Assembly (NCBI GenBank): GCA_038831005.1
Contig: JAWBKZ010000002.1
Coordinates: 62,001-126,000, forward strand
Direction: 5' to 3'
Length of the DNA: 64,000 nucleotides
DNA from: Ignisphaera sp.
GTDB taxonomy: Archaea > Thermoproteota > Thermoprotei_A > Sulfolobales > Ignisphaeraceae
Part shown: in pieces, positions 1-64,000 of the stretch
How positions within the stretch are numbered: position 1 is the first letter of the stretch
Layout of the letters: every line of letters begins with the position of its first letter
The notes under the pieces: generated by a model
Seen by the model: only the letters and a program-made list of their open reading frames with translations
Told to the model about the DNA's origin: nothing
Database searches by the model: none
Position numbers and translations under genes: made by a program

Positions 1-95
1 TCATCAAAAATACTGTACCTAAATTTATTGAGGAAATCTCTGGATATCGTATAGAGCCACGTATAACTGGATACACTATTGATTTACAGCTCTAA
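1..95 (+). CDS. C-terminal end of an unidentified protein (truncated by window edge)
   Basis: An open frame runs from base 3 to a TAA at 93-95 and gives 30 residues ending in TGYTIDLQL. The fragment has normal residue composition for this genome, and no start codon is needed because the gene begins before the window. It is too short for a family assignment. The gap of about 150 bases before the helicase gene suggests a separate transcript. Confidence 0.5.
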   Translation, partial: IKNTVPKFIEEISGYRIEPRITGYTIDLQL

Positions 96-242
96 AAAAG
101 AACTAAAGAAGTTCTCCATGTATTAATACAATCTACGGGTATATGTTTTCTGTTCACCACATAATTTATTTAGTATCTAGCTACAGATAATGTGGTGCAG
201 ATATCACGAGGTAATGTATGTTAGATCTTAAGGTATAGCACT

Positions 243-1910
243 ATGGATAAGGCAATAGTATTTTATATTAGTGATTGGATAGATGAAGAGGATTTTAAAC
301 TTCTCACGAAATTCACTAAGTATCTAGGTAGAGAGGAAGGGAAATCAAGATTTCAACTTGATACAAATAAACTTTCTAGAGCAGTTAGAGAGGGTGAAGT
401 AGAGCCTAGTGATGTGCTAGATATACTGATTGATTATGATGCTGAATTCGAGACAGGATGTATAGATGATGTTAGGAAGATTGTTGAAGATTTTATGCCT
501 AAAGTGTTGGTAAAGATGCAGAATAACGAAGTGGTTTTGGTTCCAAGCACTTATCTTGGCGAGAAAATCGATGATGTTAAGAAGAAGGGGTGGATAATAT
601 ATGAGAGGTCTACGAAGATGTTCAAGCTGCTTAAACCTATGTATTTTTTTGATGTTATTGAGACACTGAAAAACAATGGTATTGTCGTTATTAATGAGAG
701 CAGTATTAGCGATAGAATTGATATACCGTTAAAGATCTCCTTCAAAGGCGAATTACGGGACTACCAGATAGAGGCTCTAGATTCATGGCGTAAGAACGGC
801 TATAGAGGTATTGTAGCACTACCTACAGGTACAGGTAAGACTATCATTGCTGTATCAGCTATAGCTGAACTTAATGTTAAGACACTTGTAGTAACTTATA
901 CCAAGGAGCAAATGTTTCAATGGGGAGAAAAGATAGCTGGTTTTACAGGTATACCTAAATCACTAATAGGATTTTTCTATAGCTCCGAGAAACGCATAGC
1001 TCCAGTAACCATTACCACGTATCAATCGGCATTTAGATACATAAAATCGCTTTCACCTTATTTCTCCTTCTTAGTTGTAGATGAAGTACATCATCTGCCT
1101 GCAGACAAATTCAGGTATATAGCTGAAAACATGTTTGCAAAATACAGACTAGGTCTTTCGGCTACAGTCATAAGGGAGGATGGAAGGCATAACGAGCTCT
1201 TCCCACTAATGGGTGGTATCGTCTACAGCAGGTCTGTTGCAGAATTAGCACAACTAGGTTATATAGCTCCCTTCACTATAGAGTCAATCAAAGTAAATCT
1301 TACACCAGAAGAAAAGAAAAAATACAAAGAGCTTATAGAGAGATATAGAAGACTGGTGGCTGGAAAAACTTTTGAAGAAATTCTTGAAGAAGCTAGAAGA
1401 GGAATACCAGAAGCCCTAGAAGCTGTAAAAATTAGAGCAGAACTAAGGATGCTTGTACATAATGCTGAAGAAAAGATTAAAACTGTTGAAGGAATAGTAT
1501 CTAAAGAACTCGAACAAGGAAGCAAAATAATAGTGTTTACACAATATGTAGAGCAAGCCAAAAAACTTGCTGAAAAACTTCAAACACACTACATAATTGG
1601 AGAACTAGATGAAACAACAAGAAGAAGAAGATTAGAAGCCTTTAAACAAGGATTACTGAGAGTACTGGTTCTAACAACAGTCGGCGATGAAGGTATAGAC
1701 ATACCTGACGCAAACGTCGGCATAATTGTAGCAGGCACATCATCAAGAAGACAGTTCATCCAAAGATTAGGCAGAATCTTAAGACCTGCACCAAACAAAC
1801 ATGCAAAACTATACGAGATAATAGTTAAGGGAACATTCGAGGAATTCGAATCTAGAAAAAGAAAAGAAGCTATCAAACTCATGTTCCAGGATCTTCTACT
1901 CAATGCTTAA
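243..1910 (+). CDS. xpb: XPB/Rad25-type DNA helicase
   Basis: Superfamily 2 DNA helicase of the archaeal XPB family, a 3'-5' translocase implicated in DNA repair and possibly promoter opening. The 555-residue length fits an archaeal XPB. Residues 1-165 form the N-terminal damage-recognition-like part. Walker A LPTGTGKT lies near 193-200 and the DEAH-type box DEVHH at about 280. The XPB hallmark RED motif follows SATVI at about 311-313. A charged helical thumb-like insert spans about 345-420, and motif VI (RQFIQRLGRILRP) closes the second RecA domain. Archaeal XPB often sits beside the nuclease Bax1; no Bax1 gene is next to it here. It appears to be a single-gene transcript. Confidence 0.93.
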   Translation: MDKAIVFYISDWIDEEDFKLLTKFTKYLGREEGKSRFQLDTNKLSRAVREGEVEPSDVLDILIDYDAEFETGCIDDVRKIVEDFMPKVLVKMQNNEVVLVPSTYLGEKIDDVKKKGWIIYERSTKMFKLLKPMYFFDVIETLKNNGIVVINESSISDRIDIPLKISFKGELRDYQIEALDSWRKNGYRGIVALPTGTGKTIIAVSAIAELNVKTLVVTYTKEQMFQWGEKIAGFTGIPKSLIGFFYSSEKRIAPVTITTYQSAFRYIKSLSPYFSFLVVDEVHHLPADKFRYIAENMFAKYRLGLSATVIREDGRHNELFPLMGGIVYSRSVAELAQLGYIAPFTIESIKVNLTPEEKKKYKELIERYRRLVAGKTFEEILEEARRGIPEALEAVKIRAELRMLVHNAEEKIKTVEGIVSKELEQGSKIIVFTQYVEQAKKLAEKLQTHYIIGELDETTRRRRLEAFKQGLLRVLVLTTVGDEGIDIPDANVGIIVAGTSSRRQFIQRLGRILRPAPNKHAKLYEIIVKGTFEEFESRKRKEAIKLMFQDLLLNA

Positions 1911-2465
1911 CATTATCACGCAAATGTTGATTTATTGGAGTTCAATAGCGCTGTAAAACTGTAAACCATGTAGACGAATTCTATAGACAAACAAAGTATC
2001 TAACGGTAGCTTGTTTCAGATGTATTTATTGATGAATATCACAACCTTTGGAACATCATACACTAACATAAGATACAATACTGAAGTAGACAAGAAAAAG
2101 ACTAAGGACTAACAGGTTTAGAACAACCCAACTAGAGATCTAAAGATCCCAGAAAGACTTACATTGCTCTAAAACCAGGAATGATGATACATCGATCCGT
2201 TGATGCACCTTCGTTTTGAGGAGGTGAGGTGGGGGTCTTAGCCTTCAAATTAGAATAGAGGGCTAAGGTAATCAAGATCTTAAACAGATCAAAATCAGCA
2301 ATATATCTATCTAGATTATTTAGAATATCGAGATGTATACTAAATAAACGTAAATGATACAGGGTTGGGATTTATTATACTTAAACTATATTTGGAGGTC
2401 TAGCGCTAGAACATTAGCGATAGTATCAGCATATTAGATATAGATACAATACCAATCCTTAATGT
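1911..2465. other. Intergenic region with one possible decayed HTH gene
   Basis: This 555-base stretch holds no intact gene. It contains a 7-bp inverted repeat (CTTAGCC at 2237-2243, GGCTAAG at 2261-2267) and the HTH-like remnant described separately at 2259-2357. The remainder looks like non-coding AT-rich sequence broken by stops in every frame. Confidence 0.4.
2259..2357 (+). pseudogene. Possible remnant of an HTH (transposase/regulator) N-terminus
   Basis: A 32-codon open frame reads ARKV-like: RAKVIKILNRSKSAIYLSR followed by LFRISRCILNKRK and a TGA at 2355-2357. The pattern of a helix, a turn and a second helix before ISR resembles the HTH of IS630-like transposases or homeodomain-like regulators. 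It has no start codon and an in-frame stop just upstream, so if real it is a fossil. The match rests on sequence pattern alone and may be chance. Confidence 0.25.
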
Positions 2466-2756
2466 TTATTTCTGTTCTTCTTTTTTGGTTTCTTGCTCAA
2501 GTTTCTTAAGTTCTTCCTCTATCTCTTTCTCTATTTCTTCAATTGGTTTAGGTGGTGGTGTTGTTGCTAATGTATATCCTATCCATCCAACAATACCAGC
2601 TAAAGCGACTACTGCAGCTATAACTATTATCTTCATAGTTATCATTGCGATCTCTTCTACTGAAAAGAACAGTAAGTATATTATAAGTAGCGATACAGCT
2701 ATCGATGCTACTAAAAGTCCTAATCCAATTATCTGATCTCTTGACATAATTAACAC
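2466..2756 (-). CDS. Small two-TM membrane protein with charged tail
   Basis: A 96-residue protein of unknown function. Two hydrophobic helices are visible at about residues 8-31 and 37-62, followed by a proline-rich TTPPPKP linker and a strongly charged Glu/Lys helix to the C-terminus. The opposite-strand frame is a shadow: only the minus strand gives this ordered membrane-plus-charged-helix layout. The probable start is the ATG at 2756 or the second Met (MSRDQ). No neighbour suggests a role. Confidence 0.6.
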   Translation of the reverse strand: MLIMSRDQIIGLGLLVASIAVSLLIIYLLFFSVEEIAMITMKIIVIAAVVALAGIVGWIGYTLATTPPPKPIEEIEKEIEEELKKLEQETKKEEQK

Positions 2757-2853
2757 CTAATCCACTTACTTAATGCATAAGATATAAAAATTTTGCTAGT
2801 GGTAATAGAGTTATCCGTATGTAGAGTCCAGGACTTAAGTATTGCTATCAATA

Positions 2854-3198
2854 TTAGGCAGCAGCTATAGTGTCTCTAAAGGTTGTCTTGAACTTATCAA
2901 TATCGTTAATAAAATCTGTGGCAAGTTCTTCCTCCAGTTCCTCTCTCCTTAACTCCTTAAGAAGAGGTCTAATTATTGTATATCTGATTAAGAAGTAGAT
3001 GTAGTTCTGATCCCTGAACTGCATCATCAGTAGTTCTCTAAATTTGTCTGGTTCATCTAGGAACAGATCTAGACAACTTCTCCTATAGACTCTTAAACAT
3101 AATGGCTCTATAGATTCATAGAGTCCAGGTGTCCTCAAAATCATCCACCTCTTTATAACTTCTTTAACTCTATATCTATTCAAAACAATAAGCACCAA
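2854..3198 (-). CDS. Conserved-looking small protein, unknown function
   Basis: A 114-residue protein, basic in the first half (VIKRWMILRTPGLYES) and with an acidic helical segment (LRREELEEELATDF) towards the end. No membrane helix or signal peptide is visible, so it is probably cytoplasmic and alpha-helical. The start could be TTG at 3198, GTG at 3195 or TTG at 3183. I do not recognise the family. It is followed by a small membrane protein gene on the same strand about 100 bases away. Confidence 0.55.
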   Translation of the reverse strand: MVLIVLNRYRVKEVIKRWMILRTPGLYESIEPLCLRVYRRSCLDLFLDEPDKFRELLMMQFRDQNYIYFLIRYTIIRPLLKELRREELEEELATDFINDIDKFKTTFRDTIAAA

Positions 3199-4059
3199 TC
3201 CAGCTCTCTACAGAACACTCTGAATTTGGTCTGATCATTATATAAATTTTTCGATTAAAAAGTACCGTAAGTTTATGATTTATCTAAATCTTTATACCAT
3301 AAATACCTCGTTATGACAAAATATGGAGTTGATTACTTTAGTTATAATGTTACTTCAAATACACTATACATATAGCTACGACTATTACTGTAGATGACTT
3401 AAGCTGTTTCTGGTATCACTTATCTCAAGAGTTGATTATATCATTAACTTTAGATAGCTTCTCTTGATTAAGTTAAGCATTAGGTTGAAATGCTTGTATT
3501 TAACTATGACCTTTCACATCGGTTCTAGAATCATTATTTAAATTCAATATTATTCAGATACAAGGTCGTTGTATATTATCTTTTATTTCTTGATAAAATC
3601 AATACAATATGTGAACATATTCTCTAAAATGGTTAAGAGATCAGAATCAACTAATTTGAGTTCTTTTAGAAGAAATATAGATAGTAGTTTTACACACTTC
3701 ACATTCTTGATAGTTTATTATCAATATGTAAAACTAGACTTATTGTTCACAAATCTAATAGGACTAGAGCATTTAGTCCTTGCATTTTGGATATAGCAGA
3801 AATTCGCGGAGTTAGAATAGAGAATGAATACAATATCGAGTATTGTTCAACAGAATAGGAGATGGTTGTTATACATTAATTTAGTTGTTCTGGATGTACT
3901 AGGAAGGCGCTATAGATGTTAAAGAGTTTTGATACTAGATAATAGAATTATTACAAGAACAAAATAGAGATATTTATCTCTAAATATAAACTAAAGATTT
4001 TCTGAAGTAATTAGCAGAACTATTAGTAGCTTAAAATAAATAGTTAAAATGGGGTCTCT
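3199..4059. other. 860-base gap with no supportable gene
   Basis: The longest open frame (3569-3796, plus, 75 codons) has an odd composition rich in Phe, Ile and Ser, no ribosome binding site and no recognisable motif, so I do not call it. A short stretch near 3792-3860 reads like decayed coding sequence but matches nothing I know. AT-rich segments before 4060 (around 3970-4050) could carry the promoter of the next gene. Confidence 0.4.
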
Positions 4060-5403
4060 ATGAATAGGGTTTTTATTGCTGAAAAATTCATCTATAGAGT
4101 TAAACACGAGAAATACGAGCCTTCGGAAGACGAGATTAAATTCATTGGATGGATCTTAGGTCAACCAACTAAGAAGCTTGATGTTGTGATCAGTAGGTAT
4201 GAACAGTTATTCAATAGATATGTAGAGAAGAGATGTACCAAGGTTGATGGTAACTCTATATGCATATATTCATGGAATCAGAAGACACCGTTTAAGGTAT
4301 TTCCACTCACTCTGCATCTCTATGGTACTGTGATACTCTTTAGCGATAATGAACCTAAAGAGGTGCTTGCTTATCCAATTCCTAAAGCCTTAAGTTACGC
4401 TAAATCACCTGGGGTACCTCAAGATGAGTATTGCGATAGACTACCTGTAGAAGTAACTAGGAGAGTTGATGGATGGCAAGTTACAGCTTATTTCAATCCG
4501 GTAATGAATAGATGGATCTTTGCTACACGGTATGTTCTTCATAACATGTATTTTGAGAGAGGCAGACTTGTTATAGAGTCTATAGACTCTATAGCTAATC
4601 CCTATGTATATGTAGCTGATAGAATAGCTCAGGAAGAGAATGTCTATAAATCTCTAGACAGATTCAGGGGATGGACCTTTACATTTGTGTTGGAAGGTCC
4701 AGAGCCAGCAATAACAAAACCTCCCTATCCGTTGGGAGAAGACTACAGAAGATACAAGCTCTATATACTGATGGCTAGAGATCCAAACGGCAGGCTCTAT
4801 ACATGGAGTGAAACATCTAGACTTATACCATATAGATCTCCAGAATATATAGAGCCTAAACCTCTAAACACGCTCTATGAAGAGGTTTTAAAAAGAGTTG
4901 AAACAAGATCATATTTTGCCTACATAGCTACAGAAGATCCAGAAAACCCCATGGTGATTGAGCTAGAATCAGAGGTTTATCCAGAAGCTATGTATGTAAA
5001 GTACCTATATGATGCGAAATCAGCAGCATTACTTATAACAGAAAACATTACAGATAAACTTATAGAAATAATTGACGATAATGCAGCTAAGGCTGTGATT
5101 AAGATGAAGAATTACATAGATGAATTTTCATCAATACTTAGCAGCATTGATATACATGATGCACATAGTTTTGCTTGGAAAATAGTTAAAGTACTTAGCG
5201 AACACAAAGAACATGTAGATATCTCGGTAGAAGAGCTTACAAAGATATTGAAGGAGAGAAATATGAAGAGAGCATTAAGAAAAGTTCTCTCAATACTTCT
5301 TGAAAACAGCTCACTAATCTCAAAAGAAACATTTGAGAATCTAGGTAACTTCATTAATAATCTGAAGAAACAAACACTATATAGACACAATATCCATGGT
5401 TAA
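4060..5403 (+). CDS. RNA-ligase-like nucleotidyltransferase fold protein lacking the catalytic lysine
   Basis: A 447-residue protein whose first 330 residues follow the order of ATP-dependent RNA ligases (Rnl1/Rnl3-like). It has a GTVILF strand and a proline-rich segment, then a motif I region (VTRRVDGWQ, about residue 130). A motif-III-like strand follows (FTFVLEGPE, about 208), then a region resembling motifs IV-V (PMVIELES...MYVKYL, about 305-325). In active enzymes motif I is KxDG or KxxG with the AMP-accepting lysine; here the position is arginine (AGA codon), with no lysine nearby. The C-terminal 110 residues are helical. Loss of adenylylation is inference; it may bind RNA or nucleotide, or use an unusual chemistry. 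A distant-homology error is possible. Confidence 0.55.
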   Translation: MNRVFIAEKFIYRVKHEKYEPSEDEIKFIGWILGQPTKKLDVVISRYEQLFNRYVEKRCTKVDGNSICIYSWNQKTPFKVFPLTLHLYGTVILFSDNEPKEVLAYPIPKALSYAKSPGVPQDEYCDRLPVEVTRRVDGWQVTAYFNPVMNRWIFATRYVLHNMYFERGRLVIESIDSIANPYVYVADRIAQEENVYKSLDRFRGWTFTFVLEGPEPAITKPPYPLGEDYRRYKLYILMARDPNGRLYTWSETSRLIPYRSPEYIEPKPLNTLYEEVLKRVETRSYFAYIATEDPENPMVIELESEVYPEAMYVKYLYDAKSAALLITENITDKLIEIIDDNAAKAVIKMKNYIDEFSSILSSIDIHDAHSFAWKIVKVLSEHKEHVDISVEELTKILKERNMKRALRKVLSILLENSSLISKETFENLGNFINNLKKQTLYRHNIHG

Positions 5404-5592
5404 ACCATAAAGATTCTATCTACTTAATGTATCTTAATGATAATCTAAATTATAGAGTTGAAAATTTGAAGCTGTCAGAGATTTGGCGATAGTCATAGAG
5501 CTCTGTTTATTGAATATGTTAGTTAATTTGCTAATCAACGACATAGCCTTTAGAAATCTTTCTAACTTTATACGATGGTACTACGTAGAAAA

Positions 5593-7128
5593 CTAAGCAC
5601 TCTCCAATACAGCTGCCTTAACTATTTTATCTTCTGAAACTTCTTTGCGTTCGAATTGAGCTACAATAGTACCTCTCTTCATTACAAGAACTCTATCACA
5701 CATATTTGTTATCTCTGGAAGTTCTGATGATATTAACACTATTCCTTTTCCCTCTTTAGCCAATTCCACAATGAGTTTTCTAATCTCTACTTTAGTTCCT
5801 ACATCTATACCATGTGTTGGCTCATCAAGTATCAATACTTTTGCATTTGATGCCAATAGTTTAGCTAATGCAACCTTTTGTCTATTACCACCGCTCAAGA
5901 ACATTGCTCTTCTGAAGGGATCTCGCGGAGTTATCTTCAGTTTCTCGATATAGTTATGTGCTATCTCTAGTTCTTCAGATAACTTTATTGGCGATATTAA
6001 CCCAATCTCTACACGTTTCATTTTATTTATTATTGGAAGAGTTATGTTATCTTTTGCCGACATTAGGTACACTAGAGAAAGCCTCCAGTCTTCGGGGAGA
6101 TATGCTAAACCATACCTAAATGCATCAGAAGGCTTATTTATTTCTACTCTTCTACCATCTATATAAATCTCTCCTTCACTTCTGGGCCTATAGCCCAGTA
6201 ACGTCAATATCATTTCACTTCTACCAGAACCAACAATTCCATAAATTCCTAAAATTTCTCCTTTTCGAACAGTAAAAGACACATTCTTTATGAAGCCATA
6301 GCTATCTGACAAGTTTTTAACCTCTAGAATTGAAGGACCTATACTTATCTCTTCTTTTGGGAAGAATTCCTTTATTTCTCTAGCTATCATAGCTCTTATA
6401 ATCTCATTCAAATTGAATGAATCTCTAGTGAATTCTGCAACTATATGGCCATCTCTCATAACATATATTCGATCTGCTACTTTCATGACCTCCTCTATTT
6501 TATGACTAACGAATATCATAGATATGCCTACGTTCTTCAGTTTAACCATGATGTTCAGAAGTTTTTCAACTTCAACAGGTCCTAGAGCTGATGTAGGTTC
6601 ATCAAAAGCTATGAGTTTTGCATTAAAGTGAAGAGCTCTAGCTATTAGAACCATTTGAGCTATAGCGGCACCTATATCTTTTCCCTTGATCTTAGGATCT
6701 ATATCGATACCAAGTTCGTTAAGCAATCTTTTTGCGACATCAACTTCTGTAGAGCTTCTCTTTAATGAAAACATTCTTTTTTTCTCCATACCCAAGAATA
6801 TGTTATCGTATATAGATAGATTTCGAGCCAAAACTATATCTTGTGGTACATACATAATTCCATGTTCCAAGGCTTCATGAGGCGAACGAAATTCAACTTC
6901 TCGACCAAGCCAAAAAATTGTGCCATCGTCTTTTCTGAGAACTCCGCTAATACATTTGAGTAATGTAGATTTTCCTGCACCATTTTCACCAACAAGACCA
7001 ACTATTTCGCCTCTAAAAACCTCTATCGAGACACCCTTTACTGCTACAACACCTGGAAATCGCTTGTAGATGTTCTTGGCTACAAGTATTGGTGAAGAAT
7101 ATTTCGCATTCTCTAGCTGTTTTTCCAT
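5593..7128 (-). CDS. Sugar-type ABC transporter ATPase (two nucleotide-binding domains)
   Basis: Cytoplasmic ATPase subunit of an RbsA/MglA-type importer with two ABC domains. The first Walker A is GENGAGKST; the second domain has the family's typical degenerate GIVGSGRSE. The second signature is canonical (LSGGNRQKVALAK) with DEPTHGIDVG after it. The first signature region (GAAIAQMVLIARAL) is non-canonical. I place the start at the ATG at 7128: a minus-strand TATA box at 7155-7169 predicts transcription from about 7136. A longer frame opens with TTG at 7146. It is divergent from the permease and binding-protein genes and surely works with them. The substrate cannot be read from the sequence; ribose, nucleosides or another sugar are possible. 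Confidence 0.92.
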   Translation of the reverse strand: MEKQLENAKYSSPILVAKNIYKRFPGVVAVKGVSIEVFRGEIVGLVGENGAGKSTLLKCISGVLRKDDGTIFWLGREVEFRSPHEALEHGIMYVPQDIVLARNLSIYDNIFLGMEKKRMFSLKRSSTEVDVAKRLLNELGIDIDPKIKGKDIGAAIAQMVLIARALHFNAKLIAFDEPTSALGPVEVEKLLNIMVKLKNVGISMIFVSHKIEEVMKVADRIYVMRDGHIVAEFTRDSFNLNEIIRAMIAREIKEFFPKEEISIGPSILEVKNLSDSYGFIKNVSFTVRKGEILGIYGIVGSGRSEMILTLLGYRPRSEGEIYIDGRRVEINKPSDAFRYGLAYLPEDWRLSLVYLMSAKDNITLPIINKMKRVEIGLISPIKLSEELEIAHNYIEKLKITPRDPFRRAMFLSGGNRQKVALAKLLASNAKVLILDEPTHGIDVGTKVEIRKLIVELAKEGKGIVLISSELPEITNMCDRVLVMKRGTIVAQFERKEVSEDKIVKAAVLESA

Positions 7129-7154
7129 ATCTTTACCCAGTTTCAACTCATTTC

Positions 7155-7180
7155 GATAAATATATAAAAACTTATATATA
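7155..7180. promoter_or_regulatory. Back-to-back TATA boxes between divergent transporter genes
   Basis: Two TATA-like elements face opposite ways: a minus-strand one at 7155-7169 for the ATPase gene and CTTATATATA at 7171-7180 for the permease. Their spacing to 7128 and 7212 fits short-leader transcripts. The closeness means a single bound regulator could silence both arms of the transporter; no operator palindrome is evident. Confidence 0.6.
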
Positions 7181-7211
7181 AATCCTATGTATAATGATGG
7201 TAGGGATTTTC

Positions 7212-8183
7212 ATGAGCATAAAGTTTGATGAATTGATCAAAGGCCGCGTACCTATATTCAATATCGTTATAGCGATAGCCGTAATATCCATAATCACTGG
7301 TATAGTTAATCCCAGGTTTTGGAGTATAGAGAATTGGCAAGTTCTTCTAACATGGTTTCTAGGATTAAGTGTTTTAGCCATGGGAGAATCTATGGTACTT
7401 ATTTCTGGCAGTATAGATCTTTCAGTAGGCTCTATTGCATCAGCAGCATCAATGATACTAGCACTATTTATAACAAGAGTCCCAGGAAGCACATTAACGG
7501 TAATAATTTTAGGTATAATAGTCACGATACTTATTTGTGCTCTTATAGGACTTTTTCATGGAGCTGTAGTAAGCTTCTTTTCACCACCATTGCCTCAAAT
7601 AATGCCTGCATTCATTATAACCCTAGCTAGCTTAATATTCTGGGGAGGATTTGCTAGTGCAATTACTCTGGGATGGCCAATAGTTCTTCACGAATATAGA
7701 GAACTATCACTTATTGCACAACCGTTGATGTTAGCCCTTATTCTCATTATTGTTGGAAGCATAACTATATTCATTCAGAGATATACAATAGTTGGTAGAT
7801 ATCTTTATGCTATTGGTGGCAATATAGATGTTGCTAGATTGAGTGGTGTTCCAATCAACAAGGCACGTCTATTTGCGTATTCTTATAGCAGTATATGTGC
7901 TGCTATAGCTGGAGTAATATTTACAGCATTAATGATGACTGGTTACCCAGGTGTTGGAAAAGGTCAAGAATTGTATGCTATAGCTTCTAATGCCATTGGT
8001 GGTGTAAGTCTAGCAGGAGGTGAAGGAATAGCTCTAGGTTCTGTTATAGGTGCTTTCTTGGTAACACTAATAAGGAATGCCTTAGTTCTTACAGGAGTAT
8101 CTCCATACTGGTATGACTCCATAACGGGCGTGATTCTAGCTATTGCTGTGGCAATAGACCTTTACAGAAGAAAAGGTAGATAA
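7212..8183 (+). CDS. Sugar-type ABC transporter permease (RbsC-like)
   Basis: Integral membrane permease of the BPD_transp_2 family (RbsC/XylH type), with about eight to ten hydrophobic helices. It shows the family landmark ISGSIDLSVGS near residue 70, a GVPINKARLFAYS cytoplasmic loop, and GGVSLAGGEG near residue 265. That last motif is the coupling segment found in this family. The open frame begins at 7194, but the TATA box predicts transcription from about 7201, so the ATG at 7212 (MSIKFDEL) is preferred. It lies 83 bases before the binding protein, probably on the same transcript. Confidence 0.9.
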   Translation: MSIKFDELIKGRVPIFNIVIAIAVISIITGIVNPRFWSIENWQVLLTWFLGLSVLAMGESMVLISGSIDLSVGSIASAASMILALFITRVPGSTLTVIILGIIVTILICALIGLFHGAVVSFFSPPLPQIMPAFIITLASLIFWGGFASAITLGWPIVLHEYRELSLIAQPLMLALILIIVGSITIFIQRYTIVGRYLYAIGGNIDVARLSGVPINKARLFAYSYSSICAAIAGVIFTALMMTGYPGVGKGQELYAIASNAIGGVSLAGGEGIALGSVIGAFLVTLIRNALVLTGVSPYWYDSITGVILAIAVAIDLYRRKGR

Positions 8184-8266
8184 ACCTAGGTTTACCGTTT
8201 GTAGATTATTTAAATATTCATGAAAATTTTTATCTACGAGAACAATATATATACTTGAGGTAGGGT

Positions 8267-9406
8267 GTGGATATGAAAGCTATGTCTAAAACTCTTGCTT
8301 ACGTAATTATAACCGTCGTCATTATAGCTATAGTTGGTGGAATTATTGCTTGGATGTACATAAGACCTCAAGTTGCTAAGAAACCTGTATTCGTTGTTAT
8401 AGGCAAATCAGTACATCCTTACTGGAGCGTTGTTGAGGCTGGTGTTAAGAAGGCTGGTGAAGAACTAGGGGTAGAGGCTATATTTTGGGTTCCTTCAAAA
8501 GAAGATGTACCAGCCCAATTAAGTACAATGGATTCTTACGTAGCTCAGAAAGTTGCCGGAATAGCTATAGCTCCTTCTGATCCTGGTGCAGCCACTCCCT
8601 ACATAAATAAAGCTCTACAGCAAGGTATACCTGTTATTACCATAGATACTGATGCTCCTCAAAGTAATAGGCTTGTGTATCTAGGTACTGGTAACTGGAG
8701 AGCAGGATATCTTGCTGGTCTAGTTGCTTGGCAATTTGCTAAAGAAAAAGGATACATAAGACCTGGCGCAACTCTAAAAATAGCTATGCTTACGGGCTCT
8801 CTTACAGCTATGAACTCACTAGAACGAATGGATGGCTTTAAGAAAGCCATAGAGGAATGTTCACAAAAAGATCCCGATATAAGAGGCAACATAAACTTGA
8901 TATGGCTAGGTCCATACAATGATCAAGAAGATCCCGTCCAAGCACTAAGTCTAGCGTTATCGGTTCTTCAAAGTCACCCCGATCTCCATATAGCTTTCGG
9001 TGTCTATGCATACGATGGTCCAGCATGGGCTAAAGCACTAAATCAGGCAGGTATATCCCCAGGAAAGGTTGTATTGATAGAGTTTGATGTTACATCAGAT
9101 AATGTACCACCACTCATAGAAGGTTATGCTCTAGCTACAGTGGGTCAGAGACAATACTTCATGGGATATTATGGAGTTAAACTACTATACAATATGACTA
9201 AAATGGGTATAGATAATGCAATAAAGCAATTGATACCTAATTACCCATCAAACAGAATATACGATACAGGGGTCGATATAGTTTCAACAAGAAGTATAAA
9301 GTTTGTAGCACCCACAGGAGATGAAGTAGTAGTCATGTCTCTTGATGAGTACAAAACACTTGCCCAAAGCTTAGGCATAGATCCAGCACTACTTGGATTA
9401 AGTTAG
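8267..9406 (+). CDS. Membrane-anchored sugar-binding protein of the ABC importer
   Basis: A periplasmic-binding-protein-like (RbsB type, Peripla_BP_4) solute receptor of 379 residues. Residues 9-31 form a hydrophobic anchor with no obvious lipobox, so the protein is likely tethered outside the membrane by its N-terminus. The mature part begins PVFVVIGKSVHPYW and includes AGIAIAPSDPGAATPYI and PVITIDTDAP, typical of the two-lobed sugar receptors. GAGGT at 8257-8261 is well spaced for GTG at 8267; ATG at 8273 is an alternative. It is encoded directly after the permease. Confidence 0.9.
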   Translation: MDMKAMSKTLAYVIITVVIIAIVGGIIAWMYIRPQVAKKPVFVVIGKSVHPYWSVVEAGVKKAGEELGVEAIFWVPSKEDVPAQLSTMDSYVAQKVAGIAIAPSDPGAATPYINKALQQGIPVITIDTDAPQSNRLVYLGTGNWRAGYLAGLVAWQFAKEKGYIRPGATLKIAMLTGSLTAMNSLERMDGFKKAIEECSQKDPDIRGNINLIWLGPYNDQEDPVQALSLALSVLQSHPDLHIAFGVYAYDGPAWAKALNQAGISPGKVVLIEFDVTSDNVPPLIEGYALATVGQRQYFMGYYGVKLLYNMTKMGIDNAIKQLIPNYPSNRIYDTGVDIVSTRSIKFVAPTGDEVVVMSLDEYKTLAQSLGIDPALLGLS

Positions 9407-9566
9407 CCGAGAAGTATAGCCAGGGAATTGAACATAAATTATCATTTTTTACCTGCATCAATATTCTGTACAATTTGCTTAACATTGATAATCTTTGATC
9501 AAATTCTTAATTTTGTTTAGCTTTTTATAAGGTATAGGCTAAAATACATGACATAGGGTTGTAACA

Positions 9567-10484
9567 ATGAGTGTTACCGATATAATGAGATTTATAGGGA
9601 ATACACCCATACTTGAGCTCACTAGAATTAGACCCTTTAACAACTGTAGGCTATTGGTTAAACTTGAATACTTTAACCCTACCGGTAGTCATAAAGATAG
9701 AATTGCTCTATATATGGTTAAGAGTGCTATAGAAAAGTACGGTCTCAAAGAAGGAGATATTGTGGTTGAAGCTTCTAGCGGTAATACAGCTATATCTGTA
9801 ACCTTTATAGCTAAAAGATTTGGTCTAATCCCTATTATCGTAGTTCCTAAAGCTACAAGTGTAAATAAGGTACGTTTATTGAAGCTCATGGGTGCTGAAG
9901 TAGTTTTTGGTAATGAAGATCCATCATCTCCAAACTATTATCTTAAGCTTGCTGAAGATATAGCTAAAGAAAGAGGTGGTGTATTCCTAAATCAGTATGC
10001 AAATCCCGCGAACGTTAGGGCACACTATGAAACTACAGCTGTTGAGATATGGAATCAGTTGAACGGATCTATAGATTGTTTCGTTATGGGTGTTGGTACA
10101 GGAGGAACGATTACAGGTGTCGGTAGGTATCTTAAAGAGAGAAAGAGGGATGTAGTAATTGTTGCAGTTACTCCAAAAGGATCAAAACTTGCTGGAGGAC
10201 CTGGTATAGATAGAATAGAGGGACTTCTACACAAAGATATAGCACCACTACTAGATAGAAGCATCATAGACAAGGTTATAGAAGTTCCTTATTCCGAAGC
10301 ACTAGATATGTCATTGAGGTTAGTTAGAGATGAAGGAGTCTTAGGTGGAATATCCTCGGGAGCAAATATTGTTGGTGCATTAAAGATATCGAAAGAGCTA
10401 GAACCTAGATCAACTATAGTTACGCTTATTGTTGATTCAATCTTTAGATACATAGACTTATTGGAACAGAATATCATGATGTAA
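9567..10484 (+). CDS. PLP-dependent cysteine synthase-type enzyme
   Basis: A fold-type II PLP enzyme of the CysK/CysM family, 305 residues. The Schiff-base lysine is in PTGSHKDRIA (about residue 44), the substrate loop is ASSGNTAIS, and the phosphate-binding loop is GVGTGGTITGVGRYL (about 175). This family makes cysteine from O-acetylserine or O-phosphoserine and sulfide; crenarchaeal members often prefer O-phosphoserine, which cannot be decided here. The gene converges on the MtrH-like gene and seems to be transcribed alone. Confidence 0.88.
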   Translation: MSVTDIMRFIGNTPILELTRIRPFNNCRLLVKLEYFNPTGSHKDRIALYMVKSAIEKYGLKEGDIVVEASSGNTAISVTFIAKRFGLIPIIVVPKATSVNKVRLLKLMGAEVVFGNEDPSSPNYYLKLAEDIAKERGGVFLNQYANPANVRAHYETTAVEIWNQLNGSIDCFVMGVGTGGTITGVGRYLKERKRDVVIVAVTPKGSKLAGGPGIDRIEGLLHKDIAPLLDRSIIDKVIEVPYSEALDMSLRLVRDEGVLGGISSGANIVGALKISKELEPRSTIVTLIVDSIFRYIDLLEQNIMM

Positions 10485-10539
10485 AGTACATCAATCATTT
10501 ATTTGGCTGGAGAGAACGATCTGTGGATTGAAAAACAAT

Positions 10540-11418
10540 CTATATATGTATTGTCTGATTCATTCGCTTTAGATATCTATAGGAGGTATATATAGTGTAG
10601 ACTGATGGAAAGATATCGATAGCTGCCTCGATAGGTCCATAGAGCAAGAAGTCTGCTCCTACAACAATTGTTGCAAGATTAGATGCAAGCTCACATACCT
10701 TAACTCCTTCACTACCAAATCTCTCTTTAAATGATTTTCTCTGCGCCGATATAGCATTATGCGCACCACATCCAAAAGGTAGTCCATATCTTTTCTTAAC
10801 CTCTATGCCTGTTTTCATAGCTATTGATAGAGTAGGTATATCTATGACAAAAGTGTCTACAAGAAGTTTGCTAATACCATAGATCTTGGTTTTCTCAAGC
10901 ATTATTTCAAGGCTCTTCAGCCTTGCTTCAACATCTAGGACTTTATCTGTATAGAGCAGTAGCACAGCTTTATCAATACCATTTTCTTGAATAATTTTGT
11001 ATTCTTCATCTTTTGATTTAGCCGTTAAAGAGTTATATATAGCTCTATCAGTTAGACCAACTTCTTTAACATGTTTTAGCGCAGCTGTAGCTACAGCTAT
11101 ATCGCTTAAAGCATCAACTAGTATTGGGGCTTGTGTTACAGTTGCAACAAAATCTATATACTTAACTATAGCTTCAGCAGTACTTCCAACTACATCGAAC
11201 ATATAAGGTATCTTGGTTTTATCTGATAACTCCTCTACCTTCTTTATAAGAGCTTCAGCTTCTGATTTATTGAATATCCCCTTTTTCTCGTCTTCAACAA
11301 TTTTATGTCTATGGTAGAATATAGATCCTATTAGTATAGGTGGATTCTCTCCCGGCTGTCCTCCTATCTTTAAACCCTTTATTTCAAATATCTTTTGCTC
11401 AAATGAGTATCTAAACAT
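10540..11418 (-). CDS. MtrH-like tetrahydropterin S-methyltransferase subunit
   Basis: A 292-residue homologue of MtrH. In methanogens this subunit moves a methyl group from tetrahydromethanopterin to the corrinoid of the Mtr complex. Diagnostic stretches are FEIKGLKIGGQPGENPPILI at the N-terminus, DVVGSTAEAI, and GLPFGCGAHNAIS with ADFLLYGPIEAA at the C-terminus. It has a TIM-barrel length and no membrane helix. No other Mtr subunit or corrinoid protein gene lies in the window. A role in methyl transfer from a tetrahydropterin to a corrinoid protein or towards methionine is inference. Confidence 0.85.
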   Translation of the reverse strand: MFRYSFEQKIFEIKGLKIGGQPGENPPILIGSIFYHRHKIVEDEKKGIFNKSEAEALIKKVEELSDKTKIPYMFDVVGSTAEAIVKYIDFVATVTQAPILVDALSDIAVATAALKHVKEVGLTDRAIYNSLTAKSKDEEYKIIQENGIDKAVLLLYTDKVLDVEARLKSLEIMLEKTKIYGISKLLVDTFVIDIPTLSIAMKTGIEVKKRYGLPFGCGAHNAISAQRKSFKERFGSEGVKVCELASNLATIVVGADFLLYGPIEAAIDIFPSVYTIYTSYRYLKRMNQTIHI

Positions 11419-11507
11419 TTCAACACCCCAATAAACTTCATGTCATGTGAACTAATATTAAAGCTTATTACAATATATCTATGTATTTATTTGTAGAGTG
11501 GTAAAGG

Positions 11508-12518
11508 TTGGACATAGGTATTATTGAGGGTTTCTTCTTTAAGCTCAGAGAAGGAGACATATTCTATGCAAAAGGAGTTACACATCCATTAGGTAGTGTT
11601 GTTTCTTTCCCTAAGTATGTTGTTGATGTTAATGGTGATAGAGTTGACAGAAATGGTATGAGATACAAAAAGATATCGAGTATAAATGAAGAATACAACT
11701 ATGCTACATCTATATACACCAAATATATTAAGCATGATGAATTTTTCTGTAGAAGTATTGTCTTGGTACCTACTACAGATATAGCCAAGATATATAATCC
11801 TGTGAAGAAAGCTGAAGAACTCATAGAGTTATCTACATCAGATGCAACATTAACTGATGTAAAGGATATGGTGGTAGACATAATTGATTCTACAGGAGTT
11901 AAAGCCATTGGCGTTTCTGGCTCTGTTCTTGTAGAGCTACATAGAGCTGATTCTGATATAGACATTGTTATCTATGGTAGGAATAACGGATTTAGAGTCT
12001 ATAGCTATCTTAAAGAAGTTGTAGATAGAGACCATAGATACCGTAGATACACTAAAGAAACTCTCAAACAACTTTACTTAAGAAGAGCTATAGAGACTCC
12101 TATAACTTTCGATCAGATGCTTTATCAAGAATCTAGGAGGCTACTTGAAGGGTTTTTCAAGAATAGAGAGTATTTCATAAGGTTAGTTAAATATCCGTGG
12201 GAAGAACCTCAATACGGCACCTATAGATGCAAAAAGTTAGGTAAAGCTCTCCTTAAACTCAGAATTGTAGACTCTAAGGACTCCATATATACACCATGTA
12301 GATATAGAGTAGAGATTGTTGAACATGATTATGGTGTGAAAGTAGATAATGTTACTGAGGTGTACAGCTTAAGAGGACGATTCAACGAGATTGCTACTGA
12401 AGATGATATTGTTGAGGCATATGGAACAATAGAACTTGTAGAGACTATCAATGGAAGAACCCATCATAGGCTTTATCTAGGTGATGAAAATGATTATATG
12501 GTGGTTATACAGAGATGA
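11508..12518 (+). CDS. Nucleotidyltransferase-fold (Pol beta superfamily) protein
   Basis: A 336-residue protein with a central Pol-beta-type nucleotidyltransferase motif. GVSGSVLVELHRADSDIDI (about 143-161) carries the GS and the paired aspartates that bind metal. The N-terminal 130 residues and C-terminal 150 residues are unassigned. It matches a family of uncharacterised archaeal nucleotidyltransferases. The start is TTG at 11508, and a TATA-like AATATATC near 11472-11480 makes the message leaderless. Its 3' end overlaps that of the phosphatase gene by 14 bases. Confidence 0.7.
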   Translation: MDIGIIEGFFFKLREGDIFYAKGVTHPLGSVVSFPKYVVDVNGDRVDRNGMRYKKISSINEEYNYATSIYTKYIKHDEFFCRSIVLVPTTDIAKIYNPVKKAEELIELSTSDATLTDVKDMVVDIIDSTGVKAIGVSGSVLVELHRADSDIDIVIYGRNNGFRVYSYLKEVVDRDHRYRRYTKETLKQLYLRRAIETPITFDQMLYQESRRLLEGFFKNREYFIRLVKYPWEEPQYGTYRCKKLGKALLKLRIVDSKDSIYTPCRYRVEIVEHDYGVKVDNVTEVYSLRGRFNEIATEDDIVEAYGTIELVETINGRTHHRLYLGDENDYMVVIQR

Positions 12519-13431
12519 TGTTGTTTTTAATGACATTTTCAAGTGATTCATTACTATCTTCATCTAGATTATCTAGGTGAAGCTTTAGACATGAAGCACA
12601 ACTATTGCCATAGTGGCCCTTCATACTGAATAATGTTAGCACTTTACCGTCATGACTAAAACGATACCCATTAACAGGTTCATGTCCTCTCACGATGAGC
12701 TTTATGTTGAGTTTCCTTAATGTTTGTTTTGTTATCGGTATACCCCATAACTTACCCGCTCCTCTATAACTATCCACATACTCTATATCGTTTTCAATAG
12801 GGTCGCTCCACAGCATATCTTCTATAGCTTCAATATCGTTTTCAATAGAAAGTATCTCATGAGGATCCTCAAATTTCTGTACACGTTTAATTGGAGGACC
12901 ACCATGAACAGCGAACAGTTTTCCATATATGTATAGAGCTAACGGCATATAGTTGAACAATTCTCTACTAAGTTCATAGAGCTCTAGCCCATCAGCTTTC
13001 CCAAACCTATGTACAAGATAATGTATGTAGTCATGGGGATATGGAACAAGATGAGGTACGGGTTCATGGTTTCCTCGTAAAGTTATGACTCTACTGGGGT
13101 ACTCGTTCTTAAGTAGAGATATGAGTGCGAGCACCTCTAATTGGTTTTCACCTCTATCTATATAATCTCCAAGGAATACAGCATACCATCCATTCCTTAA
13201 GAGCTCTAGTAACCTTGTTTCTTTAATCAATAAATAGAGTGTGTGTAGATCTCCATGTATATCTCCAAAGAATACGGCTTTATCGATATTGTTCGAGACA
13301 ATAACCATCTTCTTGTCCATCATATTATATTCAAACTCTAGTTGATCCTTAAACTTCTTCAATATATCTCTATACTCATTGTAGTTACTGCATGACTCGA
13401 TAGCTTTATTAGCCAAGTCATCTAGATCCAT
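12505..13431 (-). CDS. PPP-family protein phosphatase
   Basis: A 308-residue metallophosphatase of the PPP Ser/Thr phosphatase family. The three signature blocks are present: GDIHGDLHTL (about 74), GDYIDRGENQ (about 107) and LRGNHEP (about 138). AVHGGPP and VRGHEPVNGY supply later metal ligands. A Cys pair near the C-terminus (CASC) is unusual. It probably removes phosphate from serine or threonine in proteins; the window also encodes a COG2112 kinase, but no direct link is shown. The gene overlaps the convergent nucleotidyltransferase gene. Confidence 0.88.
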   Translation of the reverse strand: MDLDDLANKAIESCSNYNEYRDILKKFKDQLEFEYNMMDKKMVIVSNNIDKAVFFGDIHGDLHTLYLLIKETRLLELLRNGWYAVFLGDYIDRGENQLEVLALISLLKNEYPSRVITLRGNHEPVPHLVPYPHDYIHYLVHRFGKADGLELYELSRELFNYMPLALYIYGKLFAVHGGPPIKRVQKFEDPHEILSIENDIEAIEDMLWSDPIENDIEYVDSYRGAGKLWGIPITKQTLRKLNIKLIVRGHEPVNGYRFSHDGKVLTLFSMKGHYGNSCASCLKLHLDNLDEDSNESLENVIKNNIISV

Positions 13432-13817
13432 GAGCCTTACCTCTTTGTACCATCTACGTGTTTAGGTATATAACCATTAACGATTTCCCTCTATCTTCAG
13501 GCCATACTATAAATCCTTCAGTCTTAATGAATATACCTTTACTATGTTACTCTATTGCACATCTGGTGAATATCCAGATAATTAGCTTATGTGTAGCGAA
13601 ATCTCCGCCAAATGGCATTCATTCTCATATCTACTTACTAATAAATGAAATATCTATATTGGGATACATTGTTGGTAATCCTTGTAGCAGCCAATGACTA
13701 GATAACTATATAGTTTATATGTATAAACATGTATCAGCTAGTTATACTGATATAAACTTATTATATCTACCCTTAGCTAGAGTTACTAGTATAGCCAAAT
13801 CAAAGAGGCTTGAATTC

Positions 13818-14756
13818 ATGTCTAAGGAAAGTGGTATACCTATTAAATGGCCTCCTTATGTATGGTTCAACGGATCTATAGTTAAATGGGATGAAGCTAA
13901 AGTTCACGTGTTTTCACATGCTCTCCACTATGGTACTGGCGTTTTCGAGGGTATAAGGGGTTATTACGATAATGGGTTTATCAAGATATTCAGATTAGAG
14001 GATCATATAGTGAGATTGTATAGATCAGCAAAAATCATCTATATGGATATTCCGTATCCTATGAGGAGGCTTATAGATGCAACTATAGAGCTTGTGAAAG
14101 CAAATAAGTTTAGAAACGATATATACATAAGACCTATAGCCTTTAGAGGATTAGGGAGTTTTGGTTTAAGAGCTCAGAATCCCGTGGATGTAGCTATAAT
14201 ATCTGTAGAATTTGGTAAATATCTTAAACCTAATGGAATAAGGTGTATGGTATCGTCATGGAGAAAACCAGCGCCAGATTCAATACCTGTTGAAGCTAAA
14301 GCAACAGGTATTTATCTGCTTTACCATTTAACGGCTTTAGAAGCCCATATAAATGGTTATGATGAAGCTGTACTGCTTGATAGCGAAGGCTATGTAGCTG
14401 AAGGTTCTGGCGAAAACATATTTATAGTCAAGAACGGTGAATTAATAACACCTCCTGTTTATAACAGTATTCTAGAGGGAATAACCAGGGATACCGTTAT
14501 TACTCTAGCAAAAGAAGTATTAGGTATAAAGGTTAAAGAGAGAAGAATTAGGCGTGCAGAGCTATACACTAGTGATGAAGTTTTCTTCACAGGTACAGCT
14601 GCAGAAATAACACCCATTATAGAGATAGATGGTAGAACTGTAGGGAATGGTAATGTGGGTGAAGTTACTAAAAAGTTGATGGACCTCTATAGAGAAGTGG
14701 CGTTAGGTAAGATCGAGAGATATATACATTGGGTCACATCAGTAGCCATAGACTAG
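13818..14756 (+). CDS. ilvE: Branched-chain amino acid aminotransferase
   Basis: A fold-type IV PLP aminotransferase that makes valine, leucine and isoleucine from their keto acids with glutamate. Landmarks are HALHYGTGVFEGIRGY, a VEAKATGIYL segment with the probable PLP-binding lysine, EGSGENIF, and FFTGTAAEITP. The open frame starts at 13719, but the ATG at 13818 gives the usual length (312 residues). That start is preceded by GAGG at 13805-13808, and a TATA-like element at 13758-13767 places the transcript start between the two ATGs. Confidence 0.9.
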   Translation: MSKESGIPIKWPPYVWFNGSIVKWDEAKVHVFSHALHYGTGVFEGIRGYYDNGFIKIFRLEDHIVRLYRSAKIIYMDIPYPMRRLIDATIELVKANKFRNDIYIRPIAFRGLGSFGLRAQNPVDVAIISVEFGKYLKPNGIRCMVSSWRKPAPDSIPVEAKATGIYLLYHLTALEAHINGYDEAVLLDSEGYVAEGSGENIFIVKNGELITPPVYNSILEGITRDTVITLAKEVLGIKVKERRIRRAELYTSDEVFFTGTAAEITPIIEIDGRTVGNGNVGEVTKKLMDLYREVALGKIERYIHWVTSVAID

Positions 14757-14838
14757 GTAGCCAATCCTAGATTTAAATAAACGTGTATATATCGCTCTAT
14801 TACTATCTTTATTTAATACATATAGTGTTTTCAAAAGC

Positions 14839-14848
14839 CTTATATATT
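14839..14848 (+). promoter_or_regulatory. TATA box of the purP-purB-purP operon
   Basis: CTTATATATT with an AAAAGC purine-rich stretch just upstream (BRE-like). Its centre is about 28 bases before the TTG at 14872, so transcription should begin at the start codon and the message is leaderless. This supports TTG at 14872 as the first codon. Confidence 0.65.
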
Positions 14849-14871
14849 GAGACTAGCTATGATTAATCCGG

Positions 14872-15996
14872 TTGAGATATTTGGATAAGAAGTTTAATCC
14901 CAAGGAACTGTTGGAGAGTTATAGCCTAGATATGGACCACCTAAGCATATCGACAATAGCAAGTCATTCAGCTCTTGACCTATTTGATGGCGCTAAAGAT
15001 GAGGGATTCAGAACTGTAGCTATTTGTCAGAAAGGTAGAGAGACACCTTATCTTAGATTCAGAAGAATTGTGGATCACCCTATAATTCTCGATAGGTTCG
15101 CAGATATAGTTAATGAAAATGTTGTATCCACTCTCAGACTCTACAACTCTATATTCGTACCCAACAGAAGTTTCTCAGTGTATGTAGGTTATGAAAACAT
15201 TGAAAAGCGGTTCAATATCCCTATATTTGGGAATAGGTACCTCCTTAGATATGAGGAAAGAGTAGGTGAAAAAACATACTACAGACTACTAGATGTAGCT
15301 GGTATAAGGAGACCCAAAACCTTTAACGAACCAAATGAGATAGATAGACCAGTCATGGTTAAGATGCCTCACGCCAAAAAGAGGGTTGAGAGAGGCTTTT
15401 TTGTAGCTGTTGATAAAGATGATTTTTGGAAGAAGTTCCAAAAACTCGTTGCTGATGGTATCATCAGCGAAAAAGATCTCGATAAAGCCTCTATAGAGGA
15501 ACTTGTTATAGGAGCACACTTCAATGTTAACTACTTTAGAAGTATTGCTAGAAGAGATACAGAGTTGATAAGTATTGATAGAAGGCTTCAAACCAATGTT
15601 GATGGATTCCTCAAGTTACCGGCAGAAATTCAGCTTGAGCTGAAGGAGTACATAGATATAGAGATGATAGAGATAGGTCACGAGATGGCGACAATTAGAG
15701 AGAGTATGCTTGAGAAGCTCTTCATGATAGGCGATAGATTTGTTGAAGCTGTAGAAAGAGTAGAGCCTCCCGGAGTAATAGGGCCATTCACATTACAACT
15801 CTTTGTTACACCTGATATGGATGTAGTTGTTTTCGATGTAGCTCTAAGGATAGGTGGTGGTACGAATGTGCACATGGGTATAGGTAGTCAGTATAGTAAG
15901 CTCTATTTCGGTAAGCCGATAAGTATGGGTAGACGTATAGCTATGGAGATAAAGGACTGTATATATATGAACTGTATTGAAGAAATAATTACATGA
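14872..15996 (+). CDS. purP: PurP, formate-dependent FAICAR synthetase (divergent copy)
   Basis: ATP-grasp enzyme of the PurP family, which formylates AICAR with formate and ATP to FAICAR in archaeal purine synthesis. Family blocks are IASHSALDLFDGAKDEGF, PIFGNRYLLRYE, and GVIGPFTLQLF. In the ATP-grasp loop this copy reads MPHAKKRVERGFF, where the second copy in the operon has a glycine-rich loop. The change suggests altered nucleotide handling or function. It starts with TTG (leaderless) and lies 13 bases before purB. Whether it still makes FAICAR is open. Confidence 0.85.
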   Translation: MRYLDKKFNPKELLESYSLDMDHLSISTIASHSALDLFDGAKDEGFRTVAICQKGRETPYLRFRRIVDHPIILDRFADIVNENVVSTLRLYNSIFVPNRSFSVYVGYENIEKRFNIPIFGNRYLLRYEERVGEKTYYRLLDVAGIRRPKTFNEPNEIDRPVMVKMPHAKKRVERGFFVAVDKDDFWKKFQKLVADGIISEKDLDKASIEELVIGAHFNVNYFRSIARRDTELISIDRRLQTNVDGFLKLPAEIQLELKEYIDIEMIEIGHEMATIRESMLEKLFMIGDRFVEAVERVEPPGVIGPFTLQLFVTPDMDVVVFDVALRIGGGTNVHMGIGSQYSKLYFGKPISMGRRIAMEIKDCIYMNCIEEIIT

Positions 15997-16009
15997 TAGA
16001 GGTGATTCT

Positions 16010-17365
16010 ATGTCTCTAGACTTTATGTGTACCTTAGAGTGGAGATATGGATCAGAAGAGATGAGGGAATTATTTAGAGCAGAATCGATAGTAAAACACT
16101 ATATACTTGTTGAAAAAGCTCTTATAGTTGGTCTATCTAAGGCTGGTTTAGTACCTAGAGAATGTGTAGAGGTTGTCGAAAAATGTTCTGAAAACATGAA
16201 AGCTTCTGAAATGTATTCACGGGAAAAAGATCTAGGCCATGATGTCGCATCTCTTGCGTATATATTGGGTGAAAGATGTGGTGAATGTGGTAGATATATA
16301 CATCTTGGAGCTACATCATACGATATTGTGGATACTTCTTGGGCCTTGATATTAAGGGAGGCTCTAAACATTATTATGAATAGATTGAGGAAAACCATAT
16401 ACATGATTATAGATCTAGTTGAAAAACATAGGGATACACTCATGGTTGGACGAACACATGGACAGCATGCGATACCAATGACATTTGGATTCAAGATGGC
16501 GAACTATGTATATGAATTCACTAGAAGCTACGAGAGGTTGTGTGAATCTAGCAAAAGGGTTGTTAAGGGCAAGATTAGTGGAGCTGTTGGAACGATGGCT
16601 GCATGGAGTGGAAAGGGACTTGAGGTCGAGAAGTATACCCTAGAGTATCTACGTCTCGAGCCCCATATAATTTCTACACAGGTAGCTCCTAGAGATGGTT
16701 TTGCTGAAATTATATCGAATCTGGCTATACTAGCTAGTCAATTGGATAGATTTGCTCTTGAGGTAAGAGAACTTTCGAGACCAGAGATAGGTGAGGTATA
16801 TGAAGCGGTCACGAGGGTGGGAAGTAGTACGATGCCACATAAAAGAAATCCTATTACGGCTGAAAGAATATCAGGATTAGCTAAGATAGCTAGAGCTCTT
16901 GTCTTAACTGCTCTAGAGAATATACCTCTTATGCATGAAAGAGATCTCACAAACAGTAGTAGTGAGAGAATACTAATACCACATATGTTTCTAGTTATAG
17001 ACCAGATACTTCTCGATATGGAGAAGTTGCTCAACACTATATATGTTGATGAAAACGCTATGAGAAGAAACCTAGAGTTAAGTAGAGGAGCTATAATGGC
17101 TGAAGCCGTTATGATCAAACTTGTAGAAAAAGGTATGCCTAGACATATAGCACACAAAAAACTTCAGGAGATTACAAGAAGTATTTCTTCTAATGGATCT
17201 CTTCTAGATCAGCTGATCAACGATACAGAAATAGCTAAATACTTCTCACAAGAAGAGCTTAGAGAGATTCTTGATTATAGAAACTATCTGGGTAACTATA
17301 GAGAGCTTATTGAACGAACAATAAATTACGCTAAGTCCATTATAGAATCTGTATGTACATTGTGA
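16010..17365 (+). CDS. purB: Adenylosuccinate lyase
   Basis: Fumarase/aspartase-superfamily lyase of 451 residues that cleaves SAICAR to AICAR and adenylosuccinate to AMP. Visible motifs are the GATSYDIVDT block (about 101), the GRTHGQHAIP block (about 145), and the signature loop SSTMPHKRNPITAE (about 271) with its catalytic serine. It sits between the two purP genes with gaps of 13 and 6 bases, so lyase and FAICAR synthetase are made from one message. Confidence 0.95.
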   Translation: MSLDFMCTLEWRYGSEEMRELFRAESIVKHYILVEKALIVGLSKAGLVPRECVEVVEKCSENMKASEMYSREKDLGHDVASLAYILGERCGECGRYIHLGATSYDIVDTSWALILREALNIIMNRLRKTIYMIIDLVEKHRDTLMVGRTHGQHAIPMTFGFKMANYVYEFTRSYERLCESSKRVVKGKISGAVGTMAAWSGKGLEVEKYTLEYLRLEPHIISTQVAPRDGFAEIISNLAILASQLDRFALEVRELSRPEIGEVYEAVTRVGSSTMPHKRNPITAERISGLAKIARALVLTALENIPLMHERDLTNSSSERILIPHMFLVIDQILLDMEKLLNTIYVDENAMRRNLELSRGAIMAEAVMIKLVEKGMPRHIAHKKLQEITRSISSNGSLLDQLINDTEIAKYFSQEELREILDYRNYLGNYRELIERTINYAKSIIESVCTL

Positions 17366-17371
17366 AAAACG

Positions 17372-18442
17372 ATGATAAATATAGATAGAGTTATCGCTGG
17401 ATACGATCCAGAAAAGATATCTGTAGCTACTTTAGCAAGTCATTCATCTCTACAGATTCTTCATGGAGCCAAGCTAGAGAAGCTCTCGAGTGTTTTAATA
17501 TGTACTAAAGATAGACTATGGTTCTACAACAACTTTAAGCATCTTATTGACCACGTTATTGTTGTTGAGAGTTGGAGAGATCTCTGTAATGATGAAGTTG
17601 TTCTTCAACTCAGAAGTAGGAATAGTGTTTTGATTCCTCATGGAAGTTATGTCGAGTATGTAGGTTTAGAGTGTGCAGAATATATACCTATTCCTATATT
17701 CGGCTCTAGATATCTGTTTTCAATTGAAGCTAATCAACATAAAAAAATGGCTTTACTTAAGAAAGCAGGTATACCTATTCCAGAAATATTTAATCTAGGG
17801 GATGAAATAACGAAACCAGTCATGGTTAAGCTTCCAGGTGCTAAAGGTGGTAGAGGATACTTTATAGCCATGTCTAAAGATAAAATAATTGAAAAAATTA
17901 ATGAGTACATGAAGAAAGGAATTGTGAAGAATCTTGATGAGATTATAATCCAGGAATACATTGTTGGAGTAACAGCTTATTATCACTACTTCTATAGCCC
18001 TATACTAGATCGTGTTGAGATTCTAGGAGCTGATATAAGATACGAATCAGATATAGATGGTATCAAGAGGATACCTCCAAACATATCGATACATATAGAT
18101 CTAGAGCCAACGTTTACTGTAGTAGGTAATATACCTCTTGTACTTAGAGAAAGCCTCTTACCAAAAGTGCTTGAATATGGTATAAAATTTGTTGAAGCCG
18201 CTAAAAGTTTCGTACCTTCGGGTATTATAGGGCCTTTCTGCCTCGAGAGCATTATAGATAGAGATATGAATATAAAGGTGTTCGAATTCTCAGGTAGAAT
18301 AGTGGCTGGCACCAATCTCTACATAGATGGTAGCCCCTACTCGTATCTCTATTGGAATGAACCTATGAGTACAGGTAGAAGAATTTCAAGAGAGTTGAGA
18401 ATGGCTATAGAGAGGAACGTTCTTCAAAAAGTTCTAACGTAA
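17372..18442 (+). CDS. purP: PurP, FAICAR synthetase (copy with canonical ATP-grasp loop)
   Basis: Second PurP family member, 356 residues. It keeps the glycine-rich ATP-grasp loop VKLPGAKGGRGYF (about 150-162), plus YESDIDGIKRIPPNI and SGIIGPFCLESI near the C-terminus. It is therefore the better candidate for the functional formate-dependent FAICAR synthetase. Conversely, its substrate-side N-terminal region (KDRLWFYNNF) departs from the first copy's GRETPYLRF. The gene follows purB by 6 bases and converges on tldE, with only 3 bases between stops. Confidence 0.88.
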   Translation: MINIDRVIAGYDPEKISVATLASHSSLQILHGAKLEKLSSVLICTKDRLWFYNNFKHLIDHVIVVESWRDLCNDEVVLQLRSRNSVLIPHGSYVEYVGLECAEYIPIPIFGSRYLFSIEANQHKKMALLKKAGIPIPEIFNLGDEITKPVMVKLPGAKGGRGYFIAMSKDKIIEKINEYMKKGIVKNLDEIIIQEYIVGVTAYYHYFYSPILDRVEILGADIRYESDIDGIKRIPPNISIHIDLEPTFTVVGNIPLVLRESLLPKVLEYGIKFVEAAKSFVPSGIIGPFCLESIIDRDMNIKVFEFSGRIVAGTNLYIDGSPYSYLYWNEPMSTGRRISRELRMAIERNVLQKVLT

Positions 18443-18445
18443 TTG

Positions 18446-19795
18446 CTACTTACCGGCTATAGCTACATTTTTAGAGCATATAGCAGGTACCAGCATGTTT
18501 CCAACAAGCTCTATGTCTCTTGAAACTGCCACGAGGTCTCTATCGAGAAGGTTATGTATGTTTCCAGAGATTGTTACACCTTTAACTCCATGCAATGGTG
18601 TACCATTTTTGAAATATACTGCGTTCACTACTGTTGCACCTAGATTACCGTTTACAGAATTAGAGAGCCATTCACCTATTGTAGCATACACAACTATAGC
18701 TTCTTTGAGATCATTAACGATATTTTCTATTGATGAGGTACCTGGGAGGAGTATAATGTTTGTTGCATCTGGTATAGGTGGTGATGCTAGTCCATGTCTA
18801 ACAGCATTTCCTGTAGATTCCTGGTTATCTATGTAGGCTGTATAGGTGTCATATAGATACGTTAGTAACACACCTTTATCAATAACAGTTTTTCTCTTCA
18901 TTGTCACACCTTCATCGTCAAACGGTGCAGAACGTATCATATTTGGTGCAACACCATCATCTATAATAGTTATCTCTTCTGATAGAACTTGGCTAAACAA
19001 CTTCTTGGCTAGTGGTGATCTATTCTTCTGAACCTGATCTGCTCTTAAGGCTGGTACTATAAGTGTCCTAAGAATTGAAGCTAGCACCTGAGGCATAAAG
19101 ATAACGTTATAGCTACCCGTATCTATAGGTTTTGACCTAATGGTTGATACTGCTACTTCTACAGCATTCTTTATAAACTCATTCATATCGAATTCTCTTA
19201 ATGTTGGAGCTATATAGTAGCTATGGTAAGAACTCTCGTAACCGTTTTCTACAGCCTTCACATCTATTGCGAAATAAAACGATGTTTTATCATAAGATAA
19301 AGGTTTCTCATAACTATTACCTATCCATTTACGTATGTACGATAATTCAACCTCAGCTAAAGTTGTATATGCTCTTGCATCTACCTCTTTAGGTAACTCT
19401 ATAGCTCTCCTCAATAGCTCTATTGAGCTGGTTTCATCCATGTGTCTAACCCTTTCATCAACTATATCACATACTTGTGTATATCCATAGTCTCTCGTTA
19501 AAGAAACCCACTGAGGATCTTCAGGTACTATCTTTGCTATGGATATCGCTTTCTCGATTAAGTTATCTAGATCATTTTCAGTAGAGATAATAGCTCCTTG
19601 GACTGTAACCTTTTTGCCTATAGCTATCCTTACATCAGCTGTCAGAGTACTACCTCTCCGGATACCCTCAAAACCCTTCATTGTTGTTGAAAGAGCTGTA
19701 GAATACTCATCAACAACATATATCTCTACTTCAGATGCACCAAGTCCTTCTGCTCTTCTTATACCTTTCTCAATAATCCTCTCTACATCGATCAT
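18446..19795 (-). CDS. TldE/PmbA-family protein
   Basis: A 449-residue member of the TldD/PmbA family, the non-metal-binding partner (TldE) that forms a heterodimeric peptidase with TldD. The C-terminal beta-rich domain includes VYATIGEWLSNSVNGNLGAT and GVTISGNIHNLLDR. It lacks the HExxxH-type motif that TldD has. Its start overlaps the end of tldD by 4 bases, so the two are translationally coupled. The cellular substrate is unknown; bacterial homologues process peptides such as microcins. Confidence 0.9.
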   Translation of the reverse strand: MIDVERIIEKGIRRAEGLGASEVEIYVVDEYSTALSTTMKGFEGIRRGSTLTADVRIAIGKKVTVQGAIISTENDLDNLIEKAISIAKIVPEDPQWVSLTRDYGYTQVCDIVDERVRHMDETSSIELLRRAIELPKEVDARAYTTLAEVELSYIRKWIGNSYEKPLSYDKTSFYFAIDVKAVENGYESSYHSYYIAPTLREFDMNEFIKNAVEVAVSTIRSKPIDTGSYNVIFMPQVLASILRTLIVPALRADQVQKNRSPLAKKLFSQVLSEEITIIDDGVAPNMIRSAPFDDEGVTMKRKTVIDKGVLLTYLYDTYTAYIDNQESTGNAVRHGLASPPIPDATNIILLPGTSSIENIVNDLKEAIVVYATIGEWLSNSVNGNLGATVVNAVYFKNGTPLHGVKGVTISGNIHNLLDRDLVAVSRDIELVGNMLVPAICSKNVAIAGK

Positions 19796-21213
19796 CTTGC
19801 TCCCACCACCAGCTTCTTAACCCTTATATGTGGACCTCCAAAACCTACGTGAACTGATTGACCATTTTTACCACATCCACCAAATACCGAGGTCTCTATC
19901 TTTAGATCTTTACTCACTATCTCGACATCCTTAAGCACATCCAGAATATTTCCACTAACTATGGCATTTCTAACAAGTTCCGATACCTCACCGTTCCTGA
20001 TAGTATATGATGGTCCTACACCAAACGTAAATGTACCTACACTAGGATTAACCTGTCCTCCTCCAGCGCTTCTTCCTTTCAAATATATCCCGTATTTTAT
20101 ACCTTCGAAGAGCTCATCTATATCTGCATTACCAGGAAGCATGTACAAATTTGTTTGTCTAACTAGAGGGTAGTAGGATACATCTTGAGCTCTAGCATTG
20201 CCTGTAGTCGTATAGCCTAGCTTTTTAGCTGTTAAAATGCTATGGAGGTAATTGATAAGGATACCGTTCTTTACTATATATGTTTTTTCTTTAGCAAAAC
20301 CCTCATCATCGTATGGAACAGGATATCCTCCTGGAACAACACCTTCATCTACTATAGATACATTCTCGTTTGCTACTACCTCGCCTACCCTATCCTTAAG
20401 TACAGACATATTGGCGTAGACCACATCTCCTTCAGAAGCGTGTCCAAATGCTTCATGCAGGAGAAGCCCTATGAGATCGTTATCTATAACAACGGTATAT
20501 ACACCAGGTTTTACTGCAGGAGCTTGCGCTGTTTTTACTGCAAGATTGTTTATCTCGGTAATGAAGTTATACCAATCGTATTTCTCTATATATTCATATC
20601 CGCCTATGAATGTTTTTTGGTCGGAGACTCTTTCAACTGTATCGACATGTTTAGCTACAACAGTATGAGAAATACCTACAGCTACTACCTCTACATCAAC
20701 TTTAGCACCAAAACTAGATACAGTAATCCTTCTATCTCTTTCAAAACCATATCTCGTTATAGCAGAAACTATACCCTCTACACTCAGGGACTCCCTATTC
20801 AGTTTCTCTAAAAGAGATATCTTTTGTTCTATATCTGCATCCAACGGATTTATATTATATGGAACTCTATATACATCTTTCTTAGTAGTCATGCTCTTTA
20901 ATTCACAAGTTTCTAGCGATTCTCTATACAAATTCCTAGCAAAAGATACTGCCTCATCTACAACTCTCAGAATACTTTCTCTATCAAATCTCGTTGTGTA
21001 TCCATAGCCTATAGAACCTCCCATATATACAGCTATGCCTATACCGCTAACCCTAGAAAATGAACAAACCTTCAACTTTCCATTATCAAATACAACACCT
21101 TCAGTAACTTTCTCATGGATTCTAACAACAGCCTCTTGAACACCCCTACCAAGAACTTCATTAAGAATCTCTTCAGCTAATTCATACCCTATCTCATTCA
21201 CCAGTTTAACCAC
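19792..21213 (-). CDS. tldD: TldD-family metallopeptidase
   Basis: A 473-residue TldD-family protein. The metal-binding motif HEAFGH (in LLHEAFGHASEGDVVY, about residue 255) is intact. The C-terminal half shows GRSAGGGQVNPSVGTF and a conserved NGEVSELVRNAIVSGN segment. With the TldE partner encoded immediately downstream it should form an intracellular peptidase that degrades unfolded or unstructured peptides. The partnership is known for the family; the coupling of the two genes is visible here. Confidence 0.92.
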   Translation of the reverse strand: MVKLVNEIGYELAEEILNEVLGRGVQEAVVRIHEKVTEGVVFDNGKLKVCSFSRVSGIGIAVYMGGSIGYGYTTRFDRESILRVVDEAVSFARNLYRESLETCELKSMTTKKDVYRVPYNINPLDADIEQKISLLEKLNRESLSVEGIVSAITRYGFERDRRITVSSFGAKVDVEVVAVGISHTVVAKHVDTVERVSDQKTFIGGYEYIEKYDWYNFITEINNLAVKTAQAPAVKPGVYTVVIDNDLIGLLLHEAFGHASEGDVVYANMSVLKDRVGEVVANENVSIVDEGVVPGGYPVPYDDEGFAKEKTYIVKNGILINYLHSILTAKKLGYTTTGNARAQDVSYYPLVRQTNLYMLPGNADIDELFEGIKYGIYLKGRSAGGGQVNPSVGTFTFGVGPSYTIRNGEVSELVRNAIVSGNILDVLKDVEIVSKDLKIETSVFGGCGKNGQSVHVGFGGPHIRVKKLVVGAR

Positions 21214-21245
21214 CTACACTAACTAGATCTAGACCCTAAAGTTAA

Positions 21246-22049
21246 TCAATTTTCGATATTTTCTCTATACTTCTTTAACCTATCCAGATATTCTTCAATA
21301 GAATCTATAAGCGCCTTCATTAGCCTACTCTTTACTTCATACATATATATCTTCTCCACAAGACTTATGGTAGTTCCTCTAGGAGTTATAACAGAATCTC
21401 TAACTGAGCTAAGGTCTCTATATTCACAAAGTTTCCCAACGCCTTGAAAAACCGATAATGTGGCTCTCTTAGCGATACCATAGGGTACACCAGCCTTTAG
21501 TGCAGCTAGTATGAATGCATCAATAAGTTCAACAACTATTGCAGGCGTAGATGCAGAGACTATTGTAAGTAGATCTAATAATTCCTCGTTAACCCATACA
21601 GTATCACCAACAATTTTAAACAGTTTCTCGACAGTATCGTTTATTCTATCGCTAGGAGCTAAAGCTATGAAACCTTTATTGACTTCCACAGCTATATTAG
21701 GCATAGCTCTATAGACATTCACGTGTTTCAGATGTTTCTCTAAAACCTTAAGGGGGACGAAGGCAGCTACAGATACAACGATCTTGTTTTTGTCAACTGT
21801 TTGAGGAAATGTTTTGATAACGTTTACAACATCTTGTGGTTTAACAGCAATGATAATTACGGTAGAACTCATATATACATCTACAGCACTACTACATATG
21901 TTTACACCTAAGGTTCTCACACCTTCTAGAGCTTCTCTAGACAAATCATACACATTTACACTACCTGGATCTATACCGCCACGGATTATCCCTTTTATGA
22001 GAGCTGTACCAAGTCTTCCTATACCGATAATCCCTATGTTCATGTACAC
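21246..22049 (-). CDS. proC: Pyrroline-5-carboxylate reductase
   Basis: A 267-residue NAD(P)H-dependent enzyme for the last step of proline synthesis. The Rossmann loop is GIGRLGTALIKGI at the N-terminus, followed by IIAVKPQDVVNVI and VSVAAFVPLK. NVYRAMPNIAVEVNKG is the family signature around residue 115. A helical C-terminal dimerisation domain contains VSASTPAIVVELIDAF. It ends 32 bases before the start of tldD and may share its transcript. Confidence 0.9.
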   Translation of the reverse strand: MYMNIGIIGIGRLGTALIKGIIRGGIDPGSVNVYDLSREALEGVRTLGVNICSSAVDVYMSSTVIIIAVKPQDVVNVIKTFPQTVDKNKIVVSVAAFVPLKVLEKHLKHVNVYRAMPNIAVEVNKGFIALAPSDRINDTVEKLFKIVGDTVWVNEELLDLLTIVSASTPAIVVELIDAFILAALKAGVPYGIAKRATLSVFQGVGKLCEYRDLSSVRDSVITPRGTTISLVEKIYMYEVKSRLMKALIDSIEEYLDRLKKYRENIEN

Positions 22050-22165
22050 CCCTAGAAAGGTTTAAAGAATTAAACAGATTTATCTTTTTGTATGGTATAT
22101 ACTCTGCAAGATGATGTAAGCTAGATATGCTGAGTTAATGATGTACGGTTTCTGGGCTGAACTAA

Positions 22166-23113
22166 TCAATAATACCATGTATCGAAGTACATCGGTTCAT
22201 CTAGATACACATTCTCTAGATAAGCTCTACATACGCTCTTGAAGTAGCACATTTCACATAAAGGTTTAACTTTAATGCATATTGATCTACCTAGATTCCA
22301 TAGAATATCATCGAGATGGAATGGATCTACATTAGAGTATTCAGATAAGTATCTGTAGGCCTCTCTCACATTATACCTTATGACTATATCTTCCTCTCTC
22401 TCGATGGGTATCATGTTCTGTATCTTTTCGATGTATCTTTTCTCAAGATCTACTATACCTAATCTAATGGCTATCCGCGTTAAATGATTGTCTACAGCTA
22501 CCCTCTTATTACACACATCGACTATATTGAGGATACCTCTATAACTGAGGAATTTAGCTAAAAGCATCCCCTTCTTCTCGACAGGATCCTGATATGCTTT
22601 GAATATCTTGAGGAGCTCTAGAAATCCATCACCATCTTCTTTTCTTAACCGATTTTCAGAAACAATAAGCAGATTTACAGGATCTCCATCAAATAACTTC
22701 AACATCTTTAGACCTAGATCCTGTAAAAGCAGGGATCTCACATCTGGGTCGGGGGGAGTAGCACTTCCTATAGTTAGCCATGACACTATATCTCGAGGCT
22801 CTATCTTGACCAGATTTCTGGGATCAAAAAATTCAAGTTTTTCGTTATACATCTTCATTCCTAGTCTATAGAGGAGATCTGCTCCATGAAGCTCTTCACC
22901 ATATATAAAAGCTCTATATTGTTTACCAGGTCTACTAAGTCTATGATCCATAGCCACCATAACTATGAAATACATAAGCACTTTATCTAAAGACTCATTT
23001 TTGTTGGGATAGAATCTAGTGTCGTATAAATCCATAGGCTTTATATCTACAGATGTTAATGCTTTTGACACATTTCGAATTTTCTCTAAGTCTATAAGGG
23101 GCATCACAATCAC
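22166..23113 (-). CDS. HhH-type glycosylase-fold protein with a [4Fe-4S] motif
   Basis: A 315-residue protein. Its C-terminus carries four cysteines in the pattern C-x6-C-x2-C-x5-C (CIKVKPLCEMCYFKSVC), exactly the endonuclease III/MutY iron-sulfur loop. VDNHLTRIAIRLG resembles the VDTH region that holds the catalytic aspartate of HhH-GPD glycosylases. A canonical GVG hairpin is not visible. The preceding 200 residues recall the layout of queuosine-salvage (DUF2419) proteins, a glycosylase-related family. DNA repair or nucleoside hydrolysis are both possible. The start may be GTG at 23113 or ATG at 23104. Confidence 0.6.
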   Translation of the reverse strand: MIVMPLIDLEKIRNVSKALTSVDIKPMDLYDTRFYPNKNESLDKVLMYFIVMVAMDHRLSRPGKQYRAFIYGEELHGADLLYRLGMKMYNEKLEFFDPRNLVKIEPRDIVSWLTIGSATPPDPDVRSLLLQDLGLKMLKLFDGDPVNLLIVSENRLRKEDGDGFLELLKIFKAYQDPVEKKGMLLAKFLSYRGILNIVDVCNKRVAVDNHLTRIAIRLGIVDLEKRYIEKIQNMIPIEREEDIVIRYNVREAYRYLSEYSNVDPFHLDDILWNLGRSICIKVKPLCEMCYFKSVCRAYLENVYLDEPMYFDTWYY

Positions 23114-23300
23114 ATCTCAGTAACCATAACACATTCTGACTGCTCTATAAACCTGGCTATAAATGATAAACGAAATGTTACCTATATTGCATTCTAGTCA
23201 GAATCTCTATGTTACCATAGTTAAGTTTCAGTAATCCTACTGGTTGTACTGCGAAAATTGCGTGGAGTGAAGCTTTTGCAGTCTAAGACTTTCCTTCCTA

Positions 23301-23362
23301 GCAGTAGCAGAAAAGCTTATATATACACCACATTGTGGAGCTGAAGAACTGCTTGCTACTGC
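23301..23362 (+). promoter_or_regulatory. Archaellum operon promoter with nested inverted repeats
   Basis: A TATA box (CTTATATATAC, 23316-23326) with AAAAG just upstream is followed at once by a perfect 11-base palindrome, CCACATTGTGG (23328-23338). Around both lies a second inverted repeat: GCAGTAGCA at 23301-23309 and TGCTACTGC at 23354-23362. Transcription should start near 23345. The arrangement resembles an operator; the wHTH protein encoded second in the operon is an obvious candidate binder, by inference. Confidence 0.6.
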
Positions 23363-23386
23363 CTGTATACTATAATTGGTGGAAGT

Positions 23387-23680
23387 GTGGAGCTAATACT
23401 ACAAGAATCTACATGTAGATCCACGAGAGATCTCAGTAATGGGATCAAGGAACGTACTAGAGATAGCGAAGCTATTGATGTTGTAGCTCTGTGTATTAAT
23501 AGTTCTCTATATGAGATTAGAATAAGGTTTTTTGGCTTAATTTACATAGACGAGATATTGAATGTACATAGATCTATTGTTGAATTTGCTAAAAAGAATG
23601 GCTATAGGATACATAGTTCTAGAATAGAATCTCCATCGATGTTGGAACTCGTGTATAGCTTAAAGGGTGATTCACCATGA
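23387..23680 (+). CDS. Unknown small protein, first gene of the archaellum operon
   Basis: A 97-residue protein starting at GTG 23387, with GGTGG at 23378-23382 as a ribosome binding site. It shows two beta-strand-rich segments (VVALCINSSLYEIRIRFFG) and a basic middle, and no membrane helix. Its stop overlaps the start of the regulator gene by 4 bases, so it is coupled to it. I do not recognise the family. The position suggests a role in archaellum regulation. Confidence 0.65.
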   Translation: MELILQESTCRSTRDLSNGIKERTRDSEAIDVVALCINSSLYEIRIRFFGLIYIDEILNVHRSIVEFAKKNGYRIHSSRIESPSMLELVYSLKGDSP

Positions 23681-24636
23681 GCCTAGATAATGAGTTGCAT
23701 TACACGATTCAGCAAACAATAGATATAGAAGATTTACTGAACACGAGAATAAACATGTTGAGGGAACTCGATGCTGTAATAGATTTTGCTCGTGGTGGAT
23801 TACAGCTAAATATAATAATGGAACTAGGCAGAAATGATGATGGTTACACGGTCAAGGATATTGCGAGAATCCTTAATGAGAGACCTAAAGCAGTTCTAGA
23901 CGCTATGAGGAAGCTTGTGGTTAAAGGTCTTGTGGTTAAAGATGACAAGAATGGATATGACTTGTATAGATTATCGGAGAAAGGTATGGAATTCTATGGA
24001 AGGCTTGCCAAAATGCTGGGATTTATTGAATACTATAAAGGAGAACGAGTAAGTAAGGCTCAGATAAAGGCTATGGTTCTAGACATAGCATCAGATTTAG
24101 TTAAGTACCACCACATAGCGGATGTTGTAATAACTATAGCTACAAGTAAGAACCAAGAAGCATCTATAAGGACTATTGCTGAAGGAATGAAACTTAGTGT
24201 TGATAGAGCAAAAACATATCTAGAAATGTATTCAGAAAGCAGAAGTCCCCTCCGTTTATTTAAGAAAGTAGAGAAGAAGAGATCGAAGGTTATAGAGACT
24301 TTCGTGGAGATCATGAATCCCTTGCTAAACAAAATCGGTATAAAGATTCTGAACAATAATCATACATATAGATTAACAAAAGAGGGATTAATGGTATTCT
24401 ATAGACATCCATACTACGTCAAGTTCAAAAACAATCTCTTAACACAAATAGGTTCAACAATATTTGGAACACTACATCCGAGAGTTGTCATAAAGAGAGC
24501 AACATTAATGGTCATGATAGTCACCGCTTTAGCGCTACTTCTTTCACTTGCATTACCAAGTATTACACCCTTTGTTCTAGGAGCATGCATAATAATTTCA
24601 ACAACAATACTGACGATAGCAAGCATTACCGTCTAG
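23677..24636 (+). CDS. Membrane-anchored winged-helix regulator (ArnR-like)
   Basis: A 319-residue protein with an N-terminal wHTH (about residues 45-110: YTVKDIARILNERPKAVLDA, then a wing with KNGYDLYRLSEKG). The helical middle contains a second HTH-like stretch (ASIRTIAEGMKLSVDRAKTY). Two closely spaced membrane helices lie at the C-terminus (about 270-318). This layout matches Sulfolobus ArnR/ArnR1, membrane-bound activators of archaellum genes. Here the gene is inside the operon rather than separate. DNA binding to the operon promoter is inference. Confidence 0.75.
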   Translation: MSLDNELHYTIQQTIDIEDLLNTRINMLRELDAVIDFARGGLQLNIIMELGRNDDGYTVKDIARILNERPKAVLDAMRKLVVKGLVVKDDKNGYDLYRLSEKGMEFYGRLAKMLGFIEYYKGERVSKAQIKAMVLDIASDLVKYHHIADVVITIATSKNQEASIRTIAEGMKLSVDRAKTYLEMYSESRSPLRLFKKVEKKRSKVIETFVEIMNPLLNKIGIKILNNNHTYRLTKEGLMVFYRHPYYVKFKNNLLTQIGSTIFGTLHPRVVIKRATLMVMIVTALALLLSLALPSITPFVLGACIIISTTILTIASITV

Positions 24637-24684
24637 ATAGAATCTCGATACAGAGTTGCCAAATATTGTTAATGGGGTAACATT

Positions 24685-24924
24685 ATGGCTATATCAGCTA
24701 AATTAGAAAGCGACAACAGAAGTTATTCTACTCTACAACTTATCTTAGTGCTTATTGAAGGATTTACGCTAGCCCTGGTAGGGGGCATATTATCTTTTCT
24801 TAGTTTATCTCTTCCAGATCTCTACACATTTATTGTGTTTATCTTATTAGCGTTTTTTATGTTCTTTATAGGATTTCACATCATCTTTGTAACCCTCGTA
24901 GCAATTATACGAAGAGTGAGGTGA
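24685..24924 (+). CDS. Small two-TM protein of the archaellum operon
   Basis: A 79-residue protein with two hydrophobic helices (about 20-43 and 50-72) separated by a short LPDLYT loop and ending in a basic IIRRVR tail. It lies between the regulator and the ArlD/E-like gene. Its terminal codons contain GAGGTGA (24919-24925), a strong ribosome binding site for the next frame. No family was recognised. A membrane adaptor for the archaellum or the regulator is possible. Confidence 0.65.
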   Translation: MAISAKLESDNRSYSTLQLILVLIEGFTLALVGGILSFLSLSLPDLYTFIVFILLAFFMFFIGFHIIFVTLVAIIRRVR

Positions 24925-24967
24925 GATTCTGACTATCGAACTATTAGATCAAGAGAATGATGCTAAG

Positions 24968-25912
24968 GTGTCTAGAGACAATTCAGTTAATAGAAAATGG
25001 ATCTGCGAATGTCCCATATGCAGGGTATTTGTTTATCCTATCCTCAAATTAAAGGAAATGAGCTCTAAAGAAGAGGTCAAGTCTGAAGAGATAGAAGAGC
25101 CTAGCTCACCGAAACCAGTATCATTAGAGATAGAGACAGAAAAAATCTCACCTTCTATACCTTCAATTAATTTAGAGAAACTGAGCGAAAGTATAATATC
25201 TCAACTATCTTCTACTATAGAAAGTAAGTTGGGAAATATTAACCAACGTATAGATATGATAGAAAACGAGGTAAAGAATGTACAAGAGAATTTCGCAAAA
25301 AGCCTAGATGATGTAAGAAATGCTTTAGTAGATGTAAGAGCAGCACTTGCTGAATTCATGAATCCATTCAATGTGTTAAAATCCTCCACCACTATTCAAA
25401 ATAAGACCGATAGATCAGAGATTAAAAAAGAATTTCTATCACTTTTTGAGAAGCTACTCTATCGAGGAGGAAATAGTATAGCAACAGATGCTGGTGAACA
25501 AGCTAAGGGGTCAACAGCTGTATCTAAGGATATAGATATAACGAATATAGCTGAAGCTGTACCTAGTCTAGGTATAGAATTCAGTAAAGGTGTTAAGAGG
25601 CTGGGTCTCGGGGGAATCATAAAGCTTATGAAATGGATAGATGATATGATTGACAGAGTTCCTAGAGATGTTATTGAGGAGTTGTCGAAATTTATAGCCA
25701 ATATAGGTATAATTACTGAAGAAGAGAAGAACGTACTCATAGCTATAATAGATTTTGTGTACAATGCTAGAAAGATCGGTGTAAAGGTCAATGAACAGAT
25801 AGTGTACATATACACATTAGCCAAAATCTTTGGTATAAATGATAGTGAAGCAGATGCAGAGATCCTCAAGATGGCTATGAATAACGATAAAATGGGTGGT
25901 CCATTAACGTAG
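24968..25912 (+). CDS. ArlD/E-like archaellum accessory protein in the ArlX position
   Basis: A 314-residue protein. An N-terminal Cys cluster (CECPIC) is followed by a Pro/Glu/Ser-rich linker and a coiled coil (about 70-140). The C-terminal helical domain (LMKWIDDMIDRVPRDVIEEL and IITEEEKNVLIAI) resembles the ArlD/ArlE domain that links the motor to the chemotaxis and switch machinery in euryarchaea. Crenarchaea usually carry ArlX here. The assigned GTG start has no good ribosome site, whereas GAGGTGA at 24919-24925 lies just before in-frame CTG 24929. A longer form from a non-standard start is therefore possible. Confidence 0.65.
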   Translation: MSRDNSVNRKWICECPICRVFVYPILKLKEMSSKEEVKSEEIEEPSSPKPVSLEIETEKISPSIPSINLEKLSESIISQLSSTIESKLGNINQRIDMIENEVKNVQENFAKSLDDVRNALVDVRAALAEFMNPFNVLKSSTTIQNKTDRSEIKKEFLSLFEKLLYRGGNSIATDAGEQAKGSTAVSKDIDITNIAEAVPSLGIEFSKGVKRLGLGGIIKLMKWIDDMIDRVPRDVIEELSKFIANIGIITEEEKNVLIAIIDFVYNARKIGVKVNEQIVYIYTLAKIFGINDSEADAEILKMAMNNDKMGGPLT

Positions 25913-25920
25913 GTGGTTCT

Positions 25921-26412
25921 ATGGTTTCTGAAACCATAAGCGTCTCTATAATAGTTGTAGCAGGTATAATAATAGCATCAGCTATAGCAACAACACTCTT
26001 GGTGCAGATGAACACCATAGATAGTGTTGTGAAACTTTCCCTAAGGAATACTAGAGAACGATTAGAGACATCGATAAAGATAGTTAGTGTTGCATTAAAC
26101 GTAAGTAGAAACGATAGCGGTAGATACTTTATTCTATATATGAAGAATATAGGTAATAGAGATATATCTCTAAATAATGTCAACTTAATTGACATCTATA
26201 TAGATGATGGATCTACACAGAGACTATATAGATACAATAGAACTTGTGATATTGGTTGTTGGAACTATACGGAGGTTATTGTAGATGGTATTTGGAGTAA
26301 AGGGGAAACACTCATCATTAAGCTCTACAATGGGACTCAGTACAAGGTGCCATTGAATGTAAAGGTAGTTCTACCTAACAGTATTGGTGATGAGTATGTT
26401 TACTCAGGCTAA
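25921..26412 (+). CDS. arlG: Archaellum stator protein ArlG
   Basis: A 163-residue protein with an N-terminal membrane helix (SVSIIVVAGIIIASAIATTLL, about residues 7-27). A soluble beta-rich domain on the outer face follows (YFILYMKNIGNRDISLNNV and later strands). This is the ArlG/FlaG arrangement, a pseudoperiplasmic stator filament capped by ArlF. GGTGG at 25913-25917 precedes the ATG. The 3' end overlaps arlF. Confidence 0.82.
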   Translation: MVSETISVSIIVVAGIIIASAIATTLLVQMNTIDSVVKLSLRNTRERLETSIKIVSVALNVSRNDSGRYFILYMKNIGNRDISLNNVNLIDIYIDDGSTQRLYRYNRTCDIGCWNYTEVIVDGIWSKGETLIIKLYNGTQYKVPLNVKVVLPNSIGDEYVYSG

Positions 26413-26935
26413 AGATCTCACTAAAGGTGTTGTTGATGCAATTTCAGCTACCGTAGTAGGGTTTACAATACTAATTCTAACATTGTTTAGTGTGTACACA
26501 GTACTGATGACGGTATCCTCTCTACACCGAGATGTAGCTAGAGAACAGCATAAAATAGAGATAAGAATAACAAGTGCTAAAGCATATGCGAATGGCACAG
26601 TATACATAAACATAACGAACTATGGTCCTATAGCGCTAGAGGATGTGAGGAAGATAGAAATTATAGCTACAGTTACTGCGAATGATCTACATGCATCATA
26701 CTTGGCGGTATACGGTAGTACTTTGTATACGGGTTACTGGAGCATATGCGGTAGATATGTTGGGAATATCCGATATGATGTAGTTAATAATTATGCTCTA
26801 AGACCTGGCGAATCTTTGTGCATCAAGGCAGTATATCCTCTTCTACCTTTAGATGCATATGTTTCTTTAGTTGTCTATACATCTAGAGGAGAGAAAGCAG
26901 AGTTCGTAGTTATCGTTGGTGATGAATATGGTTAG
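26396..26935 (+). CDS. arlF: Archaellum stator protein ArlF
   Basis: An N-terminal membrane helix (about residues 14-40) leads into a beta-sandwich with IEIRITSAKAYANGTVYINI and a Cys pair further on. This is the ArlF/FlaF domain that binds the S-layer and anchors the motor. The frame could begin at TTG 26384, GTG 26387, ATG 26390 or ATG 26396. GGTGATGAG upstream makes the last most likely. It overlaps arlG by 17 bases and arlH by 8. Confidence 0.83.
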   Translation: MFTQAKDLTKGVVDAISATVVGFTILILTLFSVYTVLMTVSSLHRDVAREQHKIEIRITSAKAYANGTVYINITNYGPIALEDVRKIEIIATVTANDLHASYLAVYGSTLYTGYWSICGRYVGNIRYDVVNNYALRPGESLCIKAVYPLLPLDAYVSLVVYTSRGEKAEFVVIVGDEYG

Positions 26936-27647
26936 AGAAAACAAGGTTCTCGCAATTTCAACAAGTAACGAAGAACTGGACAACAGGCTTGGAGGAGGTA
27001 TACCGATACCATCACTCATACTCATCGAAGGTGACCATGGCACTGGTAAAAGCGTTCTAGCTCAGCAAATAACATATGGAGCTCTGAGAAACAACATGAA
27101 TGTCTACTACATCACAACAGAAAACACAGTTAAAGATTTTCTACTTCAAACAAAAAGACTAAGTATGGATATGACAAGCTTCTTCTTCAAAGGTAAGCTA
27201 AAGATATTTCCCGTCCATATAGAGGGTGCTAAATGGGCTAAGCGTGTAGCTAAATACCTCCTAGATATCGTTGGAGAATTTATGCTTAGAACTGTAGACT
27301 ACTGGGACCTAATGGTTATAGACTCTTTTTCTGTTTTAGCAGTATATGCCTCTATAAACGATGTACTAGACTTCATATCCCGAGCCAAGAACATTACCTC
27401 GCGAGGAAAGGTTACGGTATTCGTGGTTCATCCAGAAGCATTAACAGATGACATAATGATTAGATTGAGAAGCGAATGTGATGGATACATAAGGTTGAAG
27501 CCCTACAGCGTAGGAGGAATGATCATCAAGGTTATGGAGGTTGTGAAACTTAGAGGTGCTTTAGGACCTGTGGACAGTATGATAGCATTTGATGTAGATC
27601 CTGCCTTTGGTATCAAGATCATACCGATATCTCTTGCAAAAGCATGA
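26928..27647 (+). CDS. arlH: Archaellum motor protein ArlH (KaiC-like ATP-binding protein)
   Basis: A RecA/KaiC-family ATP-binding protein of about 239 residues that forms a ring under ArlI and regulates motor assembly. Walker A is GDHGTGKSVLAQQ (about residue 35 of this form) and Walker B is WDLMVIDSFSVLAVY. The arginine-containing C-terminal part is DVDPAFGIKIIPIS. The frame opens at TTG 26916, but GGTGATGAATATG favours ATG 26928. It lies 15 bases before arlI. Confidence 0.9.
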   Translation: MVRENKVLAISTSNEELDNRLGGGIPIPSLILIEGDHGTGKSVLAQQITYGALRNNMNVYYITTENTVKDFLLQTKRLSMDMTSFFFKGKLKIFPVHIEGAKWAKRVAKYLLDIVGEFMLRTVDYWDLMVIDSFSVLAVYASINDVLDFISRAKNITSRGKVTVFVVHPEALTDDIMIRLRSECDGYIRLKPYSVGGMIIKVMEVVKLRGALGPVDSMIAFDVDPAFGIKIIPISLAKA

Positions 27648-27662
27648 CATGGTGATTAAGTC

Positions 27663-29342
27663 TTGTCTCTACAAACAGTAACAATTAGTGAGAAAGTTAA
27701 AGACGCTTTAAAGAAAGCACCTTATGTTGTACGATACATCAAAAATATTGAAAAGAGTATAGGTTTCCCCAATATTCTTGATGTCTCTGAACTTAGTTAC
27801 GATTTAAAGAAGCTACGAAATGTGAATCTGATGTACCATATAGGTGAAGGGATCTTTATACATATCTATATGCCTCCTCAAGGAACTGTTAGCGGATACA
27901 GAAAATATGTTGTTATTGAGCCACCTTCTCCTCACCCAAGATTGCTGGAGTCAATCGAGATAAGGCTTGCCGATGTTATAACCGAGAAAGATAATGTTGA
28001 AGATATTGAAGAAAGGAAAAAACTCATATTATCAAAACTAGACAGCATTATAAGAATCGTTGATACACCAGTAAATTACGGTTCATTAAAAAGTGGTACA
28101 AAGACTATTCAAGTCTATAGAGCAGATTACGAATACCTTAGGTACCATATCGCGAAAGATAAAATAGGTCTAGGTGTTCTCGAACCATTCATAAAGGATA
28201 TCTGGATAGAAGATATAACCTGTAGAGGTATGGGCTTCATATACCTTTTCCACAAAATCTTTGGTCCTCTCGAAACCAATATAGAGTTCAAAACTACTGA
28301 AGAACTTGATTCTTTCGTAATTAAACTTGCTGAAAGAATAGGGAAACCTGTATCTCATGCAAGACCAATAGTTGATGCAACTCTTCCAGATGGTTCAAGA
28401 ATAAATATTGTCTATGGAGGGGATGTGAGTCTCCATGGGAGTAATTTCACGATTAGGAAATTCAGTAAAATACCCATAAGTGTAACTCAATTAATAGCAT
28501 GGAACACACTAGATGTAAAGATTGCTGCTTATCTATGGATGCTCCTCAACAATAGTATGAGCGGCTTCATATGTGGTGAAACAGCTTCAGGAAAAACCAC
28601 ATTACTCAACGCTATATCAGCTTTCATTCCACCGACGTACAAAGTTGTATCTATAGAGGATACAGCAGAAGTACAGCTACCTCATCTCAATTGGGTAAGA
28701 GAATTAACTAGAGATACAGGTTCTAAAGAGTCTTCAGTAACAATGTTTGATCTACTTAGAGCTGCTTTAAGACAGAGACCCAACTACATAATTGTTGGCG
28801 AGATTAGAGGAGTAGAAGCAGCTATAGCTTTTCAAGCTATGCAGACGGGTCATCCAGTACTATCAACATTTCATGCAGCAAGTGTTGAAAGAGTTGTTCA
28901 AAGATTAACAGGTGAGCCGATCAAGATCCCCAAGAGCTTTATGGATAATCTGAACTTTGTTACAATACAGTCAGCTGTATGGAGAGGCGGGATAATGCTT
29001 AGGAGAGTTATTAGTGTTAACGAGATTATTGGTTACGATCCTGAGGTAGACTCGATAATCTATGTACCTGTATTCACGTGGGATCCTGTTAGAGATGTTT
29101 TTGTATTTAGAGGTGAGGGTGCAAGTTATCTTTTGGAGAACAAGATAGCGGTAATGCGCGGTATCTCTAGAATCAATATGAGGCAGATATACGAGGAACT
29201 AAATATGCGGGCGCGGTTCTTAGACTTAATGGTTAAGAAAAAGATATTAAATTATTTTGATGTATGGAACACCATTATAAAGACATATGAAATTGGATTG
29301 GAAACAGCTTTGAATCGTCTTGAAAGAGGTTCACTGACTTAA
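27663..29342 (+). CDS. arlI: Archaellum assembly/rotation ATPase ArlI
   Basis: A 559-residue type II/IV secretion ATPase that powers both assembly and rotation. The N-terminal 220 residues are the regulatory domain. The motor domain has Walker [15 protein letters not shown] (about residue 308), Asp-box VSIEDTAEVQLPH and Walker B YIIVGEIRGVEA. The His-box is GHPVLSTFHAAS. The start is TTG at 27663 with GGTGATT at 27651-27657 upstream. It sits directly before arlJ, as in all archaella. Confidence 0.95.
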   Translation: MSLQTVTISEKVKDALKKAPYVVRYIKNIEKSIGFPNILDVSELSYDLKKLRNVNLMYHIGEGIFIHIYMPPQGTVSGYRKYVVIEPPSPHPRLLESIEIRLADVITEKDNVEDIEERKKLILSKLDSIIRIVDTPVNYGSLKSGTKTIQVYRADYEYLRYHIAKDKIGLGVLEPFIKDIWIEDITCRGMGFIYLFHKIFGPLETNIEFKTTEELDSFVIKLAERIGKPVSHARPIVDATLPDGSRINIVYGGDVSLHGSNFTIRKFSKIPISVTQLIAWNTLDVKIAAYLWMLLNNSMSGFICGETASGKTTLLNAISAFIPPTYKVVSIEDTAEVQLPHLNWVRELTRDTGSKESSVTMFDLLRAALRQRPNYIIVGEIRGVEAAIAFQAMQTGHPVLSTFHAASVERVVQRLTGEPIKIPKSFMDNLNFVTIQSAVWRGGIMLRRVISVNEIIGYDPEVDSIIYVPVFTWDPVRDVFVFRGEGASYLLENKIAVMRGISRINMRQIYEELNMRARFLDLMVKKKILNYFDVWNTIIKTYEIGLETALNRLERGSLT

Positions 29343-29343
29343 T

Positions 29344-30963
29344 GTGATCAGCATGCCTTCACTAGCTAAGATTAGACCATTACTAATAACCATATCTCTT
29401 GTTGTTGTAGGGATATTCCTACCTTTTCCATATAACTTCAGTATGATAATTATATCACCTCTACCTGTTATCCTCTGGTACATCCTTATAGTATTGAGAA
29501 GAAAAGGTATAACAGCAGTAGTTGATGAAGATATGCTCTATCTTGTTACCCATATGTATGGTGTTTCTACAGGTAGACCCCCACATGAAAAGCTTTTCAA
29601 TCTATACAATGTTTCTGGAACTACATATAAAACCTATACCCATATATTAGCTAGAATATCTAATCTAGCTAAACGGTGGGGTTACGGATTCGTTAATGCT
29701 GTTAAACATCAAGCCAAATACGTTACCAACGTGGTATTCAAAGACTTTTTGCTCAGGCTCTCTGAAGCTATAAATGTTGGTGAAGATCTAGAGCTGTTTC
29801 TCCAGATGGAGCAAGATACTCTAACGGCAACCTATGAAGCTGACTATACTAGGGTGCTAGAGGCTATAAAGATCCTTCTAGGTATATACACCGCCGCAAT
29901 GTCCTCGTCTATATTCATTAACGTGAACCTCATACTGCTTTCTATGCTCTTTCTCGGTGATATACAAATAGTTGTGATATCATTTATAGCTTCTGTAATT
30001 ATGTTGGGTCTGCTGGTATTATTGATAAGGAAGTCTTTGCCAAAACAAGATATCGTGCACGATATGCCTATAAATCTTAGGGAGAGAAAAATGTATAGGT
30101 ATCTGCTAACGATATCTATAGCTCTTAGCATTGCATTAGGTACCTACATATACTATGTGTTTAGAAAGGAATGCTATGTATTGATAGCTACAGGCTTATG
30201 CCTACTTCTGCCGGGATTCATTGGCAGAAAAATAGAGAATAAGGTTAAGAATATCGAAAACTTTTTTGCGGTATTCATAAGGAGCTTGGGATTAGCCTAT
30301 ACGTCCTTAAGGAACTATGTAGCTTCTCTCAGAAGCATCCTTAGAACAGAATTTGGTGAACTTACAAAACCTATTCAGAGACTTTATGCAAGACTTAGAA
30401 ATGGTGTGGATAGAAAAATAGCTATGTACTACTTTATTGGTGAAACAGGGAGTGAGGCTGTTAGAAAGGGTATGGACATATTCTACGATTCTGTTGAAGC
30501 AGGTGGAGATCCAGCTAAAGTAGGGCAGATGATAAGTATTTTGACTCAGAGACTCGTTAACTTGAGGAAACAGAGAGAACAGATCGCTAGAGCTTTTCAA
30601 GGAACGATCTACGTGCTTCACGTTCTTATGGTAGCTCTAACGGAATTCGTCTTCACACTAGTTATAATTCTCCATGAACTTATCTCGACTATGTCTGGAA
30701 CACCTTATCAGATACTCCCCGTCACAATACTACCTCTAGATATGCTTATGTTCGTGAAAATAGGTCTTATATTCATTATAACACCGTTGAATGCTTTCGC
30801 TATGCAGTTCGCTAGAGGAGGTTTCGTGGGAGCAGCATGGCTCCACACATCGATTCTGCTGATACTTAGTGGAGCAACATTGCTTATATCCTCAACGTTC
30901 TCTCAATCGATTTTCGCTGTACTAAATATAGAGGATATAATGGTTGCCGTAGGTCCAGGCTAG
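29344..30963 (+). CDS. arlJ: Archaellum membrane platform protein ArlJ
   Basis: A 539-residue polytopic membrane protein, the homologue of PilC/GspF/TadC, which anchors the ArlI motor. It has hydrophobic pairs near residues 10-50, 180-225 and 255-300, and four more helices in the last 140 residues. Two large charged cytoplasmic loops (about 60-180 and 300-420) contact ArlI. The start is GTG 29344 (one base after the arlI stop) or ATG 29353. It is the last gene of the operon. Confidence 0.93.
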   Translation: MISMPSLAKIRPLLITISLVVVGIFLPFPYNFSMIIISPLPVILWYILIVLRRKGITAVVDEDMLYLVTHMYGVSTGRPPHEKLFNLYNVSGTTYKTYTHILARISNLAKRWGYGFVNAVKHQAKYVTNVVFKDFLLRLSEAINVGEDLELFLQMEQDTLTATYEADYTRVLEAIKILLGIYTAAMSSSIFINVNLILLSMLFLGDIQIVVISFIASVIMLGLLVLLIRKSLPKQDIVHDMPINLRERKMYRYLLTISIALSIALGTYIYYVFRKECYVLIATGLCLLLPGFIGRKIENKVKNIENFFAVFIRSLGLAYTSLRNYVASLRSILRTEFGELTKPIQRLYARLRNGVDRKIAMYYFIGETGSEAVRKGMDIFYDSVEAGGDPAKVGQMISILTQRLVNLRKQREQIARAFQGTIYVLHVLMVALTEFVFTLVIILHELISTMSGTPYQILPVTILPLDMLMFVKIGLIFIITPLNAFAMQFARGGFVGAAWLHTSILLILSGATLLISSTFSQSIFAVLNIEDIMVAVGPG

Positions 30964-30969
30964 AATACC

Positions 30970-31326
30970 CTACGGTTTTAATTCCTCATAAATATTTTCG
31001 AAAAACTGATTAATACTCTCTTCAGCTTTAGATACAAGCCTTGGAATAATTATGACAATAATAAGTATCGAAATAAATGATAAAAGTGCTCCTAATGCTA
31101 CAACGTACTCGTTATCCGAGGTGAAGACCATCACTATACCTAGGATCAAAACAAAGATAAATACGATGATCATAACAATGGACGTAACTACATTATCAAG
31201 AATCATGGATATGATTCCAAGAACTTCTAACGGAGGTTGTGCAACAGCCATCAGTACTCCGGCAACAGCTAGGGTAATAGATATAGATAATGTTATCAGC
31301 ACTAGGGCTCTTTTGGTTATAGTCAT
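30970..31326 (-). CDS. Small three-TM membrane protein, unknown
   Basis: A 118-residue hydrophobic protein with helices at about 7-28, 48-68 and 75-97 and an acidic soluble tail (SKAEESINQFFENIYEELKP). It is convergent with arlJ, with 6 bases between stops. The plus-strand frame over the same bases lacks a signal or family pattern and is rejected. Function is unknown. Its closeness to the archaellum genes may be accidental because the strand differs. Confidence 0.55.
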   Translation of the reverse strand: MTITKRALVLITLSISITLAVAGVLMAVAQPPLEVLGIISMILDNVVTSIVMIIVFIFVLILGIVMVFTSDNEYVVALGALLSFISILIIVIIIPRLVSKAEESINQFFENIYEELKP

Positions 31327-31453
31327 GATCTTATCTCTATATTAATATCCACTCTACGAGATAATTATGTATTGCTTACTCTTGCGACCTCCAGTCGCTT
31401 TACTCCGCTCAAATAATAATTTGTTGATAATATCTGATAGAGTAGTGTCTGTG

Positions 31454-33724
31454 ATGAAGAAAATTGCATTACTAGCAACGATACTGATCTATATACTCAT
31501 ATTCAGCTGTATGTGTAATGTCGATATCTATGGACAGACTCTAGATGTTCCTTTGCTAGAATTTGATGGGTCTCTAGAAGCAATTATACCTCTAAGAGAC
31601 GTATATTCAGCTTTATACTCAAACACTATAGCCACGTTATACATCTATAAAGGTGTGCCCAAGCTTCTTGACCTATACGATGGTGATTCATATCTAGAGG
31701 TACACTTTAAGGTAGCTATAGATGGAAGGTACCTCTGGATCCATACTAATAGTTCAGGTATAGTCTTCCATGGATATGGGGTCACATCTAGATACAAATT
31801 AAGTGGAGAAGACGATACCCAGGTCACACTTTACACAGTATCCCTATATAGATATAACTCGTTTTATTTAATGTTGTGCTTCTCTAATCCTAGACAACAT
31901 CTAATAACACTAGACATCTATGCATCATCAAATCTATCTATTTCCGCCATAGCCTCAAGCTACAGCAAAGCTTTCAGTGTAGAGATCAATAACAAGTCAC
32001 TGTATCTAGTTCTTCTAGATAAATCATCTGTTGATTACAGATACACAGAACAAAACATTAGTATGAATATCAGTATCAATAGATGTATGAATCTATTGAT
32101 AGGTTTTGACAAAGCATTGATGTATATCGATAGACGTTCTGTATACAATCTAATAGAATTCTCTAAACAATATTTTGCAAATATGCTAAATGATTTACCT
32201 AGGATAGTCACTAAATACAAGTCTATACAGAAACTCTACACGTTTAGTATTTACATAAAAATCAATAGGTTTTCACGTATAGGCTACGCCGATTTTTCTA
32301 CTAATGTAAATCCTCTTGATCTAATTTCGCTATCATATATATTCAAATTCTCTAACTTTCGATATGGATTGGTATACCTTCTTAATGGTTTTAGTCACGG
32401 TCTATACGATCTTGATGAACCAGTAATACAGTACTCATATCTGGATATCGTAATCAATCTCTATAAAGTCTATGGGCTAGCCATAGAAAGATATGTCAAC
32501 GAACATTATCTAGAGAAAATATATAACGATACTATAACGCACATTGAAAATAAAGGATCTTCGCTAAATCCTGTCAGGATAGGCTTTGCATACCTCATAT
32601 TAGAGAAGATGAAAGAATATTGTAGCTATACAGCATGCAGAAATTTCGAGAATATCGATAGCTACCTAGATAGTACTCGTAGATTACTTAAACCATCTTC
32701 TAGTATTGTAGAGAATGTGGATGAAAATGCGTTACTTGTTCTAGCTTTCGCATCATTATCCAATAGCTCGTGTATCTATATCGATCATTTTATAGGTAGT
32801 ATCGAGAAACTGAATATTTCGGCATTACACTACAATGTATTGTCAGAACTATCCATTATTGTTTTAGCACGATGTAATAGAGTTGAGGAATCCATGATGC
32901 TTCTGAATAAATACTTCGAGTACTCTCTAAAGCAAAAATCCATATCGATAAACTCTGACTACCTTATGCTCTACGGATTTTATAGAGTAGACATAGAGTA
33001 TACACACACAGAACAATACGTAGTACTAAATCCCTCAGTTCCACCACCATTAGCTAACACCTCAATCCATCTCTATATAAATAGGAAGAAAATCACTATC
33101 CACTACCTGGGATGGGGATCTACCATACTATCACTATATATTGATGTCGATAGATATCAAGACAATAAAGTACCTCTAGATAAGGTATCTACATACAGTA
33201 GAATTGTTGTAGAGCTAGATAAAAAATCTTCAGCATCATTACTTACACTTACGGTTACAGAAAAGGGGGCACCAGTGAAATTTAAACCCATAACTATTTA
33301 TGCATCATTCTATAACTTTTCAACAGTACTACATACAGATGATAAAGGTGTTGTAACAGTTTCAGTACCATGTCTATCTCCTTTAACAATATATGTTGAT
33401 GGTAGAAGCTACACCATCTTAATTATTAGATGTCTCTCTAGCGAGAATATCACTATAGATATCGATATGGAAGGATTAAGTCCTTTGGAGGACTCTAATA
33501 ACGATACAACAACTAAACATACTCTTACTAGTATCTCTTCAATAACCTCGCATACTCATCTCTATACCTCTAACAATTACATGGAATATACGAAATCTAG
33601 TCAATCACAAGAATTGATAAATAGCGCATCGACTTTGAACACCTTGATTATTACTTTAATAATTCTAATACCTAGTAGCATAGGTATCTTATTGATAGTA
33701 CATCTCAAGAGGTTGAGAAAATGA
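31454..33724 (+). CDS. Large extracellular protein with signal peptide and C-terminal anchor
   Basis: About 756 residues from ATG 31454, where a signal peptide begins (MKKIALLATILIYILIFSC). The open frame extends to 31367, but that N-terminal stretch would spoil the signal. The middle (about 270-510) looks like helical repeats and the part after about 580 looks beta-rich with a carboxypeptidase-like TDDKGVVTVSV segment. This recalls, weakly, alpha-2-macroglobulin-type architecture. A Thr/Ser-rich stalk (about 680-720) precedes a final membrane helix ending in KRLRK. The stop overlaps the next start (ATGA). Confidence 0.7.
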   Translation: MKKIALLATILIYILIFSCMCNVDIYGQTLDVPLLEFDGSLEAIIPLRDVYSALYSNTIATLYIYKGVPKLLDLYDGDSYLEVHFKVAIDGRYLWIHTNSSGIVFHGYGVTSRYKLSGEDDTQVTLYTVSLYRYNSFYLMLCFSNPRQHLITLDIYASSNLSISAIASSYSKAFSVEINNKSLYLVLLDKSSVDYRYTEQNISMNISINRCMNLLIGFDKALMYIDRRSVYNLIEFSKQYFANMLNDLPRIVTKYKSIQKLYTFSIYIKINRFSRIGYADFSTNVNPLDLISLSYIFKFSNFRYGLVYLLNGFSHGLYDLDEPVIQYSYLDIVINLYKVYGLAIERYVNEHYLEKIYNDTITHIENKGSSLNPVRIGFAYLILEKMKEYCSYTACRNFENIDSYLDSTRRLLKPSSSIVENVDENALLVLAFASLSNSSCIYIDHFIGSIEKLNISALHYNVLSELSIIVLARCNRVEESMMLLNKYFEYSLKQKSISINSDYLMLYGFYRVDIEYTHTEQYVVLNPSVPPPLANTSIHLYINRKKITIHYLGWGSTILSLYIDVDRYQDNKVPLDKVSTYSRIVVELDKKSSASLLTLTVTEKGAPVKFKPITIYASFYNFSTVLHTDDKGVVTVSVPCLSPLTIYVDGRSYTILIIRCLSSENITIDIDMEGLSPLEDSNNDTTTKHTLTSISSITSHTHLYTSNNYMEYTKSSQSQELINSASTLNTLIITLIILIPSSIGILLIVHLKRLRK

Positions 33725-35250
33725 ACAAGAAACTATTTCCATACATTGTTAGCTTATTCTTATTCATATCAATGATATCTAATCTCGCTTGTATAGCTAT
33801 GCAAAGTGATAGAGATCAAAAAAGATCTGCGTCATTTATAATTACTGTAGATGAATGGGTCTTGGAATTTCATGTCTCTTTTCCGTGGGTATGGATAGCG
33901 GGTAGTGTTGTGGATATAGATACTGTTTTCAGAGTTCGTGAAGTGGGGAAAGGTGGTCTAACCATATACAGTTTGAGAGTTTCTACAGGAGAAATCGATG
34001 TATCTAAGTATGTTGGTATGTTTAGTCGAGTAGGAGAGGAGAAGAGTATCACACTAAGTCTACCTACGATAGATCCTCGGTACCTTTTCGATAATAAGAG
34101 TTCGACGCTAATTGATCTATATATCTATATTGGTGGATATGTAGAGAGTTATAAAGGTAGAGAGTTCTTTACAAGGAACTTTACAGTAAGAGCTATTCCT
34201 GTTAATATTTTGCCATCTGTTGTAAGATTAAGCCTATCTGTAGATAAGTATGATGCTATCTACATTATTGATGTCCAGGCATCAAATAACTATCCGAATC
34301 CTTTACACAATGTGTACCTCATGATGTATGTGAATAGCTCTCTCTATACATCGGTGTTCTACAGAATTATGTCGCCATTCAATATAACATCAACACGATT
34401 TCCTCTACCTACAGATAAGCAAGGTGTATACATAATTACGGCAGTTATAAACTATACAACATCTGAAGGGTTTGTAGGGTACTCGATAGCATCGACAAAG
34501 ATATACGTAAAAGGTGTACCAAGAATAATTCTACAAATCAATACTTCTGTTACCTATGTTTTTAAACCAGTAAGGTTATATGGTTCAGCCAATCCAGTTC
34601 AAGGACTTAAACTAATCCTAGAGACCAGTATCGATGGAATTGACTGGAACAGAGTTGAAGAAATTTCAACAGATAATGAAGGAAGATTCAGCTATGTATG
34701 GATACCAAATACATCTGGTATCCATCTGTTTAGAGTAAGAAATATAGAAAGCGAATTATTGAGAGAAAGTTTAAGCAATATTGTTGCTGTATCTGTAGAG
34801 AAAGTGAAGCCATCTATATCATTTGAGTTAGACAAAGAAGCTGTTGAGGTAGGTAGACAGGTAAAGATAAGAGTAGCAATAGAACCTAAGATGAAAACAC
34901 CCGTAACAATTCTATACATATCTCCAAAAGAATATAGCTGGAGAACCTACACTAACGTTACAACAGATAGTAGTGGTTTTGCTGAAACAATATTCATACC
35001 CACAACACCAGGCGAGTATAAACTTAAGGCTATAGTAAAAGAAACAAGCGAACTATATTCAGCAGAAAGCTCTATAAAAACACTCAGAGTAGAAGAAACA
35101 ACTCAGCTGCAGCAAACGACAATACCACAAAAACCTAGAGAAGAACATGCTCCACAGTTTTTCGTACAAGAGTATAGGAACTATGTAGTTATTGCATTAA
35201 TAATTGTTGCAGCAGTATTCTCATCACTACTCTACTTCAAACGAAGATAG
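33721..35250 (+). CDS. Extracellular protein with Ig-like domains and C-terminal anchor
   Basis: A 509-residue protein with an N-terminal signal helix (FPYIVSLFLFISMISNLACI). Several beta-sandwich segments follow, at least two with the Big/Ig-like pattern ending in SGIHLFRVRN and PGEYKLKAIV. A Gln/Pro linker (TQLQQTTIPQKP) then leads to a terminal membrane helix and KRR. The ATGA overlap with the preceding gene means coupled translation and probably a complex on the cell surface. Function is unknown; an S-layer-associated role is conceivable. Confidence 0.7.
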   Translation: MNKKLFPYIVSLFLFISMISNLACIAMQSDRDQKRSASFIITVDEWVLEFHVSFPWVWIAGSVVDIDTVFRVREVGKGGLTIYSLRVSTGEIDVSKYVGMFSRVGEEKSITLSLPTIDPRYLFDNKSSTLIDLYIYIGGYVESYKGREFFTRNFTVRAIPVNILPSVVRLSLSVDKYDAIYIIDVQASNNYPNPLHNVYLMMYVNSSLYTSVFYRIMSPFNITSTRFPLPTDKQGVYIITAVINYTTSEGFVGYSIASTKIYVKGVPRIILQINTSVTYVFKPVRLYGSANPVQGLKLILETSIDGIDWNRVEEISTDNEGRFSYVWIPNTSGIHLFRVRNIESELLRESLSNIVAVSVEKVKPSISFELDKEAVEVGRQVKIRVAIEPKMKTPVTILYISPKEYSWRTYTNVTTDSSGFAETIFIPTTPGEYKLKAIVKETSELYSAESSIKTLRVEETTQLQQTTIPQKPREEHAPQFFVQEYRNYVVIALIIVAAVFSSLLYFKRR

Positions 35251-35496
35251 TATGTAGTATCTAGACAATTAAGAATCTGCGTATTTCATAGATTAAATAT
35301 GGATCTCAGGGTACACACAATATTGGTAAATGTAATGAATATATCAGGCATTTAAGTTTCTCTTAGTAACCTTCCTAATGAGTTATGGGTCATTAGATTC
35401 TACAGATGCCGTAAAAATTTTACAATATATCGTGTCAAGTTCTTCAGTAAATACGCCCAATGATGTAATTCATGATATGTAATATAGATATATCGA

Positions 35497-36177
35497 TTAT
35501 AGTGTGAGGAGATAGATTATAGCTATTATAGCTGTTACTGCAAGTGTTATAAAGATGTTATCGTCTACGGGATTTATTTCTATTCTTTCTACAATTGATG
35601 CTATACCCATAGCTAGAGAACCTATCAATCCTGAGAATACATAGCCTATAGGCATCATAACGATAGCCATGGCTATGTTCCCCACCCAGTGTTTCGTTCT
35701 ATATCCAAAGACTATGTTTCTGACCAAACCTGTAACAGCATCACCAAAAGATATAGCTAGAGCAGGTAGAATGGCTATCCACGGATCTCCAGTTAAGATC
35801 CATAAAACGAATATCGATGTTCCCCAAGCTACACAGAAATTAACTTCATATATATTGTCTTCAGTTTGAAACCAGCTCGTTATCCTTCTGGATCTATGTG
35901 GTAGATATATAGCAATAGCCAATAGATATGCAAAAAACATCGGGACAAAAGGCTCGATGAATAATAGCGGTACAAGGAGTGCAACAATACCTCCACTCAT
36001 CATGTGTATGATCTTTCTATTGAAGTATACAGCAACATTATGTTTTAAGCCTTTAGAGATCATAAAGTTGTAGAGATGCTTTGTAACGAAACGCACTAAA
36101 AATACTATATATATGAACAAAGGAATAGCTTTTAAAATATCGTATATCAGTTCCTCAGCTGTTACAGTAGGTAGCAC
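35497..36177 (-). CDS. Dolichol kinase/CTP-transferase-like membrane enzyme
   Basis: A 226-residue membrane protein with six or seven helices, of the SEC59/DGK1/VTE5 family of CTP-dependent polyprenol or lipid kinases. Landmarks are NRKIIHMMSGG (about residue 53), TEDNIYEVNF (about 103) and FGDAVTGLVRN then KHWVGNIAMA (about 143-170), where the family carries its CTP-binding residues. In archaea it could phosphorylate dolichol for N-glycosylation or geranylgeraniol for lipid salvage. It appears to be transcribed alone. Confidence 0.75.
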   Translation of the reverse strand: MLPTVTAEELIYDILKAIPLFIYIVFLVRFVTKHLYNFMISKGLKHNVAVYFNRKIIHMMSGGIVALLVPLLFIEPFVPMFFAYLLAIAIYLPHRSRRITSWFQTEDNIYEVNFCVAWGTSIFVLWILTGDPWIAILPALAISFGDAVTGLVRNIVFGYRTKHWVGNIAMAIVMMPIGYVFSGLIGSLAMGIASIVERIEINPVDDNIFITLAVTAIIAIIYLLTL

Positions 36178-36495
36178 CAGTATTCCCCATTCTAATGCTT
36201 CTGAAACTGCTATAGAGATATTTAAGATTTAACAACATTATTGTATACATCTATACTTATTACGTACTAGTGCATAACCGGATTAATTTAATAAGTTAAT
36301 CTAATTCAATAAGCTATACCACAACAGAGATTTGTTACAACTTGATTAAATGTTTGTCTAAACGTTAACATAACGACGTATCGATAAACGGAAAATTCGA
36401 CAGTATGTTAACATACCAAGAATGGCTAACAGATAGGTATTTATATCCTATGAATGATATTAGAGATATATAGTAATGATGTTGAGGCACTCATC

Positions 36496-36879
36496 ATGTC
36501 TAAAGAGGTGATATACACAGACAAAGCACCAAAACCTGTAGGACCTTATTCGCAGGCAGTAAAGATAGGACCATGGCTATTTATCTCAGGTCAGATACCC
36601 ATAGATCCCTCCACGGGTCATGTTATCGAAGGAGATATAAAGAGTCAAACACGAAGAGTTCTAGAGAATATAAAGTCGATACTTGAGGCATGCAATTATT
36701 CACTTAAGGATGTAGTCAAGGTCACAGTATATCTGACCGATTTGAGCGATCTTCAGGACTTCAATACCATTTATAGTCTCTACTTCGATAAGGAGCCACC
36801 GGCTAGAACAACAGTACAGGTGTCGGCATTACCTCGGAGCGTAAAGGTAGAAATCGATGTTATAGCATATAGAGAATAG
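36496..36879 (+). CDS. ridA: RidA-family enamine/imine deaminase
   Basis: A 127-residue RidA/YjgF protein that hydrolyses reactive enamines such as 2-aminoacrylate formed by PLP enzymes. Family stretches are [28 protein letters not shown] and [17 protein letters not shown], and the end [14 protein letters not shown] carries the conserved arginine. The open frame begins at 36454, but the TATA-like ATTTATATCC at 36439-36448 and the site GAGG at 36484-36487 place the start at ATG 36496. Confidence 0.9.
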
Positions 36880-37148
36880 TCAATAGTTCCTTTAGTACCA
36901 CGAAACTGCAGTCTATAATAATCTAGTGATGCTCCAGATCCCTGAAAATTTCACACGTCTTGTGCCTATTCTAAGATCTATTTCACATTAAATTTAATCT
37001 AATTAACTGCTGAAAGGTATAAATAGAGGTCGACTCTTCACTGCGAACTAAATTATATTGCTTACTTATGATTGTTAGTCGCTTAAGCTTCAAAAGATAA
37101 TACTGCTGTAATACATGCTACTGGTGATATTAGGAAAGGCTGATTACA

Positions 37149-37337
37149 TTGAGAGTAATAGATGAGGAGAAACTCAATAGAACTGTACCCGGCTATAAAG
37201 CCTTTCTTAATCTCATCATTAGAAACAAGAAGGGTAGCGAGAATATGTGTGATGTTATAAAATTTGTCTCTGATACCTATAGAAACCAAGATATCGTAAA
37301 GAAACTTTTTTCAGAAAATTCAGTCAAATGTTACTAA
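37149..37337 (+). CDS. Small unknown protein coupled to a wHTH gene
   Basis: A 62-residue protein from TTG 37149, rich in Lys, Asn and Asp, without membrane segments. It overlaps the following frame by 10 bases. The overlap and common strand suggest an operon, and the size recalls toxin-antitoxin or regulator-partner pairs, but there is no motif to support a specific role. The start is uncertain. Confidence 0.4.
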   Translation: MRVIDEEKLNRTVPGYKAFLNLIIRNKKGSENMCDVIKFVSDTYRNQDIVKKLFSENSVKCY

Positions 37338-37753
37338 GCTTGCTCGAAAATAGAAATCACCATCATATGGACTATGTGTTGGTCTCAGTAGTTATATGGT
37401 ATTATCATCTTAGTACAACCTTGGAGATGACCTTGAATCAGAAGACCCCTCCCCAGATGATTATCTTAGCTATAATAGCCAAAAGCAAGAATGGTCTGAC
37501 AATTAAGGATATCGCATCCTATTTATCGTATCTACATAAACACGGTATCGATACGGGATACCAAGTAAATGGAAAAAATGGATATGGAGTAGGTGTTTCG
37601 AAAGAAATACTACTTGATGTGAATATGTTAAAGCTCATGAACCTGGTTAAGGAAGAGAATGGAAAACTTATTGCTTCTGATAAAGCTTATATGGTGCTAA
37701 AGAAGTATGCCGAATGTGATTCGATAATCGGATCTATTCTTAACAAGCTCTAG
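37328..37753 (+). CDS. Probable winged-helix DNA-binding protein
   Basis: A 141-residue protein. Residues 45-75 read PPQMIILAIIAKSKNGLTI then KDIASYLSYL, an HTH pattern, followed by a Gly-rich stretch that may be the wing and helix LLDVNMLKLMNLVKEENG. This looks like a divergent MarR/PadR-type wHTH. The stop overlaps the convergent acylphosphatase-like gene by 4 bases. The N-terminus may start later, at ATG 37358 (MDYVLVSVV). Confidence 0.5.
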   Translation: MLLSLLENRNHHHMDYVLVSVVIWYYHLSTTLEMTLNQKTPPQMIILAIIAKSKNGLTIKDIASYLSYLHKHGIDTGYQVNGKNGYGVGVSKEILLDVNMLKLMNLVKEENGKLIASDKAYMVLKKYAECDSIIGSILNKL

Positions 37754-38031
37754 TTAAAGTATACCTCAAAATCCTCCATACTAGTTGCCACAATATCACA
37801 CTCATTAATCTTAACATCATTTACTATGGCCATGGTATCATGATATTTCAACCTATCTACTAACTTATTTATAGCATCTTCACTACCTATAGCTATAACC
37901 TCTACAAAATCATCGCTAAGATAACGAGCGTATCCTTTTACATCAAGTTTTTTGGCCTGTATATAGATATAAGCTAGATACCCTACTCCTTTAACAACAC
38001 CTTTAATATATATCTTTAAACACGCCATCAT
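37750..38031 (-). CDS. Acylphosphatase-fold protein lacking catalytic residues
   Basis: A 93-residue protein with the acylphosphatase layout. In active enzymes the motif is GxVQGVGFR with the catalytic Arg; here it reads GVVKGVGYL, with Leu in place of Arg. The catalytic Asn of GWVRN is Tyr in GYARY. The fold-forming parts (KKLDVKGYARYL, DFVEVIAIG, then a helix INKLVDRLK) are intact. It is therefore probably a non-catalytic binding or regulatory protein. The start is ATG 38031 or 38028. Confidence 0.75.
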   Translation of the reverse strand: MMACLKIYIKGVVKGVGYLAYIYIQAKKLDVKGYARYLSDDFVEVIAIGSEDAINKLVDRLKYHDTMAIVNDVKINECDIVATSMEDFEVYFN

Positions 38032-38132
38032 GCCTCGCCATGGTGTTCTCTTTTTCTTTTTACTGCTTGATAAGGCTATTTACTCAAAATAACCTTTACG
38101 TCAAATAATATATGTAGAATAAGGGATATTGT

Positions 38133-39074
38133 ATGAATAATAGAGATATAGCAAATGATTTATTTAAAGGTAATGTGGTCACGGTACTAAATAAATGGAT
38201 TGTATCTATTATTTCTAAAACTCTGAATTCTCTCTATATAGTTTCTATACCTAGAGACTATTCATGTAGAAATGGGTATGAATTTGAACATTTTGCTACA
38301 GGTTTCGCAATAAACAGAGATATTGTTGTTTCTGTAGCGCATATAGAGCCAAAGGACCATGTATGCGTTATTGATAGCAATGGGGAATCTTCTGAAGGTA
38401 GAGTAAAGGGTATCGACAATAGATGGGATTTGTTATTCATAGAAAGTAATAGAGTCTTGGATCCGCTTTCTCTAGAGCTAGAAGTACCACCTATAGGGAG
38501 TATTGTTTTAGCATGTGGCATGCCTCTCGGTCTTCTAAGACCATTTTTCTCCTTAGGAATAATAAGTGGACACAAGATAAATGCAGCTATAGGTAATGAG
38601 TATATCGAAGGTCTATTAACAGCCAGTGCACCAGTGATACCGGGAATGAGTGGAGGTCCCCTGATAGATATCTATGGAAAAGCAGTAGGCATAATAACGG
38701 GTAGTGCTTTCAACACCCATGAATTCACACTAATAGTCCCCTCTAAAAGAATCTATTACAGCTACAATATACTCAAAAAATACGGATACATAGACCACAT
38801 TAAGTTGGGTATAAGGGTTATCGAGTACAGGTTCGGATCTAAAGAAGGAATTGAAGGAGTTGTAGTGTCTAGCATACTCAATAATAAGCTTTCATCTATC
38901 TGTGGAATAAGCGTAGGAGATATCATAGTAGCTATAGACAATTTCAAGATAAAAACAATTGAGGATCTATGGAATGCTCTAGATGAAGTTTTCCTTCTGT
39001 CGAAAGATAGAATAGTTATCGAATTCTATAGCTATAAAGAGAAGACGTATAGAGTCTGCGAATACAACATGTAA
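38133..39074 (+). CDS. HtrA/DegP-like serine protease with PDZ domain
   Basis: A 313-residue trypsin-fold protease. The triad is visible as SVAH (His, about 67), RWDLLFIE (Asp, about 103) and GMSGGPLID (Ser, about 176; bacterial HtrA usually has GNSGGP). A PDZ domain follows from about 225 (GIEGVVVSSI, SVGDIIVAIDNFKI). There is no signal peptide or membrane helix, so it appears cytoplasmic or exported in an unseen way. Role: probably protein quality control. It is transcribed alone. Confidence 0.85.
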   Translation: MNNRDIANDLFKGNVVTVLNKWIVSIISKTLNSLYIVSIPRDYSCRNGYEFEHFATGFAINRDIVVSVAHIEPKDHVCVIDSNGESSEGRVKGIDNRWDLLFIESNRVLDPLSLELEVPPIGSIVLACGMPLGLLRPFFSLGIISGHKINAAIGNEYIEGLLTASAPVIPGMSGGPLIDIYGKAVGIITGSAFNTHEFTLIVPSKRIYYSYNILKKYGYIDHIKLGIRVIEYRFGSKEGIEGVVVSSILNNKLSSICGISVGDIIVAIDNFKIKTIEDLWNALDEVFLLSKDRIVIEFYSYKEKTYRVCEYNM

Positions 39075-39211
39075 TCAATAACTGTCTCTATCCAAAGTTT
39101 AGCTACACATAACAATAAATAATATACTGCTACTCTTTAACTAATTTGACTTAGAATCCATCCACAAAATAACGTGTATTGGAAGATCTAGAAAAGGTAT
39201 ATAAAGGAAAA

Positions 39212-39895
39212 CTACTTATTAGATTCTGTAACCTCTCTTATAAGCGGTCTGCCACCTCTTTCTCTAGCTATTTCGCTAGCAGACTTGGTTTCAGTTACAT
39301 TGAATATTACCTCTAATTCTGTCGGTATAGACACAATTTTTTCTTCGTATACATACTCACCTTCCTTAACGTATTTATAGGTGTAGATAGAGTACTTACC
39401 TTCTGGAACCTCTACTACGCAAACACCATTGCTATCTGTTTTACTTGATGCTACAACCCTTCCTTCAGCTTCTACTACAACATTTGTGTCTTTAAGTGGT
39501 GATGAATTGAATAGTACTTTGATTCTTAGGTTATGGTATCTCAACTCCTTCACACAAATATGCATACCTCTAGAACTAAAGAAACTGTTTGTTTTTTCCG
39601 AAAGTTCTCTAACAAGCTTTTTTACATCTTCAGGTACATCTTTATCTAGAACTATCAATCTGTAGACCTTAGAGAAGGTGTCGCACAGATCTTCATAATA
39701 CTCATTACTGAATCTAGATGTTAACACAATGAGCTTGTCTCTAACAACATCTAGCTGCCTAAACATGTGTGGAGGCATTTTAACCATGTAAACATTAAAG
39801 ACCTTGGTCAAGAACTCGTGTACTTCGTCTCGTACATCCTTCTTTATTTCAGTCTCTATAGGTTTAGCATATGTTTTCCAGTCTTCTGTAGCCAT
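39212..39895 (-). CDS. Unknown protein with C-terminal beta-sandwich domain
   Basis: A 227-residue protein. The first 120 residues are helical and charged. Residues 125-200 form a carboxypeptidase-regulatory-like (Ig/prealbumin) fold: LRIKVLFNSSPLKDTNVVVE, then TDSNGVCVVEVPEGKYSIYT. No signal peptide or membrane helix is visible, so it is probably cytoplasmic. I do not recognise the full-length family. It is divergent from the cupin gene, with 82 bases between starts. Confidence 0.6.
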   Translation of the reverse strand: MATEDWKTYAKPIETEIKKDVRDEVHEFLTKVFNVYMVKMPPHMFRQLDVVRDKLIVLTSRFSNEYYEDLCDTFSKVYRLIVLDKDVPEDVKKLVRELSEKTNSFFSSRGMHICVKELRYHNLRIKVLFNSSPLKDTNVVVEAEGRVVASSKTDSNGVCVVEVPEGKYSIYTYKYVKEGEYVYEEKIVSIPTELEVIFNVTETKSASEIARERGGRPLIREVTESNK

Positions 39896-39977
39896 ACTTC
39901 CACCCTATTTAGGTTACGAATCAAAGTTTATAGCTAGACAGAAGCTTATATGTGTATCTAGCTAAAGTACTCAGAAG

Positions 39978-40346
39978 ATGATCAAAATGGTTGTAAACAT
40001 GAATCGTGTTAAGATCGTTAATGTGTATGAGGTTCCTAAACAAAGAGTTGAGAATGGTGTGAATACATGGATAAAGGTATTGTTTTCTGTAGACGAAATG
40101 CCAACGTTTTCGATGAGGATTTTCGAAATGGATGAAGGTGGATACATCGAGGCCCATAGTCATCCATGGGAACACGAGATTCTAGTACTCGAAGGTGAGC
40201 TAAAGGTTTCTGTAGAAGATGAAGAACATTATCTAAAACCCTTTACAGCTATATACATACCGCCCAATAAAGTTCATAGCTATAGAAACATCTATAAAGG
40301 AAGAACAGTATTCTTATGCACAATACCTATTAAACCAACTACATAA
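39978..40346 (+). CDS. Single-domain cupin protein
   Basis: A 122-residue cupin. Motif 1 is EAHSHPWEHEILVLEGEL with His/His/Glu metal ligands, and motif 2 is YIPPNKVHSYRN with the fourth ligand. The enzymatic or binding role cannot be decided. A TATA-like CTTATATGTG at 39943-39952 puts transcription a few bases before the ATG at 39978; ATG 39987 and 39999 are alternatives. Confidence 0.85.
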   Translation: MIKMVVNMNRVKIVNVYEVPKQRVENGVNTWIKVLFSVDEMPTFSMRIFEMDEGGYIEAHSHPWEHEILVLEGELKVSVEDEEHYLKPFTAIYIPPNKVHSYRNIYKGRTVFLCTIPIKPTT

Positions 40347-40472
40347 ACAATAGATAGATCATAAAGTGTTTTGAGTAATTTCTATAAGCTTTGATTGTTT
40401 TTGTTAATTATTTAAATTTTCTAAACAACTATGGTGGCTAAAACATCTTGAAAACTTTTATAGAGAAACAGT

Positions 40473-41345
40473 CTACGTTACTTTAATTGCCTTGAATCCT
40501 TTGATACTTTCTATCCAATGAATTTCACTAAATTCGGCTCTACTTAACCTATTCTTTATACCCTTAATTATATCGATGTTACTATGTTTAGCTGGATTTC
40601 CCGTGTAGTGTACAAATACTCCATTCTTTTTAAGAATTCTATACACCTTCTTATAGAATTCATAGCTATAAAGTTCTCCAGCTATTTCAAATCTTGGAGG
40701 ATCATGTACAACAACATCGAAGTCTTCTTCACCTAATTCATCTAGCACATTGAAAGCATCTCCTAAAACTATAGAGATCTTAGGGTCTTCCAGTTTTCTA
40801 GACCAGGGATTAAGTGATGCTAGATATAGAACATTGCTATCAAGTTCTACTGTAACTACAGATTTAGCACCAAACATGACCTCAGCTATGGCTGTATAGC
40901 CAAGACCTGTACATATATCTAGAACTCTAGCATTCTTTATCCTTCTAGAAATACTCCTAATTTTTGTAAAACTATCGGTCCACGGATCTATACTCTGTAT
41001 TCTATGCATATGTATACCGTTGATCTCTATAGTTGGAGCTTTATTTCGTGCCACAGGCCTCAGCTTATAGTACTTACCATCGCTATACATGTCAAGTCTA
41101 TGGAGACGACCATCAATTAACTTGTATAGAAAACCTTCACGTACAGCATTAAGTTCATTAATGTCTATAGTATCGCCACTAATCACTACCACACCGTTTC
41201 TATACTCTATATCAGTTTCTCTAAGACCAAGATCAACAGTTACTTTAAATCTTGTCTCACCCTTCTTGATCCTTGAGATAATTTCTTCAACATCCCAAAC
41301 AGATATGGTTACTCCATTGATATATCTATATACGTAGTACTCCAT
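40473..41345 (-). CDS. SAM-dependent methyltransferase (COG2521-like)
   Basis: A 290-residue protein with a class I methyltransferase domain. Motif I is VLDICTGLGYTAIAE (about 145), motif II VTVELDSN, and the NPPY-type motif IV is VVHDPPRF (about 220). GVFVHYTGNP forms strand 5. The N-terminal 130 residues are a separate domain, beta-rich and basic. The gene resembles archaeal COG2521 methyltransferases. The DPPR motif hints at an exocyclic amine or RNA base as substrate, by inference. Confidence 0.8.
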   Translation of the reverse strand: MEYYVYRYINGVTISVWDVEEIISRIKKGETRFKVTVDLGLRETDIEYRNGVVVISGDTIDINELNAVREGFLYKLIDGRLHRLDMYSDGKYYKLRPVARNKAPTIEINGIHMHRIQSIDPWTDSFTKIRSISRRIKNARVLDICTGLGYTAIAEVMFGAKSVVTVELDSNVLYLASLNPWSRKLEDPKISIVLGDAFNVLDELGEEDFDVVVHDPPRFEIAGELYSYEFYKKVYRILKKNGVFVHYTGNPAKHSNIDIIKGIKNRLSRAEFSEIHWIESIKGFKAIKVT

Positions 41346-41424
41346 AAAGTCTTCACTAACTTTAAAGAGCTATGCTTATGATAATAACCTTCTCAATGCT
41401 TTTAAACATTTTTATTATATCAGT

Positions 41425-42210
41425 CTAGCCTATAATGATCTTAACTAATTCATCAACAATATTCTTCTTCCAAATACTGTCAGCTTTATAGCTTTTAGCT
41501 AAATTCATCAGTATACCTACTTTATCAGGCTCAATACCTATGATTTCTCTAATCTTAGCACCATTGATAGTGCCATTGATTATGAATCCAAGTACCTTCG
41601 TCACATTTGAAGGTTGTAGAGATATTTTAGCGGATTCAAGATCAATGAAGAAAGGTTTTGAGGGATTTTCACAAAGATACACAACTTGGTTAAAAGGTCT
41701 AGATATTTCGACAAGATCTATCCCTATCTTATCCATATGGTATGATGCTTTCAGCAAACTCTCTATAACTTTTAACAATATCTCTCGATTATTCTTTATA
41801 TTCATAAAAAACTCTGCTAATGTCGGTCCATCAATATACTCTCTCACCAATACATCTTCTGTAGCCATATAGACTTTAGGTACGAATCCTGTTGCTGAAG
41901 CTTTACTGAGCATCTCAGCTTCCCACACTAGAGAAAATCTCTTAGAGTCTGTTCTCCTAATCTTTAGAGCTACAACACCATACAGAGAATGATGAGCTAG
42001 AGCAACAATAGATGAATGACCTTTACCAACAACATATACACCTCTAGATATAGCTATTTTACCAAAACTATATACAGCATCTATACCAGATCTCTCTATA
42101 TCTTCAATCCTTCTGTTAAAACAAGTGGAATCACATCTCGGATAACATAGTATTCTACATAAGGTATTGTGATCATGTATTGATTGAAGATTATATTCCC
42201 TACAAAGCAT
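41425..42210 (-). CDS. Predicted Ser/Thr protein kinase (COG2112-like)
   Basis: A 261-residue atypical kinase. A glycine-rich loop VVGKGHSSIVALA (about 61) leads to ALKIRRTDSKR with the ATP-binding lysine. The hinge-like LVREYIDGPTLAEF follows. The catalytic loop is reduced to IDLVEISRPFNQV, and FIDLESAKIS carries the metal-binding Asp. The Cys-rich N-terminus (CRILCYPRCDSTCF) may bind metal. The family is known only as predicted archaeal kinases. Confidence 0.75.
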   Translation of the reverse strand: MLCREYNLQSIHDHNTLCRILCYPRCDSTCFNRRIEDIERSGIDAVYSFGKIAISRGVYVVGKGHSSIVALAHHSLYGVVALKIRRTDSKRFSLVWEAEMLSKASATGFVPKVYMATEDVLVREYIDGPTLAEFFMNIKNNREILLKVIESLLKASYHMDKIGIDLVEISRPFNQVVYLCENPSKPFFIDLESAKISLQPSNVTKVLGFIINGTINGAKIREIIGIEPDKVGILMNLAKSYKADSIWKKNIVDELVKIIIG

Positions 42211-42888
42211 ACCTCTTAACCTATACTGTCTATGAAGCTAATATAGATTAAATATTAATCAATTAATGTAATCAAGAACAACAGTCACTAGACCTATGAC
42301 CATATATAACATCTAGATATAGGTATAGAGCTACTGATCAAGAAATTCATGGTATATCCTTTTCATTTATAGCACATTCCTATACATCATGGTTTAACAA
42401 TGTTACGGCAAGAACTAGAGAATATAGCTATATCTTCGCTATATTGTGTTATAAGTTCTTTAGCATTCACTCTATACATGGTTATAGACCGTTTCCTCTT
42501 CAACCTCCTCCACACTATGAAAGACAAGGCCTTTAAGTTGTAACAGAACTTGTGATGTATCATTGGTTACAGATTCTTCTACTATTCACGGCTATGGGTA
42601 AAAGAGATATTCTTTATAGGTATAAAAACTAGCAAACTAACCAATAAAACAATCAGCAGCAAAATACTCAGCATCAAACAGCCTCCAGTTCCTGATGAGG
42701 TTCGATAGATTTCCAAAACCGTTCTTCATTCCAAGGTTTCTGTAAGTTTATAGTTTTCACAAACTCTATAGAAGAAACTTATAGACAGGAAACAGCTCCC
42801 TAACCTACCATAAAAACTTATAACCAACGAAATAAAATAAAGATGGGAGACAACCAGGGAAAGTACCGAATGTCACTGCTTTTAGGTG
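42211..42888. other. Gap with no gene found
   Basis: This AT-rich stretch has stops in all frames. A TATA-like CTTATAA near 42816-42822 may serve the unknown gene at 42889. Nothing else is supported. Confidence 0.4.
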
Positions 42889-43197
42889 ATGAATGTGGAT
42901 GAGAACGATATAAAGAGACTTGTGTCCGATTGTGAAAGACACTTGGCTGTTGATGATTTGAATTCCTTCTACACATGTATAGACAGCAAGGGTTTAGTCG
43001 ACTGGGTAAAAAGGGATGTGGTTCTAATCGCAAAGAGCAATGAGTTCATTAGACTACTTGCCTACAAGGTTGTCGGAAGAGATGTCTATTCGCTTATCGC
43101 TTTCTATAGTGTAGCCAATAATAGTCTAAAGTACATGGGTATGGATGTAGATGTATCCGATATCGATGATGTTAAGAGGATTCTCGGAGATCTATAA
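42889..43197 (+). CDS. Unknown protein at the edge of an accessory region
   Basis: A 102-residue protein from ATG 42889 (GTG 42886 is one codon earlier), with AGGTGAT overlapping the start. Its composition is that of a normal globular, acidic protein (DVDVSDIDDVKRIL at the end), helical at the N-terminus, and I do not recognise it. A broken frame follows, at 43218-43424. Together they may be the front of a larger, now interrupted, gene. Confidence 0.5.
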   Translation: MNVDENDIKRLVSDCERHLAVDDLNSFYTCIDSKGLVDWVKRDVVLIAKSNEFIRLLAYKVVGRDVYSLIAFYSVANNSLKYMGMDVDVSDIDDVKRILGDL

Positions 43198-43217
43198 GCA
43201 AGGAACAGGTCGTATAG

Positions 43218-43424
43218 ACACCGATAATAAAGCTCAACCCGATAAATGTTAAGAGACGTGAAACAATCAGAAAAGGCTCTAGAGGAATTGGAAAAACTGA
43301 AGTACCTAAAATAACTGAAATGATCTATCTAATGGATAAGGGTAATTACCAACCGCTAGAGGCTTCAGACCCCTTAACGTATAGATGTATAGATAAGGTC
43401 TTCTCTATCCTTCACACCATATAG
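43218..43424 (+). pseudogene. Open frame without start, possible gene fragment
   Basis: A 68-codon stretch between two in-frame TAG codons reads as plausible protein (for example YLMDKGNYQPLEASDPLTYR near the end). It has no start until ATG 43320. It is just downstream of the unknown gene at 42889. No family was recognised. It may be a fragment of a decayed gene, or chance. Confidence 0.25.
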
Positions 43425-43649
43425 TCTGTAACAAACTTTTAGCATCGTGACTCTAAAGGTTTTTGAGGAAGATCTTGGCATAGGTAAATTGATGTCTAGG
43501 GCTTTAAATGTTGATTATATTGTTGTTTGGAAAGTAGACGCATTGTTGTTAATGTTGTATACCTCTTTACTATAATACTCTAAATCAGTATATTTATTAT
43601 TTAGTATTTATTAATAATACGGTGTAATGATTATGGATTAAGGTGGGTT

Positions 43650-44040
43650 TTGAAAAACATTAAACTTGCTACTAAGTGGATTGAAAAAGCTGATGTATTT
43701 CTAAATAATGCTGAAAACATCCCACTGAAAGACACTTCTAGTTAACTTGTTTTGAGGCACATCAAGTAGCTGAACTCTATATCTAAAATCCCTAATAGTT
43801 TTTCCACAGGGTTCATCTTTATACACGATTTGGTTGAGTTAATTGATACACTAAAAGATATAGAAGTAGGTGGTGATCTGATTACATTCTGTGAGGTCTT
43901 AACACCTCACTACACTCTATCACACTATCTAAGTAGAGAACTATAACATACACAAAAACTAGGGCAGAAAGATGTCTGTCTCTAGCAAGGAGAGTCATTG
44001 AATGGATAAACTATGTTAGTAAAAAGGTATTCCTATTAGG
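43650..44040 (+). pseudogene. Decayed HEPN-domain gene
   Basis: Pieces of one HEPN protein appear in order but in different frames. LATKWIEKADVFLNNAENI (frame from TTG 43650, stop at 43743) is followed by CFEAHQVAELYI (43748-43783, shifted frame). Next come FIHDLVELIDTLKDI and the LTPHYTLSHYLSREL block (43812-43946). AERCLSLARRVIEWINYV (from 43964, shifted again) is last. These match the HEPN order of KWLEKAEEDL, CFxAxQAAEL, HDLVELI and an RRVIEW C-terminus. At least two frameshifts and a stop make it a fossil. HEPN proteins are usually RNase toxins paired with an MNT antitoxin, which is missing. Confidence 0.7.
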
Positions 44041-44085
44041 TAAACTTTATATAGGTTTACTGCAGTATCTACCTAGGGTGTGTTT

Positions 44086-44313
44086 ATGAATTACGTTACA
44101 GTATCTGCTAAAATCCCCAAGAAATTGAAAGAGCTTCTAAGTAGATATGGTATAAAGCCTGGTCCTATTATTAGGAGAGCTCTTGAAGAAGAAGTTAAAA
44201 AACGAATGCTTGAAGAACTTGAGGAAGTATCTAGAGAGCTCTCTAAGGAGCTATCTCATGTATCAGATGAAGAAATTATTGAGCTGATAAGAGAGGATAG
44301 GGAAGGTAGATAG
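44086..44313 (+). CDS. vapB: VapB-type antitoxin
   Basis: A 75-residue protein from ATG 44086 (the frame begins at 44080). An N-terminal strand (YVTVSAKIPKKLKELL) of ribbon-helix-helix type is followed by a long charged helix (ALEEEVKKRMLEELEEV). This matches crenarchaeal VapB antitoxins, which bind their own promoter and the VapC toxin. Its stop is 2 bases before the vapC start. Confidence 0.85.
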   Translation: MNYVTVSAKIPKKLKELLSRYGIKPGPIIRRALEEEVKKRMLEELEEVSRELSKELSHVSDEEIIELIREDREGR

Positions 44314-44315
44314 TA

Positions 44316-44711
44316 TTGTATCTCTATGATGCAAATGCAATACTTAATCTCGTAAAGAGAGGTGAATTAAGGGTTCTCCTAGGTGGACATACCTTAGATC
44401 TTGCTATCTACGAGACTGCCAATGCTATTTGGAAAGAATACCATCTTCTTAAGAAGATAAGGATTGAGATAGTCTATAAATTAATTGAGCTACTCTCTAA
44501 GATCTTCAACATACTAGATCTACACACAATAAGAGGTTTCGAGAAAGATGTTATGGATATAGCTGTAAGAGAAGGGATAACAATCTATGATGCATCCTAC
44601 ATATATATCGCAATGAAAAACAATCTAACATTAGTAACCGACGACAGAAAACTCATGAATATCGCTAAAAAATACGTTAATATAGCAACAACTAGTGATA
44701 TCACTACATAG
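44316..44711 (+). CDS. vapC: VapC-type PIN-domain toxin
   Basis: A 131-residue PIN nuclease. Four acidic positions are present: YLYDANAIL (Asp, about 5), YETANAIWKE (Glu, about 33), IYDASYIYIA (Asp, about 95) and VTDDRKL (Asp, about 113). It begins at TTG 44316. VapC cuts tRNA or rRNA when not held by VapB. The pair follows a decayed HEPN gene, suggesting repeated toxin turnover at this locus. Confidence 0.88.
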   Translation: MYLYDANAILNLVKRGELRVLLGGHTLDLAIYETANAIWKEYHLLKKIRIEIVYKLIELLSKIFNILDLHTIRGFEKDVMDIAVREGITIYDASYIYIAMKNNLTLVTDDRKLMNIAKKYVNIATTSDITT

Positions 44712-45354
44712 ATTACAAGCCTATGTTCTAAAGTCCGTAAGTCTATGATAAAATACATCTACAATTATTCAAATATACATAGGTGTAGTAAATGGTAGAG
44801 AAAACATAATGATACTATAGAAAGGCTTGGAAGAGCCTCGAAAATAAAATACTAATACATCCTAAACATTGGGGAAACAGATGTTTACAAATTAAAGGTT
44901 TATTGAGAATTCAGCAAGGTACGCGAGAATTAAACTATTGGGAATACTTCTATGGATTCCGAGAATCGATTACCTAAAGATGTATAGATGGCCAAGGGTT
45001 TGGATAGTTCGGATTCGATGAGCTAGTGAGCTGTTGACGAAGGGTAAAGCTCTATGAACCTCTCTTTGCCGATGATTCTAGGAAACACGGCAACTCAATC
45101 TACATTAACCAATATGAATAGATATGGATCCCGAAACATCCTATACATAGTTCTATAATATTGTTTGTGTAAAAGCTCGTCCTTTAACAGTATCTTTTAG
45201 TAGGTTGTTAACATAAGGCTTATGGTATTGTAGAGACGATTTTAAGTTACCTTTATTAGAAACTGTATTTTATTGTTTAGAGCTTCTTTTTGTTTTATTG
45301 AATATCTTGGCTTGGACTGAAACAATGATTTAGTGTCTGTCTAGAGAGGATATT
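44712..45354. other. Gap before the ATPase gene; no gene found
   Basis: All frames are closed by stops within about 40 codons. A single AGTTACCT half-site of the tandem palindrome lies at 45245-45252. The remainder could be decayed sequence but matches nothing recognisable. Confidence 0.4.
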
Positions 45355-45386
45355 AGTTACCTAGGTAACTAGTTACCTAGGTAACT
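45355..45386. repeat. Two tandem copies of a 16-bp perfect palindrome
   Basis: AGTTACCTAGGTAACT occurs twice without any gap (45355-45370 and 45371-45386) and ends 4 bases before the ATPase start codon. Each copy is a perfect palindrome, and so is the whole 32-base block. This is the expected form of an operator for a dimeric regulator, or a recognition site for a recombinase or for the ATPase itself. Confidence 0.85.
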
Positions 45387-45390
45387 GCTT

Positions 45391-46344
45391 ATGTTATTTG
45401 ATCTTAGACCTAAAGAGAGAAGAGATGAGCTTTTTGATCGTGAGGAAGAGTTAGAGATATTGCATAGGCTTGTAGGTAGTGAATGGATTGTTATCTTAGG
45501 TAGGAGGATGATGGGGAAAACGTCTTTGCTTAAGACATTCCTTCACGAAGTTGATGGTATCTACATCAATCTTTCTGGTGTTAGAAGTGTTAAAGGGTTG
45601 GTTGAAGAGCTTATGAAGTATGCTAGAAAACTTGGTGTAGAGGTTAGTGTAGGTCCTTTAACTATTTCTTGGTCTAGGTTAGCTGAAGATGTTTTCTCGA
45701 AGTTTGATGGAAAGGTGATAGGATTTGATGAAGCTCAAGATCTACCTGTGAACTATACTCTTAAACTTCTCAAGAAGGTGTGGGATACATATGATATAAG
45801 GATTATCTTTACAGGCTCTATGGTAGGGCTTATAACTGGGTTACTAGAACCAACACCTCACAGCCCTTTATATGGAAGACAGCCTGCTAAAATAACGCTA
45901 AAGCCTTTTACACATGAGCAAAGCCTAGAATTTCTTTCTAAAGGATTCAGAGAATGTAAACTAGATGCACCATTAAATGAGCTAGAAGAAGCTATAGATC
46001 TACTTGGAGGATATCCAGGATGGCTAGCTTACTACGGAAATATGAGGTGTGTACGTAGATTAACACATAAAGAAGCATTAGAACAAGTATATCAAGAAGG
46101 AAAACAAATACTTCTAGAAGAACTCAAAAAATTTCTAGAGTCGCGTAAAATACCTGAGAAATACATAAAATTATTGAAGCTTTTGCCAGCTAGATGGAGT
46201 GAACTCAAGAACGCTATGAATATAAATAGCAAAGTGCTCAGCGACATGATCCAAAATCTGGAGAAAGCTATAATAATAGAGAAGAAAGGAGATACATATA
46301 CTATCCCAGACCCAATAATGAGAAACCTAATATTCGAGCTATAG
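45391..46344 (+). CDS. Archaeal STAND-like ATPase (PF01637 type)
   Basis: A 317-residue P-loop ATPase. The N-terminal FDREEELEILHRLV precedes Walker A GRRMMGKTSLLKT (about residue 37). Walker B is KVIGFDEAQDLP, then sensor FTGSMVG and GRQPAKITLKPFT. The C-terminus is a winged-helix region (YIKLLKLLPARWSELKNAM). This archaeal ATPase family is often linked to defence or mobile elements. The tandem palindrome directly before the ATG suggests autoregulation. Base composition is like its neighbours. Confidence 0.85.
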   Translation: MLFDLRPKERRDELFDREEELEILHRLVGSEWIVILGRRMMGKTSLLKTFLHEVDGIYINLSGVRSVKGLVEELMKYARKLGVEVSVGPLTISWSRLAEDVFSKFDGKVIGFDEAQDLPVNYTLKLLKKVWDTYDIRIIFTGSMVGLITGLLEPTPHSPLYGRQPAKITLKPFTHEQSLEFLSKGFRECKLDAPLNELEEAIDLLGGYPGWLAYYGNMRCVRRLTHKEALEQVYQEGKQILLEELKKFLESRKIPEKYIKLLKLLPARWSELKNAMNINSKVLSDMIQNLEKAIIIEKKGDTYTIPDPIMRNLIFEL

Positions 46345-46888
46345 GTGTACCTCAAGATCTAAGTCAAAACATTAAGAACATCACATATCTATGCAATCAC
46401 GCAAAACTTCTCTCCATCACAAAGAAACAGTACCTTCAAACATAATGAACTCCATAAAGCGATTGAGGTATGGTTTCGTGAGAAGACATAGTTGTTGGGG
46501 TTAGTGATTAGCTTAAACAGAATGTTATGAATATATCAGAATCGAATTCAAGTACTTCAGATCTATCTATAGATTGTTATAGTATTACGTGTATTAAACC
46601 TACAGTAAGTATTGTTGTAGGAGGATAGGGATCTGTGGAACGAAAACTACTGGGTTATAGTATCGATGGTTAAACCTAACAAAGGTAGAGTTTATTCATA
46701 GTTTAGCTAGTCGGTAAACTCTAGATAAACTCTAGAACCTATTCTTTGTGTAGAGCTTTGAGAGTGGATGAGCTACACGAGATTCATCATGTTACCTTTA
46801 TTCAGATGTCTATGACCCTTCACAAGATGTGAGCAATTCTTATAATTTCTTAACTATGGTATCGATGGTTTGGAGGTGTTCTTAAATA
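46345..46888. other. Gap without a supportable gene
   Basis: Stops close all frames. A near-direct repeat AAACTCTAGA is present twice around 46720-46740. No RNA gene or regulatory element could be assigned beyond that. Confidence 0.4.
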
Positions 46889-48139
46889 ATGAATGTGTTT
46901 ACCATCATATTAAGAAGTATCGCTAAGAGAAAGTCGAGAACGGTGCTAACTATTCTTGGTGTAGCTGTTGGTGTAGGATTAATGTTTTCACTTCTATCTA
47001 TATCAGCATCTGGTACGCAAAGATCTTTAGAGCTTATTAGAAGAATATCAGGGGCAGATATAGTTGTTTACAATGGTACTAGAGGTTTCTCAACAAGTAT
47101 AATGTCTAGAGCTCGACAGGGTGTATCTTTCCAACCCTTTGTTTATCAATACATTGATATAGAGACTTTAAAACATATATCCGCTATTCCGGGTATTCTC
47201 ACTTTATCACCAGTTCTGCTATATAGAGCTAGTGTATCGTCATCTGGGAACATGATTGAGGTAGATGTCTATGGTATTGATCCTTCGAGTTATATGTCAG
47301 TATCATTACTCGAAATCGAGGAGGGGAGGTTCTTAAGTAGACTAAATGTATATGAGGTTGTGGTGGGTAGAGCTATAGCTGATGAGTTAGAAATTTCTGT
47401 AGGGGATAATATTGTTCTCGAGTTCGGTAATAAGAGTGCTACTCTCACTGTTGTGGGTATATATAGGGGTCTCAATAGATTTGCTGAAAACTTTATCTAT
47501 ATTCCTATAGATATTGCGCAAAACATAAGCGGACTTAACAACAAGATTTCTCAGATACTTATAAAATGTGTAGATCCTTCACAGGCTCAAGAAGTAGCGC
47601 AACAAATAACAAACTTAGTACCAGGTGTATCAGTATTTGTACCTATCGCCACAATCCAAAATGTATCTCAGGCAATCAATACTGTCACATACTTCTTTAC
47701 AATAATAGGTCTTGTGGCTATTACTGCAGGAGTTTTTGGTGTTATGAATACCATGACCATGGCTGTAGCTGAGAGAACAAGAGAGATAGGAATACTAAAA
47801 GCTATTGGTGCAAGCAATAGTTTTATCTTGAAGTTGTTTCTATTAGAATCAACGATTCTTGGTTTTATCGGGGGTGGCGTAGGTATATTCATAGGTTTAG
47901 TGCTATCCTATATTATAGCGCCTATACTAGCTCAAGCAGGTATACAAAGATTTTTCAGCACACCTGGAAGAGGATTAAGTCAACCATATTTACAACAAAC
48001 CCAGTTTAGTCTATCGATAACTCCTTTAACGATAGCATTATCTCTATTCTTGGGTATAGCTGTAGGCATTATAGCAGGTATTTATCCTGCTTATAGAGCT
48101 TATAGACTAAAACCTGTTGAGGCTTTAAAGCATGTCTAA
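46889..48139 (+). CDS. MacB/FtsX-type ABC transporter permease
   Basis: A 416-residue membrane protein of the MacB family. There is one helix at about 17-37 (KSRTVLTILGVAVGVGLMFS), then a large extracytoplasmic domain (about 40-260). Three helices follow in the last 150 residues, including the FtsX stretch TMAVAERTREIGILKAIGAS. It ends ALKHV and overlaps the ATPase gene by 8 bases. The pair probably exports lipids, peptides or lipoproteins, or works as a mechanotransmitter. Confidence 0.9.
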   Translation: MNVFTIILRSIAKRKSRTVLTILGVAVGVGLMFSLLSISASGTQRSLELIRRISGADIVVYNGTRGFSTSIMSRARQGVSFQPFVYQYIDIETLKHISAIPGILTLSPVLLYRASVSSSGNMIEVDVYGIDPSSYMSVSLLEIEEGRFLSRLNVYEVVVGRAIADELEISVGDNIVLEFGNKSATLTVVGIYRGLNRFAENFIYIPIDIAQNISGLNNKISQILIKCVDPSQAQEVAQQITNLVPGVSVFVPIATIQNVSQAINTVTYFFTIIGLVAITAGVFGVMNTMTMAVAERTREIGILKAIGASNSFILKLFLLESTILGFIGGGVGIFIGLVLSYIIAPILAQAGIQRFFSTPGRGLSQPYLQQTQFSLSITPLTIALSLFLGIAVGIIAGIYPAYRAYRLKPVEALKHV

Positions 48140-48857
48140 GGGTGTTGTTGTTCAGCTAAGAAATGTTGTTAAGACCTATAGATACGGTAAACAGTACGTT
48201 CAAGCACTTAGAGGAATTGATCTAGACGTTCAACGAAGCGAAATAGTATGTATAGTTGGGCCTTCGGGTTCTGGAAAAACAACGTTACTCAATATCATTG
48301 GAGGGTTGGATAGAGTTGATATAGGTAAAGTAATTGTAGATGGAATTGATTTATGTAGCCTTAATGAAAGAGAGTTAGTAGAGTTTAGGCTCAGGAAGAT
48401 AGGCTACGTATTTCAATTCTACAACTTAATACCTACATTATCGGTACTCGAAAACGTAGAGCTACCTATGTATCTTCTAGGTGTTAAAGAGAAAGAAAGG
48501 AAAGAGAGAGCAATAGAGTTGCTCCAGCTTGTAGGTATTCAACATTTAGCGAATAGAACACCAGATACACTTAGTGGAGGTGAACAACAACGTGTTGCAA
48601 TTGCTCGTGCTCTAGCAGTCAATCCTGCAATAATTCTTATGGATGAACCCACAGGAGCACTAGATACAGATAACACGAAGAAACTTATAGATTTAATTAA
48701 AAAGCTCAACAATAAGCTTGGTCAGACATTTATTGTAGCTACACACGACATCTTAGTGGCTAAAGAATGCACAAACATATGCACACTAAGAGATGGGAAA
48801 ATAACTAATGTCTACAAACCTTCAGAAATAGGTAGACTATTTCAGTACCTAGTCTAG
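48132..48857 (+). CDS. MacB/LolD-type ABC transporter ATPase
   Basis: A 241-residue ATPase of the LolD/MacB type. Walker A is [12 protein letters not shown] (about 41), Q-loop [17 protein letters not shown], signature [14 protein letters not shown] and Walker [13 protein letters not shown]. The start overlaps the permease gene by 8 bases. Together they form a complete MacB-like exporter without a separate accessory protein here. Confidence 0.93.
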
Positions 48858-48974
48858 ACAAACACTAAACAATTGCTTTAGTTCAAGCCAAGATATTCAA
48901 TAAAATGAAAAGAAACTCCAACCCTCTCCAGAACTCTCTCCTCAAGACTAGAGTTTGATGGCTGATAGATCACT

Positions 48975-49205
48975 ATGGTATACTGGGTGGTTTATGTGGA
49001 TACTGTTTTTAGTATTAAAATTAGGAAAGAGGTTAAGGAGAAGATGAAGAAGTATAGGGATGGGGTCAACTTGGCTGAAGAGAGTTGCAGATATATTGAA
49101 GAGATTTTGAGGAAGTTAGAGGCTCAAGAGAATTTTGAGAAGATTTTGAAAGAGCTTGAAAAACTGGGTGGAGTATCTAGAAATGGTTTGCTGTTAGCTC
49201 TGTGA
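48975..49205 (+). CDS. Orphan VapB-type antitoxin
   Basis: A 76-residue protein. VFSIKIRKEVKEKMKKYRD is a ribbon-helix-helix-like strand and helix, followed by long charged helices (CRYIEEILRKLEAQENFEKI). This is the crenarchaeal VapB pattern. The start is ATG 48975; GTG 48987 and GTG 48993 are alternatives. The expected vapC directly after it survives only as a short frame (see 49213). Confidence 0.7.
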   Translation: MVYWVVYVDTVFSIKIRKEVKEKMKKYRDGVNLAEESCRYIEEILRKLEAQENFEKILKELEKLGGVSRNGLLLAL

Positions 49206-49212
49206 GAGAATC

Positions 49213-49308
49213 GTGATAGTAGTTAATGTTTTTGCTTTAATAGCTTGTCAGAATCTTCTATCTATAAGAATTGTTAGAGATTTGCAACATTCTTTACTCA
49301 TTCAATGA
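49213..49308 (+). pseudogene. Truncated vapC remnant
   Basis: GTG 49213 opens a 31-codon frame IVVNVFALIAC, matching the PIN start VVDASALA but with Asn in place of the first catalytic Asp. It ends at TGA 49306-49308. It sits 8 bases after the vapB stop, exactly where vapC is expected. The rest of the PIN domain is absent, so the toxin is probably lost. Confidence 0.5.
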
Positions 49309-49367
49309 TTCTCATCGTTAGAGATGGACATCTTTCTGCTCTATCATATGTTTAGAGTATGTAACAT

Positions 49368-49796
49368 TTATTTCCAGTATTTTGGTGGCTCACTTTTTCT
49401 AAGTTTGGTGGTAGGTTCCCACCTAAATCTCCATAAACCTTTGCCAACATCTTCTAACACAAGTTGGAATTCACTAATAGTTTTATCGCTTAAAAGAACC
49501 TCATCAGCTAGAGGCGATATAACTATATCGATATCTACTTCAGATGATATAGTGTCTTCTGCAACTACTACAGATTTACAGATCCTAGGCGCAATCCAGA
49601 CTCTTAAGGGTCCTCCAGCAGTTTCAAAAACTGTTTCTTCAAAGCTTTGTGTAGGAGGCCAAAGCCCTAGAGTCTGGGCAACAGGTATAGGAATTAAAAT
49701 TTGTGGTGTTTCTGATTCGTAACCACTATTAGCTAAAGCACTTACATCAATACTTTTACTACCACAGATAATCCTAACCTTAACCCTTACAACCAA
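49368..49796 (-). CDS. Retropepsin-like fold protein with Asn at the active-site position
   Basis: A 142-residue protein starting at TTG 49796. VSALANSGYESETPQILIPI followed by GLWPP resembles the aspartic-protease-like family of archaea, whose active-site triplet is normally D-T/S-G; here it is N-S-G. Loss of the Asp argues against a protease. A second region (EVDIDIVISPLADEVL) fits the second half of the fold. The overlapping plus-strand frame (49324-49722) is a shadow. Confidence 0.6.
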   Translation of the reverse strand: MVVRVKVRIICGSKSIDVSALANSGYESETPQILIPIPVAQTLGLWPPTQSFEETVFETAGGPLRVWIAPRICKSVVVAEDTISSEVDIDIVISPLADEVLLSDKTISEFQLVLEDVGKGLWRFRWEPTTKLRKSEPPKYWK

Positions 49797-49798
49797 AA

Positions 49799-49876
49799 CT
49801 ATGCACCTTTACAAGCCTTAATTCTCCCAACTCTAGTCTTATGATCTCTAATAAGACCAACGAAAATCTTCTTCAT
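49799..49876 (-). CDS. Very small basic peptide upstream of the retropepsin-like gene
   Basis: ATG 49876 opens a 25-codon frame (MKKIFVGLIRDHKTRVGRIK, then ACKGA) ending 2 bases before the retropepsin-like gene. It is basic, and GAGGTG lies about 10 bases upstream of the ATG. It may be a leader or a fragment of a small antitoxin-like protein. Support is modest. Confidence 0.3.
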   Translation of the reverse strand: MKKIFVGLIRDHKTRVGRIKACKGA

Positions 49877-50288
49877 AGAGTAAGCACCTCAGATTACTTA
49901 TTAACTCAAAAAGATTATCTATTTATCTACTGAAGCAACCTATATCTACCGATTTTCTTGACAATATTGATTAGATTATAGTTAACTGCAGTAGATGGAT
50001 TATGTGTCCAACTTAATGAATGATATCATCTTTCAGCAATCTCTGTATCGTTATATAGCTAAACCCAACTTATTATATAGACTTTCTTTTCAGTATTCAT
50101 CAACAAGGTAAGAGAATATTGTGACAAGAATCTTTATCTAGATTTGAAACATATATACCTTACCTACTGCATCATTACTAAAGCTATTGCATCTAGTGCT
50201 TTAATCTACATCTAATTCGTTCTGAACTGAAGTAGCGATCTAGGTTAATAATTTTATGTCTCTAGATAGCCAAATGATCTTAATTGAT
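49877..50288. other. Gap between the small frame and the tRNA-Arg gene
   Basis: No gene is visible. The stretch is AT-rich. No partial copy of the nearby tRNA 3' end is present, so it does not look like an integration scar. Confidence 0.35.
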
Positions 50289-50367
50289 TGGCGGGCCCGA
50301 GGGGATTTGAACCCCTGACCACCGGCTCCGCAGGCCGGCGCTCTATTCCTGGCTGAGCTACGGGCCC
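50289..50367 (-). tRNA. tRNA-Arg (GCG anticodon)
   Basis: The minus strand folds into a full cloverleaf. Acceptor GGGCCCG pairs with CGGGCCC, D-stem GCTC/GAGC, and anticodon stem CCGGC/GCCGG with loop CTGCGGA (anticodon GCG, reading CGC). T-stem AGGGG/CCCCT encloses TTCAAAT. Discriminator is G and CCA is encoded (50289-50291). No intron. It lies 154 bases from the pyrophosphatase gene on the other strand. Confidence 0.95.
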
Positions 50368-50521
50368 AGAGAGAGTGGTACTATGTGGAGTACTATTTGT
50401 GGGTTTTTGGGTTTATTTGTCTAGATATGTATTGTTTTTAGATATATTCTTCTAGATTTTATGCGTTAAGTTTTTTATCTCTTCTTTTTGGCTTTTTGGT
50501 TTCATAGAAGGTGATGAATAG

Positions 50522-52675
50522 ATGAGTAGTATACTAAGTTTATCACTATACTTAGGTATTGTTGCTGGTTTGGTATCGTTGTTTTATGTTCTTGCACTAG
50601 TGTTTGATATAAAGAGGAGGTTGCCTTCAAGAGATAGTGAAGAAGAGAGACGGGCTATAGAGATACATGGGTATATCATGAGTGCTGCTAAAGCATATAT
50701 AGGTGCTCAGTATAGAGTCATTATGGCTGTTGTTGGAGCAATAACAATTTTGATTGTTGCTGGAGGTTTTGTTGTCAACAATATGTCTGTTGTTCTTACT
50801 GGTGCTATGTATCTTGTTGGTGGTATAAGCTCCATGGCTGTAAGTGTGATTGGTATGCTTATGGCTGTTGAATCCAATATAAGGGTCTTGAACACACTAT
50901 CTAGAAAAAGTTTGAGAGAAGCTCTATCTCTAGCATTTAGAGGAGGCTCTGTTACAGGTTTTATGGTTGGTGGCATAGGGTTACTACTCATATCAATACT
51001 CTTCATATGCCTAAAGACATATGTAGGTGAAGTAGAAGCAGCTAAAATACTTCTAGGCTATGCCTTTGGAGCAAGTACTGTAGCTCTTTTTGCAAGAGTT
51101 GGTGGAGGTATATATACAAAAGCTGCAGATGTAGGTGCAGACCTTGTTGGCAAGGTCGAGAGGGGTATTCCGGAAGACGATCCAAGAAATCCAGGCGTTA
51201 TAGCTGATAATGTTGGTGATAATGTTGGTGATTGTGCTGGTATGGGTGCAGATCTCTTTGAATCATATGTAGAAGCAATAATAGCGCCAATGGTTATAGG
51301 CGGTGTACTCAGTAGTATAGTGGGGAATACAGATCTAATGGCATATCCCTTACTTTTCTCATCTATAGCTCTAGTAACATCGCTTATATCGTCTCAATTC
51401 ATCTCTATATCGCCTATCAAAGAGCCTAGCAAAACATTAACACTAGCATCTATTCTAGCTATACTCTTTGCTATACTTATCAACGGTATAGCGACATTTG
51501 CAGTAAATCCTTCATTAGCAACACTATGGGGTGTAGGTGTACTAGGGCTTATAGTTGGAGCTATAGTGGGCTTTACATCAGACTACTTCACATCACCTCT
51601 ATACAGACCTGTTAAAATAGTGGCTGAACATTCGCAATTCGGTCCTGCTTTAACAATTCTTAGTGGTATGTCTATGGGATTCTATAGCGTGTTTATACCT
51701 AGTATAGCAATAGCTTTAGCAGTAATAGCCTCTTACACATTAGGAGCATCTATAACAAGAGAACCATTACTCTCCGGTATGTATGCCGCAGCACTAGCTG
51801 GTACAGGTATGCTTGCTGTAGCACCGATCATTGTTGCAGCAGATGCATATGGACCTGTGGTAGATAATGCTGCAGGTTTAGCTGAACAAGCAGGTTATGA
51901 AGAATTTGTAAGAGATCTAGCTGATAAACTCGATTCAGCTGGAAACACCATGAAGTCTATATCTAAAGGCTATGCAATTGGATCAGCAGCTCTAACAGCT
52001 CTAGGACTGATATTCAGCTATGTGAGCGTCATAGCTGATATAAAGAAAGAGAGTATAGAGATGGTCTTGAGCAAGATATTCAACATAGGCAACATAGATT
52101 ATGGAGTATTCTTCTTAGGAGGCATAATCATAGGTGTTGTAATGGTTGCATTCTTTGTAGCCATGGTCATTCAAGCTACAACAGCAGCTGCAGGAAAACT
52201 AGTCGATGAGATTAGGAGACAGTTTAGAGAGAGACCAGGTATACTTGAATGGAAAGAGAGACCAGATTACGAGAAAGCGGTAAGGATAGTTACATTCTAT
52301 GCCATAAGAAGGCTTATAGCTCCAGGAATACTAGCATTAGCAACACCTATACTCATAGGCATGGTGCTTGGCTATGGAACAGGAGACCCGTGGAGAGGAG
52401 CAGCAGCAGTCGGAGGCTTACTCATAGGTGCTGTAGCTTCAGGGCTACTGCTAGGACTATTCCAAGGAAATGTAGGTAACACCTGGGATAATGCTAAAAA
52501 GTACATAGAGATGGGCAACCTAGGAGGAAAGGGTTCTGATACTCACAAAGCTGCAGTTGTTGGAGATACTGTGGGAGATCCATTAAAAGATGCATCAGGA
52601 CCAGCTATAAACATAATGATAAAGGTAATGGCTGTAGCAGCCTCAGTCCTAATACCCTATCTACTCTTCCTATAG
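50522..52675 (+). CDS. hppA: Membrane-bound proton-pumping pyrophosphatase
   Basis: A 717-residue integral membrane enzyme with about 16 helices that couples PPi hydrolysis to proton export. Signature stretches are GGGIYTKAADVGADLVGKVE, EDDPRNPGVIADNVGDNVGD and VGDTVGDPLKDASGPAIN, which hold the Mg-PPi ligands. At the K+-dependence site the sequence is GNTMKSISKG; a lysine there indicates the K+-independent subtype. It helps recycle PPi made by, among others, PRPP-using and aminoacylation reactions. It is flanked by two tRNA genes on the opposite strand. Confidence 0.95.
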   Translation: MSSILSLSLYLGIVAGLVSLFYVLALVFDIKRRLPSRDSEEERRAIEIHGYIMSAAKAYIGAQYRVIMAVVGAITILIVAGGFVVNNMSVVLTGAMYLVGGISSMAVSVIGMLMAVESNIRVLNTLSRKSLREALSLAFRGGSVTGFMVGGIGLLLISILFICLKTYVGEVEAAKILLGYAFGASTVALFARVGGGIYTKAADVGADLVGKVERGIPEDDPRNPGVIADNVGDNVGDCAGMGADLFESYVEAIIAPMVIGGVLSSIVGNTDLMAYPLLFSSIALVTSLISSQFISISPIKEPSKTLTLASILAILFAILINGIATFAVNPSLATLWGVGVLGLIVGAIVGFTSDYFTSPLYRPVKIVAEHSQFGPALTILSGMSMGFYSVFIPSIAIALAVIASYTLGASITREPLLSGMYAAALAGTGMLAVAPIIVAADAYGPVVDNAAGLAEQAGYEEFVRDLADKLDSAGNTMKSISKGYAIGSAALTALGLIFSYVSVIADIKKESIEMVLSKIFNIGNIDYGVFFLGGIIIGVVMVAFFVAMVIQATTAAAGKLVDEIRRQFRERPGILEWKERPDYEKAVRIVTFYAIRRLIAPGILALATPILIGMVLGYGTGDPWRGAAAVGGLLIGAVASGLLLGLFQGNVGNTWDNAKKYIEMGNLGGKGSDTHKAAVVGDTVGDPLKDASGPAINIMIKVMAVAASVLIPYLLFL

Positions 52676-52690
52676 AATCTCTCCATCAAT

Positions 52691-52711
52691 TATTTTTTAT
52701 CATCTTTTTAA
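52691..52711 (+). terminator. T-rich terminator after hppA
   Basis: Two T-tracts (TTTTTT at 52693-52698 and TTTTT at 52705-52709) lie 18-35 bases after the stop. Archaeal RNA polymerase commonly terminates at such T-runs without a hairpin. Confidence 0.5.
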
Positions 52712-52788
52712 CCATAATTCTCTAGATGTAGATAATAAGATTCAGACATTTATTACCATTATTTAAACCATCAAATCAAGTAATTGTT

Positions 52789-52864
52789 TGGTGGACCGGC
52801 CGGGATTTGAACCCGGGACCCCTCGGGTGCGAACCGAGTGCTCTTCCAGCTGAGCTACCGGCCC
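52789..52864 (-). tRNA. tRNA-Ala (CGC anticodon)
   Basis: The minus strand gives a complete cloverleaf. Acceptor GGGCCGG pairs with CCGGTCC and includes the G3-U70 wobble pair that is the tRNA-Ala identity element. D-stem GCTC/GAGC, anticodon stem CTCGG/CCGAG with loop TTCGCAC (anticodon CGC, reading GCG), and T-stem CCGGG/CCCGG enclosing TTCAAAT are all present. Discriminator is A, and CCA is encoded (52789-52791). No intron. Confidence 0.95.
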
Positions 52865-52963
52865 AACTAGATGCTCAGTCAACACTACATGTAGTAACTT
52901 AGGTGGGTTTTTAAGTGTTCTCAACTTTTTAATTGATTTTACGTATTATATCTGTAGCTTAGA

Positions 52964-52973
52964 CTATATATAT
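52964..52973 (+). promoter_or_regulatory. TATA box of the orc1/cdc6 gene
   Basis: CTATATATAT is centred about 21-25 bases before TTG 52989, placing transcription at or next to the start codon. This supports the TTG start and a leaderless message. Confidence 0.6.
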
Positions 52974-52988
52974 CTAGGGTACTGAAAG

Positions 52989-54212
52989 TTGGTAGCAGTT
53001 AATAAAGGTCTTGATGTGCTTGATAATATATTTACCCAAACACTGAAGTCAAAGATATTTACCAATAGAGATGTTCTTAGACCTGATTACATACCTAATG
53101 AACTTCCACATAGAGAAGAGCAGATGGCTAAACTAGGTTCTATACTTGCCCCTGCTTTGAGAGGATCTAAACCTAACAATATATTCATTTATGGATTAAC
53201 TGGTACAGGTAAAACTGCTGTCACAAAATATGTTCTAAAGAGACTCCATGGAAAGGCACTAGATGTTGGTGTAGATATCCTTCCATGCTATATCAATACT
53301 AGACAAGAAGATACAACGTATAGGGTTATACTTAGGTTAAGCGAATGTGTAGGTCTTAAGCTACCCTTCACAGGTATATCTACAGCTGAAGCCTATAGGA
53401 GATTCATAAAGGTTATAGATGCCAGGAACACTATAATGATAGCTGTTCTAGATGAAATAGACTTTCTAATCAAGAAGCATGGAGATGAGCTTCTTTATAG
53501 ACTCACTAGAAGTAGTGATGATCTTAAACAGTCAAAGATATCGTTAATAGGTATAACGAATGATCTCAAACTAGTTGAGGATCTAGATCCACGTGTAAGA
53601 AGTAGTCTAGGTGAGATAGAGATGGTTTTTCCACCCTATAATGCTGTACAGCTAGAAGATATTCTTAGACAAAGAGCACGAATCGCGTTTAATCCAGAAG
53701 CTATAAGTGATGACGTTATAAGCCTTTGTGCAGCTTTAGCAGCTAGAGAACATGGAGATGCTAGAAGAGCTCTTGATCTACTTAGGGTTGCTGGCGAGAT
53801 AGCTGAAAGAGAGAACAGCTCTAAAGTAGCGATAGACCATGTCTATAAAGCCTTGAGGGAGATTGAGAGAGACAGGGCACATGAGCTAATATCCTCTATG
53901 CCTCTCCACAGTAAACTAGTACTCTTCTCTATATATAGTTTAACTAAAGATGGTGGAAAAGTGACTACAGGTGATGTTTATGCACACTATAAGTCTCTAT
54001 GTATGCGTCTCGGTATAGAGAGTGTTACTCAGAGAAGAGTTAGCGATATAATTAGTGAACTAGATATGGTGGGATTAATTACAGCTCACGTTATTAGTAG
54101 AGGTCGCTACGGGAAAACAAGAGTTTTATCCCTAGCTATACCTCCTGAAGTTATTGTAGAGGCACTTAAAGAGGATCCATATATTGTCCACATGTTATCT
54201 AGGGATAGATGA
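52989..54212 (+). CDS. cdc6: Orc1/Cdc6 replication initiator
   Basis: A 407-residue AAA+ initiator that binds replication origins and loads MCM. Walker A is [13 protein letters not shown] (about 70), Walker [11 protein letters not shown] (about 152) and sensor 1 LIGITND. The box containing [10 protein letters not shown] follows. A C-terminal winged helix (about 330-400) includes [18 protein letters not shown]. It starts at leaderless TTG. I looked upstream for origin recognition boxes (the CCAxTGGAAAC type) and found none, so the gene need not mark an origin. Confidence 0.93.
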
Positions 54213-54783
54213 TGGTTATTTTGATGTAGCTTACAAAAGGATTAAGCTTAAGCATAAAACAGTTCTTGTAGGAGCTGTAGTGTGTTTTGATAGATTCAAG
54301 GACCTGTATATAGAGCTTGTTACAGTTGATGGTCTTGATGCTCTTGGATCGGCTTTCACCATCCTCGAAAAATCCTTATCTTTATATAATATCGATGCTG
54401 TATTTCTAGATGGTGTTACATACGCAGGTTTCAATATAGTTGATCCCAGAAAACTCTATGCCTTAGGAGATACACCTATTATTACTGTGTTTAGACATAG
54501 GCTAGATCTATCCAAGATATATCTAGCTCTCGAGAAACACTTCAGAGACTATAGATACAGATACGAAGTCATTGAAAACATCTATAGTAAAAGTATTGAG
54601 TTAGAGCTTAAGCATATACCTACAACTATAAGGATACATGTTCTAGGTATGGATATAGTTAGAGCTAAAAGAGTTGTGATAGAACAATGTAAAGTATTTG
54701 CTGATCCCTATCCCCTAAGAATTGCCGATAGAGTTGCCTCACTTGCTGGAAGACTAATCAATAGATCTCTAGACCTCTTCTAA
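54184..54783 (+). CDS. DUF99 family protein
   Basis: A 199-residue archaeal DUF99 protein. The opening LGIDDGYF and the later [18 protein letters not shown] and [14 protein letters not shown] segments are family landmarks. DUF99 is related to endonuclease V-like folds, but no activity is proven. It begins at TTG 54184, inside the end of orc1 (29-base overlap), and its stop overlaps the convergent ahcY by 4 bases. Confidence 0.85.
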
Positions 54784-56021
54784 GCGCTCTCCAGATACTT
54801 TTTCTGTTCATCGGTTAGCTCATCTATATCTATATTCATAGATTTAAGCTTTAATCTAGCTACAAGAGAATCTATTTCGTAAGGAACATTAAGGACCTTT
54901 TTATCAAGCTTATTTCTATTCTCGACAATATATTTGACTGAGAGAGCCTGATTTGCAAAACTCATATCCATAACCTCGCTAGGATGACCTTCAGCACATA
55001 CCAGATTAACCAATCGACCTTTACCAAGTAGATACAGCTTCTTGCCATTAGGTAGCATATACTCTGTTACACATTCCCTAATTTCTCTCCTTTCTACAGC
55101 TAACTTCTCTAGACTCTTGACATCTACTTCAACATCGAAATGACCTGCATTAGCTAAAATCACTCCATCCTTCATATCCATGAAGTGTTCCTCAGTAATC
55201 ACCTTAATATTGCCTGTCGCAGTAATAAATACATCACCTATTCTAGCGGCTTCACTCATCCTCATAACCTCGAATCCATCCATAACAGCTTCTAGAGCTT
55301 TTATTGGATCTACTTCTGTAACGATAACTCTTGCACCCATTCCTCGTAGCCTCAAAGCTATACCTCTACCTACCCAACCATAGCCTGCAACTACAATGAT
55401 CTTTCCTGAGAGAAGCATATTTGTAGCTCTCAATAATCCATCTATTGTGCTTTGTCCAGTACCATACCTATTGTCGAAGAGATACTTTGTATATGCATTA
55501 TTTACAGCTATAACAGGATAGAGTAAAGCATTTTGTTTTTCCATAGCCTTTAGCCTAGTTACACCAGTTGTTGTTTCTTCTGTTCCGCCCAGTACTTTTC
55601 TAGCCGTATCTGGTCTAGATCTATGTATATAGACATGTAGATCAGCTCCATCATCTATAACTATATCTGGCTCTATCTTCGAGATTGTATCTATAGCCCA
55701 GAAATACTCATCTTCTGTTTCACCTCTCCAAGCAAATACATGGATACCTTCTTCAACAAGTGCAGCTGCAACATCATCTTGTGTAGATAGAGGATTACTA
55801 GCAGCAAGCCATACTTCAGCACCTCCACTTTTTAGTGTTTCTACAAGAATAGCTGTCTCTTTAGTTACATGAAGTACTGCAGATATCTTAATGCCTTTAA
55901 GTGGTTTCTCTTCCTCAAACATCTTCTTGATCAGATTCATTACAGGCATATGCTGTTTTGCCCATTCGATCTGGAGTTTCCCTTTTGGCGCAAGATTTAG
56001 ATCCTTAACTCTATACTCCAT
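54780..56021 (-). CDS. ahcY: S-adenosylhomocysteine hydrolase
   Basis: A 413-residue NAD-dependent enzyme that splits S-adenosylhomocysteine, the by-product of methyltransferases such as Trm-G10 encoded nearby. Landmarks are [39 protein letters not shown], and the NAD loop [19 protein letters not shown] (about 220). The end of the protein carries the shorter archaeal C-terminus. It is transcribed convergently with the DUF99 gene. Confidence 0.95.
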
Positions 56022-56109
56022 AAAGTATCACAAAAGTGTTAGATATCTTACAGCTTAAAACTTGTTAACAGTACCTGGTTAGAAGCTTGTATCAGAAGGT
56101 GTAGAATCC

Positions 56110-56679
56110 TTGAAAAAAGTAGTGGTTTTTGTAACAGGACTTCCAGGTTCTGGTAAAAGTGTTTTTACTGATGTAGCTATATCTAGAGGAATTCCTGTGG
56201 TAGTGCTTGGAGATATTGTTAGAGAAGAAGTTTCTAGAAGAGGTCTTGAACCATCGCTTGAGAATCTGATTAAGATAGCACAAGAACTAAGAGAGAGACT
56301 TGGTCCAGAAGCCATAGCTATGCTATCTGTAGAAAAACTCTTGAAGATACTTGATATGAGTTGTCTAGTTGTTATAGATGGTGTTAGAAGCTTAAAAGAG
56401 GTAGAATACATAAAGATGAAGACAGATGCTGAAACTATTATTGTAGCTATACATGCTTCACCCAAAACTAGGTTCAATAGACTTAAGATGAGGTCTAGAT
56501 CTGATGATCCTAGAGAATGGAGTGAATTTATCAAGAGAGATATGAGGGAGCTTTCGTGGGGTTTAGGTAACGTGATAGCGTTAGCTGATGTGGTTATAGT
56601 TAATGAAGGATCTATAGATGAATTCAGGGTTATGGTTAAAGAATTTCTGGATAAGGTGATTAGAGAGTGGTGTACATAA
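56110..56679 (+). CDS. UPF0200-family P-loop nucleotide kinase
   Basis: A 189-residue P-loop kinase. Walker A is GLPGSGKSVFTD at residues 10-21, LGDIVREEVSRRG is a substrate region, and IDGVRSLKEVEYI is a lid and Walker B-like part. It matches the archaeal UPF0200 family, related to dephospho-CoA and adenylate kinases; its substrate is not established. It begins at a TTG at 56110 and overlaps the UPF0201 gene by 13 bases. That order is also seen in other crenarchaea. Confidence 0.85.
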   Translation: MKKVVVFVTGLPGSGKSVFTDVAISRGIPVVVLGDIVREEVSRRGLEPSLENLIKIAQELRERLGPEAIAMLSVEKLLKILDMSCLVVIDGVRSLKEVEYIKMKTDAETIIVAIHASPKTRFNRLKMRSRSDDPREWSEFIKRDMRELSWGLGNVIALADVVIVNEGSIDEFRVMVKEFLDKVIREWCT

Positions 56680-57107
56680 GGATCGAAACAGAGATAAGAC
56701 CTACAGAAGATGTACACAAGGTTATGAAAGCTGTAGCAAATCTAGTGTATGTAGATAAACCCAAAATCGAGGAACTCGGTAGAGGATACAAGATACTTAT
56801 AATCGAATCAACAGATCTTTCCATACTACAGCCTCTACACGATATGCTGAGAAGACAGAGGATACTGGATACAGCTCGAAGCTATATGTATAGACATAAA
56901 CGTGGCGAGGTAGTAACCATTATGGTGAATAAACAGGTAGCTTATCAAGGACGCATCAGTCTTGTCGAAAAATCGAGCGAGAGTCCTCTTGGAGCTATAA
57001 CGATCACCATATCGAGTACACAGATAGATAAAGTAATAGATTGGTTGGCACCTAAAACAGCTCACGGAAGACCTCTTTGGGAAATAGAGATGCCAAGAGA
57101 TGTCTAG
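56667..57107 (+). CDS. UPF0201-family protein
   Basis: A 146-residue archaeal protein of the UPF0201 family. The strand-rich N-terminus (IRIETEIRPTEDVHKVMKAV) and the C-terminal SESPLGAITITISSTQIDKV are landmarks. The family has an RNA-binding-like fold and is sometimes linked to the exosome; function is not established. It begins at GTG (56667 or 56670), and its stop overlaps the convergent RNase Z gene by 4 bases. Confidence 0.85.
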   Translation: MVYIRIETEIRPTEDVHKVMKAVANLVYVDKPKIEELGRGYKILIIESTDLSILQPLHDMLRRQRILDTARSYMYRHKRGEVVTIMVNKQVAYQGRISLVEKSSESPLGAITITISSTQIDKVIDWLAPKTAHGRPLWEIEMPRDV

Positions 57108-57967
57108 TGTTGATCAAGATCAAGAATATCTAGAGGAATCTTGGCAAGATCTTCAGCAATGTGTATCTCTCCAGAGAATACCCTACGAGCTCGTGAAATA
57201 AAATCGCTGAAATCAGCTTTATCGTATCTAGCACTAAAATGGGTTAACACAAGGACATATGCATTAACTTCTGTAGCTAGTAATGATGCTTCGTATACTG
57301 TTGCATGACCACTTTCATATGCTCTAGAGGAATCTTTTGAATAGTCTAGAAATGTAGCTTCATGTATAATTATCACTGGTTTCAGCTTCCTCAATTCATC
57401 TAAACATAGATCTCTACATACACCATCGCCAGAGTAGAAAATACCTATGTTTCTCTTCTTAAGATTGACCTCTATATAGAATCCATAAGCGTTTTCTAGT
57501 TCTCCATGTCTAACAGGTAGTGGTAGAATATTAACATCACCACTTGGCGTAGATACATATTCCTTCTTCTGGAAGAGTTGTTTCGAATCAATGCAAGATA
57601 TGCTTAGGGTATCTCCATACCTAATACCGAATAGATCTAATGAACTGTTTAGATATTTACATAAATCTTGTGGAGATACTATTGTTAAAACAAATTTCTC
57701 GTAAAATTTTTGCGACTCTAGTTTCATCTTTAGACTCTCTATGAATGGTAGAAGACCGTGTACATGATCTCCATGTGAATGGGATATCGCAATAAGCTTG
57801 ACGTGTCTATGATCTATACCAGCTTCATTTATCCTTATCTGCATACCTTCACCTGAATCAACTACTATACAGTCTTTAGATCCACATATAGCTACACCTT
57901 GCGTAAATCTATTCTTTTGAGGAATAGAAGCTGATGTTCCTAGAAATATGATGCAGTTCTTAGTCAA
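57104..57967 (-). CDS. rnz: RNase Z (tRNA 3'-end endonuclease)
   Basis: A 287-residue metallo-beta-lactamase-fold nuclease that removes the 3' trailer from pre-tRNA. The zinc motif is SHSHGDHVHGL (about 63), with GELENAYGF and YSGDGVCR later, and LTHFSARYD near the C-terminus. Its start overlaps the Trm-G10 gene by 4 bases. Having a tRNA maturation nuclease and a tRNA methyltransferase in one operon is functionally consistent. Confidence 0.92.
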   Translation of the reverse strand: MTKNCIIFLGTSASIPQKNRFTQGVAICGSKDCIVVDSGEGMQIRINEAGIDHRHVKLIAISHSHGDHVHGLLPFIESLKMKLESQKFYEKFVLTIVSPQDLCKYLNSSLDLFGIRYGDTLSISCIDSKQLFQKKEYVSTPSGDVNILPLPVRHGELENAYGFYIEVNLKKRNIGIFYSGDGVCRDLCLDELRKLKPVIIIHEATFLDYSKDSSRAYESGHATVYEASLLATEVNAYVLVLTHFSARYDKADFSDFISRARRVFSGEIHIAEDLAKIPLDILDLDQH

Positions 57968-58998
57968 ATCTTCTTCACCACATATATAGCTCTAGTTAGT
58001 GATCCGTGAACCATATCTAGATGTTTCTCAATTATCTTGAATCCAGATTCAGATAGAGCGTTCTCTATCGATCTACCTATATGTATAGGTGTAGCGAAAA
58101 CCATATACCTTCCGTTTCTAAGTACATTTGATGCCTCATCTATAAATGATATCAGTAAATCTGTAAGTGATTTTGCTCCTCGTGGAGCACTCTGGATATT
58201 GTATGGAGGATCTGTAGCAATTCCATCAACTCTAAGATTGGCTATAGCCTCGAGAGCAGCATCCATTTGAATCACATCAACTGATTCACAACATCCGTAC
58301 CTAGCTATATTTACTTGTGCTCCTCTAACCATATGTTCATCTATATCACTACATATAGCCTCTAGACCCATTAAACAAGCTTCTATAGCAAAACCACCTA
58401 CACCACAGAAAGGATCTAGAACAGTTTCTCTACGCAGTATGCTGACTCTAGATAAATTCACAAATGTCTTCGCAAGTAAGGGCTTCATTGTTCCTGGTCT
58501 ATAGCATGGGCGATGCTGCGGCTCTCTATCTATATACATCTTCTGTCTCCTTCTATATATCAGCCAGTAGATGAAAGCTACATTAGCTACTAGCGATAGT
58601 TTTAATACTCTAAAACCTTCATCGATTTTTCTACGTGTACATATATTCTTAGGAGGTACAATCTTTATCAATTCTTCAGCAATATTTTTACCAAATCCTC
58701 TAACAGAATCTATAGCTATACATATCTCATCTCTATCTATGGAGTCCTTCATTAACTTAATCAATAGATCCTTATCATCGTACTCCACAATATCTACGAG
58801 TTTGCCTAGCTCTATAATTAGAGCAGCTCTCTTGAGAAGAACATCGATACCTATAGTGCTAGATCTAAAGAGTACGAATTCATCTAGTTTGAACTCTACT
58901 TTGTGTTCTATACCTTCGGCAATCATTATCGAGTTAAACTCTGAGTAAGCAAGAGAAAAGTTTTCATGTGAAAGTCTAGCGATATACACTCTAGCCAC
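57964..58998 (-). CDS. tRNA (G10-N2) dimethyltransferase Trm-G10
   Basis: A 344-residue enzyme with an N-terminal THUMP domain (about 50-160) and a class I SAM domain. Landmarks are YRPGTMKPLLAKTFVNLSR, VLDPFCGVGGFAIEA (about 205) and the catalytic motif GIATDPPYNIQSAPRG (about 265). This is the archaeal Trm-G10/Trm11 signature for N2-methylation of G10 in tRNA. The start overlaps the PRPP synthetase gene by 8 bases. Confidence 0.9.
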   Translation of the reverse strand: MARVYIARLSHENFSLAYSEFNSIMIAEGIEHKVEFKLDEFVLFRSSTIGIDVLLKRAALIIELGKLVDIVEYDDKDLLIKLMKDSIDRDEICIAIDSVRGFGKNIAEELIKIVPPKNICTRRKIDEGFRVLKLSLVANVAFIYWLIYRRRQKMYIDREPQHRPCYRPGTMKPLLAKTFVNLSRVSILRRETVLDPFCGVGGFAIEACLMGLEAICSDIDEHMVRGAQVNIARYGCCESVDVIQMDAALEAIANLRVDGIATDPPYNIQSAPRGAKSLTDLLISFIDEASNVLRNGRYMVFATPIHIGRSIENALSESGFKIIEKHLDMVHGSLTRAIYVVKKI

Positions 58999-59875
58999 TT
59001 TTTAATGCTCTACATATTATGGGTGTAATATCTATTACCTTAATCCAGCTTGGTAGATCGATGGATAACTCAATTGTGTTAGCTATAACCAAGCTCTTTA
59101 AACCAGCTTTAGAAAGTATATCTATTGTTTCTCTTGATATAAACGCATGTGATACAACAGCATAGACATTACTAGCGCCAGCTCTATATAGAGCTTCGGT
59201 AGCTTTCGCTAAAGTCTTACCTGTACTGATAATATCATCAACTATTGCTATATCTCTACCAGCAACATCTAGAGTTTTGGTGTCTATGGTTATCTCACCT
59301 GTTATTCTATCTCTATACTTATCTAAATAATCATATTCAACACCTAGTTGTTTAGCTACATCTAGAGCTCTGTGAAAAGCACCTTTATCTGGTGCTAAAA
59401 CCATGTCTATCTCCATATTGGATCTAGAGATCATGTAGCTATGCGGAAGTAAATCGATATGTGTATACCCCATATCATTGAAAGGTCTAGACGAATGTAC
59501 ATCAACAGTAACTATTCTTGTAACTCCAAAAATTTTCAATGCATTATAGAGAGCCTTAGTGCTTATAGGTTCTCCAAAAAGGAATCTCTTATCCTGTCTA
59601 GTATACGCTGCATAAGGTAGTACAACAGTATCAACACGTACATTTAGACCTTGAAGAGCTTCTAACGCAAGATATAGCTCTACTATCTTCCTATCTTGTT
59701 CAGGATAAAGAGATTGAGTAACTACAACACTATTGCTAGCACCCCTAAGTTCAATCCTTAAATACTGTTCACCATCAGGAAAAAGCTTTCTCTGAGGTAC
59801 ATAGACAGCGTATCCACACTCACTTTCAAGACTCTTAATCATAGACTTAGGTACGCCACTTAGACACACAATCAA
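58991..59875 (-). CDS. prs: Ribose-phosphate pyrophosphokinase
   Basis: A 294-residue PRPP synthetase that makes the sugar donor for purine, pyrimidine and histidine synthesis. Landmarks are RKLFPDGEQYLRI, the flexible-loop-forming PYAAYTRQDKRF, VDVHSSRPFN and the PRPP loop VDDIISTGKTLAKA (about 215). Its 3' end overlaps the tRNA methyltransferase gene by 8 bases, so all three (prs, Trm-G10, rnz) form one operon. Confidence 0.95.
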   Translation of the reverse strand: MIVCLSGVPKSMIKSLESECGYAVYVPQRKLFPDGEQYLRIELRGASNSVVVTQSLYPEQDRKIVELYLALEALQGLNVRVDTVVLPYAAYTRQDKRFLFGEPISTKALYNALKIFGVTRIVTVDVHSSRPFNDMGYTHIDLLPHSYMISRSNMEIDMVLAPDKGAFHRALDVAKQLGVEYDYLDKYRDRITGEITIDTKTLDVAGRDIAIVDDIISTGKTLAKATEALYRAGASNVYAVVSHAFISRETIDILSKAGLKSLVIANTIELSIDLPSWIKVIDITPIICRALKSG

Positions 59876-59990
59876 TATGTTCTCACCTTGAACTCAACTA
59901 GTTTTATTCTTCAAACTCTAAAAACCTTTATATCTACCAATATATGTGCAGTAGAATAGATGATTATTGTTTAGAAAGGGACTTCACTAG

Positions 59991-60854
59991 ATGGCTAAAG
60001 AAACTGTGCCTATATCTGTTGTCCAGTTAATGAATATCGAAAACATACCTCTTTCGCTGTGTTGTGTATCTGGATTAGCTCTAGTAGTAAACTTTATTCA
60101 ATGTCCTGTAGACTGTAGCAAATGTTTATGGGAATCCAATATCACTATCCGTAGCGCTAAAACTATAGAGATCGATTATGACTCAATTAACCAGATAGTT
60201 AGAAGATACTATCCAGACATAGTCTTTCTTCATGGAGGAGAGCCCTGGAGATATAGATACACCTCAGAGTTTCTATCATCATTAAACAAACTAGATATAC
60301 TAAAGGGTATTAAGATGAACAGCATCTTCATATATCATCAGCATATACAGGACATACTTAAAGTGATAGAACTATCTGATGTAGTCTTAATTGAGGTAAT
60401 TAGCAACAATATTGATGCTGAAAACATCGTAGGTTTAGTAGAGAAGATCTATAGAGATAAACATGTAGAGTTTGTCGTAATTTATGATCTGTGCCAATAC
60501 AAATATTTAGAAGCTGTAATAAACGTACTGAAAGAACATGGGATATCTGTGCCTATCAATATATCGTTGATCGATATCGATAAGGCTAGAGAGGTGTATA
60601 GATCTATAGAGTTGTTGAGGAAAAAGTACCCTCTTGTACAAACAATTAATGCTACAGTTTCAGAATATTCATCGGTCTTGTGCACAAAATGCCGCTTACC
60701 TATAGTCGTTAGAGAAGGAGCTAAGGTAATAGAGATAGAGCTTGATAACGAGTGTAGATGTAAATACTGTGGATATAGGGTTATAAATGTTTCAAAAAAT
60801 ATTTGTAGAGCAAGAAAAATGTATAGGTTACCAATAAGGATTCCACTGATGTAG
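59991..60854 (+). CDS. Divergent radical-SAM-like protein with zinc-ribbon tail
   Basis: A 287-residue protein. CPVDCSKC (about residues 38-45) matches the radical SAM CxxxCxxC motif, and FLHGGEPWRY about 40 residues later matches the GGEP SAM-binding motif. A Rossmann-like TIM-barrel continuation is plausible to about 215. The end holds CTKC and CRCKYCGY, a zinc-ribbon. The nearest recognisable relatives are pyruvate-formate-lyase-activating enzyme types. The substrate is unknown. It is 18 bases from the GPN GTPase gene. Confidence 0.65.
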   Translation: MAKETVPISVVQLMNIENIPLSLCCVSGLALVVNFIQCPVDCSKCLWESNITIRSAKTIEIDYDSINQIVRRYYPDIVFLHGGEPWRYRYTSEFLSSLNKLDILKGIKMNSIFIYHQHIQDILKVIELSDVVLIEVISNNIDAENIVGLVEKIYRDKHVEFVVIYDLCQYKYLEAVINVLKEHGISVPINISLIDIDKAREVYRSIELLRKKYPLVQTINATVSEYSSVLCTKCRLPIVVREGAKVIEIELDNECRCKYCGYRVINVSKNICRARKMYRLPIRIPLM

Positions 60855-60872
60855 CACGAGGTATACAGTATA

Positions 60873-61661
60873 ATGTACTTTGTATATGTGATGGGGCCTG
60901 CAGGCTCTGGAAAAAGTTATCTAACTCAAGCTCTTTATAACTGGCTACAGGATCATGGACTAGACACTGTAACGGTAAATCTAGATCCAGCAGTATCCTG
61001 GCTACCATATGAGCCTGATGTGGATATTCGTGACTATATAACTGTTGAAGAAGTTATGAAAAGATACAATCTAGGACCTAATGGAGGTCTTGTGGCTACA
61101 ATAGATCTATCGATAGAGTTTATAGATAGGATTGTTGACGAGATTGAGGGTCTAAAGCCTAACTACGTTATTATTGATACTCCAGGCCAGATGGAGGTTT
61201 TTGCATTCAGATCCTCTGGCCCAACCATAATATCTGCACTTACTGAAGGTAATAAAGCTGTTGTTCTATTTCTTATAGAATCGCTACAAGCAGTAAAACC
61301 ATCGATATTTCTATCAATTCTTATACTATCTCTAGCAGCATTATTCTCTCACAAATTACCTCAACTCTTGGTTGTAACAAAATCAGATCTAGTTTCTGAG
61401 GAACTTCTCAAAAAAGTTAAGCAATGGATTGAGGAGCCGGCATTGATTGGTAGGAATATTATGAAGAATGACTCTGTTTACCTTCAACTATATGGTGATG
61501 CTATAGACATAATCGAGAATGTTGTGAATAGATTCATACAAGACATTGTGTATACCTCTGCTGTTACTGGCGAAGGTATGGATGAACTTTATGGAGCCAT
61601 ACAAAGAGTTGTTGCAGGTGGTGAAGATTTTTATACTGAGGAGTATAGTCAAGTTCTTTAG
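60873..61661 (+). CDS. GPN-loop GTPase
   Basis: A 262-residue GTPase of the GPN family, whose eukaryotic members assemble RNA polymerase II. Walker A is GPAGSGKSYL (about 8), followed by TVNLDPAV. The GPN motif is NLGPNGGLV (about 66), DTPGQMEVF is the Switch 2 region, and VTKSDLV is the G4 motif. The family forms dimers. The archaeal function is not settled. The gene precedes a coiled-coil protein gene by 15 bases. Confidence 0.92.
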   Translation: MYFVYVMGPAGSGKSYLTQALYNWLQDHGLDTVTVNLDPAVSWLPYEPDVDIRDYITVEEVMKRYNLGPNGGLVATIDLSIEFIDRIVDEIEGLKPNYVIIDTPGQMEVFAFRSSGPTIISALTEGNKAVVLFLIESLQAVKPSIFLSILILSLAALFSHKLPQLLVVTKSDLVSEELLKKVKQWIEEPALIGRNIMKNDSVYLQLYGDAIDIIENVVNRFIQDIVYTSAVTGEGMDELYGAIQRVVAGGEDFYTEEYSQVL

Positions 61662-61676
61662 ATAGGTGCATACCTT

Positions 61677-62594
61677 TTGAGTACTGATTTAGATACTGTA
61701 GAAAAAGAGTTGCAGATAAAGGTGGCTTCTGTTCGTGAAGAGCTCCAGAAACTCTTGATCGATAGAGATTCTATAAGAAGAGAATTGGATAAAATCAGAG
61801 AAGAACTAAATAACAGGAGAGATAGATTAAAGAAACTCAAGGAAGAGTTATTGAATGTCAGAGCTGAGCTAAACCATATGTACAACGAGCTCAATAATAC
61901 AAAGAACTACTTAAAAGAGCTTAGAGAGAGATTTAGAGTAAATATTGCTCAGCTAAAGTCACTTTCAACAGAGATCAAGAAATTTACCTCTACCACTTAC
62001 GGCATGAGTATCGATGAGATAAGAGAGGAGATAGAGAAACTTGAATGGATTCTTGTAACAACACCGAACCTAGATCTTGAAGAAGAAAAGAAGATAGTAG
62101 ATAAGATATCCCAACTTGAAAAGAGGTTGAGAGATGCATTAATGTACCAGAGAAATATGTCAAACGTGTATTCACGATATGAAGAACTTAGCGATATTCT
62201 AGACAATATAAGGAAAGAGCTTAAAACTAAATCAGAAGAAGCAAACATAATCAGAGAAAGAATAGCTCAGCTCAAAGAATTAAGGAACAAGCTCAAACAA
62301 GACATAACAACTCTTGTAAATGATATAGTTGAATTAAAGAAAAAGAGAGAAGAACTGCGAAACAAAATAATGGATATAAAAAAGGCTATAAACATTAAAT
62401 CTGAAGAATATAGGAACTTGATTAAGGAACTAAACAGATTGAAAGAACTTAGAGAACAAAGCAAAAAAGACATTGTAATGAGCCGTAAGAGAGAGGAAAT
62501 AAAGAACAAAATTGAGCGTGGAGAAAGAATTACGCTATATGAGCTCTATATAGCTTTTAGTGAAGGAGAAGAAAAGAAGACTAAAAGTAGATAA
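61677..62594 (+). CDS. Coiled-coil protein (COG1340-like)
   Basis: A 305-residue protein that is almost entirely coiled coil, with heptads of Leu/Ile among Glu, Lys and Arg from about residue 5 to 270. A break lies near 105-125 (TSTTYGMSIDEIREEIEK). The end is GERITLYELYIAFSEGEEKK. This matches the archaeal COG1340 family of long coiled-coil proteins of unknown role. It starts at TTG 61677. Confidence 0.75.
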   Translation: MSTDLDTVEKELQIKVASVREELQKLLIDRDSIRRELDKIREELNNRRDRLKKLKEELLNVRAELNHMYNELNNTKNYLKELRERFRVNIAQLKSLSTEIKKFTSTTYGMSIDEIREEIEKLEWILVTTPNLDLEEEKKIVDKISQLEKRLRDALMYQRNMSNVYSRYEELSDILDNIRKELKTKSEEANIIRERIAQLKELRNKLKQDITTLVNDIVELKKKREELRNKIMDIKKAINIKSEEYRNLIKELNRLKELREQSKKDIVMSRKREEIKNKIERGERITLYELYIAFSEGEEKKTKSR

Positions 62595-62644
62595 CTAGTG
62601 AAAAACCGTTAAGGAACTCGCAAGACACTTTATTCTCAATTAAG

Positions 62645-63529
62645 CTATACGTATACTGTTATAACGATTTTATCCATTATATCTCTATACCTATTCCTTA
62701 TAGTCACTTCTGTTACATTAGCAGCTTTAGCTACCTCTTTCTGTGTTTTCTTTTCATCTAAGACTATGGATGATATATATACTGTTGCTGCAGCTATTCC
62801 CGCTGGATCCTTTCCCTCAGTAAGTCCATAGTTCTTTAGCATTTCTATAATTTTAGAGGATAGTATGTGCACTTTTTGGCTGAGCTTTAGGTTCGAAATT
62901 ACAGATGGTACAAATATTCTAGGATCAGAATACGATTTGAAGCCGTTCACTTCTGTTTTCATGTAGACTTCTGATAGAAGTTTCCAGTACTTATCTTCAT
63001 CAATATCAAATTCTTGTAGAAGCTGTTTAGCTCTTAGAGGTAACCGATGCTTTCTTGATGCTATTACTAAAGATATAACTGCTAGAGTCTTTATATCATC
63101 TCTTTTTGGTTGAATTGAGTAGAATATCTTCTTGAGTATAATTGCTGCAGTTTCTTTAACTTGCTCAGGTATTTCTAGAAGTGCACATATATGGTTTAAA
63201 TTTGTCAGTGCTTCAACTATTTTTCTTTCATTTCTATTAACGCGGATCTTTTTGTTAAGATATCTAAGTCTTAACATTTGTGCAGTCTTTCTATAGTTAT
63301 ATATGGTGTTGCTTATTTCTTTGGTATCGATATCTGTTGTTAAACCTACATCATGAACTGCTTGAGATATAAGGCCTGTATGGGCTCTTCTTCTCCATTC
63401 ATCATGTGTAAAAGCACGCCATTCAGGTGATTGATCTATGCTATCTTCATCTATAATTTCTCCAGTATCTTCACATATTAATGCGCCTCTCTCATAATCT
63501 CTAATGACGTTATCGCATAACTGGATCAT
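62645..63529 (-). CDS. tfb: Transcription initiation factor B (TFB)
   Basis: A 294-residue TFIIB homologue. The N-terminal zinc-ribbon region is short (LCDNVIRDYERGALICEDTG). The B-finger region SPEWRAFTHDEWRRRAHTG is conserved. Two cyclin repeats follow, ending in the HTH that contacts the BRE (KTQKEVAKAANVTEVTIRNR). Ribbon cysteines are fewer than in euryarchaeal TFB; my recollection of Sulfolobus TFB shows the same ICxxTGE feature. The start overlaps gar1 by 4 bases. Confidence 0.93.
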   Translation of the reverse strand: MIQLCDNVIRDYERGALICEDTGEIIDEDSIDQSPEWRAFTHDEWRRRAHTGLISQAVHDVGLTTDIDTKEISNTIYNYRKTAQMLRLRYLNKKIRVNRNERKIVEALTNLNHICALLEIPEQVKETAAIILKKIFYSIQPKRDDIKTLAVISLVIASRKHRLPLRAKQLLQEFDIDEDKYWKLLSEVYMKTEVNGFKSYSDPRIFVPSVISNLKLSQKVHILSSKIIEMLKNYGLTEGKDPAGIAAATVYISSIVLDEKKTQKEVAKAANVTEVTIRNRYRDIMDKIVITVYV

Positions 63530-63813
63530 TTCCTCTTACCCTTAGTTGTGTGATGTTTCTGTTGTCTAGATCTATAGAATAGAATTGTGGAGGTTTTGAT
63601 GGATGAGAGTATCGCGTAACTTCGTGGTTTAATCACAGCATAGGCTCTATTTACAGGCCCTATTATGTCCATGATCTTACCTACATGATTACCACTTGCA
63701 TCTGTGACGATACTTCCTATATCTGGAATATCTCTACCGGCTTCAAGTTTAACCAAGATCAATTTGGATTTAGTTATTATTTCAACTGGACCTAATGAAT
63801 CAAAGGTTCTCAA
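63526..63813 (-). CDS. gar1: H/ACA RNP protein Gar1
   Basis: A 95-residue Gar1, a subunit of the H/ACA pseudouridylation complex that helps release substrate RNA. The beta-barrel is visible as KLILVKLEAGRDIPDIGSIV, then GNHVGKIMDIIGPVNRAYAV, and the basic tail is SRQQKHHTTKGKRK. It starts at TTG 63813 and overlaps tfb by 4 bases; the gar1-tfb pair is conserved in archaea. Confidence 0.88.
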   Translation of the reverse strand: MRTFDSLGPVEIITKSKLILVKLEAGRDIPDIGSIVTDASGNHVGKIMDIIGPVNRAYAVIKPRSYAILSSIKTSTILFYRSRQQKHHTTKGKRK

Positions 63814-64000
63814 AGTAACACCTTATAAGACATTTAGAGTTGTTGCAGATTTAAGGTGTAAATACAGATCATATACTGTATCACTCATGAAAATTTTGGA
63901 ATTATTGGATATTATTCTGAGAATTACTTAGTCTTGAATGGCTCTATTGTGTTCATGTAAATATTACCTGCAGAGATATAACAAGATATTACCTATAATA

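Follow-up and report, generated by a model that had tools for sequence, protein, structure and literature searches.

STAND ATPases of the SSO1545 type (PF01637) occur widely among archaea and have multiplied in many genomes, and we found no established function for PF01637-type ATPases. Solved structures include 2FNA (SSO1545) and 2QEN (PABY2304 of Pyrococcus abyssi); among the papers that the search covered, none mentions an operator, DNA target or autoregulation for this family. Gene-regulating STAND ATPases are already known, such as IniR, whose DNA-binding domain is an extra C-terminal SdiA-like module (PMC5760070), as are archaeal AAA+/winged-helix regulators, such as the nucleotide-switched global transcription regulator Orc1-2 of Saccharolobus (PMC9738581), and one DNA-binding plant NLR, Rx1, which binds and bends DNA (PMC4599002).

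The gene considered here lies in the window, the whole analyzed stretch of 64,000 nucleotides from Ignisphaera sp., and encodes a member of the SSO1545-type family with the same Walker A and B motifs, the GxP-like GYPGWL and the C-terminal winged helix. Two tandem palindromes stand directly before it. We consider it highly probable that these palindromes are a private operator of the gene that follows, bound by its own product and serving negative autoregulation by promoter occlusion tied to the nucleotide switch.

The operator and the ATPase of the window

The features of the locus are as follows (positions within the window):

45349–45354, forward strand: TATA-like GATATT, abutting operator copy 1
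45355–45370, no strand assigned: operator copy 1, AGTTAC-CTAG-GTAACT, a perfect dyad
45371–45386, no strand assigned: operator copy 2, same letters as copy 1, with the ATG 4 bp on
45391–46344, forward strand: STAND-type AAA+ ATPase, PF01637, 317 aa, apparently monocistronic
45499–45525, forward strand: Walker A, residues 37–45 (GRRMMGKTS)
45715–45732, forward strand: Walker B, residues 109–114, ending in D113 E114
46009–46026, forward strand: GYPGWL motif, residues 207–212
46153–46302, forward strand: C-terminal winged-helix domain, residues 255–304 (AlphaFold2 model)
46225–46266, forward strand: recognition helix with its N-cap, residues 279–292, of which 279, 280, 281/282 and 285 covary with operator bases

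The first-pass annotation had described a 16-mer doubled without a spacer 4 bases before an ATG, and this description is exact: positions 45355–45370 and 45371–45386 hold two exact copies of AGTTACCTAGGTAACT with a spacer of 0, which when joined form a single perfect palindrome of 32 bp (45355–45386), and GCTT (4 bp) separates the end of copy 2 from the ATG at 45391. The start codon had also been chosen correctly, as MLFD...PK is the conserved N-terminus of the family. Read from the outside inwards, the half-site of the window operator is AGTTAC. Shuffled versions of the window gave a mean of 0.42 matches to AGTTACCTAGGTAACT with up to three mismatches allowed, and no further copy, exact or with up to two mismatches, was found elsewhere across the 1.70-Mb genome. 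The single half-site AGTTACCT that had been pointed out at 45245–45252 is indeed present, but it carries no weight, since about three occurrences of this 8-mer per window are expected by chance and it is also found at two other, unrelated places.

The protein scores well above the curated cut-off of the PF01637 profile (62.6 against 33.2 bits), and G42 K43, D113 E114, G207 and G210 W211 L212 are invariant or nearly so among 232 genes; GYPGWL is what we take to be the GxP motif of STAND ATPases. The AlphaFold2 model (pLDDT 90.6) comprises an ATPase domain, a helical domain and a C-terminal winged helix, the last with modelled helices at residues 255–263, 269–276 and 280–292 and strands at 297–299 and 302–304, where helix 280–292 is the predicted recognition helix and residues 297–304 the wing. 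The closest solved structures by sequence and fold are 2QEN (fold search E 1.6e-24) and 2FNA (E 3.9e-21), after which come RuvB, plant NLR resistosomes, ORC and MalT, a likeness that is expected of a STAND ATPase. The window protein had no match in NCBIfam, the orc1/cdc6 model (TIGR02928) included; for this model a homologue reached 18.5 bits, far under the cut-off of 181.3. Among the PADLOC anti-phage defence models there was no strong full-length match for the ATPase, and the weak matches concerned the PDC-S27/S01 candidates (at most 44.7 bits). Directly after the wing, residues 303–311 (46297–46323) contain a nearly invariant Y...DP(I/V), placed roughly like the MHD motif of NLR winged-helix domains; a contact with the nucleotide is possible.

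The non-coding flanks of the gene are long (44712–45354, about 0.6 kb, and 46345–46888, about 0.5 kb); they have no Rfam matches and may be remnants of decayed genes. At 44080–44711, about 650 bp upstream of the operator, a small ORF is followed 2 bp on by a PIN-domain ORF (PF01850), a pair that is like a VapBC toxin–antitoxin.

Occurrence and placement of tandem operators in the family

About 100 genomes and 80 named contigs together yielded 277 distinct family genes, and upstream regions were scored (maximum 24) for a pair of tandem dyads that ends at the start codon, using a parser flexible in core length. Of 275 family genes, 61.5% scored at least 20 out of 24, whereas this threshold was passed by no sequence in 2,750 dinucleotide shuffles and by 2 members of a control set of 618 unrelated genes, from which duplicates of family genes were excluded; one of these two is the reverse-strand neighbour of a family operator. 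Scores under 17 were found for about a fifth of the family genes, partly owing to overlap with the start codon, other core lengths or wrongly chosen starts. A scan with fixed core length separated the genes less well, since many operators overlap the start codon or differ in core length. The window operator is one case of a family-wide element.

Tandem dyads of 16–19 bp each, ending at the start codon, were found in Sulfolobales in the wide sense, Brockarchaeota, Caldarchaeum and Nitrososphaeria, and the same arrangement also occurs in Bathyarchaeota, Methanodesulfokora, Thermococcus and two bacterial-labelled MAGs. The latter, labelled Deltaproteobacteria and Neomarinimicrobiota, carry family genes with ACTTAAGGGGG-like operators (L082 and L085), which may reflect transfer or misbinned contigs. 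No tandem dyads precede the longer, more distant PF01637 proteins L005 and L047. Within the subfamily of the window protein (317–325 aa), the 16-mer AGTTACCTAGGTAACT is kept nearly unchanged across phyla at a protein identity of 43–71%, so that the search for the palindrome before other copies of the gene, proposed in the first-pass annotation, found it before the close orthologues; other paralogues share the architecture with different letters, examples from other clades being ACTTCTAGGGGTAGAAGT, AGTATCAGGGGTGATACT and ACTTGGGGTACTCCAAGT. The family half-site reads A/G-C/G-T-N-N-N from the outside inwards. Its bases 4–6 agree in 88% of comparisons among the four arms of one gene and in 39% between genes. 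The repeat period is mostly 18–20 bp, and 16 bp in the clade of the window gene. With one exception, the coding strand carries a G-rich core in copy 2, whereas copy 1 has the reverse orientation in 22 genes, its core being C-rich instead of G-rich. A reading of the G-rich core as a Shine-Dalgarno sequence found no support, SD-like matches being nearly as frequent in copy 1 as in copy 2.

Averaging over 238 genes revealed a BRE-like A-rich stretch at −11 to −8 and a TTTATAA-like box at −6 to −1 from the first base of copy 1, which itself lies a median of 36 bp from the start codon. The TATA-like element of the window gene is weak, whereas the family-average element is strong. In archaea the transcript usually starts 22–25 bp from the TATA box, and transcription should therefore begin near the start of copy 2. 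Copy 1 would then separate the TATA box from the start site, and copy 2 would cover the start site together with the leader.

The operators are also private to their genes. A search of 211 genomes of the order for exact matches to the 14-mer core GTTACCTAGGTAAC gave 10 sites in 7 genomes, and all 10 precede this ATPase, one of them at the end of a contig that stops just past the operator. Across 13 Sulfolobaceae-like genomes, every match to ACTTCTRGGGGTAGAAGT with at most one mismatch precedes a family gene or the broken remnant of one; those of its two-mismatch matches that were inspected are scattered background. None of 109 same-genome pairs among the sampled family genes shares both half-site and unit length. 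As there are no close paralogues for comparison, we make no claim on operator avoidance among same-genome paralogues. The genes are solo, since a same-strand gene follows within 30 bp downstream in only 2 of 83 of them; no conserved neighbour or operon partner recurs widely, and no family member was found on a plasmid, phage or viral contig.

Three further family genes of the window genome differ from the window gene in half-sites or spacing: L006 (G000:C4:202773-203861), with the operator AGTTACACTAGTGTAACT, has the same outer arm and is 2 bp longer, L007 (G000:C7:43894-44919) has AGTTCTGACCCAGAATC/GATTCTGGGGTAGAATA, and L009 (G000:C4:147236-148306) has GCTTTCGGTACGGAAGC. The distribution of the family is patchy and its turnover high. 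Five genomes (G313, G473, G536, G537 and G538) hold 23–34 family matches each, many of them truncated or with internal stops, which points to fast gene birth and decay.

Covariation of operator bases with the recognition helix

For the comparison of proteins with operators, 232 proteins were aligned and the half-sites were taken from the DNA alone. By APC-corrected mutual information, residue 280 with base 2 ranked first of all tested pairs, 281 with base 5 second and 279 with base 4 third; by tree-aware joint changes, the top four of 2,429 pairs were 279 with base 4, 285 with base 7, 280 with base 2 and 282 with base 5. In the model, all of these residues cluster at the N-terminal end of recognition helix 280–292. 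With D280, half-site base 2 is C in 112 cases, G in 0 and A in 6, while with N, K or R280 it is G in 53, C in 0 and A or T in 2; since the family genes are related, such raw counts overstate independence, and the tree-aware figures are the fair ones. Eight of the 14 switches between C and G at base 2 share a tree branch with a switch between D and another residue at 280 (hypergeometric P about 7e-10, the best of 1,004 tests by more than four orders of magnitude), and none of 20,000 weighted permutations reached 8 shared branches, the maximum being 5. In a held-out set of 30 genes fetched afterwards, all 20 that were testable obey the rule linking residue 280 to base 2, and about half of these 20 are at most 60% identical to any gene used previously. 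The window protein has S280, which is ambiguous in this code (17 G, 15 C at base 2), so that the G of its operator rests on other positions.

We regard the covariation with the recognition helix as strongly indicating that each ATPase reads the operator of its own gene. Together with the arrangement conserved across the family, it bears out two proposals of the first-pass annotation, namely that the palindromes are an autoregulatory site and that the C-terminal winged helix of the ATPase could bind them; binding of the ATPase to its own operator is, as far as sequences can tell, strongly supported. The covariation shows co-evolution but does not tell repression from activation; on this evidence the site may also serve activation or be purely structural.

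Proposed mechanism and relation to known systems

The data are most simply explained by negative autoregulation, in which a dimer on each copy would occlude the promoter and the nucleotide state would govern release. The ATPase would sit on its operator as dimers, or as a higher oligomer spanning both copies, with one half-site contacted by the winged-helix recognition helix of each subunit. Since the two copies occupy the whole stretch from TATA box to start codon, protein bound there would obstruct TFB/RNA polymerase or the start site, and this negative autoregulation would cap the amount of an NLR-like, nucleotide-switched ATPase. A signal-driven change of nucleotide state may then release or strengthen operator binding. 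Repression is probably the outcome rather than activation; like physical binding, dimer stoichiometry, nucleotide-state control and any cellular role, it is inferred. Each family gene appears to bind, and probably to shut down, its own promoter only; since each gene copy has its own half-site and/or spacing, the copies within one genome would be addressed separately.

A replication-type site, the other option named in the first-pass annotation, is not favored. It seems quite improbable that these are iteron-like palindromes of a replication, partition or mobile-element site, served by an Orc1/Cdc6-like ATPase in replication or in the maintenance of an integrated element. The combination of AAA+ and winged helix does recall Orc1/Cdc6, initiator genes often adjoin their own sites, and the weak TIGR02928 match of a homologue, the presence of ORC among the distant fold matches and the patchy, rapidly turning-over distribution agree with such a role. 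However, the operators lie inside the core promoter, where in one gene after another they occupy precisely the interval from TATA to start codon, with two copies per gene and none elsewhere; some genomes have more than 20 family matches, so that tens of differently addressed copies per genome are possible, with no sampled same-genome pair sharing half-site and unit length, and neither plasmid, phage or viral-contig members nor conserved neighbours were found. We give very little credence to control at the RNA level, with the repeats forming 5′-leader hairpins that govern translation. The inverted repeats do adjoin the start codon and the coding-strand core of copy 2 is G-rich in nearly all genes, but covariation ties the operator bases to a DNA-recognition helix, the TATA box is immediately followed by copy 1, which should be mostly untranscribed, the flipping of copy 1 in 22 genes would be better tolerated by a duplex site than by a loop, and the near-equal frequency of SD-like matches in the two copies points the same way.

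That the site is bound by some other regulator and not by the ATPase is hardly credible: winged-helix regulators are abundant in archaea, but the top covarying residues are all within the recognition helix of the ATPase itself, no conserved neighbour gene encodes a regulator, and dozens of distinct operators would each require a further matching regulator. These three readings fit the data less well than autoregulation, whereas self-activation is possible. The latter, in which the ATPase, bound to its own site, switches on the gene or is anchored there, e.g., for triggered assembly of an oligomer on DNA, we nevertheless consider rather unlikely. Against it, archaeal operators located past the TATA box and across the start site are normally repressive. 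In its favor, STAND proteins oligomerise upon ATP binding, the fold of the window ATPase is close to that of plant resistosome subunits, and Saccharolobus Orc1-2 activates genes at high level (PMC9738581).

Several known systems resemble the family in part. Orc1/Cdc6 proteins, including Saccharolobus Orc1-2, are likewise AAA+ plus winged-helix DNA-binding proteins, but Orc1-2 acts globally, whereas the family of the window gene has a private tandem operator at the start codon of each paralogue and no further sites. MalT, AfsR, IniR and other STAND transcription factors likewise couple a STAND ATPase to gene regulation, and a MalT entry is among the distant fold matches of the window ATPase; their DNA-binding domains are extra modules, whereas in our family the predicted DNA-reading helix belongs to the small winged-helix domain that follows the ATPase. 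The operators of toxin–antitoxin systems and phage repressors are promoter-overlapping tandem inverted repeats, private to each system and diversified among paralogues. They are likewise tandem, private and autoregulatory, but belong to two-gene toxin–antitoxin units or to phage regulators, whereas here the ATPase gene stands alone. We found no earlier description of a gene-private, family-wide tandem operator read by a post-ATPase winged helix; the search covered openly readable papers, and the novelty is therefore provisional.

If confirmed, sequence-specific DNA binding at its own promoter would be the first concrete, testable activity for this family. A decodable recognition helix would make the target of each member predictable from sequence, and the family may provide natural orthogonal regulator/operator pairs from hyperthermophiles. 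Plant NLR resistosomes (NRC4, NRC3 and Roq1) share the ATPase, helical and winged-helix fold with the window protein (TM-score 0.66–0.69 over the query), but unlike the window family they have sensor and effector domains. To our knowledge, no sequence-specific self-operator is known for plant NLRs. The winged helix of the family holds the place in the fold of the regulatory winged helix of NLR/Apaf-1 proteins. We suggest tentatively, and with more doubt than conviction, that this is an NLR-like ATPase family, with tens of paralogues in some genomes, each with a self-addressed operator and a readable winged-helix protein–DNA code, in which sequence-specific DNA reading may represent an ancestral job of the NLR winged helix and the nucleotide state switches the stock of a stand-alone sensor, possibly an immune one. 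The private operator by itself would link NLR-like STAND ATPases to promoter reading through the very domain that acts as a conformational switch in their eukaryotic relatives.
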